Shown piece by piece: positions 1 to 64,000 of a stretch of 64,000 bases of DNA. Origin of the DNA: Aeromicrobium sp. Root344 (GTDB lineage Bacteria; Actinomycetota; Actinomycetes; Propionibacteriales; Nocardioidaceae); NCBI RefSeq assembly GCF_001425755.1, contig NZ_LMDH01000001.1, forward strand, positions 1,276,474 through 1,340,473, given 5' to 3'. Numbering within the stretch: position 1 is the first letter of the stretch; the number at the start of each line of letters is the position of its first letter. The position numbers and the translations under genes were made by a program. The notes beneath the pieces are model-generated. The model did not search any database and was not told the origin of the DNA. It saw nothing but the letters and a program-made list of their open reading frames with translations.

Positions 1-512
1 TTGAGAATCTCACGGTCGGCCCCGCGGCCGAGGGCTCCCATATCGGGCCGCTGATCTCCGCCAAGGCCGTCGACGGCGTCACCGCGCTGGTCGACTCGGC
101 GATCGCCGCCGGCGCCCGCATCAGCCACCGCGCCGACGTGCCCGACAGCAGGGGCTACTACTACCCGCCGACCGTGCTCGTCGACGTACCGGCCGATGCC
201 GACATCGTCACCACCGAGATCTTCGGCCCGGTCGCCCCGATCGTGACCTGGACCGACGAGATCGAGATGCTGCGCCTCGTCAACGCCTCCGAGTTCGGCC
301 TCGCCGCGTACGTCTTCGCGGGCGAGCTCCAGCGCGCGATGCGGATCGGTGAGGCGATCGACGCCGGCATGATCGGCATCAACCGCGGGCTAGTCTCGGA
401 TCCATCGGCACCGTTCGGCGGCATGAAGCAGAGCGGCCTCGGACGCGAAGGCGCCCGCGCCGGACTCGACGAGTTCACCGAGACGCAGTACCTCAGCATC
501 GACTGGCCCTAG
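1..512 (+). CDS. Succinate-semialdehyde dehydrogenase-type aldehyde dehydrogenase, 3' part
   Basis: The reading frame is open from position 3 to a TAG at 510-512, so the gene starts upstream of the window and only about 169 C-terminal residues are seen. Visible family signatures are a VGPA...IGPLI segment near the left edge, then EIFGPVAPI, and the tail GINRGLVSDPSAPFGG followed by KQSGLGREG. These are typical of NAD(P)-dependent succinate-semialdehyde dehydrogenases, which oxidise succinate semialdehyde to succinate at the end of GABA catabolism. The catalytic Glu and Cys lie outside the window. A second paralogous dehydrogenase starts 24 nt downstream, so the two are probably co-transcribed. 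The substrate is inferred from family resemblance. Confidence 0.88.
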   Translation, partial: ENLTVGPAAEGSHIGPLISAKAVDGVTALVDSAIAAGARISHRADVPDSRGYYYPPTVLVDVPADADIVTTEIFGPVAPIVTWTDEIEMLRLVNASEFGLAAYVFAGELQRAMRIGEAIDAGMIGINRGLVSDPSAPFGGMKQSGLGREGARAGLDEFTETQYLSIDWP

Positions 513-535
513 GTCCACCACCCGAGGAGAAGCAC

Positions 536-1897
536 ATGACCACGACATCCGGACCCGCCTACCAGGTCGTCAACCCCGCGACGGGTGACGTCGTCGAGAC
601 GTTCGACACCGCGACCGACGCCGACATCGAGGCGGCGATCTCGGGAGCCACGCAGGCGTACGCCTCGTGGAAGGACGTGCCGATCACCGAGCGCGGCGAG
701 GTCGTCAAGAAGGTCGCCGCCCTGTTCGCCGAGCGCGCCGACGAGCTCGCCGCGATCGCGAACGAGGAGATGGGCAAGCCGGTGAGTGAGGGCGTCGAGG
801 AGGCTGAGTTCTGCCAGGCGATCTTCGACTACTTCGCCACCGAGGGTCCGACGCTGGCCGCCGACCAGCCGATCAAGACGTTCTCCGGCGGCAAGGCCGT
901 CGTGCAGAAGCTACCGGTGGGCCCCCTGCTGGGCATCATGCCGTGGAACTTCCCGTACTACCAGATCGCCCGGTTCGCGGCGCCCAACCTGATGCTGGGC
1001 AACACCATCATCCTGAAGCACGCCGAGTCGGTGCCGAAGTCGGCGCTCGCGGTCGAGCAGATCATGAAGGACGCCGGCGTCCCCGAGGGCGCGTACGTCA
1101 ACGTGTTCGCGTCGCACGAGCAGATCGAGACGATCATCAGCGACCCGCGCATCCAGGGCGTCTCGCTGACCGGGTCCGAGCGCGCCGGCGCGATCGTCGC
1201 CAGCATCGCCGGCAAGAACCTCAAGAAGTGCGTGCTCGAGCTCGGCGGGTCCGATCCGATGATCGTGCTCGACAGCGACAAGCTCGACGAGGTCGTCGAC
1301 AACGCTTGGGACTTCCGGATGTACAACACCGGCCAGGCCTGCAACTCCAACAAGCGCATGATCGTCATGGACGACCTGTTCGACGACTTCGTCGGCAAGC
1401 TCACCGAGAAGGCGCTCGCGATCGACTCGTTCTCGCCGCTGTCCTCCCGCCGCGCCGCCGAGACGCTCGCCGAGCAGGTCGACGACGCCGTCAGCAAGGG
1501 TGCGACCCTGCACGCCGGCGGCGTCCTGAGCGACGGACCTGACGCGCACTACACCCCCGCCGTCCTGACCGGCATCACCAAGGACATGCGGGCCTACTCC
1601 GAGGAGCTCTTCGGCCCGGTCGCCGTCGTCTACAAGGTCGGCAGCGACGAGGAAGCCCTGGAGCTCGCCAACGACACGACGTACGGCTTGGGTGGTGCGG
1701 TGTTCTCCAAGGACCCGGCCCGCGCGGAGAAGATCGCGCAGCGGCTCGAGGTCGGCATGGCCAACGTCAACACGACAGCCGGCGAGGGTGCCGAGATCCC
1801 GTTCGGCGGCGTCAAGCGCTCCGGCTTCGGCCGCGAGCTCGGCCCGCTCGGCATGGACGAGTTCGTCAACAAGCGGATGTTCTTCATCGCCGACTGA
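536..1897 (+). CDS. gabD: NAD(P)-dependent succinate-semialdehyde dehydrogenase family protein
   Basis: This is a full-length aldehyde dehydrogenase of 453 residues, close to mycobacterial GabD1-type enzymes. Motifs in order are the PWNFPYYQ cofactor region (about residue 136), SLTGSERAG, the catalytic-Glu motif ELGGSDPM (about 237), the catalytic Cys in TGQACNSNKR (about 269), EELFGPVAVV, and the closing PFGGVKRSGFGREL. The start ATG is preceded by GAGGAG at a good distance. It probably oxidises succinate semialdehyde or a related aldehyde in the cytoplasm. It follows another dehydrogenase gene and converges on a class III aminotransferase gene, which fits a transaminase-dehydrogenase pathway. 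The exact substrate cannot be read from sequence. Confidence 0.88.
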   Translation: MTTTSGPAYQVVNPATGDVVETFDTATDADIEAAISGATQAYASWKDVPITERGEVVKKVAALFAERADELAAIANEEMGKPVSEGVEEAEFCQAIFDYFATEGPTLAADQPIKTFSGGKAVVQKLPVGPLLGIMPWNFPYYQIARFAAPNLMLGNTIILKHAESVPKSALAVEQIMKDAGVPEGAYVNVFASHEQIETIISDPRIQGVSLTGSERAGAIVASIAGKNLKKCVLELGGSDPMIVLDSDKLDEVVDNAWDFRMYNTGQACNSNKRMIVMDDLFDDFVGKLTEKALAIDSFSPLSSRRAAETLAEQVDDAVSKGATLHAGGVLSDGPDAHYTPAVLTGITKDMRAYSEELFGPVAVVYKVGSDEEALELANDTTYGLGGAVFSKDPARAEKIAQRLEVGMANVNTTAGEGAEIPFGGVKRSGFGRELGPLGMDEFVNKRMFFIAD

Positions 1898-1900
1898 CGA

Positions 1901-3253
1901 CTAGGCCAGCAGGTCGGTGAGCGCGTCCTCGAACACCGCGTGGTGGCGCTCCACGTCGGCCAGTGTCGTCGTCGGCGCCATCAGCGCCATGTTGTGAAAC
2001 GGCGTCAGCAGGATGCCGCGGTTGACGAGGAAGACGTGCAGGTAGTCCTCGAGGTCCTCGTCGGCGGCCGCGGCCGACTCCGTGCCGTTGCGCGGCGCCG
2101 GCGAGGCGAAGCGATACTCCGCTCTGGCACCGAGCTGGCTGATCGACCACGGCAGGCCGTGCCGGGCGATCGCTGCCTCGACACCAGTCGTGAACGCCGA
2201 CGCGGTCGCGACCATGTGCGCGAACGCGTCGTCGGTCAGCACGTGCTCGAGCGTCGCGCGCATCGCTGCCACCGACACCGGGTTGCCGGCGAGCGTGCCG
2301 CCAACGCCGCCCATGTCGACGAGGTCGAGGTCCGTACGTCCTTCAGCGGACACGGCGAGCTCCTCCGACAACCCGTACGCGCCACAGGGCACGCCGCCGC
2401 CGATCGCCTTGCCGATCGCGAGCACGTCGGGCTCGAGGCCCCACAGCGCCGTGGCCCCACCGGGGCCGGCCGAGAACGTGTGCGTCTCGTCGATGATCAG
2501 CAGCGTGCCGTGGCGACGGGTGATCTCGCGTACGCCGGCGAGGTAGCCGTCGTCGGGCAGCACGATGCCGATGTTGGTCAGCGCGGGCTCCATCAGCACG
2601 GCGGCGACGTCGCCGTGGGCGAGCTGGCGCTCGAGCCCGTCGAGGTCGTTGAACTCCGCGACCCGGCTCGTCTCGGTCACGTCGACCGGTGCGCCGACAT
2701 TGCCCGGTCGCATCATCCCCTCACCATCGGGGCCCACCACGATGAGCGACTCGTCGACGCTCCCGTGATAGCAGTAGGCGTTGACCAGGATCTTGGGCCG
2801 ACCGGTCAGGGCGCGGACGAGCCGGATGGCCCACCGGTTAGCGTCGGTGGCGGTCAGCGCGAAGCTCCACCGCGAGAGCCCGAACCGCCGGGTCAGCTCG
2901 GCACCGACCCACTCGGCGTCAGGCGTCGGCAGCATCGTCGTGAGGCCGCCGAGGTCGGACATGCGGCGTGCGACCGCGTCGAGCGTCGGCTGCGGGGAGT
3001 GGCCCGCCATCGCTCCGGTGTCGCCGAGGGCGAAGTCGACGTACTCGTGCCCGTCGACGTCCCAGACCCGGCTGCCCCGAGCGCGATCGACGTAGAGCGG
3101 GAAGCCGGCGGCGTTCTTGTTCATCCACGTCATCGGCACGCGGCCGAACAGGTGCGTGGCCTCGGCGTAGTGCCGCGCCGACGTCGGGTTGCGGTCGGCG
3201 AAGACCGCTCGCTCGCGCTCCAGCAGCGCTGTCAATCGGCCCCTGTCGATCAT
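1901..3253 (-). CDS. Class III (PLP-dependent) aminotransferase
   Basis: The 450-residue protein has the class III aminotransferase / glutamate-1-semialdehyde aminomutase fold. An N-terminal VWDVDGHEYVDFALGD block is followed by GHSPQPTLDAV. Later come the LLIIDETHTF cofactor Asp region and LAIGKAIGGGVPCGAYG, whose Lys (about residue 282) should bind PLP. The ATG at 3253 overlaps the TGA of the upstream membrane-protein gene (ATGA), so translation is probably coupled; an in-frame extension into that gene is a shadow. The neighbouring semialdehyde dehydrogenases make an omega-amino-acid transaminase plausible, but GSA aminomutase-like activity cannot be excluded. Confidence 0.82.
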   Translation of the reverse strand: MIDRGRLTALLERERAVFADRNPTSARHYAEATHLFGRVPMTWMNKNAAGFPLYVDRARGSRVWDVDGHEYVDFALGDTGAMAGHSPQPTLDAVARRMSDLGGLTTMLPTPDAEWVGAELTRRFGLSRWSFALTATDANRWAIRLVRALTGRPKILVNAYCYHGSVDESLIVVGPDGEGMMRPGNVGAPVDVTETSRVAEFNDLDGLERQLAHGDVAAVLMEPALTNIGIVLPDDGYLAGVREITRRHGTLLIIDETHTFSAGPGGATALWGLEPDVLAIGKAIGGGVPCGAYGLSEELAVSAEGRTDLDLVDMGGVGGTLAGNPVSVAAMRATLEHVLTDDAFAHMVATASAFTTGVEAAIARHGLPWSISQLGARAEYRFASPAPRNGTESAAAADEDLEDYLHVFLVNRGILLTPFHNMALMAPTTTLADVERHHAVFEDALTDLLA

Positions 3254-3870
3254 GCGTCCACCTCTCGTCGGCTCAGCGTGAGGTAGCCCCACGCGAGGCC
3301 CAGCGCCAGGATCAGCACGACGGCGCACGCGACCGCGACGGCCCCACCGCCGTGCCGGTCGACGTCCAGGAAGTCGTACGGCACCGGCGCCCGGCGCTCG
3401 CTCGTGACGGCATAGGAGGGGTCAGACACCCCGGCTCGGATGAGCGTGTAGGCCAGCCAGGCGAGCGGCCAGACGAGGAACCACAAGGCACCGCGGTCGA
3501 GCCGTGTCCGCGGACGGAACAGCAGGAAGCCGAGCACGGAGAGCGCCGGGACGGCGTAGTGGAAGATCTTGTCGTACCACCACTCGACGCCGGTGAACGC
3601 GCCGTTGCCGGCCAGGACCGTGGCATAGACGATGCCCGTGATCGTGATCGCCACGAGGCTGCCGAGGCGCAGGATCCCGAACGCCGAGCCGCCCCGGTCG
3701 GGCCGCACGGCGATCAGCGCAGCGGCGACCATCACGAGGATGTTGGACTCCACCGTGAAGTAGCTGAACAGGTTGACCAGCGACCGGTCGCGATCGAGTG
3801 TGAGGACCGTCTGGCCGACGAGGGCGAAGGCAGCCAGGGCGGCGATCGCGCCGTGCCAGAGTCGGGTCAC
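3250..3870 (-). CDS. Pr6Pr-family-like integral membrane protein
   Basis: A 206-residue protein with about six hydrophobic helices. Features include FSYFTVESNILVMVAAAL near residue 40, GIVYATVLAG, a WWYDKIFHYAVP segment with conserved polar residues, GALWFLVWPLAWLAY and a C-terminal helix VACAVVLILALGLAWGYLTL. The layout resembles the poorly characterised Pr6Pr family, whose biochemical role is unknown. The start is a GTG at 3870, 25 nt after the LURP-one-like gene. Its stop overlaps the aminotransferase start by 4 nt, so it belongs to a four-gene minus-strand operon. Confidence 0.7.
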   Translation of the reverse strand: MTRLWHGAIAALAAFALVGQTVLTLDRDRSLVNLFSYFTVESNILVMVAAALIAVRPDRGGSAFGILRLGSLVAITITGIVYATVLAGNGAFTGVEWWYDKIFHYAVPALSVLGFLLFRPRTRLDRGALWFLVWPLAWLAYTLIRAGVSDPSYAVTSERRAPVPYDFLDVDRHGGGAVAVACAVVLILALGLAWGYLTLSRREVDA

Positions 3871-3895
3871 GCCCCGACGATAGCGTCGTCCGACG

Positions 3896-4474
3896 TCAGC
3901 GAGCCTGCAACGCGTCGAGCGCGACGCCCATCGCGGCCGCGACGCGCCAGTCGAGCTGCCAGCCGTTGGCGAGCACCGGGACCGTCAGCTCATAGCGGTC
4001 GCGCAACGAGCGCTGACGCTGGGACGACAGGATGACCTGGCCGTCGGACGCGGTGAAGTCGAAGTGGAACAGCAGGAACGGGATGTCGACGAACCGGCGG
4101 ATGATCGCGATCGCCGCGTTGCGCTCCTGGCCCATCGAGGTGAGACCGTCGGGCGTCGAGAGATGCCAGGTCGAGCGCAGCAGCGACTTCTTGAAGTCCT
4201 TGCGGAACTCCCCGATCGGGTTGCCCTGGGCATCCGTCACGTCGTACGTCGCCCCGAGGTCGAGGCGTTGACGAGCCTTGAAGCCGAAGACCGGCTGGGT
4301 CTTGGTTTCGTCGGTGAAGAACGTGACCTGCTCCTTGAAGGCCATCCGCTTCTGCTCCGCGAACGCGACCAGCGCGCCCTCGGTGCCGTCGGGCCCGATC
4401 GGGCGCAGCTCGTAGCGGTTGACCATCAGGGTGATCTTCTGTCGCAGGGCAAACCGCTGCGTGGCGTCAGTCAT
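3896..4474 (-). CDS. LURP-one-related / scramblase-like protein
   Basis: A 192-residue protein that looks like the LURP-one-related (tubby-like) family. It opens with FALRQKITLMVNRYEL, then a run of short beta-strand-like segments (VFGFKARQRLDLGATYDV, PIGEFRKDFKKSLLRSTW), and ends with a hydrophobic-amphipathic helix (LDWRVAAAMGVALDAL) that could contact a membrane. Bacterial members have no firmly assigned function; a lipid-binding role is often suggested from the fold. The gene starts 12 nt after the stop of the upstream FAD oxidoreductase gene and is probably in the same operon. Confidence 0.75.
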   Translation of the reverse strand: MTDATQRFALRQKITLMVNRYELRPIGPDGTEGALVAFAEQKRMAFKEQVTFFTDETKTQPVFGFKARQRLDLGATYDVTDAQGNPIGEFRKDFKKSLLRSTWHLSTPDGLTSMGQERNAAIAIIRRFVDIPFLLFHFDFTASDGQVILSSQRQRSLRDRYELTVPVLANGWQLDWRVAAAMGVALDALQAR

Positions 4475-4486
4475 GGCTACATCCTG

Positions 4487-5731
4487 TCAGCGCAGGGGGT
4501 CGAAGCTCGACAGCAGGCTCGACGTTTCGCCGCGAACCATCTGGGCGGCGAGCAGCTTGCCGCTGAGGGGACCCAGCGCGATGCCCCACATGCCGTGCCC
4601 GCCCGACACGAACACGCGAGACGACTTCGTGCGCCCGATGAGCGGCAGGCCGTCGGCCGTGCACGGTCGCGAGCCGACCCATTCGTCGGTGCGGGCCGCC
4701 CAGTCGACGCCGGTCAGCATCGGTGAGGCCGCGTCGATGATCGCCTTGACGCGCCGCGGGTCCAGCGGTGCTCCGGGCTTGCGGAACTCCATCATCCCGG
4801 CGACCCTCAGGCCGTCGCCGAGCGGCGTGCAGGCGACGCGCTGCGCCGGGAAGTACATCGGGGCGACCGGCATCTGCTCGGGCTGCACCGTGAAGCTGTA
4901 GCCGCGACCGGCCTGCACGATCGTCCTGACGCCGACGTCACGCGCCAGCGAGCCGAGCCATGTCCCGGTCGCGATCACGACGGCGTCCGCAGTCAGCGGC
5001 TCGCCACCGGCGACCTCCAGGCGTACGCCCGACGGCGACTCCCTGACGTCACGGACGTCGACGTCGGTCCGGATCTCGGCCCCGCGCTGCCGCACCGCGT
5101 CGGCCAGCGCGTTGACGTAGCGGCCCGGGTTGATGAATCGCTGGTCCCTCAGGCGTACGCCACAGGTCACCGCGTCGCCGAGTGCGGGCACCAGGGCGTG
5201 CATGGCCTCGCGATCGAGCAGCTCTGCCGGAGTCTCGACGCCGAGCTCACGTACGTGGTCGAACTCGTCGAGCAGGGTCTGCCGGTCCTCCTCGGACGCG
5301 AACGCGGCGAGGAACGGCTCGGCGGCCTTGGTCGGCTCGGCGAGCCCGCCGGCGGCGATCTCGTCGAACGCGTCGAACGCCTGCCGGTTCGCCTCCGCGA
5401 ACACCGTCATGGCGGCACGCCATCGTGGAGTCGTGCAGTGCCGGGCGAAGTCGACGAGGAACTTCAGCAGCCGCGGGTTCGTGCTGACGGGCACGTAGAC
5501 CGGGGACGACGGCTTGAGCGTCGCCTTGATGCCGCCGGCCAGGATCGCCGGGTCCGGCAGTGGCAGGGTCAGGGCCGGAGCGAGCCAGCCGGCGTTGCCC
5601 CACGACGAACCGGCCGCCACACCGGCCCGGTCGACGACTGTCACCCGTACGCCCTCGGCCTGCAGGAACCACGCCGCCGACAGCCCGACCATGCCGGCGC
5701 CCACGACGACGACGTGCTCCGGAGACTCCAT
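4487..5731 (-). CDS. FAD-dependent oxidoreductase, D-amino-acid dehydrogenase (DadA)-like
   Basis: The 414-residue protein starts with a classic dinucleotide-binding motif (VVVVGAGMVGLSAAWFL, residues about 7-23) followed by VTVVDRAG. It contains the ADAVVIATGTW second FAD segment and a C-terminal FVSGGHGMWGIALGP block, as in DAO-family flavoenzymes of the DadA type. These enzymes oxidise D-amino acids or related amines. The ATG at 5731 was chosen because the nucleotide-binding motif follows directly; the in-frame extension upstream is not protein-like. It heads a minus-strand unit with the LURP-like, Pr6Pr-like and aminotransferase genes, consistent with amine catabolism. The substrate is unproven. 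Confidence 0.82.
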   Translation of the reverse strand: MESPEHVVVVGAGMVGLSAAWFLQAEGVRVTVVDRAGVAAGSSWGNAGWLAPALTLPLPDPAILAGGIKATLKPSSPVYVPVSTNPRLLKFLVDFARHCTTPRWRAAMTVFAEANRQAFDAFDEIAAGGLAEPTKAAEPFLAAFASEEDRQTLLDEFDHVRELGVETPAELLDREAMHALVPALGDAVTCGVRLRDQRFINPGRYVNALADAVRQRGAEIRTDVDVRDVRESPSGVRLEVAGGEPLTADAVVIATGTWLGSLARDVGVRTIVQAGRGYSFTVQPEQMPVAPMYFPAQRVACTPLGDGLRVAGMMEFRKPGAPLDPRRVKAIIDAASPMLTGVDWAARTDEWVGSRPCTADGLPLIGRTKSSRVFVSGGHGMWGIALGPLSGKLLAAQMVRGETSSLLSSFDPLR

Positions 5732-5800
5732 CCGTCCATTGTGCGGGTGCGGCGCCGCCGTGAGGCAGTCGATACCCTGAGCCGGACCGGAGGAGGACAC

Positions 5801-6532
5801 GTGGACGAGCACACCCGCGGCGCAGGGCATGTGCAGCACATCGGCTCATCACGGCTGTTCGTCGAGCCGCCCGTACGCTTCCTCGGCCCATTCGTCATCC
5901 GCTCCAAGACCCACATCGGCGCGTTCACCGAGCTCGGCCGCGAGGTCGAGGCGCAGGCCGCGTCGATCGGCCGCTACTGCGAGATCGGCCCCGGCAGCCT
6001 GCTCGGCGCGACGGGCCACCCGACGACGTGGCTCAGCGTCTCGGCGTTCCAGTACCGCACGTCGACCTGGGGCTGGCACCCGTCCGCCGACGCCACCGAG
6101 GTCATCGATCCCGAGGCCGGAGGGCGGCAGTCGTTCCGCAGCGTCGCAGGCGACCAGGCGGTCATCGGCAACGACGTGTGGATCGGCGCCAACGTCGTGG
6201 TGCTCCGCGGAGTCAAGATCGGGGACGGCGCGATCATCGCCGCCAACGCGGTCGTGACCAAGGACGTCCCGGCCTACTCGATCGCCGGTGGCATCCCCGC
6301 CAAGGTCATCCGTCCCCGCGTCGCCGACGACCTGCGCGACGAGCTGCAGGCGCTGGCGTGGTGGCGCTTCTCGCCCAACCAGCTCAGCGGCATCCCGTAC
6401 GACGACCCGGCCGAGGCGGTCCGGCAGCTGCGCCCCAAGGTCGACGCCGGCCTCGAACCGTACGAGCCGGGCTTCGTCGAGGTCCGCAAGCCGGTGCCCC
6501 AGAAGCGCAAGCGGCGCTGGTACGTCCGCTAG
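5801..6532 (+). CDS. Hexapeptide-repeat O-acetyltransferase (CatB-like)
   Basis: A 243-residue left-handed beta-helix acyltransferase. Hexapeptide-type repeats run through the middle (IGAFTELGREVE, ASIGRYCEIGPGSLLG, then VIGNDVWIGANVVVLRG and KIGDGAIIAANAVVT), followed by the common AYSIAGGIPAKVI. These enzymes transfer acetyl from acetyl-CoA to sugars or antibiotics. The GTG start at 5801 is preceded by AGGAGG at 5791; the spacer is only 4 nt. The TAG stop is interleaved with the stop of the convergent glycosyltransferase on a single CTAG. Its proximity to a glycosyltransferase suggests a cell-surface sugar substrate, which is inference. Confidence 0.82.
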   Translation: MDEHTRGAGHVQHIGSSRLFVEPPVRFLGPFVIRSKTHIGAFTELGREVEAQAASIGRYCEIGPGSLLGATGHPTTWLSVSAFQYRTSTWGWHPSADATEVIDPEAGGRQSFRSVAGDQAVIGNDVWIGANVVVLRGVKIGDGAIIAANAVVTKDVPAYSIAGGIPAKVIRPRVADDLRDELQALAWWRFSPNQLSGIPYDDPAEAVRQLRPKVDAGLEPYEPGFVEVRKPVPQKRKRRWYVR

Positions 6533-7701
6533 GAGTCCACGCGGTCGCGTGCCGACTCACCCGCGAGCACGTCGAGATAGACACGAGCGTGCGCCGCGGC
6601 GAGCTGCTGGCGCTGCTCGATCCGATCCTCGACCGGCACCGGCTCGACGGGCCACTGCTCGTACGCCCTGCGGATGGCGTCGACCAGTGAGTCCTCGTCG
6701 AGACCACGGTCGTCCATGCCGAACCGGAAGACCGGGGCCTGGTCGGCGAAGTAGCCGCAGCTCGGCGCCACGACCGCGGTCCCGACGTCGCGGCACGCCT
6801 CGAGCCACGACGAGTGCGTCCCGAACCGGTAGGGCAGGACCGACGCGTCGAGACCGGCGAGGTAGTCCCACAGCTGGGCGTCGCTGAAGAACTCCCGCAC
6901 CCTCACCCGTACGCGATGGTCCGAGCGCTGCATCTGCCGGGCGAGGTCGGCGTCGAGCCGCCCGCCCGACGGCCCCAGGACGTCAGGATGGGCATCGACC
7001 TGCAGGATCGCGCCGGGCAGGGCCCGCACCGCGCGGATGAGCGCGGGCAGCAGCGTGAACGGGTCATCGCCCGGCCGCGGCTTCGAGACCCGGAGGCCGA
7101 CCGTGAACGGGCGATGGCTGTGGTCCGGGGTCTGCCGGCGCCGGTGCATCCGCTCCATCGTGGTCAGGTTGACGACGTGCGGGTGCGGCAGCACCAGGGC
7201 CTGACGACCCCACCGTTCCTCGATCTCGGCGGCGGCGCCCGGTGTGAGGGTGATCAACGCGTCAGCTGCCGGGATCAACACGTCGAGGCGGGCGTCGTGC
7301 TCCTCCCGCTCGGCCTGGCGCGGGCTGCGCAGGTCGTGCACCGTGTGGACCAACGGCTTGCCCACGTGTCGCAGCGTCTCGACGAGATCGGCAAGCTGAT
7401 CGGGCGCGTGACCGTCGAAGCCGAAGTGCAGGTGGAAGACGTCGAACTCGGCCTGGTGCCGGCGCACCCACGACGGCTCGAGCATGACCGGCGGCCACCA
7501 CTTCGAGAGCGTGACCCGGCTGGGGTTGCGCGGATCGGGATCCTTGAGCCGCAGGACCCGCGGGGTGCCGCTGTCCTCGTGGACCGGTGACAGATGGCGG
7601 ACGTACGGGTGCGCGGCCGGCACCGAGGCGACCTTGATCCGGTCAGGCCGTCGAGGGCGCGCAAGTCGCTCCGTGCGAACGGGGCGGCGGGCGGTCGGCA
7701 T
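6529..7701 (-). CDS. Glycosyltransferase (GT-B-like)
   Basis: About 390 residues. The N-terminal half has a VFHLHFGFDGH segment and LVHTVHDLRSP, typical of the acceptor domain of GT-B enzymes. The C-terminal half has TVGLRVSKPRPGDD, ILQVDAHPD and a donor-domain-like LWDYLAGLDASVLPYRFG, followed by SSWLEACRDVGTAVVAPSCG. These features place it with GT1/GT4-like glycosyltransferases, although overall conservation looks low. The ATG at 7701 has GAAGAAGGG upstream. A weak stress-type promoter candidate (GCAT-N15-GGGTAC on the minus strand, 7758-7782) lies ahead of it. The acceptor is unknown. Confidence 0.75.
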   Translation of the reverse strand: MPTARRPVRTERLARPRRPDRIKVASVPAAHPYVRHLSPVHEDSGTPRVLRLKDPDPRNPSRVTLSKWWPPVMLEPSWVRRHQAEFDVFHLHFGFDGHAPDQLADLVETLRHVGKPLVHTVHDLRSPRQAEREEHDARLDVLIPAADALITLTPGAAAEIEERWGRQALVLPHPHVVNLTTMERMHRRRQTPDHSHRPFTVGLRVSKPRPGDDPFTLLPALIRAVRALPGAILQVDAHPDVLGPSGGRLDADLARQMQRSDHRVRVRVREFFSDAQLWDYLAGLDASVLPYRFGTHSSWLEACRDVGTAVVAPSCGYFADQAPVFRFGMDDRGLDEDSLVDAIRRAYEQWPVEPVPVEDRIEQRQQLAAAHARVYLDVLAGESARDRVDS

Positions 7702-7860
7702 CGGGGCCCTTCTTCTCAGTGAGTCCGGGGTGGCGACCTGCTGCACCACCGGCCGACGTACCCCGAAACCGGCCCGACATGCGTCCGGCGATCGGTCAGC
7801 GCATGGCGTACGGCCAACCGGGTAGCAGTCACCCGAGGCTCAAGACTGAGGGAGAGAGAC

Positions 7861-8664
7861 ATGGAGCGTGAAGACGAAGGAGCGGGCGGCAGGCCATTGG
7901 GGTTGGTGACCGGGGCGTCCAGTGGAATCGGCGAGGAGCTCGCACGGGAGATGGTGCGCAACGGCTTCGACCTGATGGTGGTGGCCGAGGACGAGGGTGT
8001 CCTCGACATCGCCGCAGAGCTCAGCGACCAGGCGGACGTCCAGCCGGTGCGTGCGGACCTCGCGACGCGGTCGGGCAACGAGATGGTCATCGACCTGCTC
8101 GCGCAGCAGGGCCGGTCCCTCGAGGCTGCTGCGATCAATGCCGGCATCGGCGTGCACGGTCGGCTGATCGACACCGACCTCGAGGAGCACCTGCGGCTCA
8201 TCGCACTCAACATCGTGTCAGCAGTGCACCTCGGCCGGTCGATCGCCAAGGACATGGTCGGCCGCGGCACGGGCCGGCTCCTGTTCACCTCGTCCGTCGC
8301 CTCGCAGATGCCCGGGCCGTTCTACACGACGTACGCCGCGTCGAAGTCGTTCATCCAGTCGTTCGCGCTGGGTCTGCGCGAGGAGCTCAAGGACACCGGC
8401 GTCACCGTGACAGCGCTGATGCCGGGCCCGACCGACACCGAGTTCTTCGACCGCGCCGGGATGGATGGCACGAAGGTCGCCGAAGGGCCCAAGGACGATC
8501 CCGCCGACGTCGCCAAGGCGGGATTCGCCGCGATGATGTCCGGCGACGACCACGTGGTGACCGGCTGGCGCAACAAGATGCAGGCCGCTGCCGCCGGCGT
8601 GCTGCCCGACGCGGTGGCGGCCAAGGTGCACCGGTCGATGACCGAGCCGCCCGACGACGCCTGA
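7861..8664 (+). CDS. SDR-family NAD(P)-dependent oxidoreductase
   Basis: A 267-residue classical short-chain dehydrogenase. It has the cofactor motif TGASSGIGEEL (from about residue 18), INAGIG (the NAG motif), the catalytic Ser in LLFTSSVASQ and the YAASK active-site Tyr/Lys pair (about residue 161). The start ATG has GGGAGAG upstream. It reduces or oxidises an unknown alcohol or ketone. The GAF-ANTAR pair starts 41 nt downstream on the same strand, so all three may be one transcript. A GGGTAG with a poor -35 at about 7801-7824 is not convincing as a stress promoter. Confidence 0.88.
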   Translation: MEREDEGAGGRPLGLVTGASSGIGEELAREMVRNGFDLMVVAEDEGVLDIAAELSDQADVQPVRADLATRSGNEMVIDLLAQQGRSLEAAAINAGIGVHGRLIDTDLEEHLRLIALNIVSAVHLGRSIAKDMVGRGTGRLLFTSSVASQMPGPFYTTYAASKSFIQSFALGLREELKDTGVTVTALMPGPTDTEFFDRAGMDGTKVAEGPKDDPADVAKAGFAAMMSGDDHVVTGWRNKMQAAAAGVLPDAVAAKVHRSMTEPPDDA

Positions 8665-8705
8665 GCGTAGAGTCAGACGAACCGAACCCACCTGAGAGGC
8701 CGAGG

Positions 8706-9419
8706 ATGTCCGAGACCGACGACCAGCGGGCTCTCGCGAGGTTCGCGACGGTGCTGGCCTCGCTCAACCGCGAGGAGTCGCTGACCGCCAGGCTCTGCGA
8801 GGCCGGCCGCCAGCTGCTCGAGGCCGAGGGCGCTGCGATGACGCTGGACTACGCCGGCAACGGGCGCCTCATGGTGCATGCCACCGACGAGCTCTCGGCC
8901 CAGCTCGACGACCTCCAGGACGTCGTCGGCGAGGGGCCGTCGTTCGACGCCGCCCACTCCGGGGAGGTCGTGGTCGCTCGGCTCGGCGACGGCAACGAGG
9001 ACCGCTGGGCGCTGTTCTCCGACCGGCTCATCGACCTCGGGTTCCGCGGCACCCTGGTCGCCGTGCCGCTGCGCGCCGAGCTCTCGGTGCTCGGCGTCCT
9101 GTCGTTGCATCGCCGCGGGCCCGACCAGGAGGAGGACCTGGTGTCGGCGCGCTTCCTCGGGGCAACGGTCGGCACGGCCCTGCTGCAGGACCCACGCGTG
9201 GGACGAAGCGACCAGGTCTCGCACGAGGCGTGGGCGACCCGGTCGAAGATCCACCAGGCCACCGGCATGATCGTGGCGCAGGTGGGCGTACGCACGGAGG
9301 ACGCGATGGCCCTGCTGCGCGCTCAGGCGTTCGCGCGCAACACCTCGCTGGCGGAGATCGCCCAGGACATCGTCGGCCGCCGCATCAACTTCCGCGACTT
9401 CACGATCGAGGGGGACTGA
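8706..9419 (+). CDS. GAF and ANTAR domain-containing regulator
   Basis: 237 residues. The first ~160 form a GAF-like sensor domain (EGAAMTLDYAGNGRL, EGPSFDAAHSGEVV, GFRGTLVAVPLRAELSVLGV). The last ~70 form an ANTAR domain with the three-helix pattern IHQATGMIVAQVGVRTEDAM...LRAQAFARNTSLAEIAQDIV. ANTAR domains bind tandem RNA hairpins and prevent transcription termination; GAF domains bind small ligands. It is likely a cytoplasmic ligand- or redox-responsive antiterminator. It is separated from the next GAF-ANTAR gene by only 2 nt, so they are co-translated. Its RNA targets are not identified here. Confidence 0.88.
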   Translation: MSETDDQRALARFATVLASLNREESLTARLCEAGRQLLEAEGAAMTLDYAGNGRLMVHATDELSAQLDDLQDVVGEGPSFDAAHSGEVVVARLGDGNEDRWALFSDRLIDLGFRGTLVAVPLRAELSVLGVLSLHRRGPDQEEDLVSARFLGATVGTALLQDPRVGRSDQVSHEAWATRSKIHQATGMIVAQVGVRTEDAMALLRAQAFARNTSLAEIAQDIVGRRINFRDFTIEGD

Positions 9420-9421
9420 CC

Positions 9422-10123
9422 ATGGAGGCATCGCGCGCCGCCGACGCACTGGCCAAGGCCTCAGCGGCCTTGGTCGGCGAGACCGACATCGCCGGGTTCC
9501 TGGCTGCCCTCCTCGCCAGCGGCGCCGACGTCCTGAAGGTCGACGCGAGCGGCATCCTCGTCGAGGATGACGACCAGCTCGACCTGCTCGCGGCATCGAG
9601 CCACGCTGCGGTCGAGCTCGAGATGCACCAGGCGCAGCTCGACGAGGGCCCGTGTGTCGAGGCCCACGAGTCCGGGGTCCCCGTCAACGCCCACGGCGCC
9701 GAGCTCACGGACCGGTGGCCGGTGTTCGGCCGGCGGATGCAGGACTCCGGGTTCCAGGCGGTGCATGCCTCACCGTTGCGCTGGCACGGCGTGGCGCTCG
9801 GCGCGATGGGGCTGTTCCGCCGCAGCGACGTCCCGTTGACCGCCGAGGAGGAGACCGTCGCCCAGGCGTTCGCCGACCTCGCGACCCTCCTGATCGTGCA
9901 GACCGACAAGGTCGATCTCGACACCGTCAGGCGCCGGGTCCAGGACGTGCTCACCACGCGCATCGTCATCGATCAGGCCAAGGGTGTCCTCGCCGAGCTG
10001 CGCGGCACCGACATGGCCGAGGCCTACGAAGAGCTGTTGCGGCGCGCGTCCGACGACGACAAGACGCTCACGGCGACCGCGCAGTCGGTCATCGAGCAGG
10101 CCCAGCGCGACCGGCTCACCTGA
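9422..10123 (+). CDS. Second GAF and ANTAR domain-containing regulator
   Basis: 233 residues from the ATG at 9422, two bases after the preceding stop. The GAF domain covers about residues 15-160 (GILVEDDDQLDLLAASSH, DEGPCVEAHESGVPVNA, HASPLRWHGVALGAMGLF). The C-terminal ANTAR domain includes IVIDQAKGVLAELRGTDMAE and the final helix TLTATAQSVIEQAQ. It is probably a partner or paralogue of the upstream protein; a hetero-oligomer is possible but unproven. The 3' end overlaps the convergent methyltransferase gene by 8 nt (TCACCTGA), so there is no room for a separate terminator. Confidence 0.88.
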   Translation: MEASRAADALAKASAALVGETDIAGFLAALLASGADVLKVDASGILVEDDDQLDLLAASSHAAVELEMHQAQLDEGPCVEAHESGVPVNAHGAELTDRWPVFGRRMQDSGFQAVHASPLRWHGVALGAMGLFRRSDVPLTAEEETVAQAFADLATLLIVQTDKVDLDTVRRRVQDVLTTRIVIDQAKGVLAELRGTDMAEAYEELLRRASDDDKTLTATAQSVIEQAQRDRLT

Positions 10124-10793
10124 CGAGAAGCACCAGCACGCCACGGTCCTCGTACGCGCGGTGCTCCGCCAGTCGCAGGCCGAGCTCCGGGTGATCCGTG
10201 AGGTGGTCGCTGACCGCGGCGACCTGGTCGAGCCCGCCGAGCTGCAGGACCGCCGATCCGTCATCCGCGAGATGCCCGCCGACGATCTCCAGGCACGTAC
10301 GCACGAGGTCGAGGCCGTCCGCGCCGCCGTCGATCGCGTGGAGCGGGTCGTCGACATGCTCGCCCGTCTCCCCGCTCGGCACCCAGGGCGGGTCGGCGAT
10401 GATCAGGGCGAACCGTTCCTCGTCGGCGATCAGGTCGTCCATCTGCCCGCACCGGATGTCGACCGGACCTGGCAGGCTGGCCCGCTCGACGTTCGCCGCC
10501 GCGTGCTCGCAGGCGACGTCCGAGGAGTCGACGAGCACGAGCGGACGATCCTGACCGACCATCGCCAACAGGCCGATGTGCCCCACGCCGGCACACAGCT
10601 CGAGCACGGGACCGTCAGGGGCGGTGCGCAGCAGCGCTGATGCCCACGCGGACTGGGCGGTGGTCCACCGTCGGGGCCGAAGAACCCGTTCGTCGTACTG
10701 GATCGACAGCGATCCGAACTCGATCAGCTCGGTGCGCACCTGCTCGACGTCAACGGTCACCGCCGCCGGATACCCCGGCACCACGCCCGGCAA
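10116..10793 (-). CDS. Class I SAM-dependent methyltransferase (HemK/RsmC-like)
   Basis: 225 residues with a Rossmann methyltransferase core. Motif I is VLELCAGVGHIGLLA (about residue 64), motif II PLVLVDSSDVACEHA, and a catalytic ADPPWVPSGE segment resembles the NPPY/DPPY motif of N- and RsmC-type methyltransferases. It therefore probably methylates a protein, RNA or DNA nitrogen; the target is unknown. It starts 6 nt after the stop of the DUF6328 gene and is the last gene of a four-gene minus operon that begins with the SDR at 12420. The alternative GTG start at 10760 cannot be excluded. Confidence 0.78.
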   Translation of the reverse strand: MPGVVPGYPAAVTVDVEQVRTELIEFGSLSIQYDERVLRPRRWTTAQSAWASALLRTAPDGPVLELCAGVGHIGLLAMVGQDRPLVLVDSSDVACEHAAANVERASLPGPVDIRCGQMDDLIADEERFALIIADPPWVPSGETGEHVDDPLHAIDGGADGLDLVRTCLEIVGGHLADDGSAVLQLGGLDQVAAVSDHLTDHPELGLRLAEHRAYEDRGVLVLLVR

Positions 10794-10799
10794 ACCGGT

Positions 10800-11252
10800 T
10801 CAGTCCATCTTGACCTCGCGGGCCGGCACCAGGACCCACGTCACGAGGACGAACAGCGCGATCAACGCCGCGACGAGCCAAGCCACCCAGCCCGTCGCCA
10901 CCACGTCGAGAATCAGCCACACCGCTCCGACGTTCGCGAGAGCGAGGGTGCCAAGACCCCACCGCGATGACTGGTGGGCGGCCTCGACGAGCCAAGGCCG
11001 GGCATGGCGGTGGAAGAGCGCGCGGTGCAGGGCGACCGGCGTCATCAGCAGGAACGTCGCGGCGACGGCACAACACAGCACCGCGGCATACACGGCGTGC
11101 CGCGACTCCTCGAGGTCCTCGAAGCGAGGGGTGAACGGCAACGTCAGCAGGAAGCCGGTCAGGATCTGCACACCGGTCTGCGCGACCCGCAGCTCCTGCA
11201 GGAGCTCCTGCCAGTTGCGGTCGAGCTTGCCCTGCTGCGAGGACGCGGCCAC
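10800..11252 (-). CDS. DUF6328-like integral membrane protein
   Basis: 150 residues with a charged N-terminus (NWQELLQELRVAQTGVQILTGF) and four hydrophobic stretches: GFLLTLPF, VYAAVLCCAVAATFLLMTPVAL, LGTLALANVGAVWLILDVV and WLVAALIALFVLVTWVLVP. The conserved start and the HRALFHRHAR loop match the DUF6328 membrane family, whose function is unknown. It lies 1 nt from the upstream DUF7218-like gene and 6 nt from the methyltransferase gene, in an operon whose presumed promoter resembles a SigF/SigB-type stress promoter. A role in general stress is inferred from that context only. Confidence 0.75.
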   Translation of the reverse strand: MAASSQQGKLDRNWQELLQELRVAQTGVQILTGFLLTLPFTPRFEDLEESRHAVYAAVLCCAVAATFLLMTPVALHRALFHRHARPWLVEAAHQSSRWGLGTLALANVGAVWLILDVVATGWVAWLVAALIALFVLVTWVLVPAREVKMD

Positions 11253-11253
11253 C

Positions 11254-11526
11254 TCAGTGGTTGCGGAGGGCCTTGACCAGCTCCGACTTGTTCTTGCCCG
11301 AGTAGTTCTTCAGCCCGAGCTCCTTGGCCCGCTTCTTGAGGTCATCGACCTTCCAGTCCTCGTACGACCCGGACTTCCCGCCCTTGCGGCCGACCGACGA
11401 CTCGGACCTGCCCTTCTGGGCCGTGGCGTTCGAGATCCGAGCCGCCTTCTCCTTGGAGGCGCCGTCCTCGCGCAGGTCCTCGTACATGTCAGGGTTCTTG
11501 AGGCTCGAGTTCTTCTTGCCCGGCAT
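11254..11526 (-). CDS. Small basic DUF7218 / Rho-N-like protein
   Basis: 90 residues, rich in Lys and Ser. The N-terminal half (KNPDMYEDLREDGASKEKAA, ISNATAQKG) matches the DUF7218 type, and the C-terminal third (WKVDDLKKRAKELGLKNYSG, KSELVKALR) is a Rho N-terminal / SAP-like helix-extended-loop-helix that commonly binds nucleic acid. Such small proteins are frequent beside stress genes in actinobacteria. Nucleic-acid binding is inferred from the fold. The ATG at 11526 has AGGAG upstream, 24 nt after the SDR stop, and only one base separates its stop from the next gene. Confidence 0.78.
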   Translation of the reverse strand: MPGKKNSSLKNPDMYEDLREDGASKEKAARISNATAQKGRSESSVGRKGGKSGSYEDWKVDDLKKRAKELGLKNYSGKNKSELVKALRNH

Positions 11527-11550
11527 GACTGCTCCTTTCCTTCGAGTGAT

Positions 11551-12420
11551 TCAGAAGACGGCCTTGCCGCCCGTGACGCCCAGCACCGTGCCGGACACGT
11601 AGCTCGCGTCGCGCTCGGACGCGAGGAACACGAATGCCGGCGCGACCTCGGCCGGCTGCCCGGCCCGCCCCAGAGGGGTGTCCTTGCCGAACTTCTCGAC
11701 CTTCTCGACGGGCTGGGTCGCGGGCTGCAGAGGCGTCCAGATCGGCCCCGGCGCCACGGCGTTCACGCGTATGCCCTTGGGCCCGAGCTGGGCCGCAAGG
11801 TTGACCGTGGCGTTGTTGATGGCCGCCTTGGTCGCGGCATAGTCGAGCAGTGTGCTCGACGGGTCGTAGGCCTGGATCGAGGAGTTGTTGATGATCGACG
11901 ACCCCGGCTGCAGATGGGCCACGGCGGCGCGGGTCAGCCAGAACAACGCGTAGAGGTTCGTCGTGAAGACCCGGTCCATCCGCTCGTCCGTGATCTCCTC
12001 GATGCCCTCCTCGCGGGCCATCTGGAACCCCGCGTTGTTGACCAGCACGTCGAGCCCACCGAGCTGCTGCACCGTGTCCGCGACGACCCGGTCGCACGTC
12101 TCGCGGTCTCGCAGGTCTGCCTCGATCGCGACGTGCTGGCGACCTGCCTGGTCGAGCAGAGCGGACGTCTCGTCGGCGTCCGCCTTTTCCTCGGGCAGGT
12201 ACGTGAACGCCACATCGGCGCCCTCCCGCGCATACGCGATCGCGACGGCCCGGCCGATGCCGGAGTCACCGCCCGTGATCAGCGCCTTGCGCCCCTCGAG
12301 GCGGCCATGGCCTTGGTAAGACTCCTCGCCGTGGTCCGGCACCGGCTGCATGTCGTTCGTCAGTCCCGGGGGCTCCTGCTGCTGAGGTGGGAATGCCTGT
12401 GCTTCGTCGTCGTGACTCAT
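11551..12420 (-). CDS. YghA-type SDR oxidoreductase
   Basis: 289 residues from the ATG at 12420. The extended N-terminus (FPPQQQEPPGLTNDMQPVPD, HGEESYQGHGRLEGR) is characteristic of the YghA subgroup. Then come the cofactor motif TGGDSGIGRAVA, LPEEKADADE, LVNNAGFQ, a catalytic Ser in SIINNSSIQAYD, and YAATKAAINNAT with the active Tyr/Lys. YghA-like SDRs act on glyoxal or aldehyde-type substrates in some bacteria and are often stress induced. The gene leads a four-gene operon. A near-consensus SigF-type promoter lies just upstream at 12430-12454, divergent from ku. Confidence 0.88.
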   Translation of the reverse strand: MSHDDEAQAFPPQQQEPPGLTNDMQPVPDHGEESYQGHGRLEGRKALITGGDSGIGRAVAIAYAREGADVAFTYLPEEKADADETSALLDQAGRQHVAIEADLRDRETCDRVVADTVQQLGGLDVLVNNAGFQMAREEGIEEITDERMDRVFTTNLYALFWLTRAAVAHLQPGSSIINNSSIQAYDPSSTLLDYAATKAAINNATVNLAAQLGPKGIRVNAVAPGPIWTPLQPATQPVEKVEKFGKDTPLGRAGQPAEVAPAFVFLASERDASYVSGTVLGVTGGKAVF

Positions 12421-12429
12421 GCTCGGGAC

Positions 12430-12454
12430 GTGCCCACCGCTCGAGGCATTAAAC
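12430..12454 (-). promoter_or_regulatory. Candidate SigF/SigB-type promoter for the SDR operon
   Basis: Read on the minus strand this is GTTT, 15 nt, GGGCAC, located 10 nt upstream of the SDR start codon. It differs at one base from the GTTT-N15-GGGTAC elements found upstream of 14235 and of ligD. The known actinobacterial SigB/SigF promoter pattern is G(N)(N)T or GTTT, about 15 nt, then GGGTA(C/T). The short distance to the ATG would imply a very short leader, which lowers confidence. Confidence 0.45.
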
Positions 12455-12496
12455 GCGATGACTGGCATCTGACGAGGCAACGCGATTCACTTAGGC

Positions 12497-13348
12497 ATGC
12501 GATCCATCTGGAAGGGCGCCATCAGCTTCGGTCTGGTCAACGTGCCCGTCAAGGTCTACAGCGCGACCCAGAGCCACGACGTCTCGCTGCACCAGGTCCA
12601 CAACAAGGACGGCGGCCGGATCCGCTACCAACGCAAGTGCGAGGTGTGCAACAAGGTCGTCGCCTACGAGGACATCGACAAGGCCTACGACGACGGTGAG
12701 AAGACCGTCGTGCTCACGGACGAGGACTTCGCCTCCCTGCCGGCCGAGCGCAGCCACGAGATCGAGGTCGTCGAGTTCGTGCCCGCCGACCAGGTCGACG
12801 TCCTGATGCTCGACAAGGCCTATTTCCTCGAGCCCGAGGAGCGGGCGCTCAAGCCCTACACGTTGCTGCGGCGGGCACTCGAGGACTCCGACCGCACCGC
12901 GATCGTGCAGTTCGCCTTGCGCCAGAAGACCCGGCTCGCGGCCCTGCGCGTCCGCGACAACGTCCTGGTCCTCCAGACGATGCTGTGGGACGACGAGGTT
13001 CGCAAGCCCGAGTTCGACGTGCTCGACTCGACGCCGCGCATCAGCCAGAAGGAACGCGACATGGCAGCACAGCTCGTCGACTCGCTGTCGGAGGACTTCG
13101 ACCCCTCGGCGTTCACCGACGACTACCAGGAGCAGCTGCGTACGTTGATCGAGGCCAAGATCGAGCAGGGCGCCTCGCTCGACACCGAGGCCACGTTCGG
13201 CGAGCAGCCCGAGGACGAGAGCGCCGACGTCGTCGACCTGATGGAGGCGCTCAAGCGCAGCGTCGACCGCAAGAAGGCGTCCAAGAAGGCCCCGGCCAAG
13301 AAGAGCGCCGCCAAGAAGAAGCCGGCGGCCAAGAAGAAGGCCGGCTAG
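12497..13348 (+). CDS. ku: Ku, non-homologous end-joining DNA-end-binding protein
   Basis: A 283-residue bacterial Ku. The start MRSIWKGAISFGLVNVPVKV is diagnostic; the core includes RIRYQRKCEVCNKVV, KPYTLLRRALEDSDRTAIVQ and MLWDDEVRKPEF. After about residue 255 the protein ends in a Lys/Ala-rich tail (KKASKKAPAKKSAAKKKPAA), like the extended tails of mycobacterial Ku that help DNA binding. Ku homodimers bind double-strand ends and recruit LigD, whose gene lies 2.7 kb downstream on the same strand. The stop is interleaved with the convergent GAF-ANTAR stop on CTAG. The 76-bp gap to the divergent SDR gene must carry both promoters. Confidence 0.96.
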   Translation: MRSIWKGAISFGLVNVPVKVYSATQSHDVSLHQVHNKDGGRIRYQRKCEVCNKVVAYEDIDKAYDDGEKTVVLTDEDFASLPAERSHEIEVVEFVPADQVDVLMLDKAYFLEPEERALKPYTLLRRALEDSDRTAIVQFALRQKTRLAALRVRDNVLVLQTMLWDDEVRKPEFDVLDSTPRISQKERDMAAQLVDSLSEDFDPSAFTDDYQEQLRTLIEAKIEQGASLDTEATFGEQPEDESADVVDLMEALKRSVDRKKASKKAPAKKSAAKKKPAAKKKAG

Positions 13349-14064
13349 GTCGCCGGGGTCTGCTCGGGCGACAGCTGCGGCGTCTCGAACGTCGCGTCCG
13401 GTGAGTTGCGGTGCTCGACGACCCACTCGGCGACGTAGCGCAGCTTGACGTTGTGGGCCTGCGACTGGCGGCGCAGGAAGTCGAAGGCCCGGTCGGGCTC
13501 GAGGTCGAAGCGTTCCATGAGGATGCCCTGCGCCTGTCCGATCAGCTTGCGGGCGTCGATCGCGACCTGCAGGCCCTCCTCGTTGTGGGCGTTGGCCAGC
13601 GCGACAGCGGCATGGCGTACGAAGATCGTCGCCACCGCGACGTCGTCGTCGTCGAAGGCATTGACGTGGTCGGCGTAGAGATTGAGCGAGCCGTAACGAC
13701 GCGTCCGTGTCTCGAGCCGGACGCTCAGCACGCTCCGGATGCCGAGCTCGGCGACGGCGGGGCCCCACTTGAGCCAGCGGGGATCGTTGCCGACGTCGCC
13801 GGACTGATAGATCGCCTCACCCTCGATCGCGTCGAGGCACGGCCCTTCGTCGTGCACGATCTGCAGGTTGTGGGACTCACCGACGCGCTGCGAGGTGGCG
13901 GCCGCCGTCTCGATCTGGTTGCGGGCGTGGACGAGCATGATGCCGGCGTCCTCGCAGCTCGTCGCGACCCGCGCGTACTCGGCGATCAGCTCGACCGTGC
14001 GTTCAGCAGTGGGCTCGTCGTGGAGGTCGAGGGCCATCTGTGAGAAGAAGGTCGAACTGTCCAC
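13345..14064 (-). CDS. Third GAF and ANTAR domain-containing regulator
   Basis: 239 residues from the GTG at 14064, chosen because AGGAG lies 7 nt upstream; the in-frame extension to 14211 is not protein-like. The GAF part (residues about 15-165) includes EGPCLDAIEGEAIYQSGDVG, RSVLSVRLETRTRRYGSLNL and DDDVAVATIFVRHAAVAL. The ANTAR part has KLIGQAQGILMERFDLEPDR and KLRYVAEWVVEH. It is probably an RNA-binding antiterminator controlled by a sensed ligand. It sits between ku and the sigma-factor region, suggesting a stress role. It is the third GAF-ANTAR protein within 6 kb. Confidence 0.86.
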   Translation of the reverse strand: MDSSTFFSQMALDLHDEPTAERTVELIAEYARVATSCEDAGIMLVHARNQIETAAATSQRVGESHNLQIVHDEGPCLDAIEGEAIYQSGDVGNDPRWLKWGPAVAELGIRSVLSVRLETRTRRYGSLNLYADHVNAFDDDDVAVATIFVRHAAVALANAHNEEGLQVAIDARKLIGQAQGILMERFDLEPDRAFDFLRRQSQAHNVKLRYVAEWVVEHRNSPDATFETPQLSPEQTPAT

Positions 14065-14135
14065 CGGGGTACTCCTAACCGGGCCCTTCACGAGGAACGC
14101 CCTCTGACAGAAATATATAGCGCTTGGGGTGCGGT

Positions 14136-14160
14136 GTTTGCTGCCAGTTGCGCTGGGTAC
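14136..14160 (+). promoter_or_regulatory. SigF/SigB-type promoter upstream of the gene at 14235
   Basis: GTTT at 14136-14139, 15 nt, then GGGTAC at 14155-14160. This is a perfect match to the SigB/SigF promoter pattern of actinobacteria. It lies 74 nt upstream of the ATG at 14235 on the same strand and is identical in layout to the element before ligD. A SigB/SigF-type sigma factor is encoded 0.9 kb away (15047-15814). Confidence 0.72.
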
Positions 14161-14234
14161 GAGGGCCGCAGCACGCGGACGCACTGAGGCGGCAACACCG
14201 TGCCGCTCCACGATTCTCGGGAAGGGGATGCCCG

Positions 14235-14723
14235 ATGATCCTGGGACCGGGCTCCACCGGAACCACCGTCACCCTCTTCGGCGGGAGCGATCCGCTCGAT
14301 CACGCCCTCAGCAACCACCTCGACCAGCGTGGCTGCAAGACGCATTCGGTCACCGTCGCGACCGGATGGTTGCAGTCGGTGACACACGCGATCATGCGGC
14401 TCGACACCGTGGCCGGCGCCGAGGCGTTCAAGCAGCTGGCCGACACCCCGGCGCCTCGCTCGCACGTCGTCGCCGTCTGCCCCGAGACCGACGACGACGC
14501 GGAGTCCGAGCGAGTCCGCGACCTGTGCCGAGCGTGCGGCGTGCACCACGACGTCGCCCTGATCTTGCACCCTCCGCTCGGCGCCGACGGCATCGCAGCC
14601 TCGACGGCGAGCACGACTGCGGCGCTGGCCGCCACCGTCGCGGACGAGATGGCCGACCACCTCACCGTGGGCGCACCCGCGTTCGTCACCCGCCCGTTCA
14701 CGCTCGACTCCGGTGGTCATTGA
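14235..14723 (+). CDS. Hypothetical protein, Rossmann-like, likely SigF-controlled
   Basis: 162 residues with no family I can name. The N-terminus TVTLFGGSDPLDHALSNHL looks like a beta-strand followed by a glycine turn and helix, as in nucleotide-binding Rossmann folds. Further strands may be SHVVAVCPETDDD and DVALILHPPLGADGI, the latter followed by an Ala/Thr-rich helix. A catalytic Tyr-Lys pair is not visible, so it may be a degenerate sugar-epimerase-like or binding domain. The ATG at 14235 has AAGGGG upstream. A perfect GTTT-N15-GGGTAC promoter precedes it. The stop overlaps the convergent small gene by 7 nt. Confidence 0.7.
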   Translation: MILGPGSTGTTVTLFGGSDPLDHALSNHLDQRGCKTHSVTVATGWLQSVTHAIMRLDTVAGAEAFKQLADTPAPRSHVVAVCPETDDDAESERVRDLCRACGVHHDVALILHPPLGADGIAASTASTTAALAATVADEMADHLTVGAPAFVTRPFTLDSGGH

Positions 14724-14938
14724 GCCTCGAGCTCCACGGCACCGTCGTCGAACATGCCGACGGTCGCGCGTACGTCCCACAGTGCCGCGGGTGAGCTGAT
14801 CGTCTGCACGGCGATCTTGGCGGTGCCGTCGCCGTCGAGCGCCGACGCGACCACGTCGTGGTGGAGGGCGAACTCGTGAAGCAGATCGCGCTGGATGTGG
14901 GGGCCGCTCAGGCGAAACGTCAAGGTGGTGCGCTGCAC
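14717..14938 (-). CDS. Small hypothetical protein next to sigma factor gene
   Basis: 73 residues from the GTG at 14938, which has GAGGAA 7 nt upstream; the longer frame to 15025 lacks coding character. The sequence has beta-strand-like stretches (TTLTFRLSGPHI, TAKIAVQTISSPAALWDVRA) and an acidic tail (GMFDDGAVELEAQ). No known family was recognised. It lies about 110 nt downstream of the sigma factor gene on the same strand, so it may be co-transcribed with it and could be a regulator, but that is speculation. Confidence 0.55.
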   Translation of the reverse strand: MQRTTLTFRLSGPHIQRDLLHEFALHHDVVASALDGDGTAKIAVQTISSPAALWDVRATVGMFDDGAVELEAQ

Positions 14939-15046
14939 TAAACCGTTCCTCGGGTCAGCAAGATGGAGCGGCTGCTGCTGAACCGGCGACTGCACTCTAC
15001 CCAAGACATGAAGATGGGCGGCCACCGGATCGGTGACCGCCCATCG

Positions 15047-15814
15047 TCAGGCGGCGTCGGCTGCGAGCGCGGATTCTCGAAGCCTGGCCAGCAGCTTGGC
15101 GAGCCGTCGGGAGATCTGCATCTGGCTCACCCCGACGATCTCCGCGATCTCCTGCTGGGTCTTGTCCTCCACGAACCTGAGCCGGAGCAGGAGTCGCTCG
15201 TCGTCGTCGAGCTCGCGGCACAGCGGCTCGATCGTGACCCAGTCGTCAATGAACTCGTAGTCGGACGTGTCCCCGGCGATCGTCTCGCCCAGTGGCCGGC
15301 CGCTCTCGCGTACGGGCTGGTCGAGCGACGTCGGCGAGAAGCAGCTGCGTGCCGCCATCGCCTCCCGGACGTCGTCGATGCCGGCGTCGATCTCGTCGGC
15401 GATCGTCTCGATGTCCGGCTGCCGGGAGTCCGACTGCAGGCACCGTTCGGTCGCGCTGGAGATGTCCGCCTGCATCTGCTGGATCCGGCGCGGGGGCCGG
15501 ATGCCCCAGCAGTAGTCGCGGAAGTACTTCTTGATCTCGCCGAGGATGGTGACCGTGGCGAAGGGTACGAACTCACCACGGTCGTGGTCGAAGCCACGAA
15601 TGGCCTTGACCAAGGCGAAGCAGGCGACCTGGGCCAGGTCGTCGCGGTCGGCTCCCCGGCCGGCATAACGCCCGGCCAGATGGTGCGCGAGCCCGAGGTG
15701 GCGACGAACCACCTCGTCCTCGAGGAGCTCTCGTTCGGCATCGTCGGCGTGACGTGCCGCTTCGATCAAATCGTGCGTGTCATCGTGCTGCGCCAATGCG
15801 GGAGCAGTGTTCAC
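15047..15814 (-). CDS. SigB/SigF/SigG-family RNA polymerase sigma factor
   Basis: 255 residues. Region 2 contains HHLAGRYAGRGADRDDLAQV, FALVKAIRGFDHDRGEFVPF and TVTILGEIKKYFRD. The linker WGIRPPRRIQQMQ is the typical SigB/SigF signature. Region 4 is EPLCRELDDDERLLLRLRFV with a helix-turn-helix TQQEIAEIVGVSQMQISRRL. Such factors direct RNA polymerase to general-stress promoters and are usually held by an anti-sigma factor; no RsbW/RsbV pair is visible here. The start is a GTG at 15814 with a G-rich stretch upstream. Nearby GTTT-N15-GGGTAC promoters are plausible targets. No clear self-type promoter was found in its own upstream region. Confidence 0.9.
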   Translation of the reverse strand: MNTAPALAQHDDTHDLIEAARHADDAERELLEDEVVRRHLGLAHHLAGRYAGRGADRDDLAQVACFALVKAIRGFDHDRGEFVPFATVTILGEIKKYFRDYCWGIRPPRRIQQMQADISSATERCLQSDSRQPDIETIADEIDAGIDDVREAMAARSCFSPTSLDQPVRESGRPLGETIAGDTSDYEFIDDWVTIEPLCRELDDDERLLLRLRFVEDKTQQEIAEIVGVSQMQISRRLAKLLARLRESALAADAA

Positions 15815-16027
15815 GGTAAAACCCCCAGGGGTCTCGATCCGTCAACCGGCTTCTGCTCAACCGGTCCCCCCACCATGGCACTGTGGAGTCTGAAGTGCAA
15901 GAGGCTCGTGGTCGCAACTGACTAGTCGATATGGTTCGAACTAACCATCAGCGTCTCGGTGCGGCGCGTTCCCTCGCGTTTCGCCCGGTTTCCCCCGGGT
16001 ACGAGCCGGTGAGCGAGAGGAGGCCCG
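15815..16027. other. Divergent intergenic region between sigma factor and ligD
   Basis: About 213 bp without a gene. It holds the ligD promoter candidate (15978-16002). It also has an imperfect palindrome ATGGTT-N6-AACCAT at 15931-15948. On the sigma-factor strand there are two direct copies of CCGGTTGA at about 15834-15859. Either could bind a regulator, but nothing identifies one. Confidence 0.4.
15978..16002 (+). promoter_or_regulatory. SigF/SigB-type promoter upstream of ligD
   Basis: GTTT at 15978-15981, 15 nt, GGGTAC at 15997-16002, ending 25 nt before the ligD ATG. It is a perfect match to the SigB/SigF pattern and shares spacing and both hexamer halves with the element at 14136. This would place the NHEJ ligase under general-stress control by the sigma factor encoded divergently next door. 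Confidence 0.72.
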
Positions 16028-18388
16028 ATGGCGCGCAAAAGCGACACCCAGACCGTGTCGGTCGCCGGCCACCGCCTCCGCCTCACCCATCCCGACAAGG
16101 TCGTCTATCCGTCGACCGGCACGACCAAGGCCGAGGTCATCTCCTACTACATGGAGATCGCGCCGTTTCTCCTGCCGCACCTCGCCGGTCGCATCGTGAC
16201 GCGCAAGCGCTGGGTCGACGGCGTCGGCACGGCCGAGCAGCCGGGCGAGGTGTTCTTCGAGAAGAACCTGCCGTCGTCGGCGCCGGACTGGATCAGGCGT
16301 GTGGAGATCCAGCACAGTGACCACGTCAACACCTACCCGGTGTTCGACAGCGCGGCTGCGCTCGCGTGGGCCGGGCAGGTCGGCGCGCTCGAGCTGCACG
16401 TGCCGCAGTGGAAGGTCGACAGCCGCGGCAAGAAGCTCAACCCGGACCACCTCGTGCTCGACCTCGATCCCGGACCGGGCGCAGGCCTGCCCGAGTGTGT
16501 CGAGGTCGCCAAGCGGGCTCGCGCGCTGCTGCGCGAGCTCGACCTCGACGCGTACCCCGTGACGAGCGGCAGCAAGGGCATCCACCTGTATGCCGGGCTC
16601 GACGGCGAGCACGACGCCGACTACGTCAACCAGTTCGCCAAGCAGTTCGCCCAGGTGCTCGAGGCCGACCTGCCGGACCTCGTGGTCAGCTCCATGAAGA
16701 AGAGCCTGCGCGGCGGCAAGGTGCTGGTCGACTGGAGCCAGAACAACGCCAACAAGACGACGATCGCGCCCTATTCGTTGCGCGGGCGGACCGAGCCGTA
16801 CGTCGCGGTGCCCCGCACGTGGCGCGAGCTCAACGACGACCTGCAGCACCTCACGATGGACGAGGTGCTGCAACGCATGAAGCGCCGCAAGGACCCCATG
16901 GCGGAGCTCGCCGGCCCGAAGCCCGCAAGCGACAAGCTCGCGACCTACCGGTCGAAGCGCGATGCCAAGAAGACGCCCGAGCCGGTGCCGGATGAGATGC
17001 CCGGAGCCGGCGACGGAAAGTCCTTCGTGATCCAGGAACACCACGCGAGCAGCCTGCACTGGGACTTCCGGCTCGAGCACGACGGCGTGCTGGTGTCGTG
17101 GGCGCTGCCCAAGGGGCCGCCGACGGACCCCAAGAAGAATCACCTGGCGGTGCAGACCGAGGACCACCCGCTCGAGTACGGCACGTTCGAGGGCACGATT
17201 CCCAAGGGCGAGTACGGCGGCGGCGAGGTCACGATCTGGGACATCGGGACGTTCGAGCTCGAGAAGTGGCGCGACGGCAAGGAGGTCATCGCGACGCTCA
17301 CGGGCCGCAAGGGCGGTGGACTGGGCGGCACCCGCAAGTTCGCGCTGATCAAGACCGGCAAGAACTGGCTGATCCACCTCATGGACACGCCGAAGCCCAC
17401 CCGCAAGAAGGCCCCCGCGAAGTCGATGAAGAAGGGCTTCGTCGCGCCGATGCTCGCCAAGCTCGGGTCGGCGGGCGACATCCACGACGAGGACGACTGG
17501 GCGTTCGAGATGAAGTGGGACGGCATCCGGGCCGTCGCCGTGATCGACGGCAAGGACGTCGGCCTGTTCACGCGCAACGAGAACGATGTCACCGCGGGCT
17601 ACCCCGAGGTCGTCAGCGCGCTGGCCGAGCTGGGGCTCGACGACACGGTGCTCGACGGCGAGATCGTCGCGCTCAACGCCGCGGGGGTTCCCGACTTCGG
17701 CCGGCTGCAGCAGCGCATGGGACTGACCAAGGAGGCCGACGTCGAGGCGGCCCGCCGCGACGTGCCGGTCAAGTACCTCGTGTTCGACGTGATGCGTTCC
17801 GCCGGCGAATCACTTGTCGACCGGACGTACGTCGACCGGCGCGAGGCGCTGCACCAGCTCGCGATCGCGGCCGACGTCGTCGAGGTGCCCAAGGCCTACG
17901 ACGGGTCGCTCGAGGACGCTGTCGAGTCGAGCAAGACGCTCGGGCTCGAAGGCGTGCTGGCCAAGCGGCGCGACAGCCGTTATCTCGGGGGCAAGCGCGC
18001 GACGGCGTGGACCAAGGTCAAGCACCAGCGCATGCAGGAGGTCGTCGTCGGCGGCTGGCGCACGGGCCAAGGAGCGCGCAGCGGCAAGATCGGCGCGTTG
18101 CTGCTCGGCATCCCCACCGAGGACGGGCTCCGCTACGTCGGCAAGGTCGGCACGGGGTTCGACGAGCGTACGTTGGCCGACCTCCAGAAGCGGCTGTCGA
18201 AGCTGTCCCGCAAGACCAGCCCGTTCGGCGACATCCCCCGCGAGATCTCCCGCGACGCGCAGTGGGTGACGCCCAGCCTGGTCGGTGAGGTCTCGTTCGC
18301 GGAGTGGACGGCCGGTGGCCATCTCCGCCAGCCCAGCTGGCGCGGCATACGCACGGACAAGAAGCCCCAGGAGGTCGCCTTGGAGTGA
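16028..18388 (+). CDS. ligD: Multifunctional DNA ligase D (Pol-PE-ligase)
   Basis: 786 residues in the mycobacterial domain order. The polymerase/primase domain covers about residues 1-300, with the metal-binding DLD pair (D145, D147) in LVLDLDPGP and TSGSKGIHLYAG. The 3'-phosphoesterase domain covers about 330-450, with HHASSLHWDFRLEHDG and GTIPKGEYGGGE. The ATP-dependent ligase domain covers about 475-786, with the adenylated Lys496 in EMKWDGIRAV and DGEIVALN. It fills gaps, trims 3' ends and seals double-strand breaks together with Ku. GAGAGGAGG precedes the ATG. A perfect stress-type promoter lies upstream. Confidence 0.97.
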   Translation: MARKSDTQTVSVAGHRLRLTHPDKVVYPSTGTTKAEVISYYMEIAPFLLPHLAGRIVTRKRWVDGVGTAEQPGEVFFEKNLPSSAPDWIRRVEIQHSDHVNTYPVFDSAAALAWAGQVGALELHVPQWKVDSRGKKLNPDHLVLDLDPGPGAGLPECVEVAKRARALLRELDLDAYPVTSGSKGIHLYAGLDGEHDADYVNQFAKQFAQVLEADLPDLVVSSMKKSLRGGKVLVDWSQNNANKTTIAPYSLRGRTEPYVAVPRTWRELNDDLQHLTMDEVLQRMKRRKDPMAELAGPKPASDKLATYRSKRDAKKTPEPVPDEMPGAGDGKSFVIQEHHASSLHWDFRLEHDGVLVSWALPKGPPTDPKKNHLAVQTEDHPLEYGTFEGTIPKGEYGGGEVTIWDIGTFELEKWRDGKEVIATLTGRKGGGLGGTRKFALIKTGKNWLIHLMDTPKPTRKKAPAKSMKKGFVAPMLAKLGSAGDIHDEDDWAFEMKWDGIRAVAVIDGKDVGLFTRNENDVTAGYPEVVSALAELGLDDTVLDGEIVALNAAGVPDFGRLQQRMGLTKEADVEAARRDVPVKYLVFDVMRSAGESLVDRTYVDRREALHQLAIAADVVEVPKAYDGSLEDAVESSKTLGLEGVLAKRRDSRYLGGKRATAWTKVKHQRMQEVVVGGWRTGQGARSGKIGALLLGIPTEDGLRYVGKVGTGFDERTLADLQKRLSKLSRKTSPFGDIPREISRDAQWVTPSLVGEVSFAEWTAGGHLRQPSWRGIRTDKKPQEVALE

Positions 18389-18431
18389 GGCTGCGACCGA
18401 TCGAAACCCAAACCCGACACGAGGAGAACCC

Positions 18432-18857
18432 ATGCCGTTCAAGAAGAAGAAGTTCCGCAACCGACTCGAAGCACGCCTGGACGACCTGGCGAGCCAGACC
18501 GAGGAGCTCCGCCAGCAAGTCGTCGACCGGGCGCCGGGCGTACGCGACTCACTGGTCGACATGCTGCCCGACAAGGACCAGCTGCGTGACCTGCGCGACG
18601 ACCTGTTCGACCGCCTCCCTGACGGTGTCGCGGACAAGGTGCCCGACAAGGTCAAGCCCAAGAAGCGCTCGAAGCTCAAGCGCGTCGCGTTCCTCGGCGT
18701 GCTGACCGGCGCCGGCGCGGCAGCGTTCGCCGCGGTGAAGGGCAAGGGTCAGACTCCGCCGCGGCCCGAGCCGTTCCCGGCGCCACCCACGCCGCCGGCC
18801 CCGGCGGACGTCACGGCACCGAAGCCGGCCAAGAAGGCACCTGCCAAGAAGCCGTGA
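18432..18857 (+). CDS. Hypothetical Lys/Pro-rich protein with one membrane segment
   Basis: 141 residues from the ATG at 18432 (GAGGAG upstream), 43 nt after ligD. It has a basic N-terminus (PFKKKKFRNRLEARLDDLAS), a charged heptad-like helix to about residue 75, and one hydrophobic segment VAFLGVLTGAGAAAFAAVKG (about 85-104). A Pro-rich tail ends in APKPAKKAPAKKP, echoing the Lys/Ala tail of Ku. No family was recognised. It could be a membrane-anchored nucleoid- or envelope-associated protein; this is a guess from composition. Close spacing suggests co-transcription with ligD. A strong hairpin follows. Confidence 0.65.
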   Translation: MPFKKKKFRNRLEARLDDLASQTEELRQQVVDRAPGVRDSLVDMLPDKDQLRDLRDDLFDRLPDGVADKVPDKVKPKKRSKLKRVAFLGVLTGAGAAAFAAVKGKGQTPPRPEPFPAPPTPPAPADVTAPKPAKKAPAKKP

Positions 18858-18864
18858 GCACCGA

Positions 18865-18899
18865 CACGAGATCCCCGGGCGGCGCCTGGGGATCTCGTG
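18865..18899 (+). terminator. Hairpin terminator after the ligD unit
   Basis: A perfect 12-bp stem: CACGAGATCCCC (18865-18876) pairs with GGGGATCTCGTG (18888-18899) around an 11-nt GC-rich loop. It starts 7 nt after the stop codon at 18857. There is no T-run, as is common in high-GC actinobacteria. Confidence 0.7.
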
Positions 18900-18910
18900 C
18901 GTTCGCAGAC

Positions 18911-18935
18911 GAATGGGCTCGGTCTTTCGGGGTAT
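18911..18935 (+). promoter_or_regulatory. Weak SigB-type promoter candidate before DksA-like gene
   Basis: GAAT at 18911-18914, 15 nt, GGGTAT at 18930-18935, 35 nt upstream of the ATG at 18971. The -10 half fits SigB/SigF promoters well; the -35 half matches only the loose GNNT form. It sits directly after a terminator hairpin, which supports a new transcript starting here. Confidence 0.4.
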
Positions 18936-18970
18936 GCCGGTCGGAACCACTCGTGCCCGGAGGGACTCCC

Positions 18971-19339
18971 ATGACGACTGACATCGACCCGGCCTGGACG
19001 ACGGAGGAACTGAGCTCCATCCGCGACGGGCTGGTGCTGGCCGCCGAGCGGCTCCGGGCAGAGCTCGCGATCCTCGACAGCGCATCGGCGCAAGCCGTCT
19101 CAGCCTCGACCCTCGAGGTGCTGCATGACGAGATCGACGTGGCCAGCCACCGCTCCGAGCTGATGCAGGACGCCGTGCAGGCAGAGAACGCCGCGGCGAT
19201 CCTCGAGCAGACCGAGCACGTCCTGGCCAGGTTGGACCTCGGGCTCTACGGCGTGTGCGAGCGGTGCTCCGCGGCGATCGGCCGGCCGCGGCTCGAAGCG
19301 TTCCCGCGCGCCACGCTCTGCATGACCTGCGTCGCGTGA
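18971..19339 (+). CDS. TraR/DksA-type C4 zinc-finger protein
   Basis: 122 residues. A long helical N-terminal part (residues about 10-85, rich in Ala, Glu and Leu) suggests the DksA-like coiled coil. It is followed by YGVCERCSAAIGRPRLEAFP and a final TLCMTCVA, giving two CxxC pairs (a C4 zinc finger). DksA/TraR proteins bind the RNA polymerase secondary channel; actinobacterial homologues such as RbpA-independent DksA-like proteins are also linked to stress. GGAGGGAC precedes the ATG at 18971. The weak SigB-type promoter upstream would place it in the same stress set. Confidence 0.82.
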   Translation: MTTDIDPAWTTEELSSIRDGLVLAAERLRAELAILDSASAQAVSASTLEVLHDEIDVASHRSELMQDAVQAENAAAILEQTEHVLARLDLGLYGVCERCSAAIGRPRLEAFPRATLCMTCVA

Positions 19340-19405
19340 CTCCGCGGAATCGCCGGGAGGAATCCTGAGCCCGGGCATTTGGCAGGGTCCGGCTAGGCTC
19401 TGTGC

Positions 19406-20074
19406 GTGACGGATCAGAAGAAGACGCGCAAGCAGCTGCCGGTATGGCAGGAATCGATCCTTCTGGTCGCCACCGCCATGGTCATGGCCGTGGTCGTCAA
19501 GACGTTCTTCCTCCAGGCGTTCTACATCCCGTCGGAGTCGATGGAACCGACGATGCTCGTCAACGACAAGATCCTGGTGCAGAAGGTCTCCTACTGGGGC
19601 GGTGACGTGAAGCGCGGCGACATCGTCGTGTTCGACGACCCGGGAGGCTGGCTGAGCGCCGAGGACTCCAAGCACGCGTCCAACCCGATCCAGAAGGCGC
19701 TCGAGACCGTCGGCCTGTTCCCCACCGGCGGCCACCTGATCAAGCGCGTGATCGGCGTCGGTGGCGACACCGTCGCGTGCTGCACCGACGGCAAGCTGAC
19801 GGTCAACGGCAAGGAGCTCACCGAGCCCTACGTGCTCGACGAGACCGCCACCAAGGACAAGACGTTCGAGGTCAAGGTGCCCAAGGGTCACCTCTGGGTC
19901 ATGGGCGACAATCGCGGCAACTCCAGCGACTCGCGCGCCCACATGGGTGACCCGGGCGGCGGATTCATCTCCGAGAGCAGCGTCGTCGGCAAGGCTTGGC
20001 TGCGGGTGTGGCCGCTCGGCCGGGCCGGGTTCATCCACAAGCCCGACACGTTCGACGCCAACCTCAGCCCCTGA
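19406..20074 (+). CDS. lepB: Signal peptidase I
   Basis: 222 residues. An N-terminal membrane anchor (ESILLVATAMVMAVVVKTFF, residues 16-35) is followed by FYIPSESMEPTM with the catalytic Ser45, the general base Lys113 in LIKRVIGVGGD, and the conserved MGDNRGNSSDSR box. It cleaves signal peptides from secreted proteins at the outer face of the membrane. The GTG start at 19406 was taken because the N-in tail and anchor follow. It stands apart from the usual rplS-lepB-rnhB cluster, so it may be a second copy; the rest of the genome is not visible. A clear terminator hairpin follows. Confidence 0.94.
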   Translation: MTDQKKTRKQLPVWQESILLVATAMVMAVVVKTFFLQAFYIPSESMEPTMLVNDKILVQKVSYWGGDVKRGDIVVFDDPGGWLSAEDSKHASNPIQKALETVGLFPTGGHLIKRVIGVGGDTVACCTDGKLTVNGKELTEPYVLDETATKDKTFEVKVPKGHLWVMGDNRGNSSDSRAHMGDPGGGFISESSVVGKAWLRVWPLGRAGFIHKPDTFDANLSP

Positions 20075-20091
20075 CGAGTCGCACCAGCGAC

Positions 20092-20127
20092 GAAGTCCCG
20101 CCCGAGCATCAGCTCCGGCGGGACTTC
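20092..20127 (+). terminator. Terminator after signal peptidase I
   Basis: A perfect 11-bp stem, GAAGTCCCGCC (20092-20102) with GGCGGGACTTC (20117-20127), a 14-nt loop and a T-rich tail TTGTGT. It lies 18 nt after the lepB stop. Confidence 0.82.
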
Positions 20128-20222
20128 TTGTGTCAGCCAGCGAACAGAACCTTCGGCCGGATGCCGCGACGATGAGGCGCACACGCGGCGAAGACCCCGC
20201 CGCTAGCCGAAGGGACACACTC

Positions 20223-20636
20223 ATGAGTCACCACAAGCACAAGCTGGACCGTCAGGTCGAGAACGACCTGCTCCGCATGACCACGTTCGATGCCGCCCTC
20301 GTCAGGGTGCTCGCCACGGTCGGCACCTCGGTGCACGTCCCGAAGGGCTGGGCGATCATGATGGAGATGACGCCCGCAGACTCGGCCTACATCCTGCTCC
20401 AGGGCAACGTGGAGATTCGCAAGTCGGGTGAGGTCCGCAGGACCCTGGGTCCCGGCGAGGTGTTCGGGGAGATCGCCGTGGTCGACCACCGTCTGCGAAG
20501 CGCCTCGGTCGTCGCGTCCACCGACGTCACGGCTCTGCGTGTCGAGGGTGCGGCCCTCGAAGCCTTGGTCGACATGAACCCCGCGTTCGCCGACGCGCTG
20601 CATTCCTCGGCGGCGAGTCGCCTGGCAGCGTTCTAA
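20223..20636 (+). CDS. Stand-alone cyclic-nucleotide-binding domain protein
   Basis: 137 residues from the ATG at 20223. Nearly the whole protein is one cNMP-binding (Crp-type) beta-barrel: VGTSVHVPKGWAIMMEMTPA, AYILLQGNVEIRKSGEVRRT, LGPGEVFGEIAVVDHRLRSA. The GEIA and RSASV elements form the phosphate-binding cassette. There is no DNA-binding domain or membrane segment. It may bind cAMP and act through protein contacts; a catalytic partner is unknown. It converges with the Crp-like gene at 20656 and lies 0.7 kb from a membrane adenylate cyclase gene, suggesting a cAMP module. Confidence 0.82.
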   Translation: MSHHKHKLDRQVENDLLRMTTFDAALVRVLATVGTSVHVPKGWAIMMEMTPADSAYILLQGNVEIRKSGEVRRTLGPGEVFGEIAVVDHRLRSASVVASTDVTALRVEGAALEALVDMNPAFADALHSSAASRLAAF

Positions 20637-20655
20637 CGGCGCCGGACGCAGTGGG

Positions 20656-21318
20656 TCATCGACCCGCTTCGCGTACCAGTGCCTGCTCGTCGAGGACGGT
20701 CACCCTGCCGCGCGCGACCTGGACGACCCCTTCGCGCACGAGCTGCTGAAGGGCCTGGTTGATCGACGGCCGGGTGCCGCCGACCAGGTCGGCCAGCTGC
20801 TCCTGCGTCAAGGGGATCGTGAGTCCCGAGTCCTGCCCGCCGAACACCTCGGCCAGGTCGAGGAGAGCGCGACACAGTCGCTGGTCCAGGTCGACGTACC
20901 TCGCCTCCAACAGATCCGCGCTGAGCTTCCTGATGCGAGCGGCCATCAGACCCCCCACCAGCCGCTCGACTCGGGGATGGCTCTCGCACAGGCGGTGAAA
21001 TGCCGGTTGCGTGAGCACCAGGGTCTCGGCTGCGTCGAGCGACACGATCGTTGCCGACCGCGGCGCCGGCTCCCGCTCACCCAGCATCGAGAGCTCGCCG
21101 AACCAGTCACCCGAGCCGAGCACGTTGAGCGTCGCCAGGTCGCCGTCGGGTGTCGAGACCATCACGGAGAAGTGCCCCGAGGTGATCAGGTGCACTGAGT
21201 CCGAGCGGTCACCCGCGTGGAAGACGATCTCCCCCTTGACGAACGAGCGACGTCTCGCTGCTCCCAGGACGGCCTCCTGCTCGCCATCGTCCAGCGATGC
21301 CAGCGGCGACCAGTGCAT
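20656..21318 (-). CDS. Crp/Fnr-family transcriptional regulator
   Basis: 220 residues. The N-terminal cNMP domain includes FVKGEIVFHAGDRSDSVHLI, LGSGDWFGELSMLGER and RSATIV. A dimer helix (residues about 110-140) leads to a winged helix-turn-helix, LTQEQLADLVGGTRPSINQA. Unlike the canonical RET(V)N(K) recognition helix of GlxR/CRP, this protein has Arg-Pro-Ser, so its operator preference may differ. It probably responds to cAMP. Its stop lies 19 nt from the convergent cNMP-binding gene, and a cyclase gene lies just upstream (start-side gap about 40 nt), so cyclase and regulator may be co-transcribed. Confidence 0.88.
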   Translation of the reverse strand: MHWSPLASLDDGEQEAVLGAARRRSFVKGEIVFHAGDRSDSVHLITSGHFSVMVSTPDGDLATLNVLGSGDWFGELSMLGEREPAPRSATIVSLDAAETLVLTQPAFHRLCESHPRVERLVGGLMAARIRKLSADLLEARYVDLDQRLCRALLDLAEVFGGQDSGLTIPLTQEQLADLVGGTRPSINQALQQLVREGVVQVARGRVTVLDEQALVREAGR

Positions 21319-21357
21319 GCCGAAGTCCTATCACAGGTTCCGCCTGGAACGGCGGGC

Positions 21358-22671
21358 TCAAGCCATGCGCGGCTCGTACATCGCGATGGGGAAGTGGACG
21401 CCTTTGACCTCGACCTCGCCGCGTGGCTCGCAGACGACGCCGTCCGGCACGAGGTGCCAGCTCGTCTTCGAGAGCAGCACGGATCCAGGTGGGCACTCTG
21501 CCTGGATGCGGGCCGCGATGTTGGTCTGCAGCCCGATGCCCGTGTACGTCGCGCGCACGGCGGAACCGAACGTGCCGATCGACAGGACGCCCGTGTTGAT
21601 GCCGATCCTTGCCCGCAGATCCTGGTCGATCCCCAGCGCGTACCAGCTCTGGCTCCACACGGGCAACGAACCTTGGAGCTCCTGAGCGGCGTCGAGGGCT
21701 GACTTGACCTGGTCCCGCGGCTCCATCTCGTCGGGTGCACCGAAGATCGCCATCACCCCGTCGCCGGCGAACTCGTTCAGCGTGCCGCCGTGGCTCTCCA
21801 CGATCTGGGCGACCGAGCCCAGGTACTCATTGACGATCTCGGCCAGGGCTTCCGGGTCGAGCCGGTCGGCCAAGGTCGTGAATCCCACGACGTCGGCGAA
21901 GAACACCGTGACCCGGCGCCGCTGAGGGGAGTCGACCGTCGTGTCGCCGTGCTCGAGCCGGTCAGCGACCGCGGGCGGGGCATAACGACGTATGAGTGCG
22001 CGGGAGCCCAGCAGCTCGTCCTGCTGACGGGCGATGACCTGCTCATCGACGAATCGGCCGCGCAACGTGTTCTCGATGACCACGCTGATTCCGAGCACGA
22101 TCAGCGACGCCGAGCTCAGCAGCCACAGCTGGTAGTTGAGCGTGCCGTCCCACGTGCCGTCACGATCGGCATTGACGACCGCGACCGCGATCGTCACGGG
22201 CAAGGTCACCAGGAGGACGACCCCTGTGCTCCTGAAGGAAAATTGCAGGATCGGCGCGATGAACATGAAGAACACGACGGTCGACACCATCAAGTTCGGC
22301 ATGTCGGCTGCCTCGGTCCAGTAGAGACCCAGCTGTGCGCACAGGGTCGTCACCGTCAGGACCGTGGGCTGCAACCACAGCCGCATATGGCGCTGGCCGA
22401 GAAGCGCTGGAATGAGCACCGCGGGGAGACCGACACCCCAGCACAAGGTCGTGATCTTGAACGGCAGGATCGCACCGTCGAGATCCAGGACGCGCGGCAG
22501 GACGAACGGAGTGGTGGCCCAGACCACGACCGAGATCCACAGGATGCCGCGGCTGGTGGGCCACGTGCGGCTGAGGAACCACTCGTCGTACTGGGCCTCG
22601 GTCGAGCCGCTGAACCTGCCGAGCGTGCTCGCTCGTCCCAGGTCCGCCGGCACGATCCGCTCGATGTCCAT
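21358..22671 (-). CDS. Membrane-bound class III adenylate/guanylate cyclase
   Basis: 437 residues from the ATG at 22671 (an in-frame GTG at 22728 is an alternative). About six hydrophobic helices occupy residues 35-210 (ILWISVVVWATTPFVLPRVL; LQPTVLTVTTLCAQLGLYW; VSTVVFFMFIAPILQFSF; VVLLVTLPVTIAVAV; SLIVLGISVVI). The catalytic domain has VTVFFADVVGFTTLADRLDP (first metal Asp), GGTLNEFAGDGVMAIFGAPD (second metal Asp) and a late TGIGLQTNIAARIQAE. It makes cAMP (or cGMP) at the cytoplasmic face. The adjacent Crp-like and cNMP-binding genes suggest that its product is used locally. Confidence 0.88.
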   Translation of the reverse strand: MDIERIVPADLGRASTLGRFSGSTEAQYDEWFLSRTWPTSRGILWISVVVWATTPFVLPRVLDLDGAILPFKITTLCWGVGLPAVLIPALLGQRHMRLWLQPTVLTVTTLCAQLGLYWTEAADMPNLMVSTVVFFMFIAPILQFSFRSTGVVLLVTLPVTIAVAVVNADRDGTWDGTLNYQLWLLSSASLIVLGISVVIENTLRGRFVDEQVIARQQDELLGSRALIRRYAPPAVADRLEHGDTTVDSPQRRRVTVFFADVVGFTTLADRLDPEALAEIVNEYLGSVAQIVESHGGTLNEFAGDGVMAIFGAPDEMEPRDQVKSALDAAQELQGSLPVWSQSWYALGIDQDLRARIGINTGVLSIGTFGSAVRATYTGIGLQTNIAARIQAECPPGSVLLSKTSWHLVPDGVVCEPRGEVEVKGVHFPIAMYEPRMA

Positions 22672-22759
22672 GACCGGACGATACGGGTCGCCGGCAGCCG
22701 TTCGGCGCACAACGAAGAAACCCGCCACCCCAGCTTCTGGCTGGAACGACGGGAATGTC

Positions 22760-22835
22760 TGGCGCGCCCGAAGGGATTCGAACCCCTAACCTTCTGATCC
22801 GTAGTCAGATGCTCTATCCGTTGAGCTACGGGCGC
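22760..22835 (-). tRNA. tRNA-Arg (ACG)
   Basis: A 76-nt cloverleaf on the minus strand. The acceptor is GCGCCCG (from 22835) paired with CGGGCGC, and the discriminator G and CCA are encoded (22763-22760). The anticodon stem TCTGA/TCAGA frames the loop CTACGGA, giving anticodon ACG. The T-loop is GGTTCGAAT. It reads CGU/CGC/CGA Arg codons after A-to-I editing of the wobble base. Confidence 0.95.
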
Positions 22836-22976
22836 ATGCCCCGAAGGGCCTCGCTGAGTCTAGCGTGGCCCTTCGCCGAGGGAAAATCTGGCCAGTTGCC
22901 CGGACTCGACCCACCTGCGCCGCACGTCCCCTAGGGTGAGGCACAACAACCTGTCACCGATCGGGGAGGACCCGTC

Positions 22977-24824
22977 ATGTCGGCACGTCCGCTGCGCAGA
23001 ATTGCCAGCGTCACCTCAACCTTTGCGCTGGTCGCGGCCGGCATCGCCGTGTCCACCAGCGCTGCCACCGCAGCGCCACCGGCCCCGGGCTCCGACCCGT
23101 GTCCGGCCGCGCTGCCGATCGGCGACCTTGTCGCCGGCGTCACGACCGTGACCGGTCTCACGACGGTCAAGGGCACGACGCCCGAGGAGTTCCACGGCAC
23201 GTACGTCGGAACCATCGAGAACGGCATCGCACCCGGCCTCGACCTTCCGGTCTTCGACATGGAAGGCAGCCGCATCACCCACGCCGACGGCAGCGTCGAC
23301 GCCGGCATCTGGGCCGGCATGTCCGGCTCGCCGGTGTACGACGACGCCACAGGCGCCCTGGTGGGCGCCGTCTCGTACGGCTTCAGCTCGGTCGCCAGCC
23401 CGCGCGCCGGCGTCACCCCCGCCACCTACATGTACGACCTCGCCAACCCGAAGTACGCGACGCTGTCGGCGGCACGCGGCACGGTGCGCGCCACGGCCAA
23501 GGAAGCCGACGCCATCGCGAAGGCCAGCGACGTGCCAGGTGCTCTCGGCACCGGGCACATCATCACGCCCAGCAAGCAGGTCAGCGGCATCGCCGCTGCC
23601 GCGGCCAACAAGATCGCGGCCAAGTCCCCGATGCTGCAGGCCAAGGCCCCCAACAAGTCCGGCGGCTTCCGCTCCGGCGGAGCGTCCCTGGGCGCCGACG
23701 CCGACTACCCGATCCAGGTGGGCGGCAACATCGCGACGACATTCTCCACCGGAGACGTCACGACCGCGGCCGTCGGCACCGTCACCGCGATCTGCGGCAA
23801 CAAGGTGTTCGCCTACGGCCACCCGGACGAGTTCACCGGCAAGTCCACCGAGACGTTCAACGGCGCCAGCGCGGTCGACGTCCAGGAGGACGGCGGTCTC
23901 GACTCGTCCTACAAGATCGCGAACGTCGGCGCCGTCAAGGGCGTCATCAACCAGGACCGGCTCGCCGGCATCCTCGGCACACTCGGCCAGCAGCCCACCA
24001 ACATCGAGGTCGTCACGCACGCGACCGGCCTCGGTGACACCCGCGACGCGACGACCAACGTCGCGGTTCCCGCGGCGCTGTCGTACGTCGTGTCGGCCCA
24101 GGTCTACAACGACGCGGTCTCGCTGCTCAACCAGTTCTCGTCGGGCGACGCGACCATGACCTGGAAGATCCACTACACCCGCACGATCGACGGCGTCCCG
24201 ACGCCTGAGGTGTTCCAGCGGTCGCAGCGCGTGTCGGCGTTCGAGTTCTTCCCGGAGGAGGCGTCCTACCTGGCGGCCAGCGACGTCGAGGCGTTGGTCA
24301 CGAACGGTTTCGAGAAGGTCACCGTCTCCAAGGTCGAGGTCAACTCGGCCTTCCTGCCGGACTATCGCGCGTTCCGCACCGTGGGTGCGCAGGTGCTGAG
24401 CAAGGGCGTGTGGAAGAACATCAGCTCGGCGACGCCGATCAAGGCCAAGCCGGGCGCCACGCTGAGCCTGCGGGTCAAGCTCGCCGCGGCGAACTACCTG
24501 TCCGAGGTGGCGCCGACGACCGTCCCGTTCCAGATCAGGACGTCGGCGGGCGCCAAGGGCACCGGCTCGATCCGACTGACCGGCCAGTCCTACAGCTGGG
24601 ACGACGAGGAGGAGTTCGGCTTCGACGAGGGGGACGAGGAGATCGACGAGCCTCAGAGCCTCGACGAGCTGCTCGACCTGATCAAGCAGGAGCCGCGCGC
24701 GGACAACATCCTGCGTCGCTACCACCGCCCGAACACCTACTCCGAGCAGGACCTGTACGCCAACCTGCGGGGCCCGGGAATCGTCACCGGGTCCTTCGGC
24801 TTCAAGGTGTCGTTCGGCAGCTAG
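22977..24824 (+). CDS. Secreted SpoIVB-like (peptidase S55) domain protein
   Basis: 615 residues with a signal peptide (RRIASVTSTFALVAAGIAV, then Ala-rich to about residue 35). The S55/SpoIVB-type peptidase signature GMSGSPVYD places the likely catalytic Ser at 116, after GTYVGTIENG. A second half contains VFAYGHPDEFTG, as in SpoIVB-domain proteins. The C-terminal third (residues about 430-615) looks like beta-domains, ends in an acidic stretch DDEEEFGFDEGDEEIDEP and has a final helical-beta tail. In sporulating Bacilli this domain signals across a membrane; in non-sporulating actinobacteria its role is unknown. A terminator follows. Confidence 0.82.
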   Translation: MSARPLRRIASVTSTFALVAAGIAVSTSAATAAPPAPGSDPCPAALPIGDLVAGVTTVTGLTTVKGTTPEEFHGTYVGTIENGIAPGLDLPVFDMEGSRITHADGSVDAGIWAGMSGSPVYDDATGALVGAVSYGFSSVASPRAGVTPATYMYDLANPKYATLSAARGTVRATAKEADAIAKASDVPGALGTGHIITPSKQVSGIAAAAANKIAAKSPMLQAKAPNKSGGFRSGGASLGADADYPIQVGGNIATTFSTGDVTTAAVGTVTAICGNKVFAYGHPDEFTGKSTETFNGASAVDVQEDGGLDSSYKIANVGAVKGVINQDRLAGILGTLGQQPTNIEVVTHATGLGDTRDATTNVAVPAALSYVVSAQVYNDAVSLLNQFSSGDATMTWKIHYTRTIDGVPTPEVFQRSQRVSAFEFFPEEASYLAASDVEALVTNGFEKVTVSKVEVNSAFLPDYRAFRTVGAQVLSKGVWKNISSATPIKAKPGATLSLRVKLAAANYLSEVAPTTVPFQIRTSAGAKGTGSIRLTGQSYSWDDEEEFGFDEGDEEIDEPQSLDELLDLIKQEPRADNILRRYHRPNTYSEQDLYANLRGPGIVTGSFGFKVSFGS

Positions 24825-24837
24825 ACCGTACGGACGA

Positions 24838-24871
24838 GGGAGGGGCGGTGCCGCGAGGCGCCGCCCCTCCC
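24838..24871 (+). terminator. Terminator after S55 peptidase gene
   Basis: A perfect 11-bp stem, GGGAGGGGCGG (24838-24848) with CCGCCCCTCCC (24861-24871). The 12-nt loop can itself pair GCC with GGC. It lies 14 nt after the stop codon and 10 nt before a CRP-like site. Confidence 0.8.
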
Positions 24872-25059
24872 TGTCATACGTGTGACTATGTTCACCCCTT
24901 CCGACCAGCCCATACGCCGGATATGACACGTAAAGTCGGCTGAATCGTCATCGCCCGTCGGTGCCGATTCATCACACATCAGCTACCCGAGGCCCGCATG
25001 CCGAGGGAGTGCGAATCAATGCGCTTGGTTCGCGATGCGCGAGAAGGAAACGTTCATAC
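24872..25059 (+). promoter_or_regulatory. pckG control region with CRP/GlxR-like box
   Basis: This 188-bp region upstream of pckG contains TGTGA-CTATGT-TCACC at 24881-24896, matching the CRP/GlxR operator TGTGA-N6-TCACA at nine of ten defined bases. It is 164 nt upstream of the ATG. cAMP-CRP control of gluconeogenesis is plausible; whether the Crp-like protein in this window binds it is untested. No other clear elements were seen. Confidence 0.55.
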
Positions 25060-26880
25060 ATGTCCGCAGACACCGTCATATCCACCTACCGGACGACGCA
25101 CCCCAGGCTCCAGGCCTGGGTCGACGACGTCGCCGCCCTGACCAAGCCGGCCGCCATCCACTGGGTCGAAGGCACTCCCGAGGAATGGGTCACGCTGACC
25201 GATGACCTCGTCGCCTCCGGCACCTTCGTACGACTCGACGAGTCCAAGAAGCCCAACTCGTTCTGGTGCGCGTCCGACCCGAGCGACGTCGCTCGCGTCG
25301 AGGACCGCACCTACATCTGCAGCGTTGACGAGGCCGACTGCGGCCCGACCAACAACTGGATGGAGCCTTCGGACATGAAGGCGATCATGACGGACCTCTA
25401 TGACGGCTGCATGCAGGGCCGCACGATGTACGTCATCCCGTTCGTCATGGGCCACCTCGAGTCCAACAGCCCGATGTTCGGCGTCGAGATCACCGACTCC
25501 GCCTACGTCGTCGCGTCGATGACCGTCATGGCCCGCGTCGGCAAGACCGTGCTCGACAAGATCGAGGAGCTCGACGCGGACTACGTGCCGGCGCTGCACT
25601 CGATCGGGGCTCCGCTCGCCGACGGCCAGCAGGACGTCCCGTGGCCGTGCAACGACACCAAGTACATCGTCCAGTTCCCCGAGGAGCGGATGATCTGGTC
25701 GTTCGGCTCCGGCTACGGCGGAAACGCCCTGCTGGGCAAGAAGTGCTATTCGCTCCGCATCGCTTCGGTGATGGGCCGCGACGAGGGCTGGATGGCCGAG
25801 CACATGCTGATCCTCAAGCTCACGTCGCCCGAGAACGTCGTCAAGTACGTCGCCGCGGCGTTCCCGAGCGCGTGCGGCAAGACCAACCTCGCGATGGTCG
25901 AGCCGACCGTGCCGGGCTGGAAGGTCGAGACCATCGGCGACGACATCGCCTGGATCCGCGTCGGAGCCGACGGCCGCCTGTATGCCGTCAATCCCGAGTT
26001 CGGCCTGTTCGGCGTCGCCCCCGGCACCGGGTGGGACACCAACGCCAACGCGATGCGCACGATCGACCAGGGCAACTCGGTGTTCACCAACGTCGCGCTG
26101 ACCGACGACGGCGACGTGTGGTGGGAGGGCATGACCGACGAGCCGCCTGCGCACCTCACCGACTGGAAGGGCCGCGACTGGACTCCTGAGTCCGACGAGG
26201 TCTCGTCGCACCCCAACAGCCGGTTCTGCACGCCGATCAAGCAGTGCCCGACCCTCGCGGCCGAGTACGACGACCCCAACGGCGTACCGCTCGACGCGAT
26301 TCTGTTCGGCGGCCGTCGCAAGACGACGATCCCGCTCGTCACCGAGGCCCGCGACTGGACCCACGGCACGTTCATGGGCGCGACGCTGTCGTCGGAGACC
26401 ACGGCTGCCGCGACCGGCGCGGTCGGCGTCGTCCGCCGCGACCCGATGGCGATGCTGCCGTTCATCGGCTACGACGCCGGTGACTACTTCAGCCACTGGA
26501 TCAACATGGCCAAGAACAACGACGAGTCGAAGTTCCCCAAGATCTTCTACGTCAACTGGTTCCGGCGCGACGAGGACGGCGGGTTCCTGTGGCCCGGCTT
26601 CGGCGAGAACAGCCGCATCCTCAAGTACGTCATCGAGCGCGTCGAGGGCAAGGTCGAGGCGGTCGAGACGCCGATCGGCCTCGTGCCGGTCGCCGGCGCG
26701 ATCGACACGGACGGCCTCGACGTCACTGAGGAGCAGCTCGAGAAGGCCTTGCGCGTCGACGTCGACGAGTGGAAGGCCGAGATCCCGCAGATCAACGAGT
26801 GGTTCGAGAAGTTCGGCGACAAGCTGCCGACCGTGCTCTGGACCGAGCTCGACGGCCTGAAAGCCCGCCTCGAGGGCTGA
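25060..26880 (+). CDS. pckG: Phosphoenolpyruvate carboxykinase (GTP)
   Basis: 606 residues, the usual length for GTP-dependent PEPCK. It has the GTP-type P-loop [14 protein letters not shown] with the reactive Cys272, the substrate region [15 protein letters not shown], and the PEPCK-specific [12 protein letters not shown] and [19 protein letters not shown]. It converts oxaloacetate and GTP to PEP and CO2, the first committed step of gluconeogenesis. The ATG at 25060 has GAGAAGGA upstream. It appears monocistronic: a control region with a CRP-like box precedes it and a long palindrome follows. Confidence 0.97.
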
Positions 26881-26888
26881 CCGTTTCC

Positions 26889-26952
26889 CGCTGAGCCTGA
26901 CGTTTCTGCTGCGACACACCGTGTCATACCAGCAGAAACGTCAGGCTCAGCG
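26889..26952. repeat. 23-bp perfect inverted repeat (probable bidirectional terminator)
   Basis: Arms 26889-26911 and 26930-26952 are perfect reverse complements (23 bp; CGCTGAGCCTGACGTTTCTG begins the left arm). They enclose an 18-nt loop that contains a second mini-stem GACAC/GTGTC. It lies between convergent genes, 9 nt after the pckG stop and 3 nt before the oxidoreductase stop. It can fold identically on both transcripts. The stem is much longer than the other terminators in the window and has no T-run. Confidence 0.85.
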
Positions 26953-26955
26953 CGT

Positions 26956-27975
26956 TCAGGTGCGGGGTTTCCAGCCGATGGCGGGAAGCACGTGGTCGGC
27001 GAGGGCGCCCAGGAGCCGGGCGTTGTAGTCGACGCCGAGCTGGTTGGGCACCGTGAGCAGCAGGGAGTCAGCCTCGCGCACGGCGACATCGGCGGCGAGC
27101 TCCTCGGCCAGCGCGTCCGGCTCGCCGACGTACGACTTGCCGAACCTCGCGATCCCGCCGTCGAGGTGACCGATCTGGTCCTCGCCGCTGCGCTCACCGA
27201 AGTAGGCGCGGTCCTGGGCGTCGAGGATCGGGATGACGCTGCGGCTGACCGAGATCCGCGGCTCGCGCTCCCAGCCTGCGTCAGCCCACGTGGCCCGATA
27301 ACGCTGGATCTGCTCGAGCTGCAGCTCGTCGAACGGCACGCCCGTGTCCTCCGTGAGCAGCGTCGAGCTCATGAGGTTCATGCCCTGCTGGGCGGTCCAC
27401 TCAGCCGTCGCGCGGGTACCGGAACCCCACCAGATCCGATCGGGAAGCCCCGGCGACTGGGGCATGATCGGCAGCGGCGCCGACTGACCCGTCATCCTGG
27501 GGTCGGACATCACGACACCGGCGCCGGCGATCGCGTGCCGGAACAGCTCGGTGTGCGCCCGTGCCATGTCGGCATCGCTCTGGCCCTCCTCGGGCACGTG
27601 GCCGAACGACTCATAGCCGCGGATCGCGGTCTCGGGTGATCCTCGACTGATGCCGAGCTGGAGCCGGCCACCGCTGATCAGGTCGGCCGCTGCAGCGTCC
27701 TCGGCCATGTAGAGCGGGTTCTCGTAGCGCATGTCGATCACGCCGGTGCCGATCTCGATGCGGCTCGTACGGGCACCGACGGCGGCGAGCAGCGGGAACG
27801 GTGATGCCAGCTGGCGGGCGAAGTGGTGCACGCGGAAGAAGGCGCCGTCCAGCCCGAGCTCCTCGGCTGCGACCGCAAGGTCGATCGACTGCAGCAGGAC
27901 GTCGCCGGCCGTACGCGTCTGCGAGCCGGGCACGGCCTGGTAGTGGCCGAAGGACAGGAAGCCGACGTTCTTCAT
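26956..27975 (-). CDS. LLM-class flavin-dependent oxidoreductase
   Basis: 339 residues of the bacterial luciferase-like superfamily. The start VGFLSFGHYQAVPGSQTR is followed by AFFRVHHFARQLASPFPLLA, IEIGTGVIDMRYENPLYMAE and a flavin-pocket-like LQLGISRGSPE. Near the C-terminus is SYVGEPDALAEEL. These enzymes use FMN or F420 to oxidise small organic substrates; the true substrate is not evident. The ATG at 27975 starts a single-gene unit divergent from the gene at 28190. Its 3' end abuts the long palindrome. Confidence 0.88.
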   Translation of the reverse strand: MKNVGFLSFGHYQAVPGSQTRTAGDVLLQSIDLAVAAEELGLDGAFFRVHHFARQLASPFPLLAAVGARTSRIEIGTGVIDMRYENPLYMAEDAAAADLISGGRLQLGISRGSPETAIRGYESFGHVPEEGQSDADMARAHTELFRHAIAGAGVVMSDPRMTGQSAPLPIMPQSPGLPDRIWWGSGTRATAEWTAQQGMNLMSSTLLTEDTGVPFDELQLEQIQRYRATWADAGWEREPRISVSRSVIPILDAQDRAYFGERSGEDQIGHLDGGIARFGKSYVGEPDALAEELAADVAVREADSLLLTVPNQLGVDYNARLLGALADHVLPAIGWKPRT

Positions 27976-28189
27976 ACCCGGGTCAACGTCGAAGGAGCGT
28001 GGGCTGTTCCTACTAGGCCGTGCCGACCGATTCGCGGTCGATCAGGGTGCGTGGCATCCGCGCCCGACTGACAAGGCAGAGGAGGGAGGCGCACCGGGGT
28101 TGTGCGGCGACCGACGATAACGCAGTCAGACGGGATGCGGGGCCGCGGGCCCCGAGCGGGAATCGGTCGGCACGGCCTAGAGTGCTGGC
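27976..28189. other. Divergent intergenic region, no distinct element seen
   Basis: This 214-bp gap between the oxidoreductase and the glycerophosphotransferase-like gene must hold both promoters. I see no convincing -35/-10 pairs, hairpin or repeat. A CCCGGG-containing stretch near 27978 is the only local palindrome. Confidence 0.5.
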
Positions 28190-29551
28190 GTGATCGTCGC
28201 CGCCCTCCTCGTGCTCGTCCTGGGCCTCGCGACCGGCGTCGTCGCCCGCCGCAGCGCGTCCGCCCGCCCCCTACGCGCGGCCCACTTCCCCGGCCAACCG
28301 TCACATCTCGCCGACCGGCCACCGCTCCGGTTCCGGGTGTGGGCGTCGGTCGCCGCGTTGCTGACGGTCGTCGTGGTCATCGATGTGATGTTCCAGCCCG
28401 GCACGGCCCTGGTGATCGCCGTCGTCGGAGGGGTCGGGCTCGCAGCCATCGCCGGCACGATGCACCGGTACGCCCGGGAGTGCGACGAGGCTCGCCGCGC
28501 TGTAGAGGCGTACGCGCCGACGATCGCGATCCCCTATGCCGGCAAGGTCGGTGTGCACATCGGCATGTGGTCGCCGTGGGTCGAGCGCACCGGCGTGCTG
28601 TGGTGCATCGTCGCGCGTACGCCCGCGCTGTTCGGCCAGCTCGCCGAGATGTATCCGGACGTCCCGATCGTGCAGGGGCGGATTCCCGCGAGCGTACGCG
28701 GCGCGCTCTATCCCCATGGCGCAGCGGCCAACGCCGACTTCATCGCCGGCTCGTCGGCGACCCACGTCTTCCTCGGTCACGGCGACAGCGACAAGCCGCT
28801 GAGCGCGTCGGAGCGGGTGCTGCAGTACGACCTCGTCACCGTCGCGGGCCAGGCTGCGATCGAGCGGTTCGAAGCCGCCGGGCTGTCGATCCCGGCCGAC
28901 AGGGTGCGCATCATCGGCCGCCCGCAGACCGAGGGCATTGAGCCTGCGCACGGGCCGGTCCCGAAGCCGGCGACCGTCCTCTATGCACCGACCTGGCGGC
29001 ACGCCGACGACACCCTCAACGTCTCGTCGCTCGCGGTCGCCGACCAGGTCGTGCAGGCGCTGCTCGATCGTGGTTGCACCGTGGTGTTCCGCCGCCACTT
29101 CGCGGGGCAGAACCACGCGGGGGCCGAGGCCATGATCGTACGGGTCAACCAGCTGCTGGAGGCCGACGCGGCAGCGACCGGGCGACCGCATCGCGGCGGC
29201 CCGTTCGCGATGGAGGAGCCGCTCATCGACGCGTTCAACTCGGTCGACGCGATGGTCTCGGACGTGTCGGGCATCGTCGTGGACTTCATGGCAAGCGGCA
29301 AGCCATTGGTCATGTACGCCGCGCAGTACGCCGATCCCGAGGCGTTCCGCGCGGCGCACCCGTCGGCCGCGGCGGCGTACGTCATCGACCGCGACCTCGT
29401 ACGCCTGGACGACGCACTCGACGCGGCGCTCGGGAACGATCCGTTGGCGGGTGCGCGGGGCGAGCGCGCCGATCACTACCTCGGCGGGCCGAATCGCACC
29501 GACCCCGCACGGCGCTTCATGGACCTGGTCCGCGAGCTGTCGAGCTCCTAG
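28190..29551 (+). CDS. CDP-glycerol glycerophosphotransferase-like membrane protein
   Basis: 453 residues from a GTG at 28190. Two N-terminal membrane helices (AALLVLVLGLATGVVA and VAALLTVVVVIDVMF, then GTALVIAVVGGVGLAAIAG) precede the catalytic part. That part has FLGHGDSDKPLS, VLYAPTWRHAD (as in TagF/TagB-type GT-B enzymes), and DAMVSDVSGIVVDFMASGKP near residue 365. Relatives polymerise glycerol-phosphate or related wall polymers. It may build a teichoic-acid-like glycopolymer. The stop shares the CTAG with the convergent gene. It is isolated from the exopolysaccharide cluster. Confidence 0.8.
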   Translation: MIVAALLVLVLGLATGVVARRSASARPLRAAHFPGQPSHLADRPPLRFRVWASVAALLTVVVVIDVMFQPGTALVIAVVGGVGLAAIAGTMHRYARECDEARRAVEAYAPTIAIPYAGKVGVHIGMWSPWVERTGVLWCIVARTPALFGQLAEMYPDVPIVQGRIPASVRGALYPHGAAANADFIAGSSATHVFLGHGDSDKPLSASERVLQYDLVTVAGQAAIERFEAAGLSIPADRVRIIGRPQTEGIEPAHGPVPKPATVLYAPTWRHADDTLNVSSLAVADQVVQALLDRGCTVVFRRHFAGQNHAGAEAMIVRVNQLLEADAAATGRPHRGGPFAMEEPLIDAFNSVDAMVSDVSGIVVDFMASGKPLVMYAAQYADPEAFRAAHPSAAAAYVIDRDLVRLDDALDAALGNDPLAGARGERADHYLGGPNRTDPARRFMDLVRELSSS

Positions 29552-29799
29552 AAGACGTTCGCCAGCTGCCAGGCCAGCACCACGGCGCCGAGCAGCCGTC
29601 GAAACGGTGAAGCCCCACGCACCAGCTCGTCCAGACCCCACACGATCAGAGCGCCGGTCCCGATCCAGCGGAGCTCGGTGTCCCGCGAGTCGTAGGCGCT
29701 CGCGCGCAGGGCTGTCGCCGCCAGCCAGACCCACAGCGCCGGGTTGGGGAGCTGGATCACCACGAGTCGGCCGGAGCTGTCCCTGAAGAACCGACCCAT
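29548..29799 (-). CDS. Small hypothetical membrane protein
   Basis: 83 residues from the ATG at 29799, which overlaps the upstream TGA by 4 nt (ATGA). It has two or three hydrophobic stretches (PALWVWLAATALRASA, WIGTGALIVWGLDELV, LLGAVVLAWQLANVF). No family was recognised. The layout of a small helical membrane protein coupled to the gene at 29799-30350 suggests that they act together. Its stop codon is interleaved with that of the convergent gene on CTAG. Confidence 0.65.
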   Translation of the reverse strand: MGRFFRDSSGRLVVIQLPNPALWVWLAATALRASAYDSRDTELRWIGTGALIVWGLDELVRGASPFRRLLGAVVLAWQLANVF

Positions 29800-30350
29800 C
29801 ACCGGCACCAGACCTCGGCGACGGCGACGAAGGCGGAGGACGACGGCCGCCGGGGTTCGCCGCCGACCTGCGGCGCACCCGTGACCGCGTCACCGTCGAT
29901 CGTCAACGACGCCTGTCGACACGGCGCAAGCACGAGGCTCAGGCTGTGGTCGACCCCGCCGAGGAGGAAGCTGTCGGTCGCGAACGTACGCCGGTCGAGC
30001 ACGTCGGACATCCGGATCTCGAGTCCCTCCGCACGGGCGTTCAGTCCGGTCGTCAGGTCGATGTCGACGTCGACGGCCTGGCGCTCCGCCACCGGCTCGG
30101 GCCACGCGAGTCCGTCGGCCTCGGGGAAGTGCCGGACGAAGTCGCGCTCCAGCCAGGTCGCCAGCTCGACGTCCTCGCCCAGCACGCGAACGACACCGTC
30201 GCGCCACAGCACGATCGCGGTCCCCCTGCCGTGGATCGACCAGTCGACGCGCCACACCGAGACGTACGCCGTGAGGGTCTCGCCGTCGTACAGGCGCAGG
30301 CCGGGATTCGCGCCGACGAGCACCGGCGAGCGTGTGGCACCTGTGGACAT
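29799..30350 (-). CDS. Hypothetical protein, beta-rich
   Basis: 183 residues from the ATG at 30350. The sequence alternates beta-strand-like pieces (LTAYVSVWRVDWSIHGRGTA, IVLWRDGVVRVLG, SFLLGGVDHSLSLVLAPC) without a signal peptide or membrane helix. I do not recognise a family. The presumed ribosome-binding bases (GGGGAAGG) fall inside the right arm of the terminator-like hairpin at 30356-30396, so expression from read-through transcripts could be limited. It is coupled to the small membrane-protein gene downstream. Confidence 0.6.
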   Translation of the reverse strand: MSTGATRSPVLVGANPGLRLYDGETLTAYVSVWRVDWSIHGRGTAIVLWRDGVVRVLGEDVELATWLERDFVRHFPEADGLAWPEPVAERQAVDVDIDLTTGLNARAEGLEIRMSDVLDRRTFATDSFLLGGVDHSLSLVLAPCRQASLTIDGDAVTGAPQVGGEPRRPSSSAFVAVAEVWCR

Positions 30351-30355
30351 ACCGA

Positions 30356-30396
30356 AGCCTTCCCCTCGAGCCACAACGTAGCGGGAGGGGAAGGCT
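30356..30396 (-). terminator. Terminator of the MFS gene overlapping the next gene's RBS
   Basis: A perfect 12-bp stem: AGCCTTCCCCTC (30356-30367) with GAGGGGAAGGCT (30385-30396), and a 17-nt loop. It lies 9 nt after the MFS stop (minus strand) and 5 nt before the ATG at 30350. The proximal arm includes the Shine-Dalgarno-like GGGGAAGG, so folding would hide it. Confidence 0.7.
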
Positions 30397-30405
30397 CAGT
30401 GGTGG

Positions 30406-31854
30406 TCAGGCGGTGGCGGGTTCCATGACCGACTCCGGGGACGGGTCCTGCACGAGCTGCTCCTCGAGCTTCTTGGCCGAGATCGTCGGGATCGCCAGTC
30501 CGGCGATCGCCGCGAGCAGCAGCGCACCGCCGAGGACTGCGAAGCCGGCGGTGTAGCCGATCTCCTTGGGGAACCCGCTGGGCAGGAAGTGCGCCGTGAC
30601 GATGCTGGCCATGACCGCCGTGCCGACCGAGCCGCCGATGGTCCGGATGTTGGCGTTCATGCCACTCGCGACACCGGTCTGCTCGGGCGGGACCGCGCCG
30701 ACGATGAGCCCGGCGAGGCACGCGAATGCCAGGCCGATGCCAACGCCGGTGATGCCGTTGGCGACCGCGATCTGCGTCTTGGTGTCGTGCATGTAGGCCA
30801 GCATGAACATGCCGACCGCACCGAGGGCCGAGCCGAACACGACGACGGTCTTGGGGCCGATCCGGCGTGCGATCGATGCGGCGACGAGGCCAGTCAGGAA
30901 CGTCGCGACCGCCGACGGCAGCATCAGCATGCCCGACTCGGTGACGCTGGACCCGAAGCCGTACCCGTTGGCGCTCGGCGTCTGGTTGAACTGCGGGATG
31001 AAGCCGAACGACGCGTACATGCCGATGCCGACGAGCAGTGCCACGAGGTTGGTGGTCCAGACGCCCGGCAGACGCATCATGCGCATGTCGATCAACGGCA
31101 CGGTGGCACGCTGCTCGACCTGGATCCACGCCACCATCAGCACCACCGCGAGCACGAGGAGGCCGATCGTACGACCGGAGCCCCAGCCCCACTTCGGCGC
31201 TTCGCTGAGGGCGAGCAGGAGCGCGACGAGCCAGCTCGACAGCAGGATCGCCGGCAGCACCGAGATGCGGCCGGGGGTGCGGACCGGCGACTCGGGGACG
31301 AAGAGGATCGAGGCCACGGCCGCGATCGAGGTGACGATGAACGGCAGCCAGAACAGCCAGTGGTAGCCGAGGCCAGACACGATCGGGCCGGCCAGCACGA
31401 TGCCGGCACCGAAGCCGACCGCGAGCAGCGACGAGACGACGCTGACCGCGCCACCGACCTTGTGGGTGGGGAACTCGTCGCGAATGATGCCGAAGGCCAA
31501 CGGGAGGACACCACCGCCGACGCCCTGGATGATGCGGGCGATGATCAGGACGCCGATGCTGCCGGCCAGCGCCGCGAGCAGCGAACCGGCGGCGAGGGCC
31601 ACGAGCGACAGGACGAGGAGGCGCTCCTTGCCGAAGGCGTCGCCCAGCCGGCCCATGATGGGCGTGAAGACCGAGGCCGACAGGAGGTAGGCCGTCAGGA
31701 CCCAGGTCACGGTGTTCTGGTCGGTGTTGAGCTCGTGCTCGATCTCGGACAGCACCGGGATCGTGAGCGACTGCATGAGCGAGTAGGACGACACCGCCAC
31801 CGCGAGCACGGCGAAGGTCAGCCAGTAGTGAGTGCGTCGGGTCGACGAAGGCAC
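30406..31854 (-). CDS. DHA2-family MFS transporter (drug efflux type)
   Basis: 482 residues from a GTG at 31854, which has AAGGA 7 nt upstream. About 14 membrane helices are visible, the number typical of the DHA2 (EmrB/QacA) group. Motif A is GRLGDAFGKERLLV, motif B RIIQGVGGGVLPLA, and a motif-C-like GFGAGIVLAGPIVSGLGYHW segment is present. It likely exports hydrophobic or cationic compounds by proton antiport. No adjacent TetR regulator is present. The tail ends in a short cytoplasmic acidic stretch. A strong hairpin follows. Confidence 0.92.
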   Translation of the reverse strand: MPSSTRRTHYWLTFAVLAVAVSSYSLMQSLTIPVLSEIEHELNTDQNTVTWVLTAYLLSASVFTPIMGRLGDAFGKERLLVLSLVALAAGSLLAALAGSIGVLIIARIIQGVGGGVLPLAFGIIRDEFPTHKVGGAVSVVSSLLAVGFGAGIVLAGPIVSGLGYHWLFWLPFIVTSIAAVASILFVPESPVRTPGRISVLPAILLSSWLVALLLALSEAPKWGWGSGRTIGLLVLAVVLMVAWIQVEQRATVPLIDMRMMRLPGVWTTNLVALLVGIGMYASFGFIPQFNQTPSANGYGFGSSVTESGMLMLPSAVATFLTGLVAASIARRIGPKTVVVFGSALGAVGMFMLAYMHDTKTQIAVANGITGVGIGLAFACLAGLIVGAVPPEQTGVASGMNANIRTIGGSVGTAVMASIVTAHFLPSGFPKEIGYTAGFAVLGGALLLAAIAGLAIPTISAKKLEEQLVQDPSPESVMEPATA

Positions 31855-31959
31855 AGGAGAATCCTTGGGAAGAGCGTGGCGGGTTCGAAGCAGGTGATTG
31901 CTCCGCGCAACCAACTATACGGAGGTCTTCTCCGGATGGCTACGTGCGCCTCGTCACCC

Positions 31960-32697
31960 TCAGGCGTCGGTCTGCCTGGCTTCGAGGGCGCCCCTCAGGC
32001 GTCTGACTTCATCGCGCAGCGCGAGAATGTCCTGCCGCTGTAAGGCATCGGACTCTTCCTCGATCTCCCGCACCTGCTCGATCAGCCACGTCGCCAGCGA
32101 AGCCGTGACGACGCCGAGCAGTGCGACGCCGACGACCATCAGGGCGACAGCGATGCAGCGGCCCTCGGTCGTGACCGGGTAGTGGTCGCCGTAGCCAACC
32201 GTCGACAGGGTCGTCATGACCCACCAGATGGAGTCGCCGTACGTACGGATGTTGCCTTCCGGATGTGCCCTCTCGGCCTCGAGAACCGCGAGCGAGGCCA
32301 CGAACGACGTCAGGCTGATCGCCCCTCCGACGTAGACGCCGACCCGCCCGATCAACGAGTGACCGACGTGCCTCTGCAGGAAGCTGACCAGCAGGACCAG
32401 CCGGAGCAACCTCAGGGGACGCAGGACCGGCAGCACCACGGCAGCGAGGTCCAGCCAATGCTGTCGGAAGAACGTCCTCTTGTTGTCGGCGAGCACGAAT
32501 CGGGCGGCGACCTCGACCGCGAGCAGGGCCCACGTCACCCACACGGTTGTCCGGCACGCCGTACGCACCGACTCGGACGCATCCGGCTGCAGGATCGGGA
32601 TCGCGTACGCGGCGAGGAAGACCAGCGCAAGGAGCATGGCGAGGAGCTCGAGCCGCGCCCCCCACGTGGTGCCCCGCGCCTGACCCGTGCCTCCCAC
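31960..32697 (-). CDS. Voltage-gated-like potassium channel
   Basis: 245 residues with about six hydrophobic segments and the selectivity filter TLSTVGYGDHYPVT (about residue 165) preceded by the pore helix DSIWWVMT. An S4-like segment rich in Arg (LPVLRPLRLLRLVLLVSFLQ) sits near residue 95, so voltage sensing is possible. The C-terminus is a charged coiled-coil-like helix (WLIEQVREIEEESDALQRQD and onward) suited to tetramerisation. It conducts K+ across the cytoplasmic membrane. The GTG start at 32697 lies 3 nt after the stop of the metallo-hydrolase gene, so the two are probably co-transcribed. Confidence 0.9.
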   Translation of the reverse strand: MGGTGQARGTTWGARLELLAMLLALVFLAAYAIPILQPDASESVRTACRTTVWVTWALLAVEVAARFVLADNKRTFFRQHWLDLAAVVLPVLRPLRLLRLVLLVSFLQRHVGHSLIGRVGVYVGGAISLTSFVASLAVLEAERAHPEGNIRTYGDSIWWVMTTLSTVGYGDHYPVTTEGRCIAVALMVVGVALLGVVTASLATWLIEQVREIEEESDALQRQDILALRDEVRRLRGALEARQTDA

Positions 32698-32700
32698 GGT

Positions 32701-33489
32701 TCAGCTCCCGACGAGGTCGTCGAGCATGCGCTTGTCGTGCGCGGTGAAGACCGTCACGCCGGCCTCGTCGTGGAGCCGGCGGAGCGTCACGTGGTTCTCG
32801 GCGACCTGCTTGCGGTCGACCGCGGCGAACGTCTCGATGGCTCGCAGGCGCCGCGACCCCGACACGGGCGCACCTGACGGCAGCGTCGACGTGTACGAGC
32901 TGACGTCGAACGCGGCGTCCCCGGCGTGGACCAGCAGTCCGCGATCCGGAGTCTCGACGGCGACCGCGGCATGCCCCCTGGTGTGTCCCGGCATCGGGAG
33001 GTACGTGATGCCCGGCAGCACCTCGGTGCCGCGCAGGCCGAACTTCCACAGGTCACCGGGTCCGCCGTGCGTCTGGACCCGAGGCTCGTGCGCCCACTGG
33101 CGGGGCGAATAGCGCTGCCGCGACGCGAAGCCGGGATTGAGCACCGCGGCGTCGTACTCATCGGCCGTCGTGTGGACCGTCGCCGCGGGGAAATCGGCGA
33201 GGCCACCGATGTGGTCGAAGTCCATGTGGGTCAGGACGACGTGCTGCACGTCGGCGGTCGAGAAACCTCGCGCCTCGACCTGTGCGGCCGCCGTCCTGGC
33301 GTCGTCGCGGTCCGCGCGCATGACGAACCGGGACGGCCCCATCCTGCGGGGATCGGCGAAGTCCTGCCGGCCGAGCCCGCTGTCGACGAGCACGAGGCCG
33401 TCGGGGGTCTCGCACAGCAGGACGTGGCAGACGATCTCGGGCATGGCCCGCGGGCGGAGCGAGCCGCAGTTGAGGTGGTGAACACGCAT
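32701..33489 (-). CDS. MBL-fold metallo-hydrolase (lactonase-like)
   Basis: 262 residues of the metallo-beta-lactamase fold. The zinc motif is VVLTHMDFDHIGGL (HxDxDH form, as in acyl-homoserine lactonases), followed by the metal His in MPGHTRGHAAVAV and the bridging Asp in LVHAGDAAFD. The final His is in VFTAHDKRML. It probably hydrolyses a lactone or ester; quorum-quenching activity is possible but unproven. The ATG is at 33489. It is transcribed toward the K+ channel gene. Confidence 0.87.
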   Translation of the reverse strand: MRVHHLNCGSLRPRAMPEIVCHVLLCETPDGLVLVDSGLGRQDFADPRRMGPSRFVMRADRDDARTAAAQVEARGFSTADVQHVVLTHMDFDHIGGLADFPAATVHTTADEYDAAVLNPGFASRQRYSPRQWAHEPRVQTHGGPGDLWKFGLRGTEVLPGITYLPMPGHTRGHAAVAVETPDRGLLVHAGDAAFDVSSYTSTLPSGAPVSGSRRLRAIETFAAVDRKQVAENHVTLRRLHDEAGVTVFTAHDKRMLDDLVGS

Positions 33490-33550
33490 GGGCTCGATCC
33501 TGTCGGAGTTGCCGGTGGCCTGTCACCCAAACGCCGATGTGCGGCGGCGG

Positions 33551-34690
33551 TCAGCGGGGCGGGTTGCCGTCCAGGTGCGCCTTGACCAGCTCGCGGATCG
33601 CCTCGACGAACACCGCTTCGTTGTAGCGCTCGGCATGCTCCTTGATGCGGTCGACGTCCCAGTCGTGCACGTCGAGCTGCGCCAGTGCGTCACGCAGCGC
33701 CGTGGTTGACGGCTCTTCGACGAACAGCGCCGTGACGTGCTCGATCATCGTCTCGATGTAGCCGCCCCATCGCAGCACGATGCTGGGCTTGCCGAACGAC
33801 GCCGCCTCGAGCGGGGTCAGCCCGAAGTCCTCGTGACTGATCGCGATGAGTGCACGGGACTGGCGGTAGAGCCAGGCGATCTCTCCGTCGGTGATGTCCT
33901 CCATCAGGCGTACGTTGTCGGGCGCGGCAGCCCGGAGATCGGGGCCCATCGGTCCGCGGCCCACGACGACCAGACGGCGGTGTGGCTCCTTGGCGTACGC
34001 CTCGATGATGGTGCCGACGTTCTTGTAGGGCAGCAGCCTCGAGATGCACAGCTCGAACGGGTGGCCGTCGAGCCACTCGACGATCTCCGGCATCGGCACC
34101 GACGGGCGGTCGACGGTGTTGGGCCGCGGAGCCGGCAGCACGGCGGACGTGCGCCCGTACTCGCTGAGCACCCGGTCCTGCACGATCGACGAGATCGCGA
34201 CGTACGCATCGGCTGATCGCGCCGCCCGGCGGTCCCACCAGACGAGGAACGGGCGAAGCAGCCTCAGGGCCACCCGCTCGGTCCAGGTCGCGTTGTCGCC
34301 GAGGTAGCGGCGGGACTGGTAGAGCCACCGCGCGGGCGAGTAGCAGTAGACGACCTTGTGGCCCGTCGACCGGAAGCCGTGCGCCCACCCGCTGCTGCTG
34401 ACCAGCACGAGATCGGCGTCGATCTTCATCGTCGAGGCGGCCAACGGCAGCAGCGGGAGTGCGAAGCGGTGATGCCGCCGGAAGAACCCGATGCGATCGA
34501 GCCACGAGGTGGCGATCGGCAGGTCGCGGAACTCAGGGAACGTGGCCTCCGGGTCGTAGACCGTCGTGTGGATCGTGGCTTCGGGGAACGCCGCCGCCAT
34601 GGCCAGGACGACGCGCTCGGCACCTCCGCGTTGGGTGAGGTAGTCGTGCGCGATGGCGACCGTCGGCCGCCGCAGCTCTGATTCGCTCAC
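33551..34690 (-). CDS. Glycosyltransferase family 4 protein
   Basis: 379 residues from a GTG at 34690. The N-terminus VAIAHDYLTQRGGAERVVLA is typical of GT4. The donor half has FELCISRLLPYKNVGTIIEA and RLVVVGRGPMGPDLRAAA, followed by the active-site region ALIAISHEDFGLTPLEAASF with the EDFGLTPLE nucleotide-sugar motif. Retaining glycosyl transfer from a GDP- or UDP-sugar is expected. It lies 60 nt downstream of the last acyltransferase gene of the exopolysaccharide operon and may be its terminal gene. Confidence 0.92.
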   Translation of the reverse strand: MSESELRRPTVAIAHDYLTQRGGAERVVLAMAAAFPEATIHTTVYDPEATFPEFRDLPIATSWLDRIGFFRRHHRFALPLLPLAASTMKIDADLVLVSSSGWAHGFRSTGHKVVYCYSPARWLYQSRRYLGDNATWTERVALRLLRPFLVWWDRRAARSADAYVAISSIVQDRVLSEYGRTSAVLPAPRPNTVDRPSVPMPEIVEWLDGHPFELCISRLLPYKNVGTIIEAYAKEPHRRLVVVGRGPMGPDLRAAAPDNVRLMEDITDGEIAWLYRQSRALIAISHEDFGLTPLEAASFGKPSIVLRWGGYIETMIEHVTALFVEEPSTTALRDALAQLDVHDWDVDRIKEHAERYNEAVFVEAIRELVKAHLDGNPPR

Positions 34691-34750
34691 CCCACCATCG
34701 AACCACGCGCCGGGTTGAGCCACCCCGGTGTGGGGCCCCGCGCGCGTCGC

Positions 34751-35866
34751 TCAGGCGATCACGCGGGGCCGACCGACCACCCGTCGGAGGCCTCGGCGGG
34801 CCGGTTCCTCGACGAGATGGAAGACCAGGGCGGTCACCGCGATCACGGCGACGTACACGAGGATCGGCGTGGCTCCGCGCATGAAGTCACCCGGGGGATG
34901 GCGTGCCCACAGCCAGCCGAGGAACAGGGTCGCCAGCGTGAGCGTCAAGGTGTGGGTCATGTAGAGCGAGTACGACGCGCGGCCGAGCCACACGACGGCG
35001 CGGGTGCTGAAGACGTACCGGAGCGGACCCGTCGCACCGGCACACGCGACGACCACCAGCCCCAGGCAGGGCACTGCGGCGTACGGGTAGAAGCCGACGT
35101 GCTGGACGTCCTCTGCGGAGCACGCCACGACGATGACGACCGCGGCCAGGAATCCGGCGACGTCCCAGTGGAGCCCCGTGCGCCAGCGCCCGCTGTGCTT
35201 CCACGCGACACACAACAGGCAGCCGGTGACGAACTGCATCGCGAGACGAGTCCAGCCGGCCTGGTAGGAGAAGAACCCGAAACCGTGGATGTCGAGCTGG
35301 TCGAGGCGCATCATGCCGGCCACCGTGACGGCGATCGCGAGCAACCACGCGAGCGGCGCCGACCGCAGCCTGATCAGGAGCAGGGCCAGGACCGGGAACG
35401 CCAGATAGGCACCGGCCTCGAGGCACACCGACCACGACACCGAGGCGATCGACGAACCGGGCGGTACGTGGTTGAGCAGCAGGACGTTCATGAGGACGTT
35501 GCGCGGGCTGAGGACCGAGTCGGTCAGGATCGACACGTCCGGCGTGCGAACCAGAAAGAACACTGACCACGCCACCGCCATCAGCAGGAACACCGGATAG
35601 ACGCGCGCGAACCTGAGCCACAGGAATCCCCCCGTGCCCCGCCAGGACCAGCGGTCGAGGACATCGAGGTAGTTGAGCGTGATGATGAAGCCGCTCAGCA
35701 CGAAGAACAGATCCACGCCGAGGTTGCCGCCAAGGGCGAAGCTGCGGAAGTGTGCCGCCGGGGGCCACAGCGTGATCATCAGGTTGAGCGAGTGGCACGC
35801 CAGGACCCAGATCGCGCCGACCGCCCTCAAACCGGTCAGCTGAGGGACGTCCGCGACCCGGCTCAT
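34751..35866 (-). CDS. Acyltransferase-3 family membrane protein (1 of 3)
   Basis: 371 residues with about 10 membrane helices. The N-terminus QLTGLRAVGAIWVLACHSLN has the catalytic-type His of the acyltransferase-3 (OafA/NodX) family, followed by LGVDLFFVLSGFIITLNY and the RFARVYPVFL motif. These enzymes O-acylate surface polysaccharides at the membrane. The ATG overlaps the preceding TGA by 4 nt. It is closely similar in layout to the next gene upstream (HLVEEPARR tail in both), pointing to tandem duplication. Confidence 0.9.
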   Translation of the reverse strand: MSRVADVPQLTGLRAVGAIWVLACHSLNLMITLWPPAAHFRSFALGGNLGVDLFFVLSGFIITLNYLDVLDRWSWRGTGGFLWLRFARVYPVFLLMAVAWSVFFLVRTPDVSILTDSVLSPRNVLMNVLLLNHVPPGSSIASVSWSVCLEAGAYLAFPVLALLLIRLRSAPLAWLLAIAVTVAGMMRLDQLDIHGFGFFSYQAGWTRLAMQFVTGCLLCVAWKHSGRWRTGLHWDVAGFLAAVVIVVACSAEDVQHVGFYPYAAVPCLGLVVVACAGATGPLRYVFSTRAVVWLGRASYSLYMTHTLTLTLATLFLGWLWARHPPGDFMRGATPILVYVAVIAVTALVFHLVEEPARRGLRRVVGRPRVIA

Positions 35867-36975
35867 ACGTGGCAGCTGACGGCGGGCGCCCGGCGAGGCC
35901 GGGAGATCGCGCGCCGCGCGGGCTCCTCGACCAGGTGGTAGAACGCCGCACCGAGGGCCACGACGGCGGTGACCGTGAGCGCGAGGCCCACGGCTCGGAC
36001 GGCGACGGACGCAGTGGCGAGGTCCTGACGCCGGACGACCTCGACATACGTCAGCACCACGACGTAATGCGTGAGATAGATCGAGTACGAGATGCGGCCG
36101 CCCCAGACCACGAGGCGACCCGAGAGCGCGCGAGCGACCCAGCCGGTGGCACCGGCACAGCCCACGACGACCAGGCAGAGGAACGGCAGGCCGGCCGGCG
36201 GGAGGTAGAACGTCGGGCTCGGGTCACCTGCCAGGAGTGCGACGACAACCCCCGCGGCGCCGAGTCCCGCGATCACGTCCCAGACCGGCGACCGGCCGCG
36301 CGGGCCCATCAGCGTCCACCCTCTGGCTAGCAGGCAGCCGGCCGGGAACGCCCACCCGGCCCGCATCCACGAGAGCTCGTAGAGCGAGTAGCCGAAGTCG
36401 TCGGTGTAGGTCGCGGCGATCAGGCTCGCCCCGGCGATCGCGAGGAGTGCCGCGAGCGCGAACGCGATCCAGGCCCTGGGGATGCGCACCACGGCGAGGA
36501 CAAGCACGGGAAACAGGGCGTACGCCACGACCTCGCCGGGCAGCGACCACGCCGGAGGGTTGATGACCATGCCGTCGGGCAACGAGTGCAGGAACAACGC
36601 GTTGCGGATGACGCTGCCGGGCTCGATCACGGCCGACGGGACCGGCGGGTCCGACAGCCGCTGCGTGACGGCGACGAACGCGATGAACAGCGCGAGCGAA
36701 AGTGCGTACACGGGATAGATGCGGGCAAACCGGTGCCGCCAGAAGTCTCGGGCGCGTGCCCAGGAGAACGAAGCCATCCGCTCGCCGTGGACGACGGTGA
36801 TGATGAACCCGCTGAGCACGAAGAACGTGTCGACCACCAAGCTGCCGCCCAGCGCCGGGCGCGCGAGCTCAACGAGACGGGGGAACTGCGGCACGGCTGG
36901 CGCCCAGAGGTGACCGAGGACGACCCAGGCGGCCAGGACTCCGCGGAGCCCGGTCAGCGGGCGGATCTCCCTCAC
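35863..36975 (-). CDS. Acyltransferase-3 family membrane protein (2 of 3)
   Basis: 370 residues from a GTG at 36975 (GTGA overlap with the upstream stop). Motifs: IRPLTGLRGVLAAWVVLGHL with the conserved His, SLVVDTFFVLSGFIITVVHG, HRFARIYPVYALSL and a late GRISYSIYLTHYVVVLTY. About 10 membrane helices are visible. It ends with YHLVEEPARRAISRP, nearly the same as its downstream neighbour. It likely acylates the exopolysaccharide or its lipid-linked repeat unit. A much longer in-frame extension covering the upstream gene is a shadow. Confidence 0.9.
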   Translation of the reverse strand: MREIRPLTGLRGVLAAWVVLGHLWAPAVPQFPRLVELARPALGGSLVVDTFFVLSGFIITVVHGERMASFSWARARDFWRHRFARIYPVYALSLALFIAFVAVTQRLSDPPVPSAVIEPGSVIRNALFLHSLPDGMVINPPAWSLPGEVVAYALFPVLVLAVVRIPRAWIAFALAALLAIAGASLIAATYTDDFGYSLYELSWMRAGWAFPAGCLLARGWTLMGPRGRSPVWDVIAGLGAAGVVVALLAGDPSPTFYLPPAGLPFLCLVVVGCAGATGWVARALSGRLVVWGGRISYSIYLTHYVVVLTYVEVVRRQDLATASVAVRAVGLALTVTAVVALGAAFYHLVEEPARRAISRPRRAPAVSCHV

Positions 36976-38186
36976 GGCACGCCGGCGCTCTCGACGCTCG
37001 CCCGGCTCGGGTTGCTGCGCATCGCAGGCGCCTCGACGAGGTAGAACGTGACGCAGGCCAACACGGTCGTGATGACCCCGACGACTGCCACGCTGCCGAC
37101 CATGCCGACAGCCGAGTCCGAGCCCGCCCAGCCATGGCGGGCGACGAGCAGGATCACGGGGTAGTGCCAGAGGTAGACGCTGAGTGAGATCTTGCCTACG
37201 AACCGCAAAGGCTTCAGGTCGGCCAGCTGCGCGAACGACGACGCCCGTCCGCGAGCAGCGGGCTCGGTGACGACGAGCAGGAAGATGCCGGCCGCGACAG
37301 CGAACGCGGTGCCCGCGAACCGCGAGCCGGTCGAGGTCAGCGCCAATGCCAGGCCGAACGCGAGGAACCAGGCCGGGGCGCCGAACAGCCACAGGTGGCG
37401 GGCCGTGAGGCGACGCAGGCCGCCGCGCTCCATCCACACGAACAGGACCACGGCGACCATGCCGTACGCGAAGTTGTCGGCCAGCACGAACAGGCTGCGG
37501 GCCAGGACGGCGATGCCGTTGGAGCCGAAATCGGCGTCGGCCACCGACATCGGGGCTCGGTCGGCCTGCAGCGCGGCGGTCACGATCTTGCCGACGACCC
37601 CGAGGATCGCGAGCGCCACCGCGGGCATGAGCGCCCGCCAGAGGCGCGGCTCGCTCGCACGGGATCGCAGGAACGCCACCGCCAGCAGGGGCAGGACGAC
37701 GTAGAAGCACAGCTCGGTCGTCAGCGACCAGGACGGCGCGATGCCGGTCTGCAGCCCATCGGGCGAGAAGTTCTGGACGAGCGCGAGGTGGGCGATGATC
37801 TCGGGCAGCGACGTGATGCGGCCGGAGCCGGCGTCGGTGCCGGCGCGAGCGACGTCGGTCGTGTTGTGCAGGTAGACCGCCGCCAAGGCGAGATCGGCGA
37901 GCAGGAAGATCACGATGTAGCCGGGATAGACCCGGCGGAGGCGCTGGGCGGTGTAGCGGCGCAGGCTGGGACGCGGCCGTCCGGCGGCGTACGCGCGTAC
38001 GAACGGCAGGTAGATCAAGAAGCCCGACATCGCGAAGAAGTAGACGATGGCCTCGCTGAGGTACGTGAGGTGGAACCGGTCGAGCTGCACCGGCGCGAAG
38101 AACGCGATCGTGTGCACGGCCAGGACGCAGAGGCAGGCGATGCCACGCGGCCCGTCGAGCCCGACGAGCCGGGTGCGTCCGGTCAC
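36972..38186 (-). CDS. Acyltransferase-3 family membrane protein (3 of 3)
   Basis: 404 residues from a GTG at 38186. The conserved His motif is DGPRGIACLCVLAVHTIAFF, followed by IVYFFAMSGFLIYLPFVRAY and RLRRVYPGYIVIFLLAD. It is more divergent than the two downstream copies and longer in the N-terminal half. The tail VTFYLVEAPAMR again resembles the others. Around 10-11 membrane helices are likely. Both ends overlap neighbours by 4 nt, so it is firmly in the operon. Probable role: polysaccharide O-acylation, perhaps at a different position. Confidence 0.9.
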   Translation of the reverse strand: MTGRTRLVGLDGPRGIACLCVLAVHTIAFFAPVQLDRFHLTYLSEAIVYFFAMSGFLIYLPFVRAYAAGRPRPSLRRYTAQRLRRVYPGYIVIFLLADLALAAVYLHNTTDVARAGTDAGSGRITSLPEIIAHLALVQNFSPDGLQTGIAPSWSLTTELCFYVVLPLLAVAFLRSRASEPRLWRALMPAVALAILGVVGKIVTAALQADRAPMSVADADFGSNGIAVLARSLFVLADNFAYGMVAVVLFVWMERGGLRRLTARHLWLFGAPAWFLAFGLALALTSTGSRFAGTAFAVAAGIFLLVVTEPAARGRASSFAQLADLKPLRFVGKISLSVYLWHYPVILLVARHGWAGSDSAVGMVGSVAVVGVITTVLACVTFYLVEAPAMRSNPSRASVESAGVP

Positions 38187-39547
38187 GGCGGGTCACCGCC
38201 GGGCTCGCCGGTCCAGCGATCGTGCGAGACGAAGGCCAGCAGCACCGCGAACGACATCGTCGCCGGTGGCAGGAGCGCGACCGGGAAGTCGAGCTGGAGC
38301 GCCACAAGGGCGACCGCGACGAAGCCCGACGCGACAACCGCCTGCGGGAAGGTGCCGCGGTGCAGCAGGCCGGCCGACCGGAACATCCCGGCGATCAGCA
38401 GCACGACGAAGAGCGCGCCCACGAACACCCCCGCACGATAGACCGTCAGGAGGGGCGCGTTGGCGACGTAGTTGGTCAGCTGCCCGGCAGTCGGGTCACG
38501 GAACTCCTCGATGCCCCATCCCTTGCCGAACCACCAGTGGTGCCGCATCGCGTCGGTGTAGTCGTTGAACGCCGCCCGCCGTGCCGCCGTGCCCGCGTCG
38601 GTCGGGCCGAACGAGTCGAACAGGCGGTAGCGCACGGCGGGGATCGCGAGGGCACTGACGGCCGAGGCCGCGACGGCAATGATCATGCCGAGCCGGGCCC
38701 GCGCGCCGACGTTGCCGAGGACAGCGATCACGATGAACGCCGCGGCGGCCGTGGCGATCGACGTACGACTGAGGGTCAGCAGCACCGCCGCGCCGATGAT
38801 GCCGGCGGTCACGACTCGGGGGACGCCGCGCAGCAGCGCGATCGCGAGGATCAGTCCGACGACGAGGACGAAGCCGCCCATGTTGGGATCGACGTACGTC
38901 CCGGTGAGCCGCAGCGACGTCTCCTCCGAGCCCTCGACGATGCGCAGGTTGCCGCCGCGCACGTCATAGCCGAACGCCGTGAGCTGATCCAGCAGATAGC
39001 CCTTGCGGTCGACCGCGACGAGCAGCATGCCAACGGCCGAGCCGAAACACGCGCCAGAGACGAACGCGCGGCCGAACGACGCCAGGTCCTCGGCGCTCAA
39101 CATCCGCAGCGGGACGACCAGCACGAACGCGATGACCCAGCGGCCGTACTCGACGATCGAGGTCGGGTCGGGTGATGTCATCAGCACCGAGATGCCCGAG
39201 GCGATGACCGAGAGCGCGATCATGGCCTCGACCCAGCCGAGGCGGACCGACGGTCGTACGGCCATCGCGAGAGCGACCCACACGGCGATGCCGAGGATGA
39301 GGATCAGCGGTGCGCCGAGGCCAGGTGCTGGCAGCAGGGGGGCGCCGGCGAGGACGAACCCGGTGAAGCGGAACACCGACTGTGGATGCGCGACGACGAC
39401 ATAGGCCGCGACCGCGGCGAACATCGCCATCACGACGAGACCACCGATGCCGCCGGGGCCGATCAGCGCGAACACGACGACTGCCGCCGCGATGCCGGCG
39501 AGCGCCGTCCAGGCGACCGGTTCCTTGCGCAGGCGCATCTCGGTCAT
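38183..39547 (-). CDS. O-antigen-ligase/polymerase-like membrane protein
   Basis: 454 residues with about 12 membrane helices and a large periplasmic-type loop holding MRHHWWFGKGWGIEEFRDP (about residue 345), as in Wzy/WaaL proteins of the O-antigen ligase family. It is the best candidate in this cluster for the polymerase that joins polysaccharide repeat units. Its ATG at 39547 overlaps the glycosyltransferase stop (ATGA) and its stop overlaps the next GTG. The in-frame extension upstream to 40096 lies inside the glycosyltransferase gene and was discarded. Confidence 0.85.
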   Translation of the reverse strand: MTEMRLRKEPVAWTALAGIAAAVVVFALIGPGGIGGLVVMAMFAAVAAYVVVAHPQSVFRFTGFVLAGAPLLPAPGLGAPLILILGIAVWVALAMAVRPSVRLGWVEAMIALSVIASGISVLMTSPDPTSIVEYGRWVIAFVLVVPLRMLSAEDLASFGRAFVSGACFGSAVGMLLVAVDRKGYLLDQLTAFGYDVRGGNLRIVEGSEETSLRLTGTYVDPNMGGFVLVVGLILAIALLRGVPRVVTAGIIGAAVLLTLSRTSIATAAAAFIVIAVLGNVGARARLGMIIAVAASAVSALAIPAVRYRLFDSFGPTDAGTAARRAAFNDYTDAMRHHWWFGKGWGIEEFRDPTAGQLTNYVANAPLLTVYRAGVFVGALFVVLLIAGMFRSAGLLHRGTFPQAVVASGFVAVALVALQLDFPVALLPPATMSFAVLLAFVSHDRWTGEPGGDPP

Positions 39548-40641
39548 GACTGGATCCAGTCCAGGACGGTGCGCTGGGGCACCCCGGCCGCCCAACGGCT
39601 GGCGTTGATCGTGTGGATGCGAGCTCCCTCGGCGGCGGCCGCACCACGATCCAGCAACATCGCGCGAGCGGCCTCGACGAAACCTCCGCGGTCGTCGTGC
39701 GGCGGGATCTCGAAGACCGCCGACAACGAGCCGACGGCGGCCGAGGTCGCCACGACGGGCAGTCCTCGGCTGGCCGCGTCGAGGATCTTGACGCGTACGC
39801 CGCCACCCGTGCTCACGGGCGCGAGCACCGCGCGGCACGTCCCGAGGAACGCGTCGAGATCCGGCACGAACCCGAGGTCCTGCACGCCCGGCGGCAGCGC
39901 GAGCGTACGTTCGCGGTTGCCGACGACGCACAGCTCGGCCCCGTCGATGCCCCGCGAGATGTCGGGCCACCACTGCAGCAACGTCTCGAACGCCTGCTGG
40001 TTGGGCGGCCAGGCGCGCTCGCCGACGAACACCAGGCGCCGGCCGCTGGCTGCGACGTCGACGGCGGGCTTGGGCGCCAGCGTGACGTCGAGCCACCGCG
40101 CGCGAGGGACGCCATGCGACCGATAGTAGGCCGCTTCGTCGGCGTCGTACGTGCCCACGCCGTGCGCCGCGCGGGCCACCCGCAGCTCGTCACGACGGAT
40201 GCGGACGCTGTCGATTCGCCCCACGATGCCACGGGTCTCGGACCACACGAGGGACTCGGAGATGACGGTGTTGACCAGCAGCGGCTTCGAGCCGGCCCAG
40301 CGCGAGCGCAGGAACGGCTCGGCCATGTAGCTGTGGTCGGCGACGTAGACGTCGGCGTCGATGGCGTCGAGCGCGTCGACGTAGGCGTCGTCGTCGAAGC
40401 GCGTGTGCACGAGGCTGCGGCGCCGCCGCAGGCTGCGCAGCGCGATGGCGGCAGGGGCGACGGCCTGCTTGGGGACCTTCCACAGGTCACCGTCGAGCCG
40501 TGCCGCGGTGACGTCCGGCGAGAGGCAGAGTCCGACTGTGTCGTGGACCGTGCGGCTGATCGCCATCAGCTCGCGCGAGATCGTCAGGTCCCCGCCATGC
40601 GTCGTCGTGGGGTCCTTGGAGAGCAGGAACGCCACCTTCAT
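39544..40641 (-). CDS. Glycosyltransferase (GT4/GT1-like)
   Basis: 365 residues. It starts with VAFLLSKDPTTTHGGDLTIS (glycine-rich acceptor loop), then DVYVADHSYMAEPFL. The donor half has RLVFVGERAWPPNQQAFETL and AFLGTCRAVLAPVSTGGGVR, then VKILDAASRGLPVVATS, the classic nucleotide-sugar binding motif of Glycos_transf_1. It adds a sugar to the repeat unit on the cytoplasmic side. The ATG at 40641 overlaps the flippase TGA; the ORF that continues in frame beyond it is a shadow of the flippase gene. Confidence 0.9.
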   Translation of the reverse strand: MKVAFLLSKDPTTTHGGDLTISRELMAISRTVHDTVGLCLSPDVTAARLDGDLWKVPKQAVAPAAIALRSLRRRRSLVHTRFDDDAYVDALDAIDADVYVADHSYMAEPFLRSRWAGSKPLLVNTVISESLVWSETRGIVGRIDSVRIRRDELRVARAAHGVGTYDADEAAYYRSHGVPRARWLDVTLAPKPAVDVAASGRRLVFVGERAWPPNQQAFETLLQWWPDISRGIDGAELCVVGNRERTLALPPGVQDLGFVPDLDAFLGTCRAVLAPVSTGGGVRVKILDAASRGLPVVATSAAVGSLSAVFEIPPHDDRGGFVEAARAMLLDRGAAAAEGARIHTINASRWAAGVPQRTVLDWIQS

Positions 40642-41801
40642 GGCGCCCGCCCCTCGTCGACGGCCGACGGCCGATGGACCGCGCGCCCATAGGCGTACGT
40701 CATGACGAGGTCGGAGACGAGGAACGCTGCGGCGGCCGCCGGCCCGCCGTAGTGGCCGACGGCCAGCAGCAGCGGGAACTTCACCGCGACCGAGATCCAC
40801 GTGACGACGGTGCGGAAGCGGTCGCGCTTCTGCACCGCCAGGACCGTCGTGAAGATGCTGCTCAACGTGCGGGGCACCGTGACCACAGCGAGGATCGCGA
40901 AGGTCCAGACGAGCTCGGCCGGCGCATCGGCGAACGGCATCACGACGGCGACGGCTGCGACCACGCCACCCAGCCCCAACGACAACCTCACAGACGGACC
41001 GATTGCGGGACCGGCCGAGGCGTGACCGCCGACCTCGCGGAGGCGTTCGGTGAACGTGTAGCTGTAGTTCTGGCCCACGGCGGCCAGCGACCAGATCAGC
41101 AGGCTTCCGTACGCGTAGTAGCCCGCCGACTTGTCCGATGCGAGGGCGCCCAGCATGACGATGTCGGCCTGCGCATAGACCGCGCCGCCGACGGCCTCGC
41201 CGATGATCGCGGCTGTCCGGGCAGTGATCTCCGGCCGCAGCGGACGGTGACCCCACGAGATCCACGCGGCCCAGGCGAGGAACGGCACGAAGCTGACCAG
41301 CGTCCATGCCGCGATGCCGAGCAGCGTCGGGTTGTCGACGCCCAGGAAGTAGGCAGCGGTGGCGCCGAAGCCGATCAGCTGCCGCGCCGTGTCGAGTCCC
41401 ATGGCTCGCGCGGGGTGCCCGCCGCGGATGAACTCGCTCTTGGCGGCGTTGAAGGCCATCTCGCCGCCGGCCTTGCCGATCGCGAAGCCACTGAGATAGT
41501 GATCGCCCTGCAGCAGGATCGCGCCGACGGCGAGCAGGACCAGGCCACCGATGAGGCGCGTCGACCGGTCGCCGAGGAACGTGTGGGTGTTCACCCGCAG
41601 GATGCGGACGACGTAGTAGTGGTCCAGCGGCACCGTGATGAGCACCGAGATCGCGATGGCGATGGCGTACGCGCCGTAGGTCGCGATGCCCATCTCGTGG
41701 GTCAGCAGCACGGCCCAGAAGAGCCCGATGAAGCGCCCGAGATACATCCAGCCCGACGCCAGCACGGTCTCGGCGACCTGGCGGGAGACGCGCCGGATCA
41801 C
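40638..41801 (-). CDS. Polysaccharide flippase (Wzx/MATE-like)
   Basis: 387 residues if translation starts at the GTG at 41801, which gives the same 4-nt GTGA overlap as most joints in this operon; an in-frame GTG at 41810 is the alternative. About 12 membrane helices are visible. The start SRQVAETVLASGWMYLGRFI and the repeated glycine-rich helices match oligosaccharide flippases of the MVF/Wzx class. It likely moves lipid-linked repeat units across the membrane for polymerisation by the ligase/polymerase-like protein encoded two genes downstream. Confidence 0.87.
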   Translation of the reverse strand: MIRRVSRQVAETVLASGWMYLGRFIGLFWAVLLTHEMGIATYGAYAIAIAISVLITVPLDHYYVVRILRVNTHTFLGDRSTRLIGGLVLLAVGAILLQGDHYLSGFAIGKAGGEMAFNAAKSEFIRGGHPARAMGLDTARQLIGFGATAAYFLGVDNPTLLGIAAWTLVSFVPFLAWAAWISWGHRPLRPEITARTAAIIGEAVGGAVYAQADIVMLGALASDKSAGYYAYGSLLIWSLAAVGQNYSYTFTERLREVGGHASAGPAIGPSVRLSLGLGGVVAAVAVVMPFADAPAELVWTFAILAVVTVPRTLSSIFTTVLAVQKRDRFRTVVTWISVAVKFPLLLAVGHYGGPAAAAAFLVSDLVMTYAYGRAVHRPSAVDEGRAP

Positions 41802-42877
41802 CGGGACCACGCCTGCAGGTAGGGCGCGATCGCGGACTCGACCGTCTGCGTCGCGGCGAAGGCAACGAGGTCGTCGGTCGCCGCGCGCAGGCGGTCCGGG
41901 TCGTCGACGAGGTCGGCCGCCGCGGCCGCGACCGCAGGTCCGTCGCCCTCCAGCGCGATCGTCGCGCCATCGCGAGCGGCGCTCTTCAGGGAGCCGACGG
42001 CGGTGCTGAGCGATGGTGTGCGGAACGCGATCGCCCGCGTCAGGACGCTCGAGGCCGGCAGCACCTCGGTGCCGTAGACGTACCGCCGCTCGTACGGGAG
42101 GAGCAGCGCGCGCACGGAGGCGAAGAAGTCGACCTCGGCGCTGCCTTGGACCTCACCGAGGATCTCGACGCCCGGCGTCCGCGGCAGGTCGGCGGTGCCG
42201 CGGCCGGCCACGCGAAGAGCGATCCCGGGGTCGAGCGCCTCGCGGATCGCAACGAGCTGCTCGAAGCCCTTGCCGCGGTAGACGTGGCCGAACAGGCCGA
42301 CCGCACGGGGCCGCTCGCTTGCCGGTGGCAACGTCGGGCGCTCGGGGACGAGCAGGTGACTTGCCGTCTGCGAAGCGCCGATGCGCGCGCCGGTCATCGC
42401 CTCGACGCCCTCGGCGCTGAGCGCGAACGCGTCGACGTGTCGCATCAAGCGTCGCTCCACGCGAGCGGTGAGGCGGTTGAGCGGGAGGTGCGCACCATGC
42501 ACGGCGTAGCGGCTGTGGGCGAGGCCCGCGGTGAGGTAGGGATACCAGACCGGCCGAGGCGGGTCGTGCAGCGTCGCGGTGCGTATCGTCGCGTCGACAC
42601 CGGCGGCCGCCCACAGGCCGGCAAGCGAGCCTCCGCTGAGCTCTGCGTGCAGGATCACCGGACGGTCACGCCGCTCGTCACGTGCCGCGCGGAGCGCGCG
42701 CCGGATCCGCATGACGTCCTTGACGGAGTCCTCGCGGGGTGGTCCATGGCGCAGCTCGACCACCTCGCCGAGGTGCGGCGCGACGGCTGCGACGAAATCG
42801 TCCGCGTGGTCGCCGACGCCCGACGTCCCGCCGCGGGGCGCAAGGTAGAGGAGCGTGGCGCTCGCCAGGTCGGGCAC
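41798..42877 (-). CDS. Glycosyltransferase
   Basis: 359 residues from a GTG at 42877, 8 nt after the acetyltransferase stop; the longer frame to 43075 lies inside that gene. The N-terminus LLYLAPRGGTSGVGDHADDF has the glycine-rich acceptor loop of GT4 enzymes, and the donor half has AVGLFGHVYRGKGFEQLVAI, then ALRVAGRGTADLPRTPGVEI. The last third has VLPASSVLTRAIAFRTPSLS. Probable role: sugar addition in repeat-unit assembly. No strong Shine-Dalgarno was seen, so the start is tentative. Confidence 0.82.
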   Translation of the reverse strand: MPDLASATLLYLAPRGGTSGVGDHADDFVAAVAPHLGEVVELRHGPPREDSVKDVMRIRRALRAARDERRDRPVILHAELSGGSLAGLWAAAGVDATIRTATLHDPPRPVWYPYLTAGLAHSRYAVHGAHLPLNRLTARVERRLMRHVDAFALSAEGVEAMTGARIGASQTASHLLVPERPTLPPASERPRAVGLFGHVYRGKGFEQLVAIREALDPGIALRVAGRGTADLPRTPGVEILGEVQGSAEVDFFASVRALLLPYERRYVYGTEVLPASSVLTRAIAFRTPSLSTAVGSLKSAARDGATIALEGDGPAVAAAAADLVDDPDRLRAATDDLVAFAATQTVESAIAPYLQAWSR

Positions 42878-42885
42878 GCGGCGAC

Positions 42886-43425
42886 TCAGAAGAACAGCGG
42901 CCGGAAGACCGGACGGTAGTCGAGGGTCGACCGACGGGTGCCGACCGAGACCGCAGGAACACCCGCGACGATGTCCATCGCCGGCACGTCCTCGCGCACG
43001 AGCGAACATGCCGACACGACGGCGCCACGACCGATCGTGACGCCGCACAGGACGGTCGAGCGTACGGCCAGCCACGCGAACTCCTCGACCACGATCGGCT
43101 CGAGGATCGCCGGGAAGTCCGGAGCGTGCACGTCATGGAAGGCACCGACGAAGTGGGTGTCGCTCGCGATCACGGTGTTGGAGCCGATCGTCAGCCCGCC
43201 CCTGGCGTCGAGCACGCAGCGGAAGCCGATCGACACCGCCTCGCCGATCTCGAGGTGCGCGATGCCGAGCACCGTCGTACCGCGGAGCAGCGAGCAGTCA
43301 CGGCCGATTCGGGCACCCCAGAGCCGCAAGGTCGCGATGCGCACGGTGTGCGAGGGCACGTACGTCATGACGGCGTTGTAGAACGCCTCGCCGACGTGTG
43401 CCCAGATGCGCGCTGGCCGCGACAT
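42886..43425 (-). CDS. Hexapeptide-repeat acyltransferase (WbbJ/Cys-type)
   Basis: 179 residues with the left-handed beta-helix pattern: IGRDCSLLRGTTVLGIAHLE, IGEAVSIGFRCVLDARGG, TIGSNTVIASDTHFVG, then VTIGRGAVVSACSLVRE and VAGVPAVSVG. It resembles colanic-acid and O-antigen acetyltransferases. It should O- or N-acetylate a sugar of the polysaccharide, acting in the cytoplasm, unlike the membrane acyltransferase-3 proteins of the same operon. It starts 3 nt after the YveK-like stop. Confidence 0.87.
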   Translation of the reverse strand: MSRPARIWAHVGEAFYNAVMTYVPSHTVRIATLRLWGARIGRDCSLLRGTTVLGIAHLEIGEAVSIGFRCVLDARGGLTIGSNTVIASDTHFVGAFHDVHAPDFPAILEPIVVEEFAWLAVRSTVLCGVTIGRGAVVSACSLVREDVPAMDIVAGVPAVSVGTRRSTLDYRPVFRPLFF

Positions 43426-43428
43426 CGG

Positions 43429-44058
43429 TCAGGCTCCGGTCGTGCCGTGAGCCCGGGCCCGGGCGGCGAGGTCGCGTGCGACGACCACGGCGGAGCCGAT
43501 CACCACGCCGACGACCAGGCCGACGATCAGGTTGACCGGCCAGTTGGGCGAGCTCGGACTGCCCGGCACCCGTGCCGCGCTCACGACGGTGCCGGTCATC
43601 GCCGACGGGCCGTCCTTGTCGGGTCGCTCCAGCGCGCTGACCTGGTTGATGAGCGAGCCGCTGACGGCGTCGGCGGTCTTGGCGGCGCGCTTGGCCGACG
43701 TGTCCTGCACCGAGACGTCGACGAGCGTCGTGGTCAGGCTCGTGTCGACCGACACGCGGTCGGCCAGCTCCTGGGCGTCGACGCCGTCGCCCACCGCCGC
43801 GGCGGCCGGCTCCAGGACACTTGTCGAGCGCGCCAACGAGTCGAAGCCCTGGACCCTCGCCTGGGTGTAGGTCGCGGCGTACGCCAGGTCCTCGCCCCTC
43901 GGCCCACCGGCGGCGGCGAAGTAGATCGTGGTGGTCGCGGTGTACTGAGTCGTTGCCAGTGCCGACACCACGCCGGCGGCGACGAGTCCAAGGATCGCAG
44001 CGCCCAGCATGATCGGCCACCCTCGGAGGATGGCCCTGACATAGTCGTACGGGTGCAC
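43429..44058 (-). CDS. Wzz/YveK-type polysaccharide chain-length protein
   Basis: 209 residues with two membrane helices, PIMLGAAILGLVAAGVVSAL near residue 15 and NLIVGLVVGVVIGSAVVVA near residue 175, flanking an extracytoplasmic alpha-helical domain. The end of that domain has the Pro-rich PGSPSSPNWP typical of Wzz proteins. This is the YveK/CapA-N form without a fused kinase; no BY-kinase gene is visible. It probably controls chain length or export and heads the exopolysaccharide operon. The GTG or ATG start at 44058 is followed directly by PYDYVRAILRGW, a usual beginning. Confidence 0.87.
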   Translation of the reverse strand: MHPYDYVRAILRGWPIMLGAAILGLVAAGVVSALATTQYTATTTIYFAAAGGPRGEDLAYAATYTQARVQGFDSLARSTSVLEPAAAAVGDGVDAQELADRVSVDTSLTTTLVDVSVQDTSAKRAAKTADAVSGSLINQVSALERPDKDGPSAMTGTVVSAARVPGSPSSPNWPVNLIVGLVVGVVIGSAVVVARDLAARARAHGTTGA

Positions 44059-44363
44059 CTGTGACTCCTGTTGCTCAGCGTCGCTCCGGGCGTGACGGAC
44101 TACCTCACTCTATGAGGCTTGGCCGTACGACGAGCAATAACCCGCTGGAGGCGTGCTTGCGGGCTGTCCGTCCGCGGGTCGTTGACCGTGTCGCACACCG
44201 GTCATTGAGCTCGTCGTACACCGGTCATTGAGCCTGTCGAAATGACCTCCACGTCCGAGCCTGGGTTCTCGCCCGCGGAGCAAGCTCCTCAATTGGTCAC
44301 CACGCGAAGAGACCAGCCACGTTGCGTGGCTGGTCCCTTCGATTCGTGCTTGTCACGTTGCGG
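44059..44363. other. Upstream region of the exopolysaccharide operon
   Basis: A gene-free stretch of about 305 bp between the YveK-like gene and tRNA-Ser. It should carry the operon promoter. The only structure I see is the palindromic repeat cluster at 44195-44246. Its base composition is less GC-rich than the genes around it. Confidence 0.5.
44195..44246. repeat. Tandem 16-bp unit plus palindrome, dispersed repeat family
   Basis: ACACCGGTCATTGAGC occurs twice (44195-44210 and 44218-44233). The second copy continues into GGTCATT-N10-AATGACC (44223-44246), an inverted repeat around GAGCCTGTCGA. The core TTTCGACA(A/G)(G)CTCA(A/G) recurs at 53343-53370 and 60621-60643. This is a small dispersed intergenic palindrome family, likely REP-like. 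Confidence 0.7.
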
Positions 44364-44450
44364 CGGAGGTGGCGAGATTTGAACTCGCGAGAGGTTTAAA
44401 CCTCAACCCGCTTAGCAGGCGGGCGCACTAGGCCACTATGCGACACCTCC
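44364..44450 (-). tRNA. tRNA-Ser (GCT)
   Basis: An 87-nt class II cloverleaf on the minus strand. The acceptor GGAGGTG (from 44450) pairs with CACCTCC. The anticodon stem CCCGC/GCGGG frames the loop CTGCTAA, giving anticodon GCT, which reads AGC/AGU. A long variable arm (GAGGTTTAAACCTC) is present, and the T-loop is AGTTCAAAT. The discriminator is G and CCA is not encoded. Confidence 0.95.
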
Positions 44451-44606
44451 CCGCCGCCGATCGAGACCGGCAACCGGAACAGGATACCGACCGCGCCGCC
44501 CGTCCGACGAATCGGGCATTCTCCCTCGCGCTCCGCGACAGATCTATAGAGTTTCTCGGAGCCCGGACAGCCAGTCTCGGCCTCGGTCTCGGAAGGCCCT
44601 GCTGTC

Positions 44607-46652
44607 GTGCTCACCCCTCTCTTTCGTCGCGCCCTCGCGGCGATCGCTTCACTCCTGCTCGTCCTGGGTCTGGTCGTCCTGACCTCGTCGCCCTCTGAGG
44701 CCGAGGATCCCGCGGGCAAGTACCGGGTGACCGGGACCGTCAACGTCGCAAGCATCGCCGTGCGCTTCTATCGGTCGACCACCGGGGATGAGGCCGGCCC
44801 CTGGGAGCTCAGCGAAACCACGACGACGAACGCCACCCAATCGCCGACAGCCTCCATCGGCGACTACTCGGCATGGCTGGAGCCGGGCACGTACCGCATC
44901 ACCTTCAACGAGTTCGACGACGGAACCCTCAACTGGAAGGTCTACGCCCCTTACGACTGGGTCGACTCCAGCGACTACTACAGCTCAGACACGACGTTCA
45001 CGATCACGGACAGTGGCCGCTACTTCGGCGCCAATTATCTCCCCAAGCGTGCGGGCTACATTCACGGCTCCTACAGCGACATCTGCTCCAACTACTTCGA
45101 ACCCGTGACGATCGAGGCGTACGCCGCGGACGATCCTGATCCTGCGCATGCCTCGATCTGGCGCTCGTACTGGGGGAACGAGTACTCCGGTTGGGCGTTC
45201 GAGGGACCGACCAAGTTCAAGATCGTGTGGCCGGTCCACGCGAGCCAATGGCTGGGCGGCGACAGCTTCGATACAGCAACGGCCTTCACCATCCCCAAGG
45301 GAGACAACACTTTCGGACCGGACATCTTCCTCCAACAGGACTTCGACGCCACGGCCAACGGGGAGATTCGCGGCGGCGTCGGCCCCGAGTCAGGCGCCGA
45401 GGACATCGCCGGACTCGTCGTACGGTTCTATCGCTCCGAGTCAGGAGGCAACGACGGCCCGTGGGTTCCGGCCGGGCAGACGACAACCTCTGACGGCGCC
45501 AACTGGGCGAACGACGGGCTGTCGAAGGGCGACTACCAGAAGTCCCTGCCCAGTGGTGTCTATCGCGTCACGGTCAACGACAGCCCCGACACCTCGTTGG
45601 TATCGAGGTCATACACCTCTGGCACCTATCGCGGCACCGACCTGGCTTCTGGCGGCAACGTCTGTGTCGATAGCCGTATCGACGGACGCATCGACGAGAT
45701 GCGCGTGCGACCCGCCGGTGGCACCATCACCGGCCAGGTGACTGACGGACGGGGCAACCCAATCGCCGACACGACGGTCGACCTCGTCGACGGGTCCGAC
45801 AGCGCAAGTGACAACGACCCCGTCATCAGGAGCGTGAACACACGGTCTGACGGAACGTATTCGATCCGCTCGGTCGAAGGTCCGGTCAAGCTTCGCTTCA
45901 CGCCTGAGAACGTGACCGTTGCGGGCAACGAAGTACCCCAATTCGTCGGGGAGTGGTCAGGTGACGCTCCCGACTTCGCGCACGCCATCGCCACCGAGGC
46001 AACGCTCGGCCAGACCACGTCTGGCGTCGACGCCACCCTCACCGACGCACCCTTGGTCGCCGGCCTGGGGCCGTACATCCACGGCAAACCGCTGGTCGGC
46101 ACCCGCATGACCGCGACGGGCATCGCCACGAATCACTCCGACATCCCGCCGTCGTACCAGTGGCTGCGCACCAAGAGCGGCAAGACCGTCTCCATCACTG
46201 GAGCGACCAAGTACTCGTATCTCCTCACCGCGAAGGATGCGGGGGCGCGTGTCTCCGTACGCGTGACGATCAATCCACCCGCCACGTTCCCGGGCCTGAC
46301 CCCGGTCTCCAACATCTCGGCGCGGTCCGACGTCGTCAAGAGCAAGTCCCATGTCGTGGCTCGGGCGAGGGCTCTCGGCGGCCGCCGGTTCAAGATCACC
46401 TTCTCGGTTTCCGTCGTCGGAGTCAGCAAGCCCGACGGCCGGGTGTACGTCAGCTGGGTGCGCCTCAGGCAGAAGGGGAGCTATCTCTACCCGACCGGGA
46501 CGACCACCTCACGATGGGTCAGCTACCGGGACGGCCACGGCTCGTACACCGTCAAGGTCAGCAGGAAGGCCTATTGGGCGTACCGCGTCTACCAACCCAC
46601 GACGTCGACGATCATCAGCCACCAGGCGTCGCACGCTCTCTACGTCAAGTAG
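44607..46652 (+). CDS. Large secreted protein with repeated beta domains
   Basis: 681 residues from a GTG at 44607. The signal peptide spans about residues 1-33 (ALAAIASLLLVLGLVVLTSS). Two similar domains are seen: one near 50-110 (VASIAVRFYRSTTGDEAGPW and WLEPGTYRITFNEFDDGTL) and one near 270-335 (IAGLVVRFYRSESGGNDGPW and LPSGVYRVTVNDSPDTSL). A carboxypeptidase-regulatory/SpaA-like domain follows around 375-440 (GGTITGQVTDGRGNPIADTT), then an Ig-like tail (SYQWLRTKSGKTVSI). No sortase signal was seen. It could be a surface-associated or adhesive protein. It sits between two tRNA-Ser genes and is less GC-rich than neighbours, hinting at acquisition. Confidence 0.72.
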   Translation: MLTPLFRRALAAIASLLLVLGLVVLTSSPSEAEDPAGKYRVTGTVNVASIAVRFYRSTTGDEAGPWELSETTTTNATQSPTASIGDYSAWLEPGTYRITFNEFDDGTLNWKVYAPYDWVDSSDYYSSDTTFTITDSGRYFGANYLPKRAGYIHGSYSDICSNYFEPVTIEAYAADDPDPAHASIWRSYWGNEYSGWAFEGPTKFKIVWPVHASQWLGGDSFDTATAFTIPKGDNTFGPDIFLQQDFDATANGEIRGGVGPESGAEDIAGLVVRFYRSESGGNDGPWVPAGQTTTSDGANWANDGLSKGDYQKSLPSGVYRVTVNDSPDTSLVSRSYTSGTYRGTDLASGGNVCVDSRIDGRIDEMRVRPAGGTITGQVTDGRGNPIADTTVDLVDGSDSASDNDPVIRSVNTRSDGTYSIRSVEGPVKLRFTPENVTVAGNEVPQFVGEWSGDAPDFAHAIATEATLGQTTSGVDATLTDAPLVAGLGPYIHGKPLVGTRMTATGIATNHSDIPPSYQWLRTKSGKTVSITGATKYSYLLTAKDAGARVSVRVTINPPATFPGLTPVSNISARSDVVKSKSHVVARARALGGRRFKITFSVSVVGVSKPDGRVYVSWVRLRQKGSYLYPTGTTTSRWVSYRDGHGSYTVKVSRKAYWAYRVYQPTTSTIISHQASHALYVK

Positions 46653-47084
46653 TCAGCTCGGGTCGAAGCGGCGGTAGCCGTTGGCGGCGTTGAGCCGGTC
46701 GTAGATGTCACGGAGCAGCTCCGTGGCTCGACCGCCGACGTACGCCAGCGGCACCCCGAGCACCTCGCCGTTGCCGCGATCGACGAACACACGCCCACCA
46801 TCGATCGTGACGTCCTCGACGTCGAGCCATGGCAGGTCGACCGGCTTCACCGTGAGCGGGCCGCCGACGCGGAGGGCCGTGGCATCCGTACGCGCGACGA
46901 CCGGCGGCAGGGCGAACACCCTCGCGGCGTTCAGGAGCGCGGCGACGGCCAGGACGCCGAAGATCCAGGCCAGCGCGGTGACCGAGGACAGGAAGAACGC
47001 CAGCGCCGCGGCGACGCCGGCGACGATCACGTTGATGCCGACGGCGGGCAGCACGAATCTGCGGTCGAGTCGATAGTTCGTCAA
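46653..47084 (-). CDS. Small membrane protein with PH-like domain
   Basis: 143 residues if translation starts at the TTG at 47084, which lies one base after the tRNA-Ser gene; GTG at 47054 is the alternative. Any longer start would read through the tRNA and is rejected. Two adjacent membrane helices (VLPAVGINVIVAGVAAALAF and LAWIFGVLAVAALLNAA) precede a soluble part with LRVGGPLTVKPVDLPWLDVE and DVTIDGGRVFVDRGNG that looks like a bacterial PH/DUF3093-type domain. The function is unknown. It has no upstream Shine-Dalgarno and may be leaderless, released by tRNA 3' processing. It abuts the convergent secreted-protein gene with no gap. Confidence 0.6.
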   Translation of the reverse strand: MTNYRLDRRFVLPAVGINVIVAGVAAALAFFLSSVTALAWIFGVLAVAALLNAARVFALPPVVARTDATALRVGGPLTVKPVDLPWLDVEDVTIDGGRVFVDRGNGEVLGVPLAYVGGRATELLRDIYDRLNAANGYRRFDPS

Positions 47085-47085
47085 G

Positions 47086-47174
47086 CAGAGGGGGCGGGAT
47101 TCGAACCCGCGGCTGACATCGCTGCCAGCGAGCGCTTTCAAGGCGCTTCCGATCGGCCGCTCCGGCACCCCTCC
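47086..47174 (-). tRNA. tRNA-Ser (TGA)
   Basis: An 89-nt class II tRNA on the minus strand. The acceptor GGAGGGG (from 47174) pairs with CCCCTCT (one G-U end pair). The anticodon stem AGCGC/GCGCT frames the loop CTTGAAA, giving anticodon TGA. A long variable arm is present and the T-arm is GCGGG-TTCGAAT-CCCGC. The discriminator is G and CCA is not encoded. Confidence 0.95.
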
Positions 47175-47216
47175 TGGGTGGCAGCACCGAGGCGCTGCGC
47201 CGCGTCGATTATCGCA

Positions 47217-48272
47217 CTACTTGAGCGCGGCGAAACGGGGAGGTTCGACGCGTACGACCGGGGCGATCGCTCGCGCCGCCCGTGACGACGGCTCCTTGAG
47301 GAACTGGCGCCGCAGCACGAGGCCCACGATCAGCCCGAGCACACCGGAGTAGAGCGTGGAGAGGCCGATGTATTTCGGGTACGCCCCCGGCGACACGAGC
47401 GAGGTCGTCAGGACCGCCGTGCCGATCACGGCGAACACCAGGATCCACCAGCCCTCGCGCCGCTTCGAACGCAGCGCGACCCCGACGATCAACGCCGGGA
47501 AACCGATGAGGACCTCGATCGGGCGGGGCGCTCCGTGGAACGTCTGCCGGGTCCACAGGACGACCTCGGTGAAGGCGTGCACGAGTGACTGCGAGCCGTG
47601 GCTGCGGACGAAGCTGCTGTAGGCGATCACCACGAGCACGAGGGCGGCGACGCCGAGGAGGATCGCGAGGTTCTGCCGGCCGAGGCCGTGGAGGCCGGCG
47701 CCGAGGTTCCAGACGAGCGTGATCGCCAGGCCCAACGACACCGTGAGCACGATGAGGTTGAAACGCTGGTAGTTGACCGGAGCGTTCCAGGCGGCCACCC
47801 CGACCGTGCCGCTCAGCGCGACGAGCAGCGCCAACGAGTACTCGCGGACCGCCCCGAACACCGTGGCAACCGGTCGCGTGACGAGCACGGCCCACACCGA
47901 CGCCAGCACCGCGGTGACCGCAGCGGCGGAGGCGAGCAAGACATTGGTCTCGAGGGTCACCGCGAGCACGCCGAGCAGCGCCGTCATCGGCAGCCAGATG
48001 CGCATGTGGCCGCCGCCGCGGTGGGTGAGCCCGATCGCGAACACCACCATCAGCAGTGCAGCCGATGGACGTACGATCCACGACGGCGTGTCCACGGCGA
48101 TGATCGACGTGCCCGCACCGGCGGTCCCGGCGATCCAGCCGAGGAACACCAGCACCATGACGAACCGGGCGGTCCGCGGCGAGTCGATGCGCGGTTCGCG
48201 GGTCGGGAGGTCGTACTCCGGGGGGACTGAGGCGTCGAGGCGACGACGTCCACCCTTGGGGGCACGGCTCAT
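47217..48272 (-). CDS. Polytopic membrane protein of unknown function
   Basis: 351 residues from the ATG at 48272, which overlaps the nitrilase-family stop (ATGA). A basic N-terminal tail (APKGGRRRLDASVPPEYDLP) is followed by about ten hydrophobic helices, for example FVMVLVFLGWIAGTAGAGTS, LALLVALSGTVGVAAW and LIVLTVSLGLAITLVWNLG. The protein ends in a basic tail. I do not recognise a family; the pattern is that of an actinobacterial membrane protein with a possible transport or polymerase role. It is translationally coupled to the upstream hydrolase gene. Confidence 0.65.
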   Translation of the reverse strand: MSRAPKGGRRRLDASVPPEYDLPTREPRIDSPRTARFVMVLVFLGWIAGTAGAGTSIIAVDTPSWIVRPSAALLMVVFAIGLTHRGGGHMRIWLPMTALLGVLAVTLETNVLLASAAAVTAVLASVWAVLVTRPVATVFGAVREYSLALLVALSGTVGVAAWNAPVNYQRFNLIVLTVSLGLAITLVWNLGAGLHGLGRQNLAILLGVAALVLVVIAYSSFVRSHGSQSLVHAFTEVVLWTRQTFHGAPRPIEVLIGFPALIVGVALRSKRREGWWILVFAVIGTAVLTTSLVSPGAYPKYIGLSTLYSGVLGLIVGLVLRRQFLKEPSSRAARAIAPVVRVEPPRFAALK

Positions 48273-49054
48273 GAGCTGGTACGGATCCTTCGATTGGCCA
48301 GGGACGGGTTGATCTCCCGTGCACGCACCACGACCTCGGGCTCGAGGGTGGCGCGGATGATCTCGGGGGTCGAAACCGCCTCGCCCACGATAGAGCCCCA
48401 CGGATCGACAACCAAGGAGTGGCCGGTGTAGCGGTCGCCACCCTGGGCGGCAGCGACGACGTAGACCGTGTTCTCGATCGCCCTAGCCGCCAGGAGCGTG
48501 CGCCAGTGGTCGAGCTTGCGCTCGCCGGCGACCCACGCGGCCGGGAGCACGATCGCCTCGGCGCCGGCGCCGACCAGGGCGCGGGCATGCTCGGGGAACC
48601 GCAGGTCGTAGCAGGTCATCAGGCCCACCGATGTGCCCGCGATGTCGAGCACGACGGGCTCGATGTCACCGGCGCGCAGCCGGTCGGACTCCTTGTAGCC
48701 GAACGAGTCGTAGAGGTGGATCTTCCGGTACGTCTGACGCAGCGCGCCGTCGGGTCCGACCACCACAAGGGTGTTGAACGGCAGGTCGTCCGTACGCTCG
48801 AACATGCCGGCCACGAACGTCGCGCTGAGGCGCTGAGCCTCCTCGGCGAGGAACCCTACGAAGGGTCCGTCGAGCGGCTCGGCGACGGCGGCGAGGTCAT
48901 GGTCGGCGGACCCGAAGTCGTGCATCGACGCCTCGGGGAGCACCACGAGGTCGAGCCCGTCGGCGGGACTGAGCGCTGCGATCTGAGACCGGATGTCTTC
49001 TATGTTGGCCGCCGAGTCGGTCGCCGAAGCGAGCTGGACCAGTGCGACACGCAT
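48269..49054 (-). CDS. Carbon-nitrogen hydrolase (nitrilase superfamily)
   Basis: 261 residues from the ATG at 49054 (a second ATG at 49063 is possible). The catalytic triad is visible: Glu in DLVVLPEAS, Lys in TYRKIHLYDSFG and Cys in GLMTCYDLRFPEHA. The AWVAGERKLDHWRTLLAARA segment is typical of branch-10-type members such as omega-amidase or Nit2-like enzymes, which hydrolyse amides such as alpha-ketoglutaramate or deaminated glutathione. The exact substrate is not proven. It is co-translated with the membrane-protein gene downstream. Confidence 0.88.
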   Translation of the reverse strand: MRVALVQLASATDSAANIEDIRSQIAALSPADGLDLVVLPEASMHDFGSADHDLAAVAEPLDGPFVGFLAEEAQRLSATFVAGMFERTDDLPFNTLVVVGPDGALRQTYRKIHLYDSFGYKESDRLRAGDIEPVVLDIAGTSVGLMTCYDLRFPEHARALVGAGAEAIVLPAAWVAGERKLDHWRTLLAARAIENTVYVVAAAQGGDRYTGHSLVVDPWGSIVGEAVSTPEIIRATLEPEVVVRAREINPSLANRRIRTSS

Positions 49055-49169
49055 GGTTTCCATCTTCGCAGGTGGGGCCTGAGCATGGTGCCACGTCACG
49101 ATTTGTGATGTTGCAGGCGCTTCAACGCGCCCGAAGCGCCTCCAACTTCACGAATCGCGGGGGTCCCGC

Positions 49170-50057
49170 TCAGACGGGGACGGTCTCGCGCAGGAACTCG
49201 ATCTGATCGGTGACGGCCTGGTCGAACCACGGCTCGAGGTAGAGGTCGAAGTGACCCGTGCGGTAGCGCTTGATCCGGCCGTGCCGGGCCTTGCGGACGT
49301 GCCAGATCGTCGAGCGCGAGGGCGCGACGCTGTCCTTCATCGCGACGCAGAACAGGGCCGGGCACTCCAGCGAGGCAGCGGCACGTCCGGGGTAGTACAG
49401 CGGGATCCGCAGGGCGACGCGGGCCGCCACGCGATCCGGCGGACGCGGACCCGGCGGGCTCAGCGCCAGATAGCCCGGCACGACATCGGGGGCCGTCATC
49501 AGCGCCGCTTCACCACGCCGCCCCGCCACGGCGACGCGCACGGGAGGCTTGCCGCGCAACCCGCGCACGGCATCGCGCAGCCCGAGCACCGTCAGCTTGA
49601 GGAGGCTACGCAGACCGACCGTGCGCGACGAGGCGAACCCGTCGGTGAAGGGGCACTGCGAGATGACCGCTGCGACATCGCCGTCGCGGCTCGCGGCCTC
49701 GATGACGTGCCCGCCGCCGAACGACGTGCCCCACAGCACGATGCGCCGGCGATCGACCTGGGGCACCGACCGCACGTGATGCACCGCGGCGGCCCAGTCG
49801 TCGAGCTGGCGCTGGATGTCGAGCAGCTCCCGCGGCTCGCCGTCGCTGGCACCGAAGTGGCGGTAGTCGAACACCAGGACCCGGTAGCCCTCGGCGACGA
49901 ACCGTTCGGCGTACGCATCGAGGCGCATCTCCTTCACCCCGCCGAGTCCGTGCGCCATGATCACGACGGGTCCGGGGGCGTCGGCGCCGTCGGGCTCGTA
50001 CCACCAGGCACCGCACCATCCGGGGCCTGAAGGGAATCGCACGTCCACCCGGCTCAT
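49170..50057 (-). CDS. Alpha/beta hydrolase (CocE/X-Pro peptidase-like)
   Basis: 295 residues. The oxyanion region is PVVIMAHGLGGVKEMRLDAY, the strand VLVFDYRHFGASDGEPRE follows, and the nucleophile elbow is ILWGTSFGGGHVIEAA (Ser in GTSFG). A late VAPSRSTIWHV and the final FDLYLEPWFDQAV carry the acid and probable His (GHFD). It likely cleaves an ester or amide bond. The start is the ATG at 50057. It is divergent from the quinone reductase gene with a gap of about 58 bp and has no close operon partner. Confidence 0.87.
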   Translation of the reverse strand: MSRVDVRFPSGPGWCGAWWYEPDGADAPGPVVIMAHGLGGVKEMRLDAYAERFVAEGYRVLVFDYRHFGASDGEPRELLDIQRQLDDWAAAVHHVRSVPQVDRRRIVLWGTSFGGGHVIEAASRDGDVAAVISQCPFTDGFASSRTVGLRSLLKLTVLGLRDAVRGLRGKPPVRVAVAGRRGEAALMTAPDVVPGYLALSPPGPRPPDRVAARVALRIPLYYPGRAAASLECPALFCVAMKDSVAPSRSTIWHVRKARHGRIKRYRTGHFDLYLEPWFDQAVTDQIEFLRETVPV

Positions 50058-50115
50058 GGGAGAAATGCTAGGGCGTGGCTCGGCAGCAGCGGGGGAGGGC
50101 GGCTAGCCTGCGGAC

Positions 50116-51087
50116 ATGCGTGCCGTCATTGCTCCCAACCCCGGAGGCGTCGAAGCCCTCGAGGTGGTCGACCTCCCGAAGCCCGAGCCCGGCCCCGGCG
50201 AGGTCCTCATCCGCGTCGCCGCAGCCGGCCTCAACCGGTCGGACCTCCTGCAGCGGCAGGGCCTCTACCCACCACCGGCGGGCGTCACCGACGTCCTCGG
50301 GCTCGAGTGCTCCGGTGACATCGTCGCCGTCGGCGAAGGCGTGACGGACCTGCCGCCCGGTACGCACGTGTGTGCGCTGCTGGCCGGCGGTGGCTATGCC
50401 GAGTACGTCGCGGTGCCCGCGGGCCAGGTGGCCACGGTCCCGCTGGGCATCTCGTTGGTCGATGCCGGTGGGCTCATGGAGGTCGCGGCGACCGTGTGGT
50501 CGAACGTCTTCATGATGGGCAAGCTGCAGCACGGCGAGACATTGCTCGTCCACGGCGGCGGCAGCGGGATCGGCACGATGGCGATCCAGCTGGCCAAGGC
50601 GTTCGGCGCTCGCGTGATCGTCACGGTCGGCTCGAAGCAGAAGGGGGACTTCTGCCGAGAGCTCGGCGCCGACGTGGTGATCGACTACAAGCAGCAGGAC
50701 TTCGCCGCGGAGATGAAGTCCGCCGGCGTGACCGCTGACGTCATCCTCGACATCATCGGCGCCAAGTACCTCGAGGCCAACGTCTCGGTGCTGTCGACCG
50801 CCGGTCGCCTCGTGGTGATCGGGATGCAGGGCGGCGTCAAGGCCGAGCTCAACCTCGGGGCGCTGATGTCCAAGCGCGCCGCCGTCATGGCAACGACGCT
50901 CCGGGCCCGGCCGACGAGTGAGAAGGCCGCGATCGTGTCAGCGATGGTCGCCCAGGTGTGGCCGCTGATCTCCGACGGCACGGTGCGGCCGATCATCCAC
51001 GCGACCTACGCGCTCGATGACGTACGACAGGCGCACCAGGTGCTCGAGGAGTCGAGCCACATCGGCAAGGTGCTGCTCACGCCCTGA
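50116..51087 (+). CDS. qor: NAD(P)H quinone oxidoreductase (zinc-free MDR)
   Basis: 323 residues of the medium-chain dehydrogenase/reductase family, quinone-oxidoreductase subgroup. The N-terminal substrate part has GLNRSDLLQRQGLYPPPAGV and GLECSGDIVAVGEGV. The cofactor domain has LVHGGGSGIGTMAIQLAKAF with a GSGIGT nucleotide-binding turn and IVTVGSKQKGDF. It lacks the Cys cluster of zinc alcohol dehydrogenases. It reduces quinones with NADPH, limiting redox cycling. The C-terminus overlaps the convergent acyltransferase gene by 11 nt. It appears to be monocistronic. Confidence 0.92.
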   Translation: MRAVIAPNPGGVEALEVVDLPKPEPGPGEVLIRVAAAGLNRSDLLQRQGLYPPPAGVTDVLGLECSGDIVAVGEGVTDLPPGTHVCALLAGGGYAEYVAVPAGQVATVPLGISLVDAGGLMEVAATVWSNVFMMGKLQHGETLLVHGGGSGIGTMAIQLAKAFGARVIVTVGSKQKGDFCRELGADVVIDYKQQDFAAEMKSAGVTADVILDIIGAKYLEANVSVLSTAGRLVVIGMQGGVKAELNLGALMSKRAAVMATTLRARPTSEKAAIVSAMVAQVWPLISDGTVRPIIHATYALDDVRQAHQVLEESSHIGKVLLTP

Positions 51088-52126
51088 CGGGCTCGAGCTC
51101 CCGCGCGTCGTGCACGAGCGGCGGCGGCACCGCGACCTGGGCCATGGTCGATGCCGTGCGCCGAACGGCCCGGTCGAAGAACGGGTGCACCAGCACACGC
51201 AGCACGACAACGGTGACCGCGGTGGCCAGCAGCGATGCCTCGACCTGGCCCACGCCGGCGCCCTGGAAGGTGTCCTGCAGCACGAAGACGACCGGGATGT
51301 GCAGCGCGTAGACCGCGAGGCTGCGACGACCCAGCCCTTCGAGCTGCCGCAGGCGCGACGGCACGATGACGAGCACGCAGGCGCCGCAGAGCGCGGCGAG
51401 GGCGAGGCACAGCACGCGGTGGGTCACGGCGTCCACGCCCGTCACCCCCATCGACGCAGCGGTGTCGGCGCCCCGGATCCAGCGCGGGTCGAGGCCGGAC
51501 CTCACCACCACAGCCGTCACCGTCACCAGCGTCGCCGCAGCCGTCGCCATCGCGGCGGACGAGGTCTCGGCCGTACGCCTGAGGGCACCGCTGCCGTACA
51601 GGTGACCCGCGACGAAGAACGGGAGGTAGCAGAGCGCGCGGGACCACGAGACGAGGTCGCCGTCGGGGTAGGGCAGCAGCACCGCGACGACCGCGACCGC
51701 CGTCGCGGCCGGCAGGGCGTACGCGCCGAGGCGGACGACGAACGGCAGCGCGACGAGCCACCAGGCCATCGCGAGCAGGAACCACAACGCGTACGTCGGA
51801 TGAAGCAGGCGTTCCGCGCTGAGGTCGCCGACGCCGAACCGCAGGACGACGTACGTCGTCTGCAGCAGGACGTAGAGGCCGACCATCTCGGCGATGCGGT
51901 GCGCCAGGTGGCGCGGACGCGCGGTGATGCCGGCGAGGAACACGAACAGCGGCATGTGGAACAGGTAGAGGAACGTGAGGATCCAACGCTGCGGGTCGTG
52001 GTGCCAACCGGAGTAGAGCACGCCGGGGGCCTGCCCGCCCGACGTCTCCAGGAAGTGGCCCAGCACGACGCCGGCGATGAGGAGTCCCTTGAGCAGGTCG
52101 AGGCGACGATCGCGAGTTCGGGGCAT
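51077..52126 (-). CDS. Acyltransferase-3 family membrane protein (isolated)
   Basis: 349 residues with about ten membrane helices. The start RRLDLLKGLLIAGVVLGHFL carries the catalytic His; then FLYLFHMPLFVFLAGI and ATALW-like hydrophobic stretches, and a conserved SLAVYALHIPVVFVLQDTF near the end. It belongs to the same superfamily as the three genes in the exopolysaccharide operon but resembles the short Fucose-4-O-acetylase-like (YfiQ) group. It may acylate a wall glycan or small molecule. It stands alone on the minus strand. The ATG at 52126 was taken; the longer frame is a shadow of the Bpa gene. Confidence 0.86.
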   Translation of the reverse strand: MPRTRDRRLDLLKGLLIAGVVLGHFLETSGGQAPGVLYSGWHHDPQRWILTFLYLFHMPLFVFLAGITARPRHLAHRIAEMVGLYVLLQTTYVVLRFGVGDLSAERLLHPTYALWFLLAMAWWLVALPFVVRLGAYALPAATAVAVVAVLLPYPDGDLVSWSRALCYLPFFVAGHLYGSGALRRTAETSSAAMATAAATLVTVTAVVVRSGLDPRWIRGADTAASMGVTGVDAVTHRVLCLALAALCGACVLVIVPSRLRQLEGLGRRSLAVYALHIPVVFVLQDTFQGAGVGQVEASLLATAVTVVVLRVLVHPFFDRAVRRTASTMAQVAVPPPLVHDARELEPVRA

Positions 52127-52198
52127 CGCTTCCACCCTTGCAGCCCCGTTCAAGAGACGCGGATCACGCTGCTCGAGCCTGCTGGATAGTCTGGACGA

Positions 52199-52702
52199 AT
52201 GACTGAGCAATCCCCCGAGATCATCGGTCCCGACGGCAACGCCATCGCGCCGCCCGCTCCCGGCACGTCCCTCGGCGACCTCGTCGAGCAGCCGGCCAAG
52301 GTCATGCGGATCGGCGGCATGATCCGTCAGCTCCTCGACGAGGTCAAGGCAGCGCCACTCGACGAAGCCAGCCGGGCGCGACTGAGGGACATCCACCTCC
52401 AGTCGATCAAGGAGCTCGAGGACGGCCTCGCCCCCGAGCTGGTCGAGGAGCTCGAGCGGCTCAGCCTGCCGTTCGACGGCGAGACCCCGAGCGAGGGTGA
52501 GCTCCGGATCGCCCAGGCACAGCTCGTCGGCTGGCTCGAGGGCCTCTTCCACGGCATCCAGGCCGCGCTCTACGCGCAGCAGGTGCAGGCCCAAGCGCAG
52601 TTCCAGAACATGAGGTTGGCTCTACCGGGTCCAAACGACACCAAAGGTGAAGATTCGGAAACGTCTGGCGAAAACGGTGGCAGCGGGGGCATGTACCTCT
52701 AA
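52199..52702 (+). CDS. bpa: Bacterial proteasome activator
   Basis: 167 residues of the Bpa (DUF2587) family. The conserved core runs LVEQPAKVMRIGGMIRQLLD to ELVEELERLSLPF and QAQLVGWLEGLFHGIQAALY. The last residues, GGMYL, retain the hydrophobic-Tyr-X signature by which Bpa docks on the 20S proteasome (GQYL in mycobacteria). Bpa forms a ring that opens the gate without ATP and feeds certain unfolded proteins to the actinobacterial proteasome. A Gly/Ser/Glu-rich linker precedes the tail. The 20S genes are not in this window. A WhiB-like gene follows 73 nt downstream. Confidence 0.92.
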   Translation: MTEQSPEIIGPDGNAIAPPAPGTSLGDLVEQPAKVMRIGGMIRQLLDEVKAAPLDEASRARLRDIHLQSIKELEDGLAPELVEELERLSLPFDGETPSEGELRIAQAQLVGWLEGLFHGIQAALYAQQVQAQAQFQNMRLALPGPNDTKGEDSETSGENGGSGGMYL

Positions 52703-52775
52703 AGTTGCCTGCAACGCGAGCCAAGGACGACGCAGGAGTGTCGTCGTCCGGGGCCTCGTGGGGAAGAGGGAGCCC

Positions 52776-53336
52776 ATGACCATCATGGACGAAAAGACGA
52801 CACCTCCGTGCGCCTTCGAGCCGGAGGTCTACATGGATGAGCTGTTGGACTCGCCGCCGGCGCGGACCGACATCACCGCGGCCGAGTGGGAGAGGTTGAC
52901 CGTCAGGCGCGCCACCGCACACCGGCAGTGCGCAGGCTGTCCGCTGATGGTCGAGTGCCTCTATCGGGCGGTCGTCCAGATCGACGTCTCCGGCTATGTC
53001 GCGTGCACGACCGAGCACGACCGTTCGGTCATCCGCCGCCGCCTCGGCATCGAGGTCCAGCAGCAGGCCACCACGGCGTACGGCGCGGCTCGCGTCGGCG
53101 GCGGACCGGTGAGTCACGATGCGGTCATGACCGCCCGTCAGGCGTACCCCAAGGACACGTGTCATCAGCTCGCCGAGCGGCTCGACTGCTCGACCTCGAC
53201 GATCAAGCGCCACCTGCGCCGGGCGCGCGAGCAGAAGCGTGACGAGGCGCTCACCCCGCAGGCGGGCCCGTGCCTGCCGACGGTCGATGCCGTCCTCGAC
53301 GTGTTCGACGAGCTGGAGACCAGCAAGGTCGCCTGA
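52776..53336 (+). CDS. WhiB-like regulator with a C-terminal helix-turn-helix
   Basis: 186 residues from the ATG at 52776 (AGAGGGAG upstream). Four Cys (12, 52, 55, 61) follow the WhiB spacing C-X39-C-X2-C-X5-C (HRQCAGCPLMVECLYRAV), which should hold an Fe-S cluster. The usual G-[VI]-W-G-G turn is replaced by DVSGYVACTTEHDR, so this is a divergent member. An extra C-terminal domain has TCHQLAERLDCSTSTIKRHL, a likely helix-turn-helix not present in small WhiB proteins. It may be a redox-sensing transcription factor. It sits between bpa and yjbQ. Confidence 0.82.
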   Translation: MTIMDEKTTPPCAFEPEVYMDELLDSPPARTDITAAEWERLTVRRATAHRQCAGCPLMVECLYRAVVQIDVSGYVACTTEHDRSVIRRRLGIEVQQQATTAYGAARVGGGPVSHDAVMTARQAYPKDTCHQLAERLDCSTSTIKRHLRRAREQKRDEALTPQAGPCLPTVDAVLDVFDELETSKVA

Positions 53337-53342
53337 CCGGTT

Positions 53343-53370
53343 GGTCGTCCTTTCGACAAGCTCGATGACC
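53343..53370. repeat. Dispersed palindromic repeat, copy B
   Basis: GGTCGTC-N14-GATGACC forms an imperfect inverted repeat around TTTCGACAAGCTC. It shares this core with the repeats at 44195-44246 and 60621-60643. It begins 7 nt after the stop of the WhiB-like gene and may serve as its terminator. Confidence 0.65.
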
Positions 53371-53388
53371 GGTGGAACGATCGTCGGT

Positions 53389-53793
53389 ATGCGTAGTGAG
53401 CTGGTGTCGGTACGGACGGGTGGGCGTGCGGTCGTCCACGACCTCACGTCGGAGTGCGAGCGGTTCGTCCGCGGCGAGCAGGACGGGCTGCTGCACGTCT
53501 TCGTCCCGCACGCGACCGCCGGCGTGGCCATCATCGAGACCGGTGCCGGCAGCGACGGCGACCTGCTGACCGCGCTCGACGACCTGCTGCCGCGCGACGA
53601 CAGGTGGGTGCACCAGCACGGCACTCCCGGACACGGCCGCGATCATGTCGTCCCGGCATTCCTCGCACCGTCGATGACCGTGCCGGTGCTGGGCGGCCGG
53701 CTGCAGCTCGGCACGTGGCAGTCGGTGTGCCTCGTCGACACCAACGTCGACAACCCCGACCGCGAGGTGCGGTTCAGCTTCCTCAACGGCTAA
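53389..53793 (+). CDS. YjbQ family protein
   Basis: 134 residues from the ATG at 53389 (an ATG at 53365 in frame is possible). It matches the UPF0047/YjbQ family: SECERFVRGEQDGLLHVFVP with the following HATAGVAIIE, and HGTPGHGRDHVVPAFLAPSM with conserved His residues, then GTWQSVCLVDTNVDNPDREV. The fold is a trimeric beta-barrel; secondary thiamin-phosphate synthase activity was reported for some members but the physiological role is unclear. It is transcribed with or after the WhiB-like gene. A 70-bp palindromic repeat begins at its stop codon. Confidence 0.85.
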   Translation: MRSELVSVRTGGRAVVHDLTSECERFVRGEQDGLLHVFVPHATAGVAIIETGAGSDGDLLTALDDLLPRDDRWVHQHGTPGHGRDHVVPAFLAPSMTVPVLGGRLQLGTWQSVCLVDTNVDNPDREVRFSFLNG

Positions 53794-53863
53794 GCGCCAA
53801 GATGCCGGCACTTTTGTGTGCGGTTCCAGCCGAATCACGTACACAAGTGCCGACATCGTGAGG
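53794..53863. repeat. 70-bp palindromic repeat, left copy flanking the DUF559 gene
   Basis: This begins immediately after the YjbQ stop. It contains an inverted repeat (53801-53819 against 53841-53857; GATGNCGGCACTT arms) with a loop CGGTTCCAGCCGAATCACG. It matches the right copy at 54863-54932 at 67 of 70 positions in the same orientation. It is 97 bp upstream of the DUF559 ATG. Confidence 0.9.
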
Positions 53864-53959
53864 GATCGGTGCGTCCACAGGCCGGCACCATGAACCCGTC
53901 GGTCCACAGTGTTGCCATCCGTCACACCCGTGAGCGTGGGCATCGGCCCACCATCTGGC

Positions 53960-54859
53960 ATGACGTTTGTCGAACCGTTCACCCGCGCCGAGGCGCAGCA
54001 GGCGGGGATCACCGACGCGATGCTGCGTCATCAGAGGTTCAGGCCGCTGTTCCGCGGCGTCTACGTCCTTGCCTCGACCGAGCTCAGCCTCAGGATCTGG
54101 TGCCTTGCGGCGCTGCGAGTCGCGCCGGTCGATGCGGTCATCAGTCACCAGACGGCCTTGCGCCTCTATGGTCTGGAGATCGGCAATCCGTGGCCTCTGC
54201 ACGTGTCAACGCGGACCACGACCCACTCGCGGCAGCGAGGCATCAGGACGCACCAACGCAAGCATCGAGTGGAGTCCGTGCGCCTCGGCGGCATCCCGGT
54301 GACGAGCCCGGATCGGACCCTCGTCGACATCGCCACCAAGGTGGGTCTGGTCCAGCTGGTCCAAGCGTGTGACTGGATGATCCACCGCGGTCATACGACA
54401 GCCGAGCGCCTGGCGGCCTTCGCCGTGACCTCCCACTTCGACGGTGTTCGCCGGCTCCGCCGGGTCATCGGACATGTACGCAGCGGCGCCGAGTCACCGA
54501 TGGAGACGCTCGTACGACTGATGATCGTGTTCGCACGGCTGCCCGAGCCGGCGTGCAACGTCCCCATAGTCGACTCAGTGGGACGATTCCTGGCGCGCGG
54601 CGACCTCGTCTACTCCGAGCTCAAGGTGCTCATCGAGTACGACGGTTGGCACCACGAGCGGGATGCGCGGCAACGCCAGCGTGACCTTGTACGGCGCGAA
54701 CAGCTCGAATCGGCGGGATGGCGGGTCATCGTCGTCACGATCGCCGACCTGGCGGACAAGCGTACGGTCATCCACCGAGTCCATCGCGCACTCGTCGACC
54801 GCGGCTACGCCGGTCGTCCTCCGCAGTTCTCCATCATGTGGGACCGCTGGTTCACCTGA
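53960..54859 (+). CDS. AbiEi-antitoxin-like / DUF559 putative nuclease
   Basis: 299 residues from the ATG at 53960. The N-terminal ~90 residues (PFTRAEAQQAGITDAMLRHQ, LFRGVYVLA) resemble the winged-helix domain of AbiEi-type antitoxins. The middle has GIRTHQRKHRVESVRLGGIP and TSPDRTLVDIA. The C-terminal domain, LKVLIEYDGWHHERDARQRQ then DLVRREQLESAGWRVIVVT, is the DUF559/Vsr-like PD-(D/E)XK nuclease fold with E-x-D acidic residues visible. No AbiEii-type toxin gene is adjacent. A sequence-specific nuclease role is inferred. It is bracketed by two near-identical 70-bp palindromic repeats, an unusual arrangement. Confidence 0.78.
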   Translation: MTFVEPFTRAEAQQAGITDAMLRHQRFRPLFRGVYVLASTELSLRIWCLAALRVAPVDAVISHQTALRLYGLEIGNPWPLHVSTRTTTHSRQRGIRTHQRKHRVESVRLGGIPVTSPDRTLVDIATKVGLVQLVQACDWMIHRGHTTAERLAAFAVTSHFDGVRRLRRVIGHVRSGAESPMETLVRLMIVFARLPEPACNVPIVDSVGRFLARGDLVYSELKVLIEYDGWHHERDARQRQRDLVRREQLESAGWRVIVVTIADLADKRTVIHRVHRALVDRGYAGRPPQFSIMWDRWFT

Positions 54860-54862
54860 CCG

Positions 54863-54932
54863 GCGCCAAGATGTCGGCACTTTTGTATGCGGTTCCAGCC
54901 GAATCACGTACACACGTGCCGACATCGTGAGG
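54863..54932. repeat. 70-bp palindromic repeat, right copy flanking the DUF559 gene
   Basis: This starts 3 nt after the DUF559 stop codon. Perfect arms GATGTCGGCAC (54870-54880) and GTGCCGACATC (54916-54926) are present, with a less perfect inner stem. It differs from the left copy at three positions. It lies 6 nt from the stop of the convergent HAD gene, so it could also terminate both transcripts. Confidence 0.9.
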
Positions 54933-54938
54933 CAAGGG

Positions 54939-55724
54939 CTAGGCGAAGCGGCGGAGCTCGGCGACGAGCCCGTCCTCGTCGATCGTGCCGACGACCTCGT
55001 CGGCAGCGGCCTTGACGTCATCGGGCGCCTGGCCCATCGCCACCCCGCGACCGGCCCACTGGATCATCTCGAGGTCGTTGTTGCCGTCACCGACCGCCAG
55101 CACCTCGGACCGGTCGATGCCGAGCTTGGTGCAGAGGAACTCCAGCCCCGACGCCTTGGAGACACCTTCGGGTGCGAGGTCGAGCCATGCGGAGTAGCCG
55201 ATGTAGTAGTTGGTGCCGGAGAGGCCGAGGTCCTTGACGATCGCGGTGAACTCGTCGCGACTGTGCTCGGCCGAGCGGATCACGACGCGGGCGACCGGTT
55301 CGGCGATCAACGACTCGACGTCCTCGACGACGAACTGGCCGGAGATCTCGTTGTCCGGGAACGGCTTGTTGAGCCGGAACCCGACGCCGACCTCCTCAAC
55401 CGCGACGAGTGCCTCCGGCATGTGCTCCAGCACGCGACGGACCGCCTCGCTGGCGTCGAACGTGACGACGTCGAGCAGCTCGACCTCGGGGTCGTAGCGG
55501 AAGGTCACCGCACCGTTGCTCGCCACGCCATAGCCCTCGGTGAACCGCAGGTTGTCCACCGCGTCCATGACGCCAGGCACGCCGCGGCCCGTGGCGATGA
55601 CGGTCTCGATGCCGGCGTCCCGGACCGCGTGGACCGCCGAGCGTACGGCCGCGGTCATCACGTTCTCGCCGTCGACGAGCGTGCCGTCGACGTCCAGCGC
55701 GATCAACCGGGGACGCCAGGTCAC
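54939..55724 (-). CDS. Cof-type HAD phosphatase (HAD-IIB)
   Basis: 261 residues from a GTG at 55724 that overlaps the serS stop (GTGA). Motif I is [17 protein letters not shown] (nucleophile Asp), motif [13 protein letters not shown], and motifs III/IV are [20 protein letters not shown] followed by [13 protein letters not shown]. The C2B cap lies between. Such enzymes dephosphorylate sugar phosphates or cofactors such as FMN or pyridoxal phosphate; the substrate is not evident. It is co-transcribed with the seryl-tRNA synthetase. The longer frame upstream is a shadow of serS. Confidence 0.9.
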
Positions 55725-56992
55725 TGAAGAGGCCTCAGGACCTCGCCGAGCAGCGGGTGCAGCGCAGCGGGCAGGCGTACGGAGCCGTCGGCCTGCTGAC
55801 CGTTCTCCAGCAGCGCGATGATCGTGCGGGTCATGGCGCACAAGGTCCCGTTGAGCGTCGCCGCGGACGTCGTGCCCTCGGCGCCGCGGACGCGGATGTC
55901 GAGTCGTCGGGCCTGGAACTCGGTCGTGTTGGACGTCGACGAGACCTCGCGGTACTTGCCCTGCGTGGGGATCCACGCCTCGCAGTCGAACTTGCGGATC
56001 GCCGACAGGCCCAGGTCGCCCGAAGCCACGTCGATGACGCGGTAGGGCAGCTCCAGGGCCTCCAACCAGTCCTTCTCCCAGCCGAGGATGCGCTGATGCT
56101 CGGCGTAGGACTCCTCGAGCGTCGTGTAGACGAACATCTCGACCTTGTCGAACCAGTGCACGCGGAAGATCCCGCGAGTGTCCTTGCCGTACGAGCCGGC
56201 CTCGCGGCGGTAGCACGGGCTGAACGCCGCGTAGCGCCGCGGCAGGGAGTCGGCCTCGAGGATCTCGTCGGAGTGATAGGCCGCGAGCGCAACCTCGGAC
56301 GTACCGACGAGGTAGAGGTCGTCCTTCTCGAGGTAGTAGACGTCGTCCGACGCGCCCTGCCCGAGATATCCGGTGCCCTCCATGGCGCTCGGCTTGACGA
56401 GCGCCGGCGGGATCATCGGCGTGAATCCCCACTCCGCGGCCTTGCTCATCGCGAGCTGCGTCAGGGCGAGCTCGAGCTGCGCACCGACACCGGTGAGGAA
56501 GTAGAAGCGCGACCCGCTGACCTTGACGCCCCGCTCGCTGTCGATCGCACCGAGCAGCTGCCCGAGCTCGAGGTGGTCGCGGGGCTCGAAGCCCTCGGCC
56601 GCGAAGTCACGCGGCGTGCCAACGGTGTCGATCACCACGAAGTCGTCCTCGCCACCTTCAGGGGCGTCGGGCGAGGCGAGGTTGGGCAGCGTCTTCATGA
56701 GCCGCTCGAACGTCTCGGCGGCCTCGACCTGAGCGGCCTCGGCGTCCTTGACCTGCTGGCTGAGCTCCTTGGCGCGAGCCAGCAGCTCCTGCTTCTCGTC
56801 GCCCTGGGCCTTGGGGATCAGCTTGCCGAGACTCTTCTGCTCGCCGCGGACGGCCTCGTACGCCGAGATCGTGGAGCGCCGCTGCTCGTCAGCATTGATG
56901 AGCTCGTCGACCAGCTCAGTGGGCTCGCCCCGACGCCTCTGGGCAGCGCGTACGGCGTCAGGGTCTTCTCGCAGGATCCGGGCTTCAATCAC
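55721..56992 (-). CDS. serS: Serine--tRNA ligase
   Basis: 423 residues of class II SerRS. The N-terminal arm is a long coiled coil (residues about 30-105; [20 protein letters not shown]). Motif 2 is [20 protein letters not shown] and [10 protein letters not shown], and motif 3 is near [20 protein letters not shown] with the GSVRLPAAL class II ending. It charges tRNA-Ser with serine; two tRNA-Ser genes lie elsewhere in this window. The start is GTG at 56992. It overlaps the HAD gene by 4 nt, so the two are translated together. Confidence 0.97.
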
Positions 56993-57064
56993 TGCCTCAG
57001 CCTATCGTCCGGGTCGCGCTCCCAAATCAGTCCATTAGGCTGGGTCGACCCCTGAGGAGGAAGC

Positions 57065-58681
57065 TTGTCGTTCGATCTGCGCCGTGCCGCGCCTGCACGC
57101 CGTGCCATCCTCTGGTGGACCCTCGCCGTCCCGACCGCGCTGTTCGCCGTCCTGGCCATCTGCGTCGGTGCCGGGACCGACGCGATCATCGACCTCGATC
57201 ACGACGTCGCGCAGAACGCGTACGACTACGCATCGCGTCACGGCGGCCTGGTGGACTTCCTCGACGTCGTCGCCGTCGTCTTCAGCAACCTCGGCGCCGG
57301 GATCGTCCTGGTGCTCCTCGCGGCGTACGCCCTGTGGCGCCACGAGCGCCGCGTCGCGATCTGGATCGCCGTCAGCGGCATCGTCGCGATCGCCGGCAAC
57401 GCCCTGATCAAGCTGGCGTACGAGCGCGAGCGGCCGGTGTTCGACAAGCCCCTGCACGAGATCGGCGGCTACTCGTTCCCGAGCGGGCACTCCGCCGGCG
57501 CGGGCATGCTGTTCACCGTCGCGATCCTCATGACGATCGTGCTGACGGGCCGCGGCTGGAAACGCCGCATCATCATCACCGTGCTCGTCCTCATGGGCCT
57601 CGGCGTCGGCGCGAGCCGCATCCTCCTCGGCGTGCACTACCTCAGCGACGTGGTCGCCGGCCTGAGCTTCGGCACGGCCGTCGCCCTCGGCCTCTGGATC
57701 GTCCTGGTCAGCGACGCGACCCGCGTGCCGCACGAGCTGGCCGCCCTCACCGGCAGCGGACGCAAGCGCGCCGCCGTGGTGCTCAACCCGTCGAAGATTG
57801 CCGACGTCGAGGCGTTCAAGGAACGCGTACGCCTCGTCGCCCATCGTGACGGGTGGAAGGAACCGCTCTGGTTCGAGACCACGATCGAGGACCCCGGACA
57901 CGGCCAGGCCAGCGCTGCGCTCCGCGCTGACGTCGACCTGATCGTCGCGGCCGGCGGTGACGGCACCGTGCGAGCGGTCTGCGAGGAGGTCGCCCGCACC
58001 GGTGTCGCCGTCGGCATCCTCCCGCACGGCACCGGCAACCTGTTGGCCCGCAACCTGTCGATCCCGCTCAACACCCGCGACGCCCTCGACGTCGTGTTCG
58101 GCGGGCAGGACCGGGCGATCGACCTGTCGACCCTCAAGACCGACTCCGGCACCAACACGACGTTCCTCGTCATGGCCGGCCTCGGCATGGACGCCGCGAT
58201 CATGACCGGCGTCAACGACCAGCTCAAGGCCAAGGTCGGCTGGCTGGCCTACTTCGTCAGTGGGGTGAAGGCGGCGCGCTTCCCGGCCATGAAGGTCCAG
58301 ATCTCGGTCGACGACGGCGAGTTCAAGAAGTTCCGCGCCCGTACGGTCGTGGTCGGCAACGTCGGGTTCCTCCAGGGCGGCATCCCGCTGCTGCCCGACG
58401 CCCAGATCGACGACGGCAGGCTCGACGTCGTGGTGCTCGCGCCCAAACGGTTCATCGGCTGGCTCGCGATCATCGTGCGCGTCATCGGCCGCCAGAAGCG
58501 TACGAACGAGCGGCTCGACCGGCTCACGGGCCACAAGGTGCACATCAAGGCCGAGAAGAAGATGCCGATGCAGCTCGACGGCGACCCTGTCGGCGAGGGC
58601 CAGGAGATCACTGCCGAGGTCCAGCCCGGCGTCCTGCTCGTACGCGTGCCGCTCGCGCCGGCCCCGGCCACCGCGATCTAG
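57065..58681 (+). CDS. Fused PAP2 phosphatase / diacylglycerol-kinase protein
   Basis: 538 residues from a TTG at 57065 with GAGGAGGAA upstream. The N-terminal half is an integral-membrane PAP2 phosphatase (about residues 25-215) with KLAYERERPVFDKP, YSFPSGHSAG and SRILLGVHYLSDVVAG, the three acid-phosphatase motifs. The C-terminal half (about 235-530) is a lipid-kinase domain with RKRAAVVLNPSKI, VAAGGDGTVRAV and GILPHGTGNLLARNLSIPL. It can plausibly both make and remove lipid phosphate (phosphatidate/DAG). The fusion is known in actinobacteria. Its stop is interleaved with the convergent SRPBCC gene on CTAG. Confidence 0.93.
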   Translation: MSFDLRRAAPARRAILWWTLAVPTALFAVLAICVGAGTDAIIDLDHDVAQNAYDYASRHGGLVDFLDVVAVVFSNLGAGIVLVLLAAYALWRHERRVAIWIAVSGIVAIAGNALIKLAYERERPVFDKPLHEIGGYSFPSGHSAGAGMLFTVAILMTIVLTGRGWKRRIIITVLVLMGLGVGASRILLGVHYLSDVVAGLSFGTAVALGLWIVLVSDATRVPHELAALTGSGRKRAAVVLNPSKIADVEAFKERVRLVAHRDGWKEPLWFETTIEDPGHGQASAALRADVDLIVAAGGDGTVRAVCEEVARTGVAVGILPHGTGNLLARNLSIPLNTRDALDVVFGGQDRAIDLSTLKTDSGTNTTFLVMAGLGMDAAIMTGVNDQLKAKVGWLAYFVSGVKAARFPAMKVQISVDDGEFKKFRARTVVVGNVGFLQGGIPLLPDAQIDDGRLDVVVLAPKRFIGWLAIIVRVIGRQKRTNERLDRLTGHKVHIKAEKKMPMQLDGDPVGEGQEITAEVQPGVLLVRVPLAPAPATAI

Positions 58682-59160
58682 CTCAGGGCAGCCAGGGCCG
58701 CGTCGAGCTTGTCGTAGCCGTCGCGAACACCCTGCTCCATGGAGCTGACCATCGCGTCGCGCACGTCGACGGAGGGCGCGACCGACACGCCGCGCAGGAG
58801 CGTACGGCCGTTGCCGAGGTCTTCGAACGTGAAGGTCTCGTAGAACACCTCTCCCGGCGCACCCATGAACTCGAACGTCTGGCTGAATCCTTCGACGCTC
58901 GGGTCGCCGTGGAAGACGCCGCGGAAGCGGAACTCGTCACCCTCAGGGTTGCGGTGCTCGAACGCGTAGGCCCCGCCGTGGTGCGCTTCGAACTGGGTGA
59001 TGACCATCTGGTACCCGTGCGGCCCGACCCACTGGGCGAAGAGCTCCGGATCCGTGTGAGCCTGCAGGAGCTGCTCGCGGGTGGCGTTGAACTCCCGAGT
59101 CGTCTCGATGTTCTGCGTCCCGGGTACCGCGGTGATCGTCAAGGTGTCCGTCGTGTTCAT
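58678..59160 (-). CDS. SRPBCC (AHSA1-like) protein
   Basis: 160 residues. It shows the AHSA1/START-like pattern: TTREFNATREQLLQAHTDPE, LFAQWVGPHGYQMVITQFE, then FRFRGVFHGDPS and VFYETFTFEDLGNGRTLL, with a long C-terminal helix. These proteins bind hydrophobic ligands or act as stress-associated chaperone-like factors. It is preceded by an ArsR-type regulator with only 4 nt between them, a common pairing in actinobacteria (SdpR/ArsR-AHSA1), so its expression is likely controlled by that regulator. Confidence 0.9.
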   Translation of the reverse strand: MNTTDTLTITAVPGTQNIETTREFNATREQLLQAHTDPELFAQWVGPHGYQMVITQFEAHHGGAYAFEHRNPEGDEFRFRGVFHGDPSVEGFSQTFEFMGAPGEVFYETFTFEDLGNGRTLLRGVSVAPSVDVRDAMVSSMEQGVRDGYDKLDAALAALS

Positions 59161-59164
59161 GGTC

Positions 59165-59503
59165 CTACTCCTTGTTGTCGTTGAGCGACTCGAAGAGCCG
59201 GTCGAGGCGGTCGTAGCTCTCGCCCCAGTACGTCCGGTAGTCCGCGAGCCATCCGGTGGCGTCCCTCAAGGGCTCGGCCTCGAGGTGGCTGAGGCGCATC
59301 GTCCCCTGCCGGTTGCGCGAGATCAGTCCGGCCTGCTCGAGCACCTTGAGGTGCTTGGAGATGGCCGGCTGGGACATCGTGAACAGCGCCGTGAGGTCAC
59401 CCACGTTGGCGTCCTCCTGCGCGAGCCGGGCCAGGATGGCGCGGCGCGTGCGGTCGGCCAGTGCGCCGAACACGAGGTCGAGCTGATCTTCACTCATAAC
59501 CAT
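59165..59503 (-). CDS. ArsR/SdpR-type transcriptional repressor
   Basis: 112 residues. A winged helix-turn-helix is visible: FGALADRTRRAILARLAQED, ANVGDLTALFTMSQPAISKH and LKVLEQAGLISRNRQGTMRL. It lacks the metal-binding Cys box ELCVCDL of classical ArsR, so it is more like SdpR or PadR-independent regulators. It probably represses its own operon with the SRPBCC gene. A palindrome GGTTAT-AG-ATAACC sits 18 nt upstream of the ATG at 59503 and is the likely operator. An ATG 6 nt further in is also possible. Confidence 0.9.
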   Translation of the reverse strand: MVMSEDQLDLVFGALADRTRRAILARLAQEDANVGDLTALFTMSQPAISKHLKVLEQAGLISRNRQGTMRLSHLEAEPLRDATGWLADYRTYWGESYDRLDRLFESLNDNKE

Positions 59504-59521
59504 TCCTTTATGTAACTTGAT

Positions 59522-59535
59522 GGTTATAGATAACC
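59522..59535. promoter_or_regulatory. Probable ArsR operator
   Basis: A perfect palindrome, GGTTAT-AG-ATAACC, 18 nt upstream of the regulator start codon. It is AT-rich against a GC-rich background, as expected for an autoregulatory site overlapping the promoter. A third GGTTAT lies at the start codon (minus strand), giving one more half-site. Confidence 0.6.
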
Positions 59536-59593
59536 ACGCGGCGATGCACTCGTCAACCCGTGGTGCGCCCCGGTTCCTGGGAACGCCCGAGGG

Positions 59594-60607
59594 TCAGGCG
59601 GTTGCGGCGTAGGCGTCGATCTCGGTCAGGATGGCGGCCTTCGTGACGTCGTCGGCGAACGACGCGCGTACGGAGGCCCTGGCGAGATCGGCGATCCCGG
59701 AGTTGTCGAGGCCGAGCAGCTCGGCGGCGACCTCGTACTCGTGGTTGAGCGTCGTGGAGAACATCGGCGGGTCGTCGGAGTTGATCGTGACGGGGACGCC
59801 CGCAGCGACCAGGGCGGGGAGCGGGTGCTCGGCCATCGAGGGCACCGACCGCGTGCAGACGTTGGACGTCGGGCACACCTCGAGGGTGATGCCGTGCTCG
59901 GCGAGGTGGGCCATGAGAGCAGGGTCCTGTGCGGCGGCGATGCCGTGACCGATGCGCTCGGCGCCGAGGTGGTTGATCGAGTCCCAGATCGTCTCCGGCC
60001 CGGTCGACTCGCCGGCATGGGGGACGCTGTGCAGACCAGCGGCGATGGCCTGCTGGAAGTAGGGGCCGAACTGCTCGCGGGTCACGCCGATCTCGGGACC
60101 GCCGAGGCCGAAGCTCACCAGGCCCGCCGGCTGGAGTCGAAGGGCGGTGTCGAGGGTGACCTCCGCCGACGGCAGGCCGGACTCGCCGGGGATGTCGAAG
60201 CACCAGCGCATCGTGAGGTCGAAGTCCGCCTCGGCCCTGCGGCGGGCATCCTCCAGCGCCTCGCAGTAGGCCTCCGCGCTGATGCCGACCTCGATCGACG
60301 TGTAGGGCGTGCAGGTCAGCTCGACGTAGCGGACGTTCTGCGCGGCGAGGTCACGCGCGACGTCGTAGGTCAGCGTCCAGAGGTCCTCGGGTGTGCGCAG
60401 CAGGTCGACGACCGACAGATAGACCTCGATGAAGTGGGCGAAGTCGGTGAACGTGAAGAACTCCGCCAGCGCCTCGGGATCCGTCGGCACCTTCGTGGTG
60501 CCGGCATGGCGCTCGGCCAGCTCGGCGACGGTGCGCATCGATGCGGAACCGACGTGGTGGACGTGGAGCTCTGCCTTGGGCAGCCCGGAGACGAACGACA
60601 TGCGCAT
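59594..60607 (-). CDS. add: Adenosine deaminase
   Basis: 337 residues from the ATG at 60607 (ATG 60601 is in frame and possible). The zinc HxH motif is KAELHVHHVGSASM, as in actinobacterial Add proteins. The remaining motifs are HAGESTGPETIWDSI, ERIGHGIAAAQD, EVCPTSNVCT and NSDDPPMFSTTLNHEYEV. It deaminates adenosine (or related aminopurines) to inosine in purine salvage. There is no upstream Shine-Dalgarno, so the precise start is tentative. The dispersed palindromic repeat at 60621 lies between this gene and the FHA-like gene upstream. Confidence 0.9.
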   Translation of the reverse strand: MRMSFVSGLPKAELHVHHVGSASMRTVAELAERHAGTTKVPTDPEALAEFFTFTDFAHFIEVYLSVVDLLRTPEDLWTLTYDVARDLAAQNVRYVELTCTPYTSIEVGISAEAYCEALEDARRRAEADFDLTMRWCFDIPGESGLPSAEVTLDTALRLQPAGLVSFGLGGPEIGVTREQFGPYFQQAIAAGLHSVPHAGESTGPETIWDSINHLGAERIGHGIAAAQDPALMAHLAEHGITLEVCPTSNVCTRSVPSMAEHPLPALVAAGVPVTINSDDPPMFSTTLNHEYEVAAELLGLDNSGIADLARASVRASFADDVTKAAILTEIDAYAATA

Positions 60608-60620
60608 GAGCGTAGCGAGC

Positions 60621-60643
60621 GTCCTTTCGACAAGCTCAAGGAC
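60621..60643. repeat. Dispersed palindromic repeat, copy C
   Basis: GTCCTT (60621-60626) pairs with AAGGAC (60638-60643) around TCGACAAGCTC. It shares the TTTCGACAAGCTC core with copy B at 53343-53370 and, with one change, with the 44195 cluster. It lies between FHA-like and adenosine deaminase genes. Confidence 0.65.
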
Positions 60644-60669
60644 CGCGTGTCGAACTCGAAGACCTGGGG

Positions 60670-61059
60670 TCAGGCGTCGGTGGACTGCTGTCGCTCGACG
60701 ACGCTGCCGCGCTGCTCGAACTCGACGTCGATCGTCAGGAGAACCTCGTCGTTGATCGAGAACTCGACGCGGTTCTCCTCGGCGGTCAGGTTGCCGGCGG
60801 TGCCCTCGTCGAGCCAGGTGATCGAGCCGATGACGCTCACGAGCGCGACCTTGGCGCCGTTGTCGATCTGGCCCCGGAACACGACGGGACCCGGACCCGC
60901 GTCGCGGATGACCAGAGCCGTACGGCTGACCGCGGGGTTGTCGACCGCAACGGTCAGGTCCTCGACCCCGCCCGTACGCCCGAAGGTCCACTTGGCGTCG
61001 CCGTCGAGCATGACCTCGCCGGTCTCGCCCTCGGCGGTCTTCCACATCACGGTGATCAC
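60670..61059 (-). CDS. Small FHA-like domain protein
   Basis: 129 residues from a GTG at 61059 with GAGAGG upstream. The sequence WTFGRTGGVEDLTVAVDNPA followed by VSRTALVIRDAGPG contains the GR...SR pair and N/H-like contacts that mark FHA phosphothreonine-binding domains. The rest (VALVSVIGSITWLDEGTAGN, VEFSINDEVLLTIDVEFEQR) is beta-rich. FHA modules sense Ser/Thr-kinase signalling. No kinase or partner gene is adjacent. The assignment rests on a short motif, so it is moderate. Confidence 0.6.
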   Translation of the reverse strand: MITVMWKTAEGETGEVMLDGDAKWTFGRTGGVEDLTVAVDNPAVSRTALVIRDAGPGPVVFRGQIDNGAKVALVSVIGSITWLDEGTAGNLTAEENRVEFSINDEVLLTIDVEFEQRGSVVERQQSTDA

Positions 61060-61176
61060 TGCGTCTGCCTCTCGATACGCCTCGACTCCCAATTTCAGGG
61101 TAGGTCGTTTGCACTCATGAGACGTTCGAACAGCGGATTTATGACTCGAAAGGACCAGACAACCTGATCCTGGTCG

Positions 61177-63669
61177 TCAGGTTCCGGGGACGATCGCGGA
61201 GATGATCGTGCCGTCGGCGCGCCGGCGGCCGGGGACCGGGGACGGCTCGCCCTCGATGCGCGGACCCTGACCGTCGAGCGGCACCGTCACCGGATCGCCC
61301 GGCAGCACCGTGACCTCGTGGCCGCGGACCGCGATCGTGGCCTCCTTGCCCTCCTCGACGCAGAGCTCCACGCGGTCGGGCAGCACCGTGACACGCACGC
61401 GCGTGCCGTGCAGCGTGACGCGGAAGATCAGCGAGTCCCACGACTCGGGGAGCCGCGGGTCGAGGGTGAACACGCCCTGGTAGTCGCGGAAGCCGCCGAA
61501 GCCGTTGACCAGCGCGCTCCACACGCCACCCGTCGACGCGACGTGCACGCCGTCGGAGGTGTTGTGGTGCCGGTCGGCGAGGTCGACGAACAGGGCCGAG
61601 AGGAAGTAGCGCAGGGCCAGGTCGTGATAGCCGACCTCGGCCGCGATGATCGACTGCACGACTGCGGACAGCGTCGAGTCGCCTGTCGTGATCGGGTCGT
61701 AGTACTCGAAGTCGGCGCGCTTCTCCTCGGGATCGAACTGGTCGCCCTGGAGGAACAGCGCCAGCACGACGTCGGCCTGCTTGAGCACCTGGAACCGGTA
61801 GATCACGAGCGGGTGGTAGTGCAGCAGCAGCGGCCGCTTGTCCATCGGCGTGTTCGCCAGGTCCCACACCTCGCGCTCGAGGAAGTGCTGGTCCTGCGGG
61901 TGCACGCCGAGGTGCTCGTCATAGGGGATCGCCATGTCGCTGGCGGCCCGCTCCCAGTCGGCGACCTCACGCTCGTCGAGCTCGAGGCGCTTGACGACGC
62001 GGTCGTACTCGCGACCGTCGCGGATCGCCAGCTCACGAACGGCCTCGGCGGCTCGGCGCAGGTTGAAGCGCGCCATGACGTTGGTGAAGAGGTTGTCGTT
62101 GACGACCGTCGTGTACTCGTCGGGACCGGTCACGCCGTGGATGTGGAACGTGCCGTCCTCCTCGTTGCGCCAGAAGCCGAGGTCGACCCACATCCGGGCG
62201 GTCTCGACCAGCACGTCGATGCCCTCGCGGGTCAGGAAGTCGATGTCGCCGGTCGCCGCGAGGTACTGGCTCAACGCGTACGAGATGTCGGCGTCGATGT
62301 GATACTGCGCCGTGCCGGCGGCGTAGTAGGCCGAGGCCTCCTCGCCGTTGATCGTCCGCCACGGGAACAGCGCACCGTGCTGGGCCAGCTGCTTCGCCCG
62401 GTTGCGGGCCGCGTCGAGCAACGTGTAACGGAAGCGCAACGCGTTGCGGGCCGCGCGCGGCGTCGTGTAGGTCAGGAACGGCAGGACGTAGACCTCGGTG
62501 TCCCAGAAGTAGTGACCGCCGTAGCCCGAACCCGTCACGCCCTTTGCGGGGATGCCGGTGCCCTCGGCGCGCGCCGAGGCCTGCGCGATCTGGAAGAGGT
62601 TCCACCGCACGGCCTGCTGCACCTCGGGCTGGCCCGGGACCTCGACGTCCGAGCGCTCCCAGAAGTCGTCGAGCCACTGGCGCTGGTCGGCCAGCTGCTG
62701 GTCAAGACCCTCGGTCTGGGCGCGGTCGAGCGTACGCGTGCAGCGGTCGAGCAGCTCGCGCGACGGCACCCCGCGGGATGTGTGATAGCTGACCATCTTG
62801 GTCAACGTGATCGGCTGCCCCGGCTCGGCGTCGATCCGATAGGTCATCTTGGCCAGGTCGTCGTCGGTCTGGATGCGCTTGGTGTAGTTGTTGGCGGTCT
62901 CGAGGCGGTGATCCGCCGCGACGGCGATCGTCATGCCGCTCTCGGCGCACTGGTAGCCCAGTCCCACGCGGCCGTCGGCCACGTTGCCCGAGTTGCTCTG
63001 CGGCAGCAGCACGCGGTGCCGCATGCTGCTGGCCTTGCGGGGGTCGACGCCTTCGCCCATCGCCTTGGCGCGGACGTGGTACTCGTCCTCCCCGTCCTGG
63101 CGGTTGAGGATCTGCGACGAGATCGCCACGGGGGCGTAGTCGTCGAGCATCGTGACCTCGAACGTCATGATCGCGAGGTGCCGCTGCGTGAACGACACCA
63201 TGCGGCGCGAGCGGATCTGGACCCGCTTGCCGCCGGGCGTACGCCACAGGATCTCGCGGGACATCACGCCGGCGCGGAAGTCGAGGCGGCGCTCGTACTC
63301 CATGAGGTCGGCGATCTGCAGCAGCAACGGCTCGTCGTCGACGTAGAGGCGGATGACCTTGGCGTCGGGCGCGTTGACGATCGTCTGGCCCACGCGCGCG
63401 AAGCCGAAGGCCTCCTCGGCGTGCTGGATCGGCCAGGTCTCGTGGAAGCCGTTGATGTAGGTGCCGTGCGAGTAGGAGTCACGGCCCTCGTCGACGTTGC
63501 CCCGCAGGCCGAGGTAGCCGTTGCCGACCGAGAACAGCGTCTCGGTCGTGCCGAGGTCCTCGCTGTTGATGTTGTTCTCGATCAGCGCCCATTCGTCGAC
63601 CGGGTAGCGGGTGCGGTCGAGGAAGTCGTGGATCTGGGGCGCGACGTGCGAGGGCCCGGTCATGGTCAT
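61177..63669 (-). CDS. GH65 family glycosyl phosphorylase (maltose/trehalose-type)
   Basis: 830 residues of glycoside hydrolase family 65. The N-terminal super-beta domain starts at ENNINSEDLGTTETLFSVGN and YLGLRGNVDEGRD. The catalytic (alpha/alpha)6 barrel has GVTGSGYGGHYFWDTEVYVL, the general acid Glu518 in GVTGPDEYTTVVNDN, and the phosphate-site HHNTSDGVHVAS. It splits a glucosyl-glucose disaccharide (maltose, trehalose or kojibiose) with phosphate to beta-glucose-1-phosphate. The stop of the upstream HAD gene overlaps its ATG by 4 nt; that HAD is a beta-phosphoglucomutase-like partner, which supports the pathway. Confidence 0.93.
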   Translation of the reverse strand: MTMTGPSHVAPQIHDFLDRTRYPVDEWALIENNINSEDLGTTETLFSVGNGYLGLRGNVDEGRDSYSHGTYINGFHETWPIQHAEEAFGFARVGQTIVNAPDAKVIRLYVDDEPLLLQIADLMEYERRLDFRAGVMSREILWRTPGGKRVQIRSRRMVSFTQRHLAIMTFEVTMLDDYAPVAISSQILNRQDGEDEYHVRAKAMGEGVDPRKASSMRHRVLLPQSNSGNVADGRVGLGYQCAESGMTIAVAADHRLETANNYTKRIQTDDDLAKMTYRIDAEPGQPITLTKMVSYHTSRGVPSRELLDRCTRTLDRAQTEGLDQQLADQRQWLDDFWERSDVEVPGQPEVQQAVRWNLFQIAQASARAEGTGIPAKGVTGSGYGGHYFWDTEVYVLPFLTYTTPRAARNALRFRYTLLDAARNRAKQLAQHGALFPWRTINGEEASAYYAAGTAQYHIDADISYALSQYLAATGDIDFLTREGIDVLVETARMWVDLGFWRNEEDGTFHIHGVTGPDEYTTVVNDNLFTNVMARFNLRRAAEAVRELAIRDGREYDRVVKRLELDEREVADWERAASDMAIPYDEHLGVHPQDQHFLEREVWDLANTPMDKRPLLLHYHPLVIYRFQVLKQADVVLALFLQGDQFDPEEKRADFEYYDPITTGDSTLSAVVQSIIAAEVGYHDLALRYFLSALFVDLADRHHNTSDGVHVASTGGVWSALVNGFGGFRDYQGVFTLDPRLPESWDSLIFRVTLHGTRVRVTVLPDRVELCVEEGKEATIAVRGHEVTVLPGDPVTVPLDGQGPRIEGEPSPVPGRRRADGTIISAIVPGT

Positions 63670-64000
63670 ACGAGCTCCCCGAGGTCTTGGACCACGACGT
63701 CGGCGCCGTGGTCCAGCAGCTTGTCGGGACCCACGCCGCGGTCGACGCCCACCACGAGGCCGAAGTCACCGGCGTGCCCGGCGGCGACACCCGACAGCGC
63801 GTCCTCGAACACGACGGCCCGCTCCTTGGGGACGCCGAGCTGCTCGGCGGCGTCGAGGAAGGTGTCGGGCTGCGGCTTGCCGGCGAGCCCGCGCTCGGCC
63901 GCCACGGAACCGTCGACGATGACGGGGAAGAAGTCGATCATCATGGCGGCGCGCAGGACGGGCTTGGCGTTGCGCGAGCTCGACACGATCGCCATCTTGG
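63666..64000 (-). CDS. Beta-phosphoglucomutase-like HAD protein, C-terminal part
   Basis: The frame is open to the right window edge, so only about 110 C-terminal residues are visible; the N-terminus with motif I is outside. The visible part has AIVSSSRNAKPVLRAA (motif II Ser region), GLAGKPQPDTFLDAAEQLGV (motif III Lys) and AVVFEDALSGVAAGHAGDFG (motif IV), as in PGMB-type HADs. It probably isomerises beta-glucose-1-phosphate to glucose-6-phosphate. It is translationally coupled to the GH65 phosphorylase, the usual partner in maltose or trehalose phosphorolysis. Confidence 0.88.
   Translation of the reverse strand, partial: KMAIVSSSRNAKPVLRAAMMIDFFPVIVDGSVAAERGLAGKPQPDTFLDAAEQLGVPKERAVVFEDALSGVAAGHAGDFGLVVGVDRGVGPDKLLDHGADVVVQDLGELV

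Follow-up and report, generated by a model that had tools for sequence, protein, structure and literature searches.

The window, which is the whole 64 kb stretch of DNA that was analysed, contains genes for LigD (16028..18388, plus strand), with Prim-Pol, phosphoesterase and ligase domains found by profile matches, and for Ku (12497..13348, plus strand), also found by profile matches. A small protein without a Pfam family is encoded behind ligD (18432..18857, plus strand); its gene also trails ligD in loci L004 and L005 and in 8/8 further stretches, and is probably co-transcribed with it. The divergent group on the minus strand was SDR–DUF7218–DUF6328–methyltransferase. Its first gene encodes an SDR oxidoreductase (11551..12420, PF13561), followed by a DUF7218 protein (11254..11526) and a DUF6328 protein (10800..11252), both assigned by profile match, and a HemK/PrmC-like methyltransferase (10116..10760). 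The SDR gene is likelier to start at ATG 12420 than at TTG 12480, and the methyltransferase gene probably starts at GTG 10760. Profile searches confirmed the calls made by the sequence-only reading for SDR, DUF7218, DUF6328, Ku, LigD and the sigma-70 gene. The methyltransferase was HemK/PrmC-like, but it scored under every curated family cut-off. An Rfam search of positions 10000-18900 gave no match.

An alpha/beta protein of 162 aa is encoded at 14235..14723 on the plus strand and was present in 17/149 family genomes. Its divergent neighbour encodes a GAF-ANTAR protein (13345..14064, minus strand) and adjoins it in 18/18 relatives. The alpha/beta protein had been described as orphan and Rossmann-like. 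It was an orphan, with no Pfam, NCBIfam or PHROG family, and the structure predicted from 17 sequences (pLDDT 78.5) was alpha/beta and had weak structural neighbours only. A single Foldseek match under E 0.001 (FprA, TM 0.45) was insufficient to name a family.

The sigma factor gene (15047..15814, minus strand) encodes the presumed reader of the sites described below, a SigB/SigF/SigG-like protein by profile matches with sigma-70 regions 2, 3 and 4 (PF04542, PF04539 and PF04545). The SigB/SigF family proposed earlier was recovered as the best NCBI model, TIGR02980 (SigB/F/G), but at 205.7 bits the curated cut-off of 234.35 was missed, and the protein is therefore named SigF-like rather than filed as a TIGR02980 member. 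A search of the own genome (G000) for sigma factors of this type gave one strong match of 557 bits and two weak ones of 44 and 37 bits. None of the 13 HATPase_c_2 matches in the genome, examined as RsbW-type anti-sigma candidates, lay within the window, the best being about 55 kb from the sigma gene (G000:1347441). The stop codon of the sigma gene is accompanied by a strong hairpin (15009..15049, minus strand; -33.5 kcal/mol, z -5.83), perhaps a terminator. Downstream of the sigma gene, a 73-aa protein (14717..14938, minus strand) is present in 10/18 relatives, and its longer ORF had no Pfam family.

SigF-type sites in the window and in related genomes

Four SigF-type sites were found in the gene cluster. 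The predicted promoter of ligD (15978..16002, plus strand) is an exact GTTT-N15-GGGTAC located 25 nt 5' of the ATG, with a Shine-Dalgarno-like GAGAGGAGG between the site and the ATG. The predicted promoter of the orphan gene (14136..14160, plus strand) is also exact. The predicted promoter of the SDR operon (12430..12454, minus strand) reads GTTT-N15-GGGCAC and is directed away from ku; ATG 12420 lies, by eye, about 9 nt past its -10 element, and the SDR transcript is likely leaderless from this ATG. A motif scan confirmed the positions and strands of these three sites, all noted in the sequence-only reading, and one was added to the list: the methyltransferase gene has its own site, GTTT-N16-GGGTA (10771..10795, minus strand; G000:1287244-1287268).

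The SigF promoter consensus of M. smegmatis is GTTT-N(15-17)-GGGTA (PMC7390352). The ligD, orphan-gene and methyltransferase sites have GTTT, a spacer of 15-17 and GGGTA, and the SDR site has GGGCA as its -10, one mismatch to GTTT-N15-17-GGGTA. The SigB/SigF promoter pattern suggested earlier thus agrees with the mycobacterial consensus. The scan of the 64 kb window for GTTT-N15-GGGTAC with at most one mismatch gave 4 matches versus 0.78 expected, and 0/100 shuffles reached 4; the fourth match is at 36706-36730.

In 18 same-genus genomes, probably of Aeromicrobium, the genes still run ANTAR gene–orphan gene–sigma–ligD. Among these sigma-linked relatives, the ligD site was in place in 17/18 and the orphan-gene site in 18/18 (one with N16), and the spacers had diverged, with mean identities of 42% and 35%, respectively, over 14 rows each. 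The exception was genome G013, in which sigma and ligD are linked but the ligD site is lacking. The ligD site was absent at 22/22 fetched same-genus LigD loci without a linked sigma. Across 80 LigD loci of named genomes, an exact GTTT-GGGTAC within 250 nt upstream was found in L004 only, and L005 had GGGTAA (one mismatch); the remaining 78/80 had two mismatches or nothing in these 250 nt. The core motif over all 80 LigD loci gave 9 matches versus 5 controls. In Curtobacterium and Frigoribacterium, ligD is directly preceded by an SDR gene; a same-strand site upstream of this SDR gene was found in 0/12 (at most one mismatch). Homologues of the orphan gene also had the site upstream in L265 (N16) and L266, and none was found in L267 and L268. 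The SDR-position site was found in 7/16 genomes examined, the own genome counted. The methyltransferase site was also upstream of the methyltransferase gene in G022 and G002, and near it in L004. Upstream of the sigma gene itself, the site was found in 0/18 genomes (260 nt, at most one mismatch), and autoregulation through the same type of site was rejected.

Genome-wide counts depended on the form of the motif. The exact full pattern GTTT-N14-16-GGGTAC occurred 3 times in the 3.87 Mb genome, two of these being window sites, versus 6 reversed controls, and with one mismatch it occurred 35 times versus 46; neither count was an enrichment. Three of these 35 one-mismatch sites fall within 3.6 kb (simulated P ~0.016). 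The core GTTT-N15/16-GGGTA had 16 sites in the own genome versus 4 controls, and 241 versus 67 reversed controls across the 18 sigma-linked genomes, with 17/18 above control and only G013 below it. In the own genome, 14/16 core sites stand before plausible genes, among them stress-type genes (GlgE, DUF2188 and haem-oxygenase-like). The promoter type proposed for a local regulon was upheld, and the word local was too narrow. In four other genomes, 15/34 fetched motif-bearing stretches contained a counterpart of an own-genome target and 19/34 contained none.

Control of ligD and ku

The strongest evidence that the sites may be taken as SigF-type promoters is their comparative placement. LigD is most likely a member of a SigF-type stress regulon, as the earlier reading had proposed, because of the conserved site placement, the core-motif excess, the stress-type targets and the sole close sigma in the genome.

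That reading had also suggested that Ku might be induced, and here the comparison spoke against it. No SigF-type site was found upstream of Ku in the window, nor in any of the 30 Ku upstream regions scanned (400 bp, at most one mismatch); these regions come from the 30 Ku loci fetched, among 46 Ku-bearing genomes. Only about 43 nt separate the beginning of the SDR site from the start codon of Ku, but the site faces away from Ku. The Ku gene of the window has an ACT/AAT element 5-7 nt 5' of its ATG; ACT or AAT was found at this distance in 28/30, versus 0-5/30 at six control offsets, in sigma-linked and unlinked genomes alike, which would fit a housekeeping leaderless promoter. A promoter of the sigma's type therefore stands, by motif, at ligD and at 0/30 Ku genes.

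We consider it highly probable that LigD and its neighbours are under the SigF-type sigma at 15047-15814 and that Ku is not a target. The sites would be promoters read by RNA polymerase with this sigma, which would run a general stress or stationary-phase regulon. Stress would lead to more LigD, small protein behind ligD, orphan alpha/beta protein, SDR–DUF7218–DUF6328 and methyltransferase, and the same regulon would add about ten genes elsewhere in the genome. Ku would probably come from a constitutive leaderless promoter outside the regulon. Since Ku is probably constitutive and not a target, stress would alter the LigD:Ku ratio instead of inducing the whole end-joining pathway. Speaking against this explanation are the full pattern without own-genome excess, the sigma score under the cut-off, the lack of an RsbW-type match in the window and of a site before the sigma gene, G013 without a ligD site, the 19/34 motif stretches without a counterpart, and the presence of the site at only 2/80 named-genome LigD loci (at most one mismatch) and 0/22 unlinked genus loci.

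It is unlikely that the sigma induces the whole of NHEJ, with a distant or degenerate site serving Ku. The Ku gene is part of the same cluster, close to the divergent SDR site, and the EcfG regulon of Sphingopyxis includes both ku and ligD (PMC7083833), but the 0/30 count and the shared ACT/AAT element argue against it. Another sigma or an activator could read real promoters, given a sigma under its family cut-off and a survey covering non-ECF sigmas; this is very unlikely, as GTTT-GGGTA is the SigF signal (PMC7390352), a single sigma in the genome scores strongly, and the ligD site occurs in 17/18 genomes with the linked sigma versus 0/22 fetched loci without it. Chance matches in GC-rich DNA, or sites kept for some other reason, would agree with the lack of full-pattern enrichment in the own genome and with 1/16 core matches lying inside the 16S rRNA gene. 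However, the sites are intergenic and keep their positions in 17/18 and 18/18 genomes despite diverged spacers, and the core motif exceeds its controls; chance origin was rejected on this comparative placement and is extremely unlikely.

In 8/18 genomes, and likely in 2 more, the gene under the SigF-type site lacks the ligase domain and retains Prim-Pol. The site persists on genes without the ligase domain, or without both it and the phosphoesterase domain, and Ku stays outside the regulon. It is conceivable, though we regard it as doubtful, that the stress sigma controls the Prim-Pol activity of LigD rather than end joining, acting partly without Ku, for example to fill gaps or patch in ribonucleotides when cells are not growing. 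Relatives in which this promoter precedes a gene lacking the ligase domain are natural variants bearing on which LigD activity stressed cells need. Returning to control of LigD without Ku, a conserved SigF-type ligD promoter with Ku outside the regulon would give a simple model in which stress shifts the ratio of polymerase-ligase to end-binding protein; if true, it would link mutagenic repair to stress and non-growth.

Comparison with known systems

To our knowledge, the signals that trigger end joining in actinobacteria have been little studied. In S. meliloti, a proteobacterium, NHEJ is stress-inducible through the general-stress sigma RpoE2, which is of the ECF type. A partial literature search, short on subscription journals, found no report of ligD under a SigB/F-type sigma. 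The terms ligase, DNA repair and SDR had no match in a text search of PMC7390352.

The SigF regulon of M. smegmatis has the promoter GTTT-N(15-17)-GGGTA, as at the sites here; its sigF gene has a SigF-dependent promoter of its own and is expressed together with chaB and rsbW (PMC7390352). The present locus differs from the mycobacterial type in both respects, with neither an RsbW-type match in the window nor a SigF-type site upstream of the sigma gene (0/18).

B. subtilis ykoV–ykoU (Ku–LigD) is under the forespore sigma G, so LigD there also answers to a B/F/G-group sigma (PMC5124664). It differs in belonging to a sporulation programme and in that both ykoV and ykoU are controlled. We know of no sporulation in the host genus. 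Streptomyces ambofaciens has actinobacterial NHEJ, as here, and its kuA rises with growth phase; the change was seen in ku, ligD was too low to measure, and the passages of PMC5124664 on these genes that were consulted name no sigma for them.

In Sphingopyxis granuli, the general stress regulon of EcfG likewise takes in ligD, with ku-ligD listed (PMC7083833). There, the sigma is of the ECF type, the lineage is another one and ku belongs to the regulon along with ligD; here, the site is at ligD only. Stress-sigma control of ku-ligD is already known in other lineages, and the link of a SigF-type sigma to ligD without ku looks new.

Predicted promoter sites and the sigma gene

A motif scan located two exact copies of the SigF-type promoter motif GTTT-N15-GGGTAC (14136–14160 and 15978–16002) and one GTTT-N15-GGGCAC copy with a single mismatch (12430–12454, minus strand), as the sequence-only reading had reported. 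Protein identities in the window were assigned with Pfam and NCBIfam checks. The ATG of ligD (16028–18388, plus strand) lies 25 nt past the end of its site, with a Shine-Dalgarno-like GAGAGGAGG in between, while the ATG of the orphan gene (14235–14723, plus strand), encoding an alpha/beta protein of 162 aa without known family, lies about 75 nt downstream of its site. The third site points away from Ku (12497–13348, plus strand) and towards an operon encoding an SDR, DUF7218, DUF6328 and a methyltransferase. For the SDR gene the likeliest start is ATG 12420, judged by eye to lie about 9 nt past the −10 element, which would make the SDR message leaderless. A fourth site, GTTT-N16-GGGTA, was present at the methyltransferase start (10771–10795, minus strand).

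The sigma factor encoded between the orphan gene and ligD (15047–15814, minus strand) contained regions 2, 3 and 4. Of the NCBIfam models, SigB/SigF/SigG fitted it best, yet the score was under the curated cut-off (205.7 versus 234.35 bits). The nearest solved structures were chains 8x6g_H and 1l0o_C, the latter presumably a SpoIIAC-type sigma. Searching the window's own genome (3.87 Mb, single contig) with this sigma, ECF sigmas aside, gave one strong match and two weak matches taken for primary-type sigmas. None of the thirteen HATPase_c_2 matches lay in the window; the best one, at G000:1347441 (own genome), falls in a 147-aa ORF. At the stop codon of the sigma gene, a hairpin of very high stability (15009–15049) separates it from a 73-aa gene, which was present in 10 of 18 relatives. 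These 18 genomes belong to the genus and encode a sigma orthologue sharing 66% identity or more, and in none of them was a SigF-type site found upstream of the sigma gene itself.

Conservation of the sites and the place of Ku

All 18 genomes had the ANTAR gene, the orphan gene, the sigma gene and ligD in this order. The site upstream of ligD was found in 17 of them, G013 being the exception, and the site upstream of the orphan gene in all 18 (with N16 in G036). For column statistics, three near-identical genomes and, per set, one genome without an N15 site were left out, giving 14 rows each; rows were picked by a GTTT-N15-GGGTA match, which makes those columns invariant by construction. Independent of row selection, many genomes matched at one place despite diverged spacers, whose mean identity was only 42% for ligD and 35% for the orphan gene. 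Outside the selected letters, the ligD site had C after GTTT and C before GGGTA (13/14 each), and the orphan-gene site had G after GTTT (14/14) and C after GGGTA (13/14). Orphan-gene homologues also carried a site in G046 (N16) and in G062, from another genus, and no site was found upstream of those in G065 and G132. Among 16 genomes examined, 7 had the third site at the corresponding position, regardless of the downstream gene: before the SDR gene in G000, G010 (N16), G022, G041 and G036 (GGGAA), before the methyltransferase gene in G024 (exact), and before DUF7218 in G035 (GGGCAC).

Whether such matches exceed chance gave a mixed picture across pattern versions in the own genome. The exact pattern with N14–16 occurred 3 times, two of them in the window, versus 6 reversed controls, and the one-mismatch pattern showed no excess (35 versus 46), although three of its matches clustered in 3.6 kb (P 0.016 by simulation). 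For the SigF core known from the literature, GTTT-N15/16-GGGTA, the count was 16 versus 4 controls. Over the 18 genomes, the core was found 241 times versus 67, exceeding the control in 17 and falling below it in G013.

Ku was present in 46 of 49 genus genomes. The suggestion that it might share this regulon was not borne out: no site with up to one mismatch was found within 400 bp upstream of Ku in any of the 30 loci fetched. Among 30 LigD loci fetched, the site was present in 7/8 with a linked sigma gene and 0/22 without one; in most of the latter, LigD comes after Ku by coordinates. An ACT or AAT ending 5–7 nt before the Ku ATG (window 12470–12496) was found in 28/30 loci, versus 0–5/30 at six control offsets, which suggests that Ku may have a separate leaderless promoter, probably housekeeping. 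The exceptions were G025 and G012. These genomes showed a second arrangement (loci L133 and L134), in which the gene for a less closely related sigma (about 50% identity) adjoins Ku; the core site was not found in these loci.

Shortened LigD and predicted regulon

Full-length LigD was encoded in 8 of 18 genomes, including G013, which lacks the site. At the ligD position of G002, G044, G047, G048 and G035 (L303–L307) there was no ligase domain, the frame stopping just past the phosphoesterase domain; the listed ORFs had 453–518 aa, lengths that for the two longest run from start codons further upstream. A weakly similar (29–34%) ligase-domain stretch lay further downstream in these five; in G035 the contig ends within it. 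Prim-Pol alone (318–331 aa), with neither ligase nor phosphoesterase domain, was found in G006, G008 and G020 (L308–L310). G034 and G037 probably belong to the phosphoesterase-ending kind. The SigF-type site was kept in these eight genomes and in G034 and G037 alike. A small protein without Pfam family (18432–18857) was encoded behind ligD in all linked loci examined (L004, L005 and 8/8 stretches) and before Ku in locus L006; it is possibly NHEJ-associated.

The own genome has 16 core sites, of which 14 were upstream of plausible genes and one fell in 16S rRNA; the remaining site, in front of a TetR-like gene, is doubtful. Predicted targets were GlgE, haem-oxygenase-like, SRPBCC, FAD oxidoreductase, DUF2188 and ANTAR proteins, a lipoprotein-like protein and two membrane proteins (both kinds assigned by eye), two small proteins and, inside the window, the methyltransferase, the orphan gene and ligD. 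This content would be that expected of a general stress regulon. In 34 stretches around motif matches from G002, G020, G022 and G024, excluding the locus itself and 16S-like matches, a counterpart of an own-genome target was present in 15 and absent from 19, including most G020 stretches. GlgE, SRPBCC, FAD oxidoreductase and haem-oxygenase-like counterparts occurred in both G022 and G024. In stretch L277 (G020), an SDR gene followed the gene for a second SigF-like sigma, and L294 (G002) was an SDR locus; in each, a site preceded an ORF truncated at the end of the stretch (319 aa or more).

Comparison with known systems

Eleven loci from Curtobacterium and one from Frigoribacterium (L045, L054, L055, L061–L064, L068, L072, L073, L075, L078) had an SDR gene like that of the window between Ku and LigD, and DUF6328 and DUF7218 genes recurred close to Ku/LigD in several Microbacteriaceae. 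Locus L036, from a record titled Vibrio cholerae, had Ku and LigD arranged as in Arthrobacter loci and is probably mislabelled or contaminated.

Drying is reported to raise Ku, an NHEJ ligase and two sigma factors, left unnamed, in one Curtobacterium (PMC12029717); the SigF-type site was not found in the other Curtobacterium loci examined. A partial literature search met no statement of ligD under a SigB/F-type sigma in actinobacteria. The M. smegmatis SigF consensus is GTTT-N(15-17)-GGGTA (PMC7390352), a SigF site occurred once in 110 gene clusters of M. tuberculosis under genotoxic stress (PMC5057432), and Streptomyces kuA is growth-phase dependent, the NHEJ genes not being induced by genotoxic stress (PMC5124664). 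Predicted SigF-type control of LigD, an ordinary mechanism, is well supported by comparison across genomes. The general stress regulon of Sphingopyxis includes ku-ligD (PMC7083833) and both ku and ligD of B. subtilis are controlled by Sigma G (PMC5124664); what looks new here is the combination of putative SigF-type control of LigD and linkage to the sigma gene, with Ku left aside.
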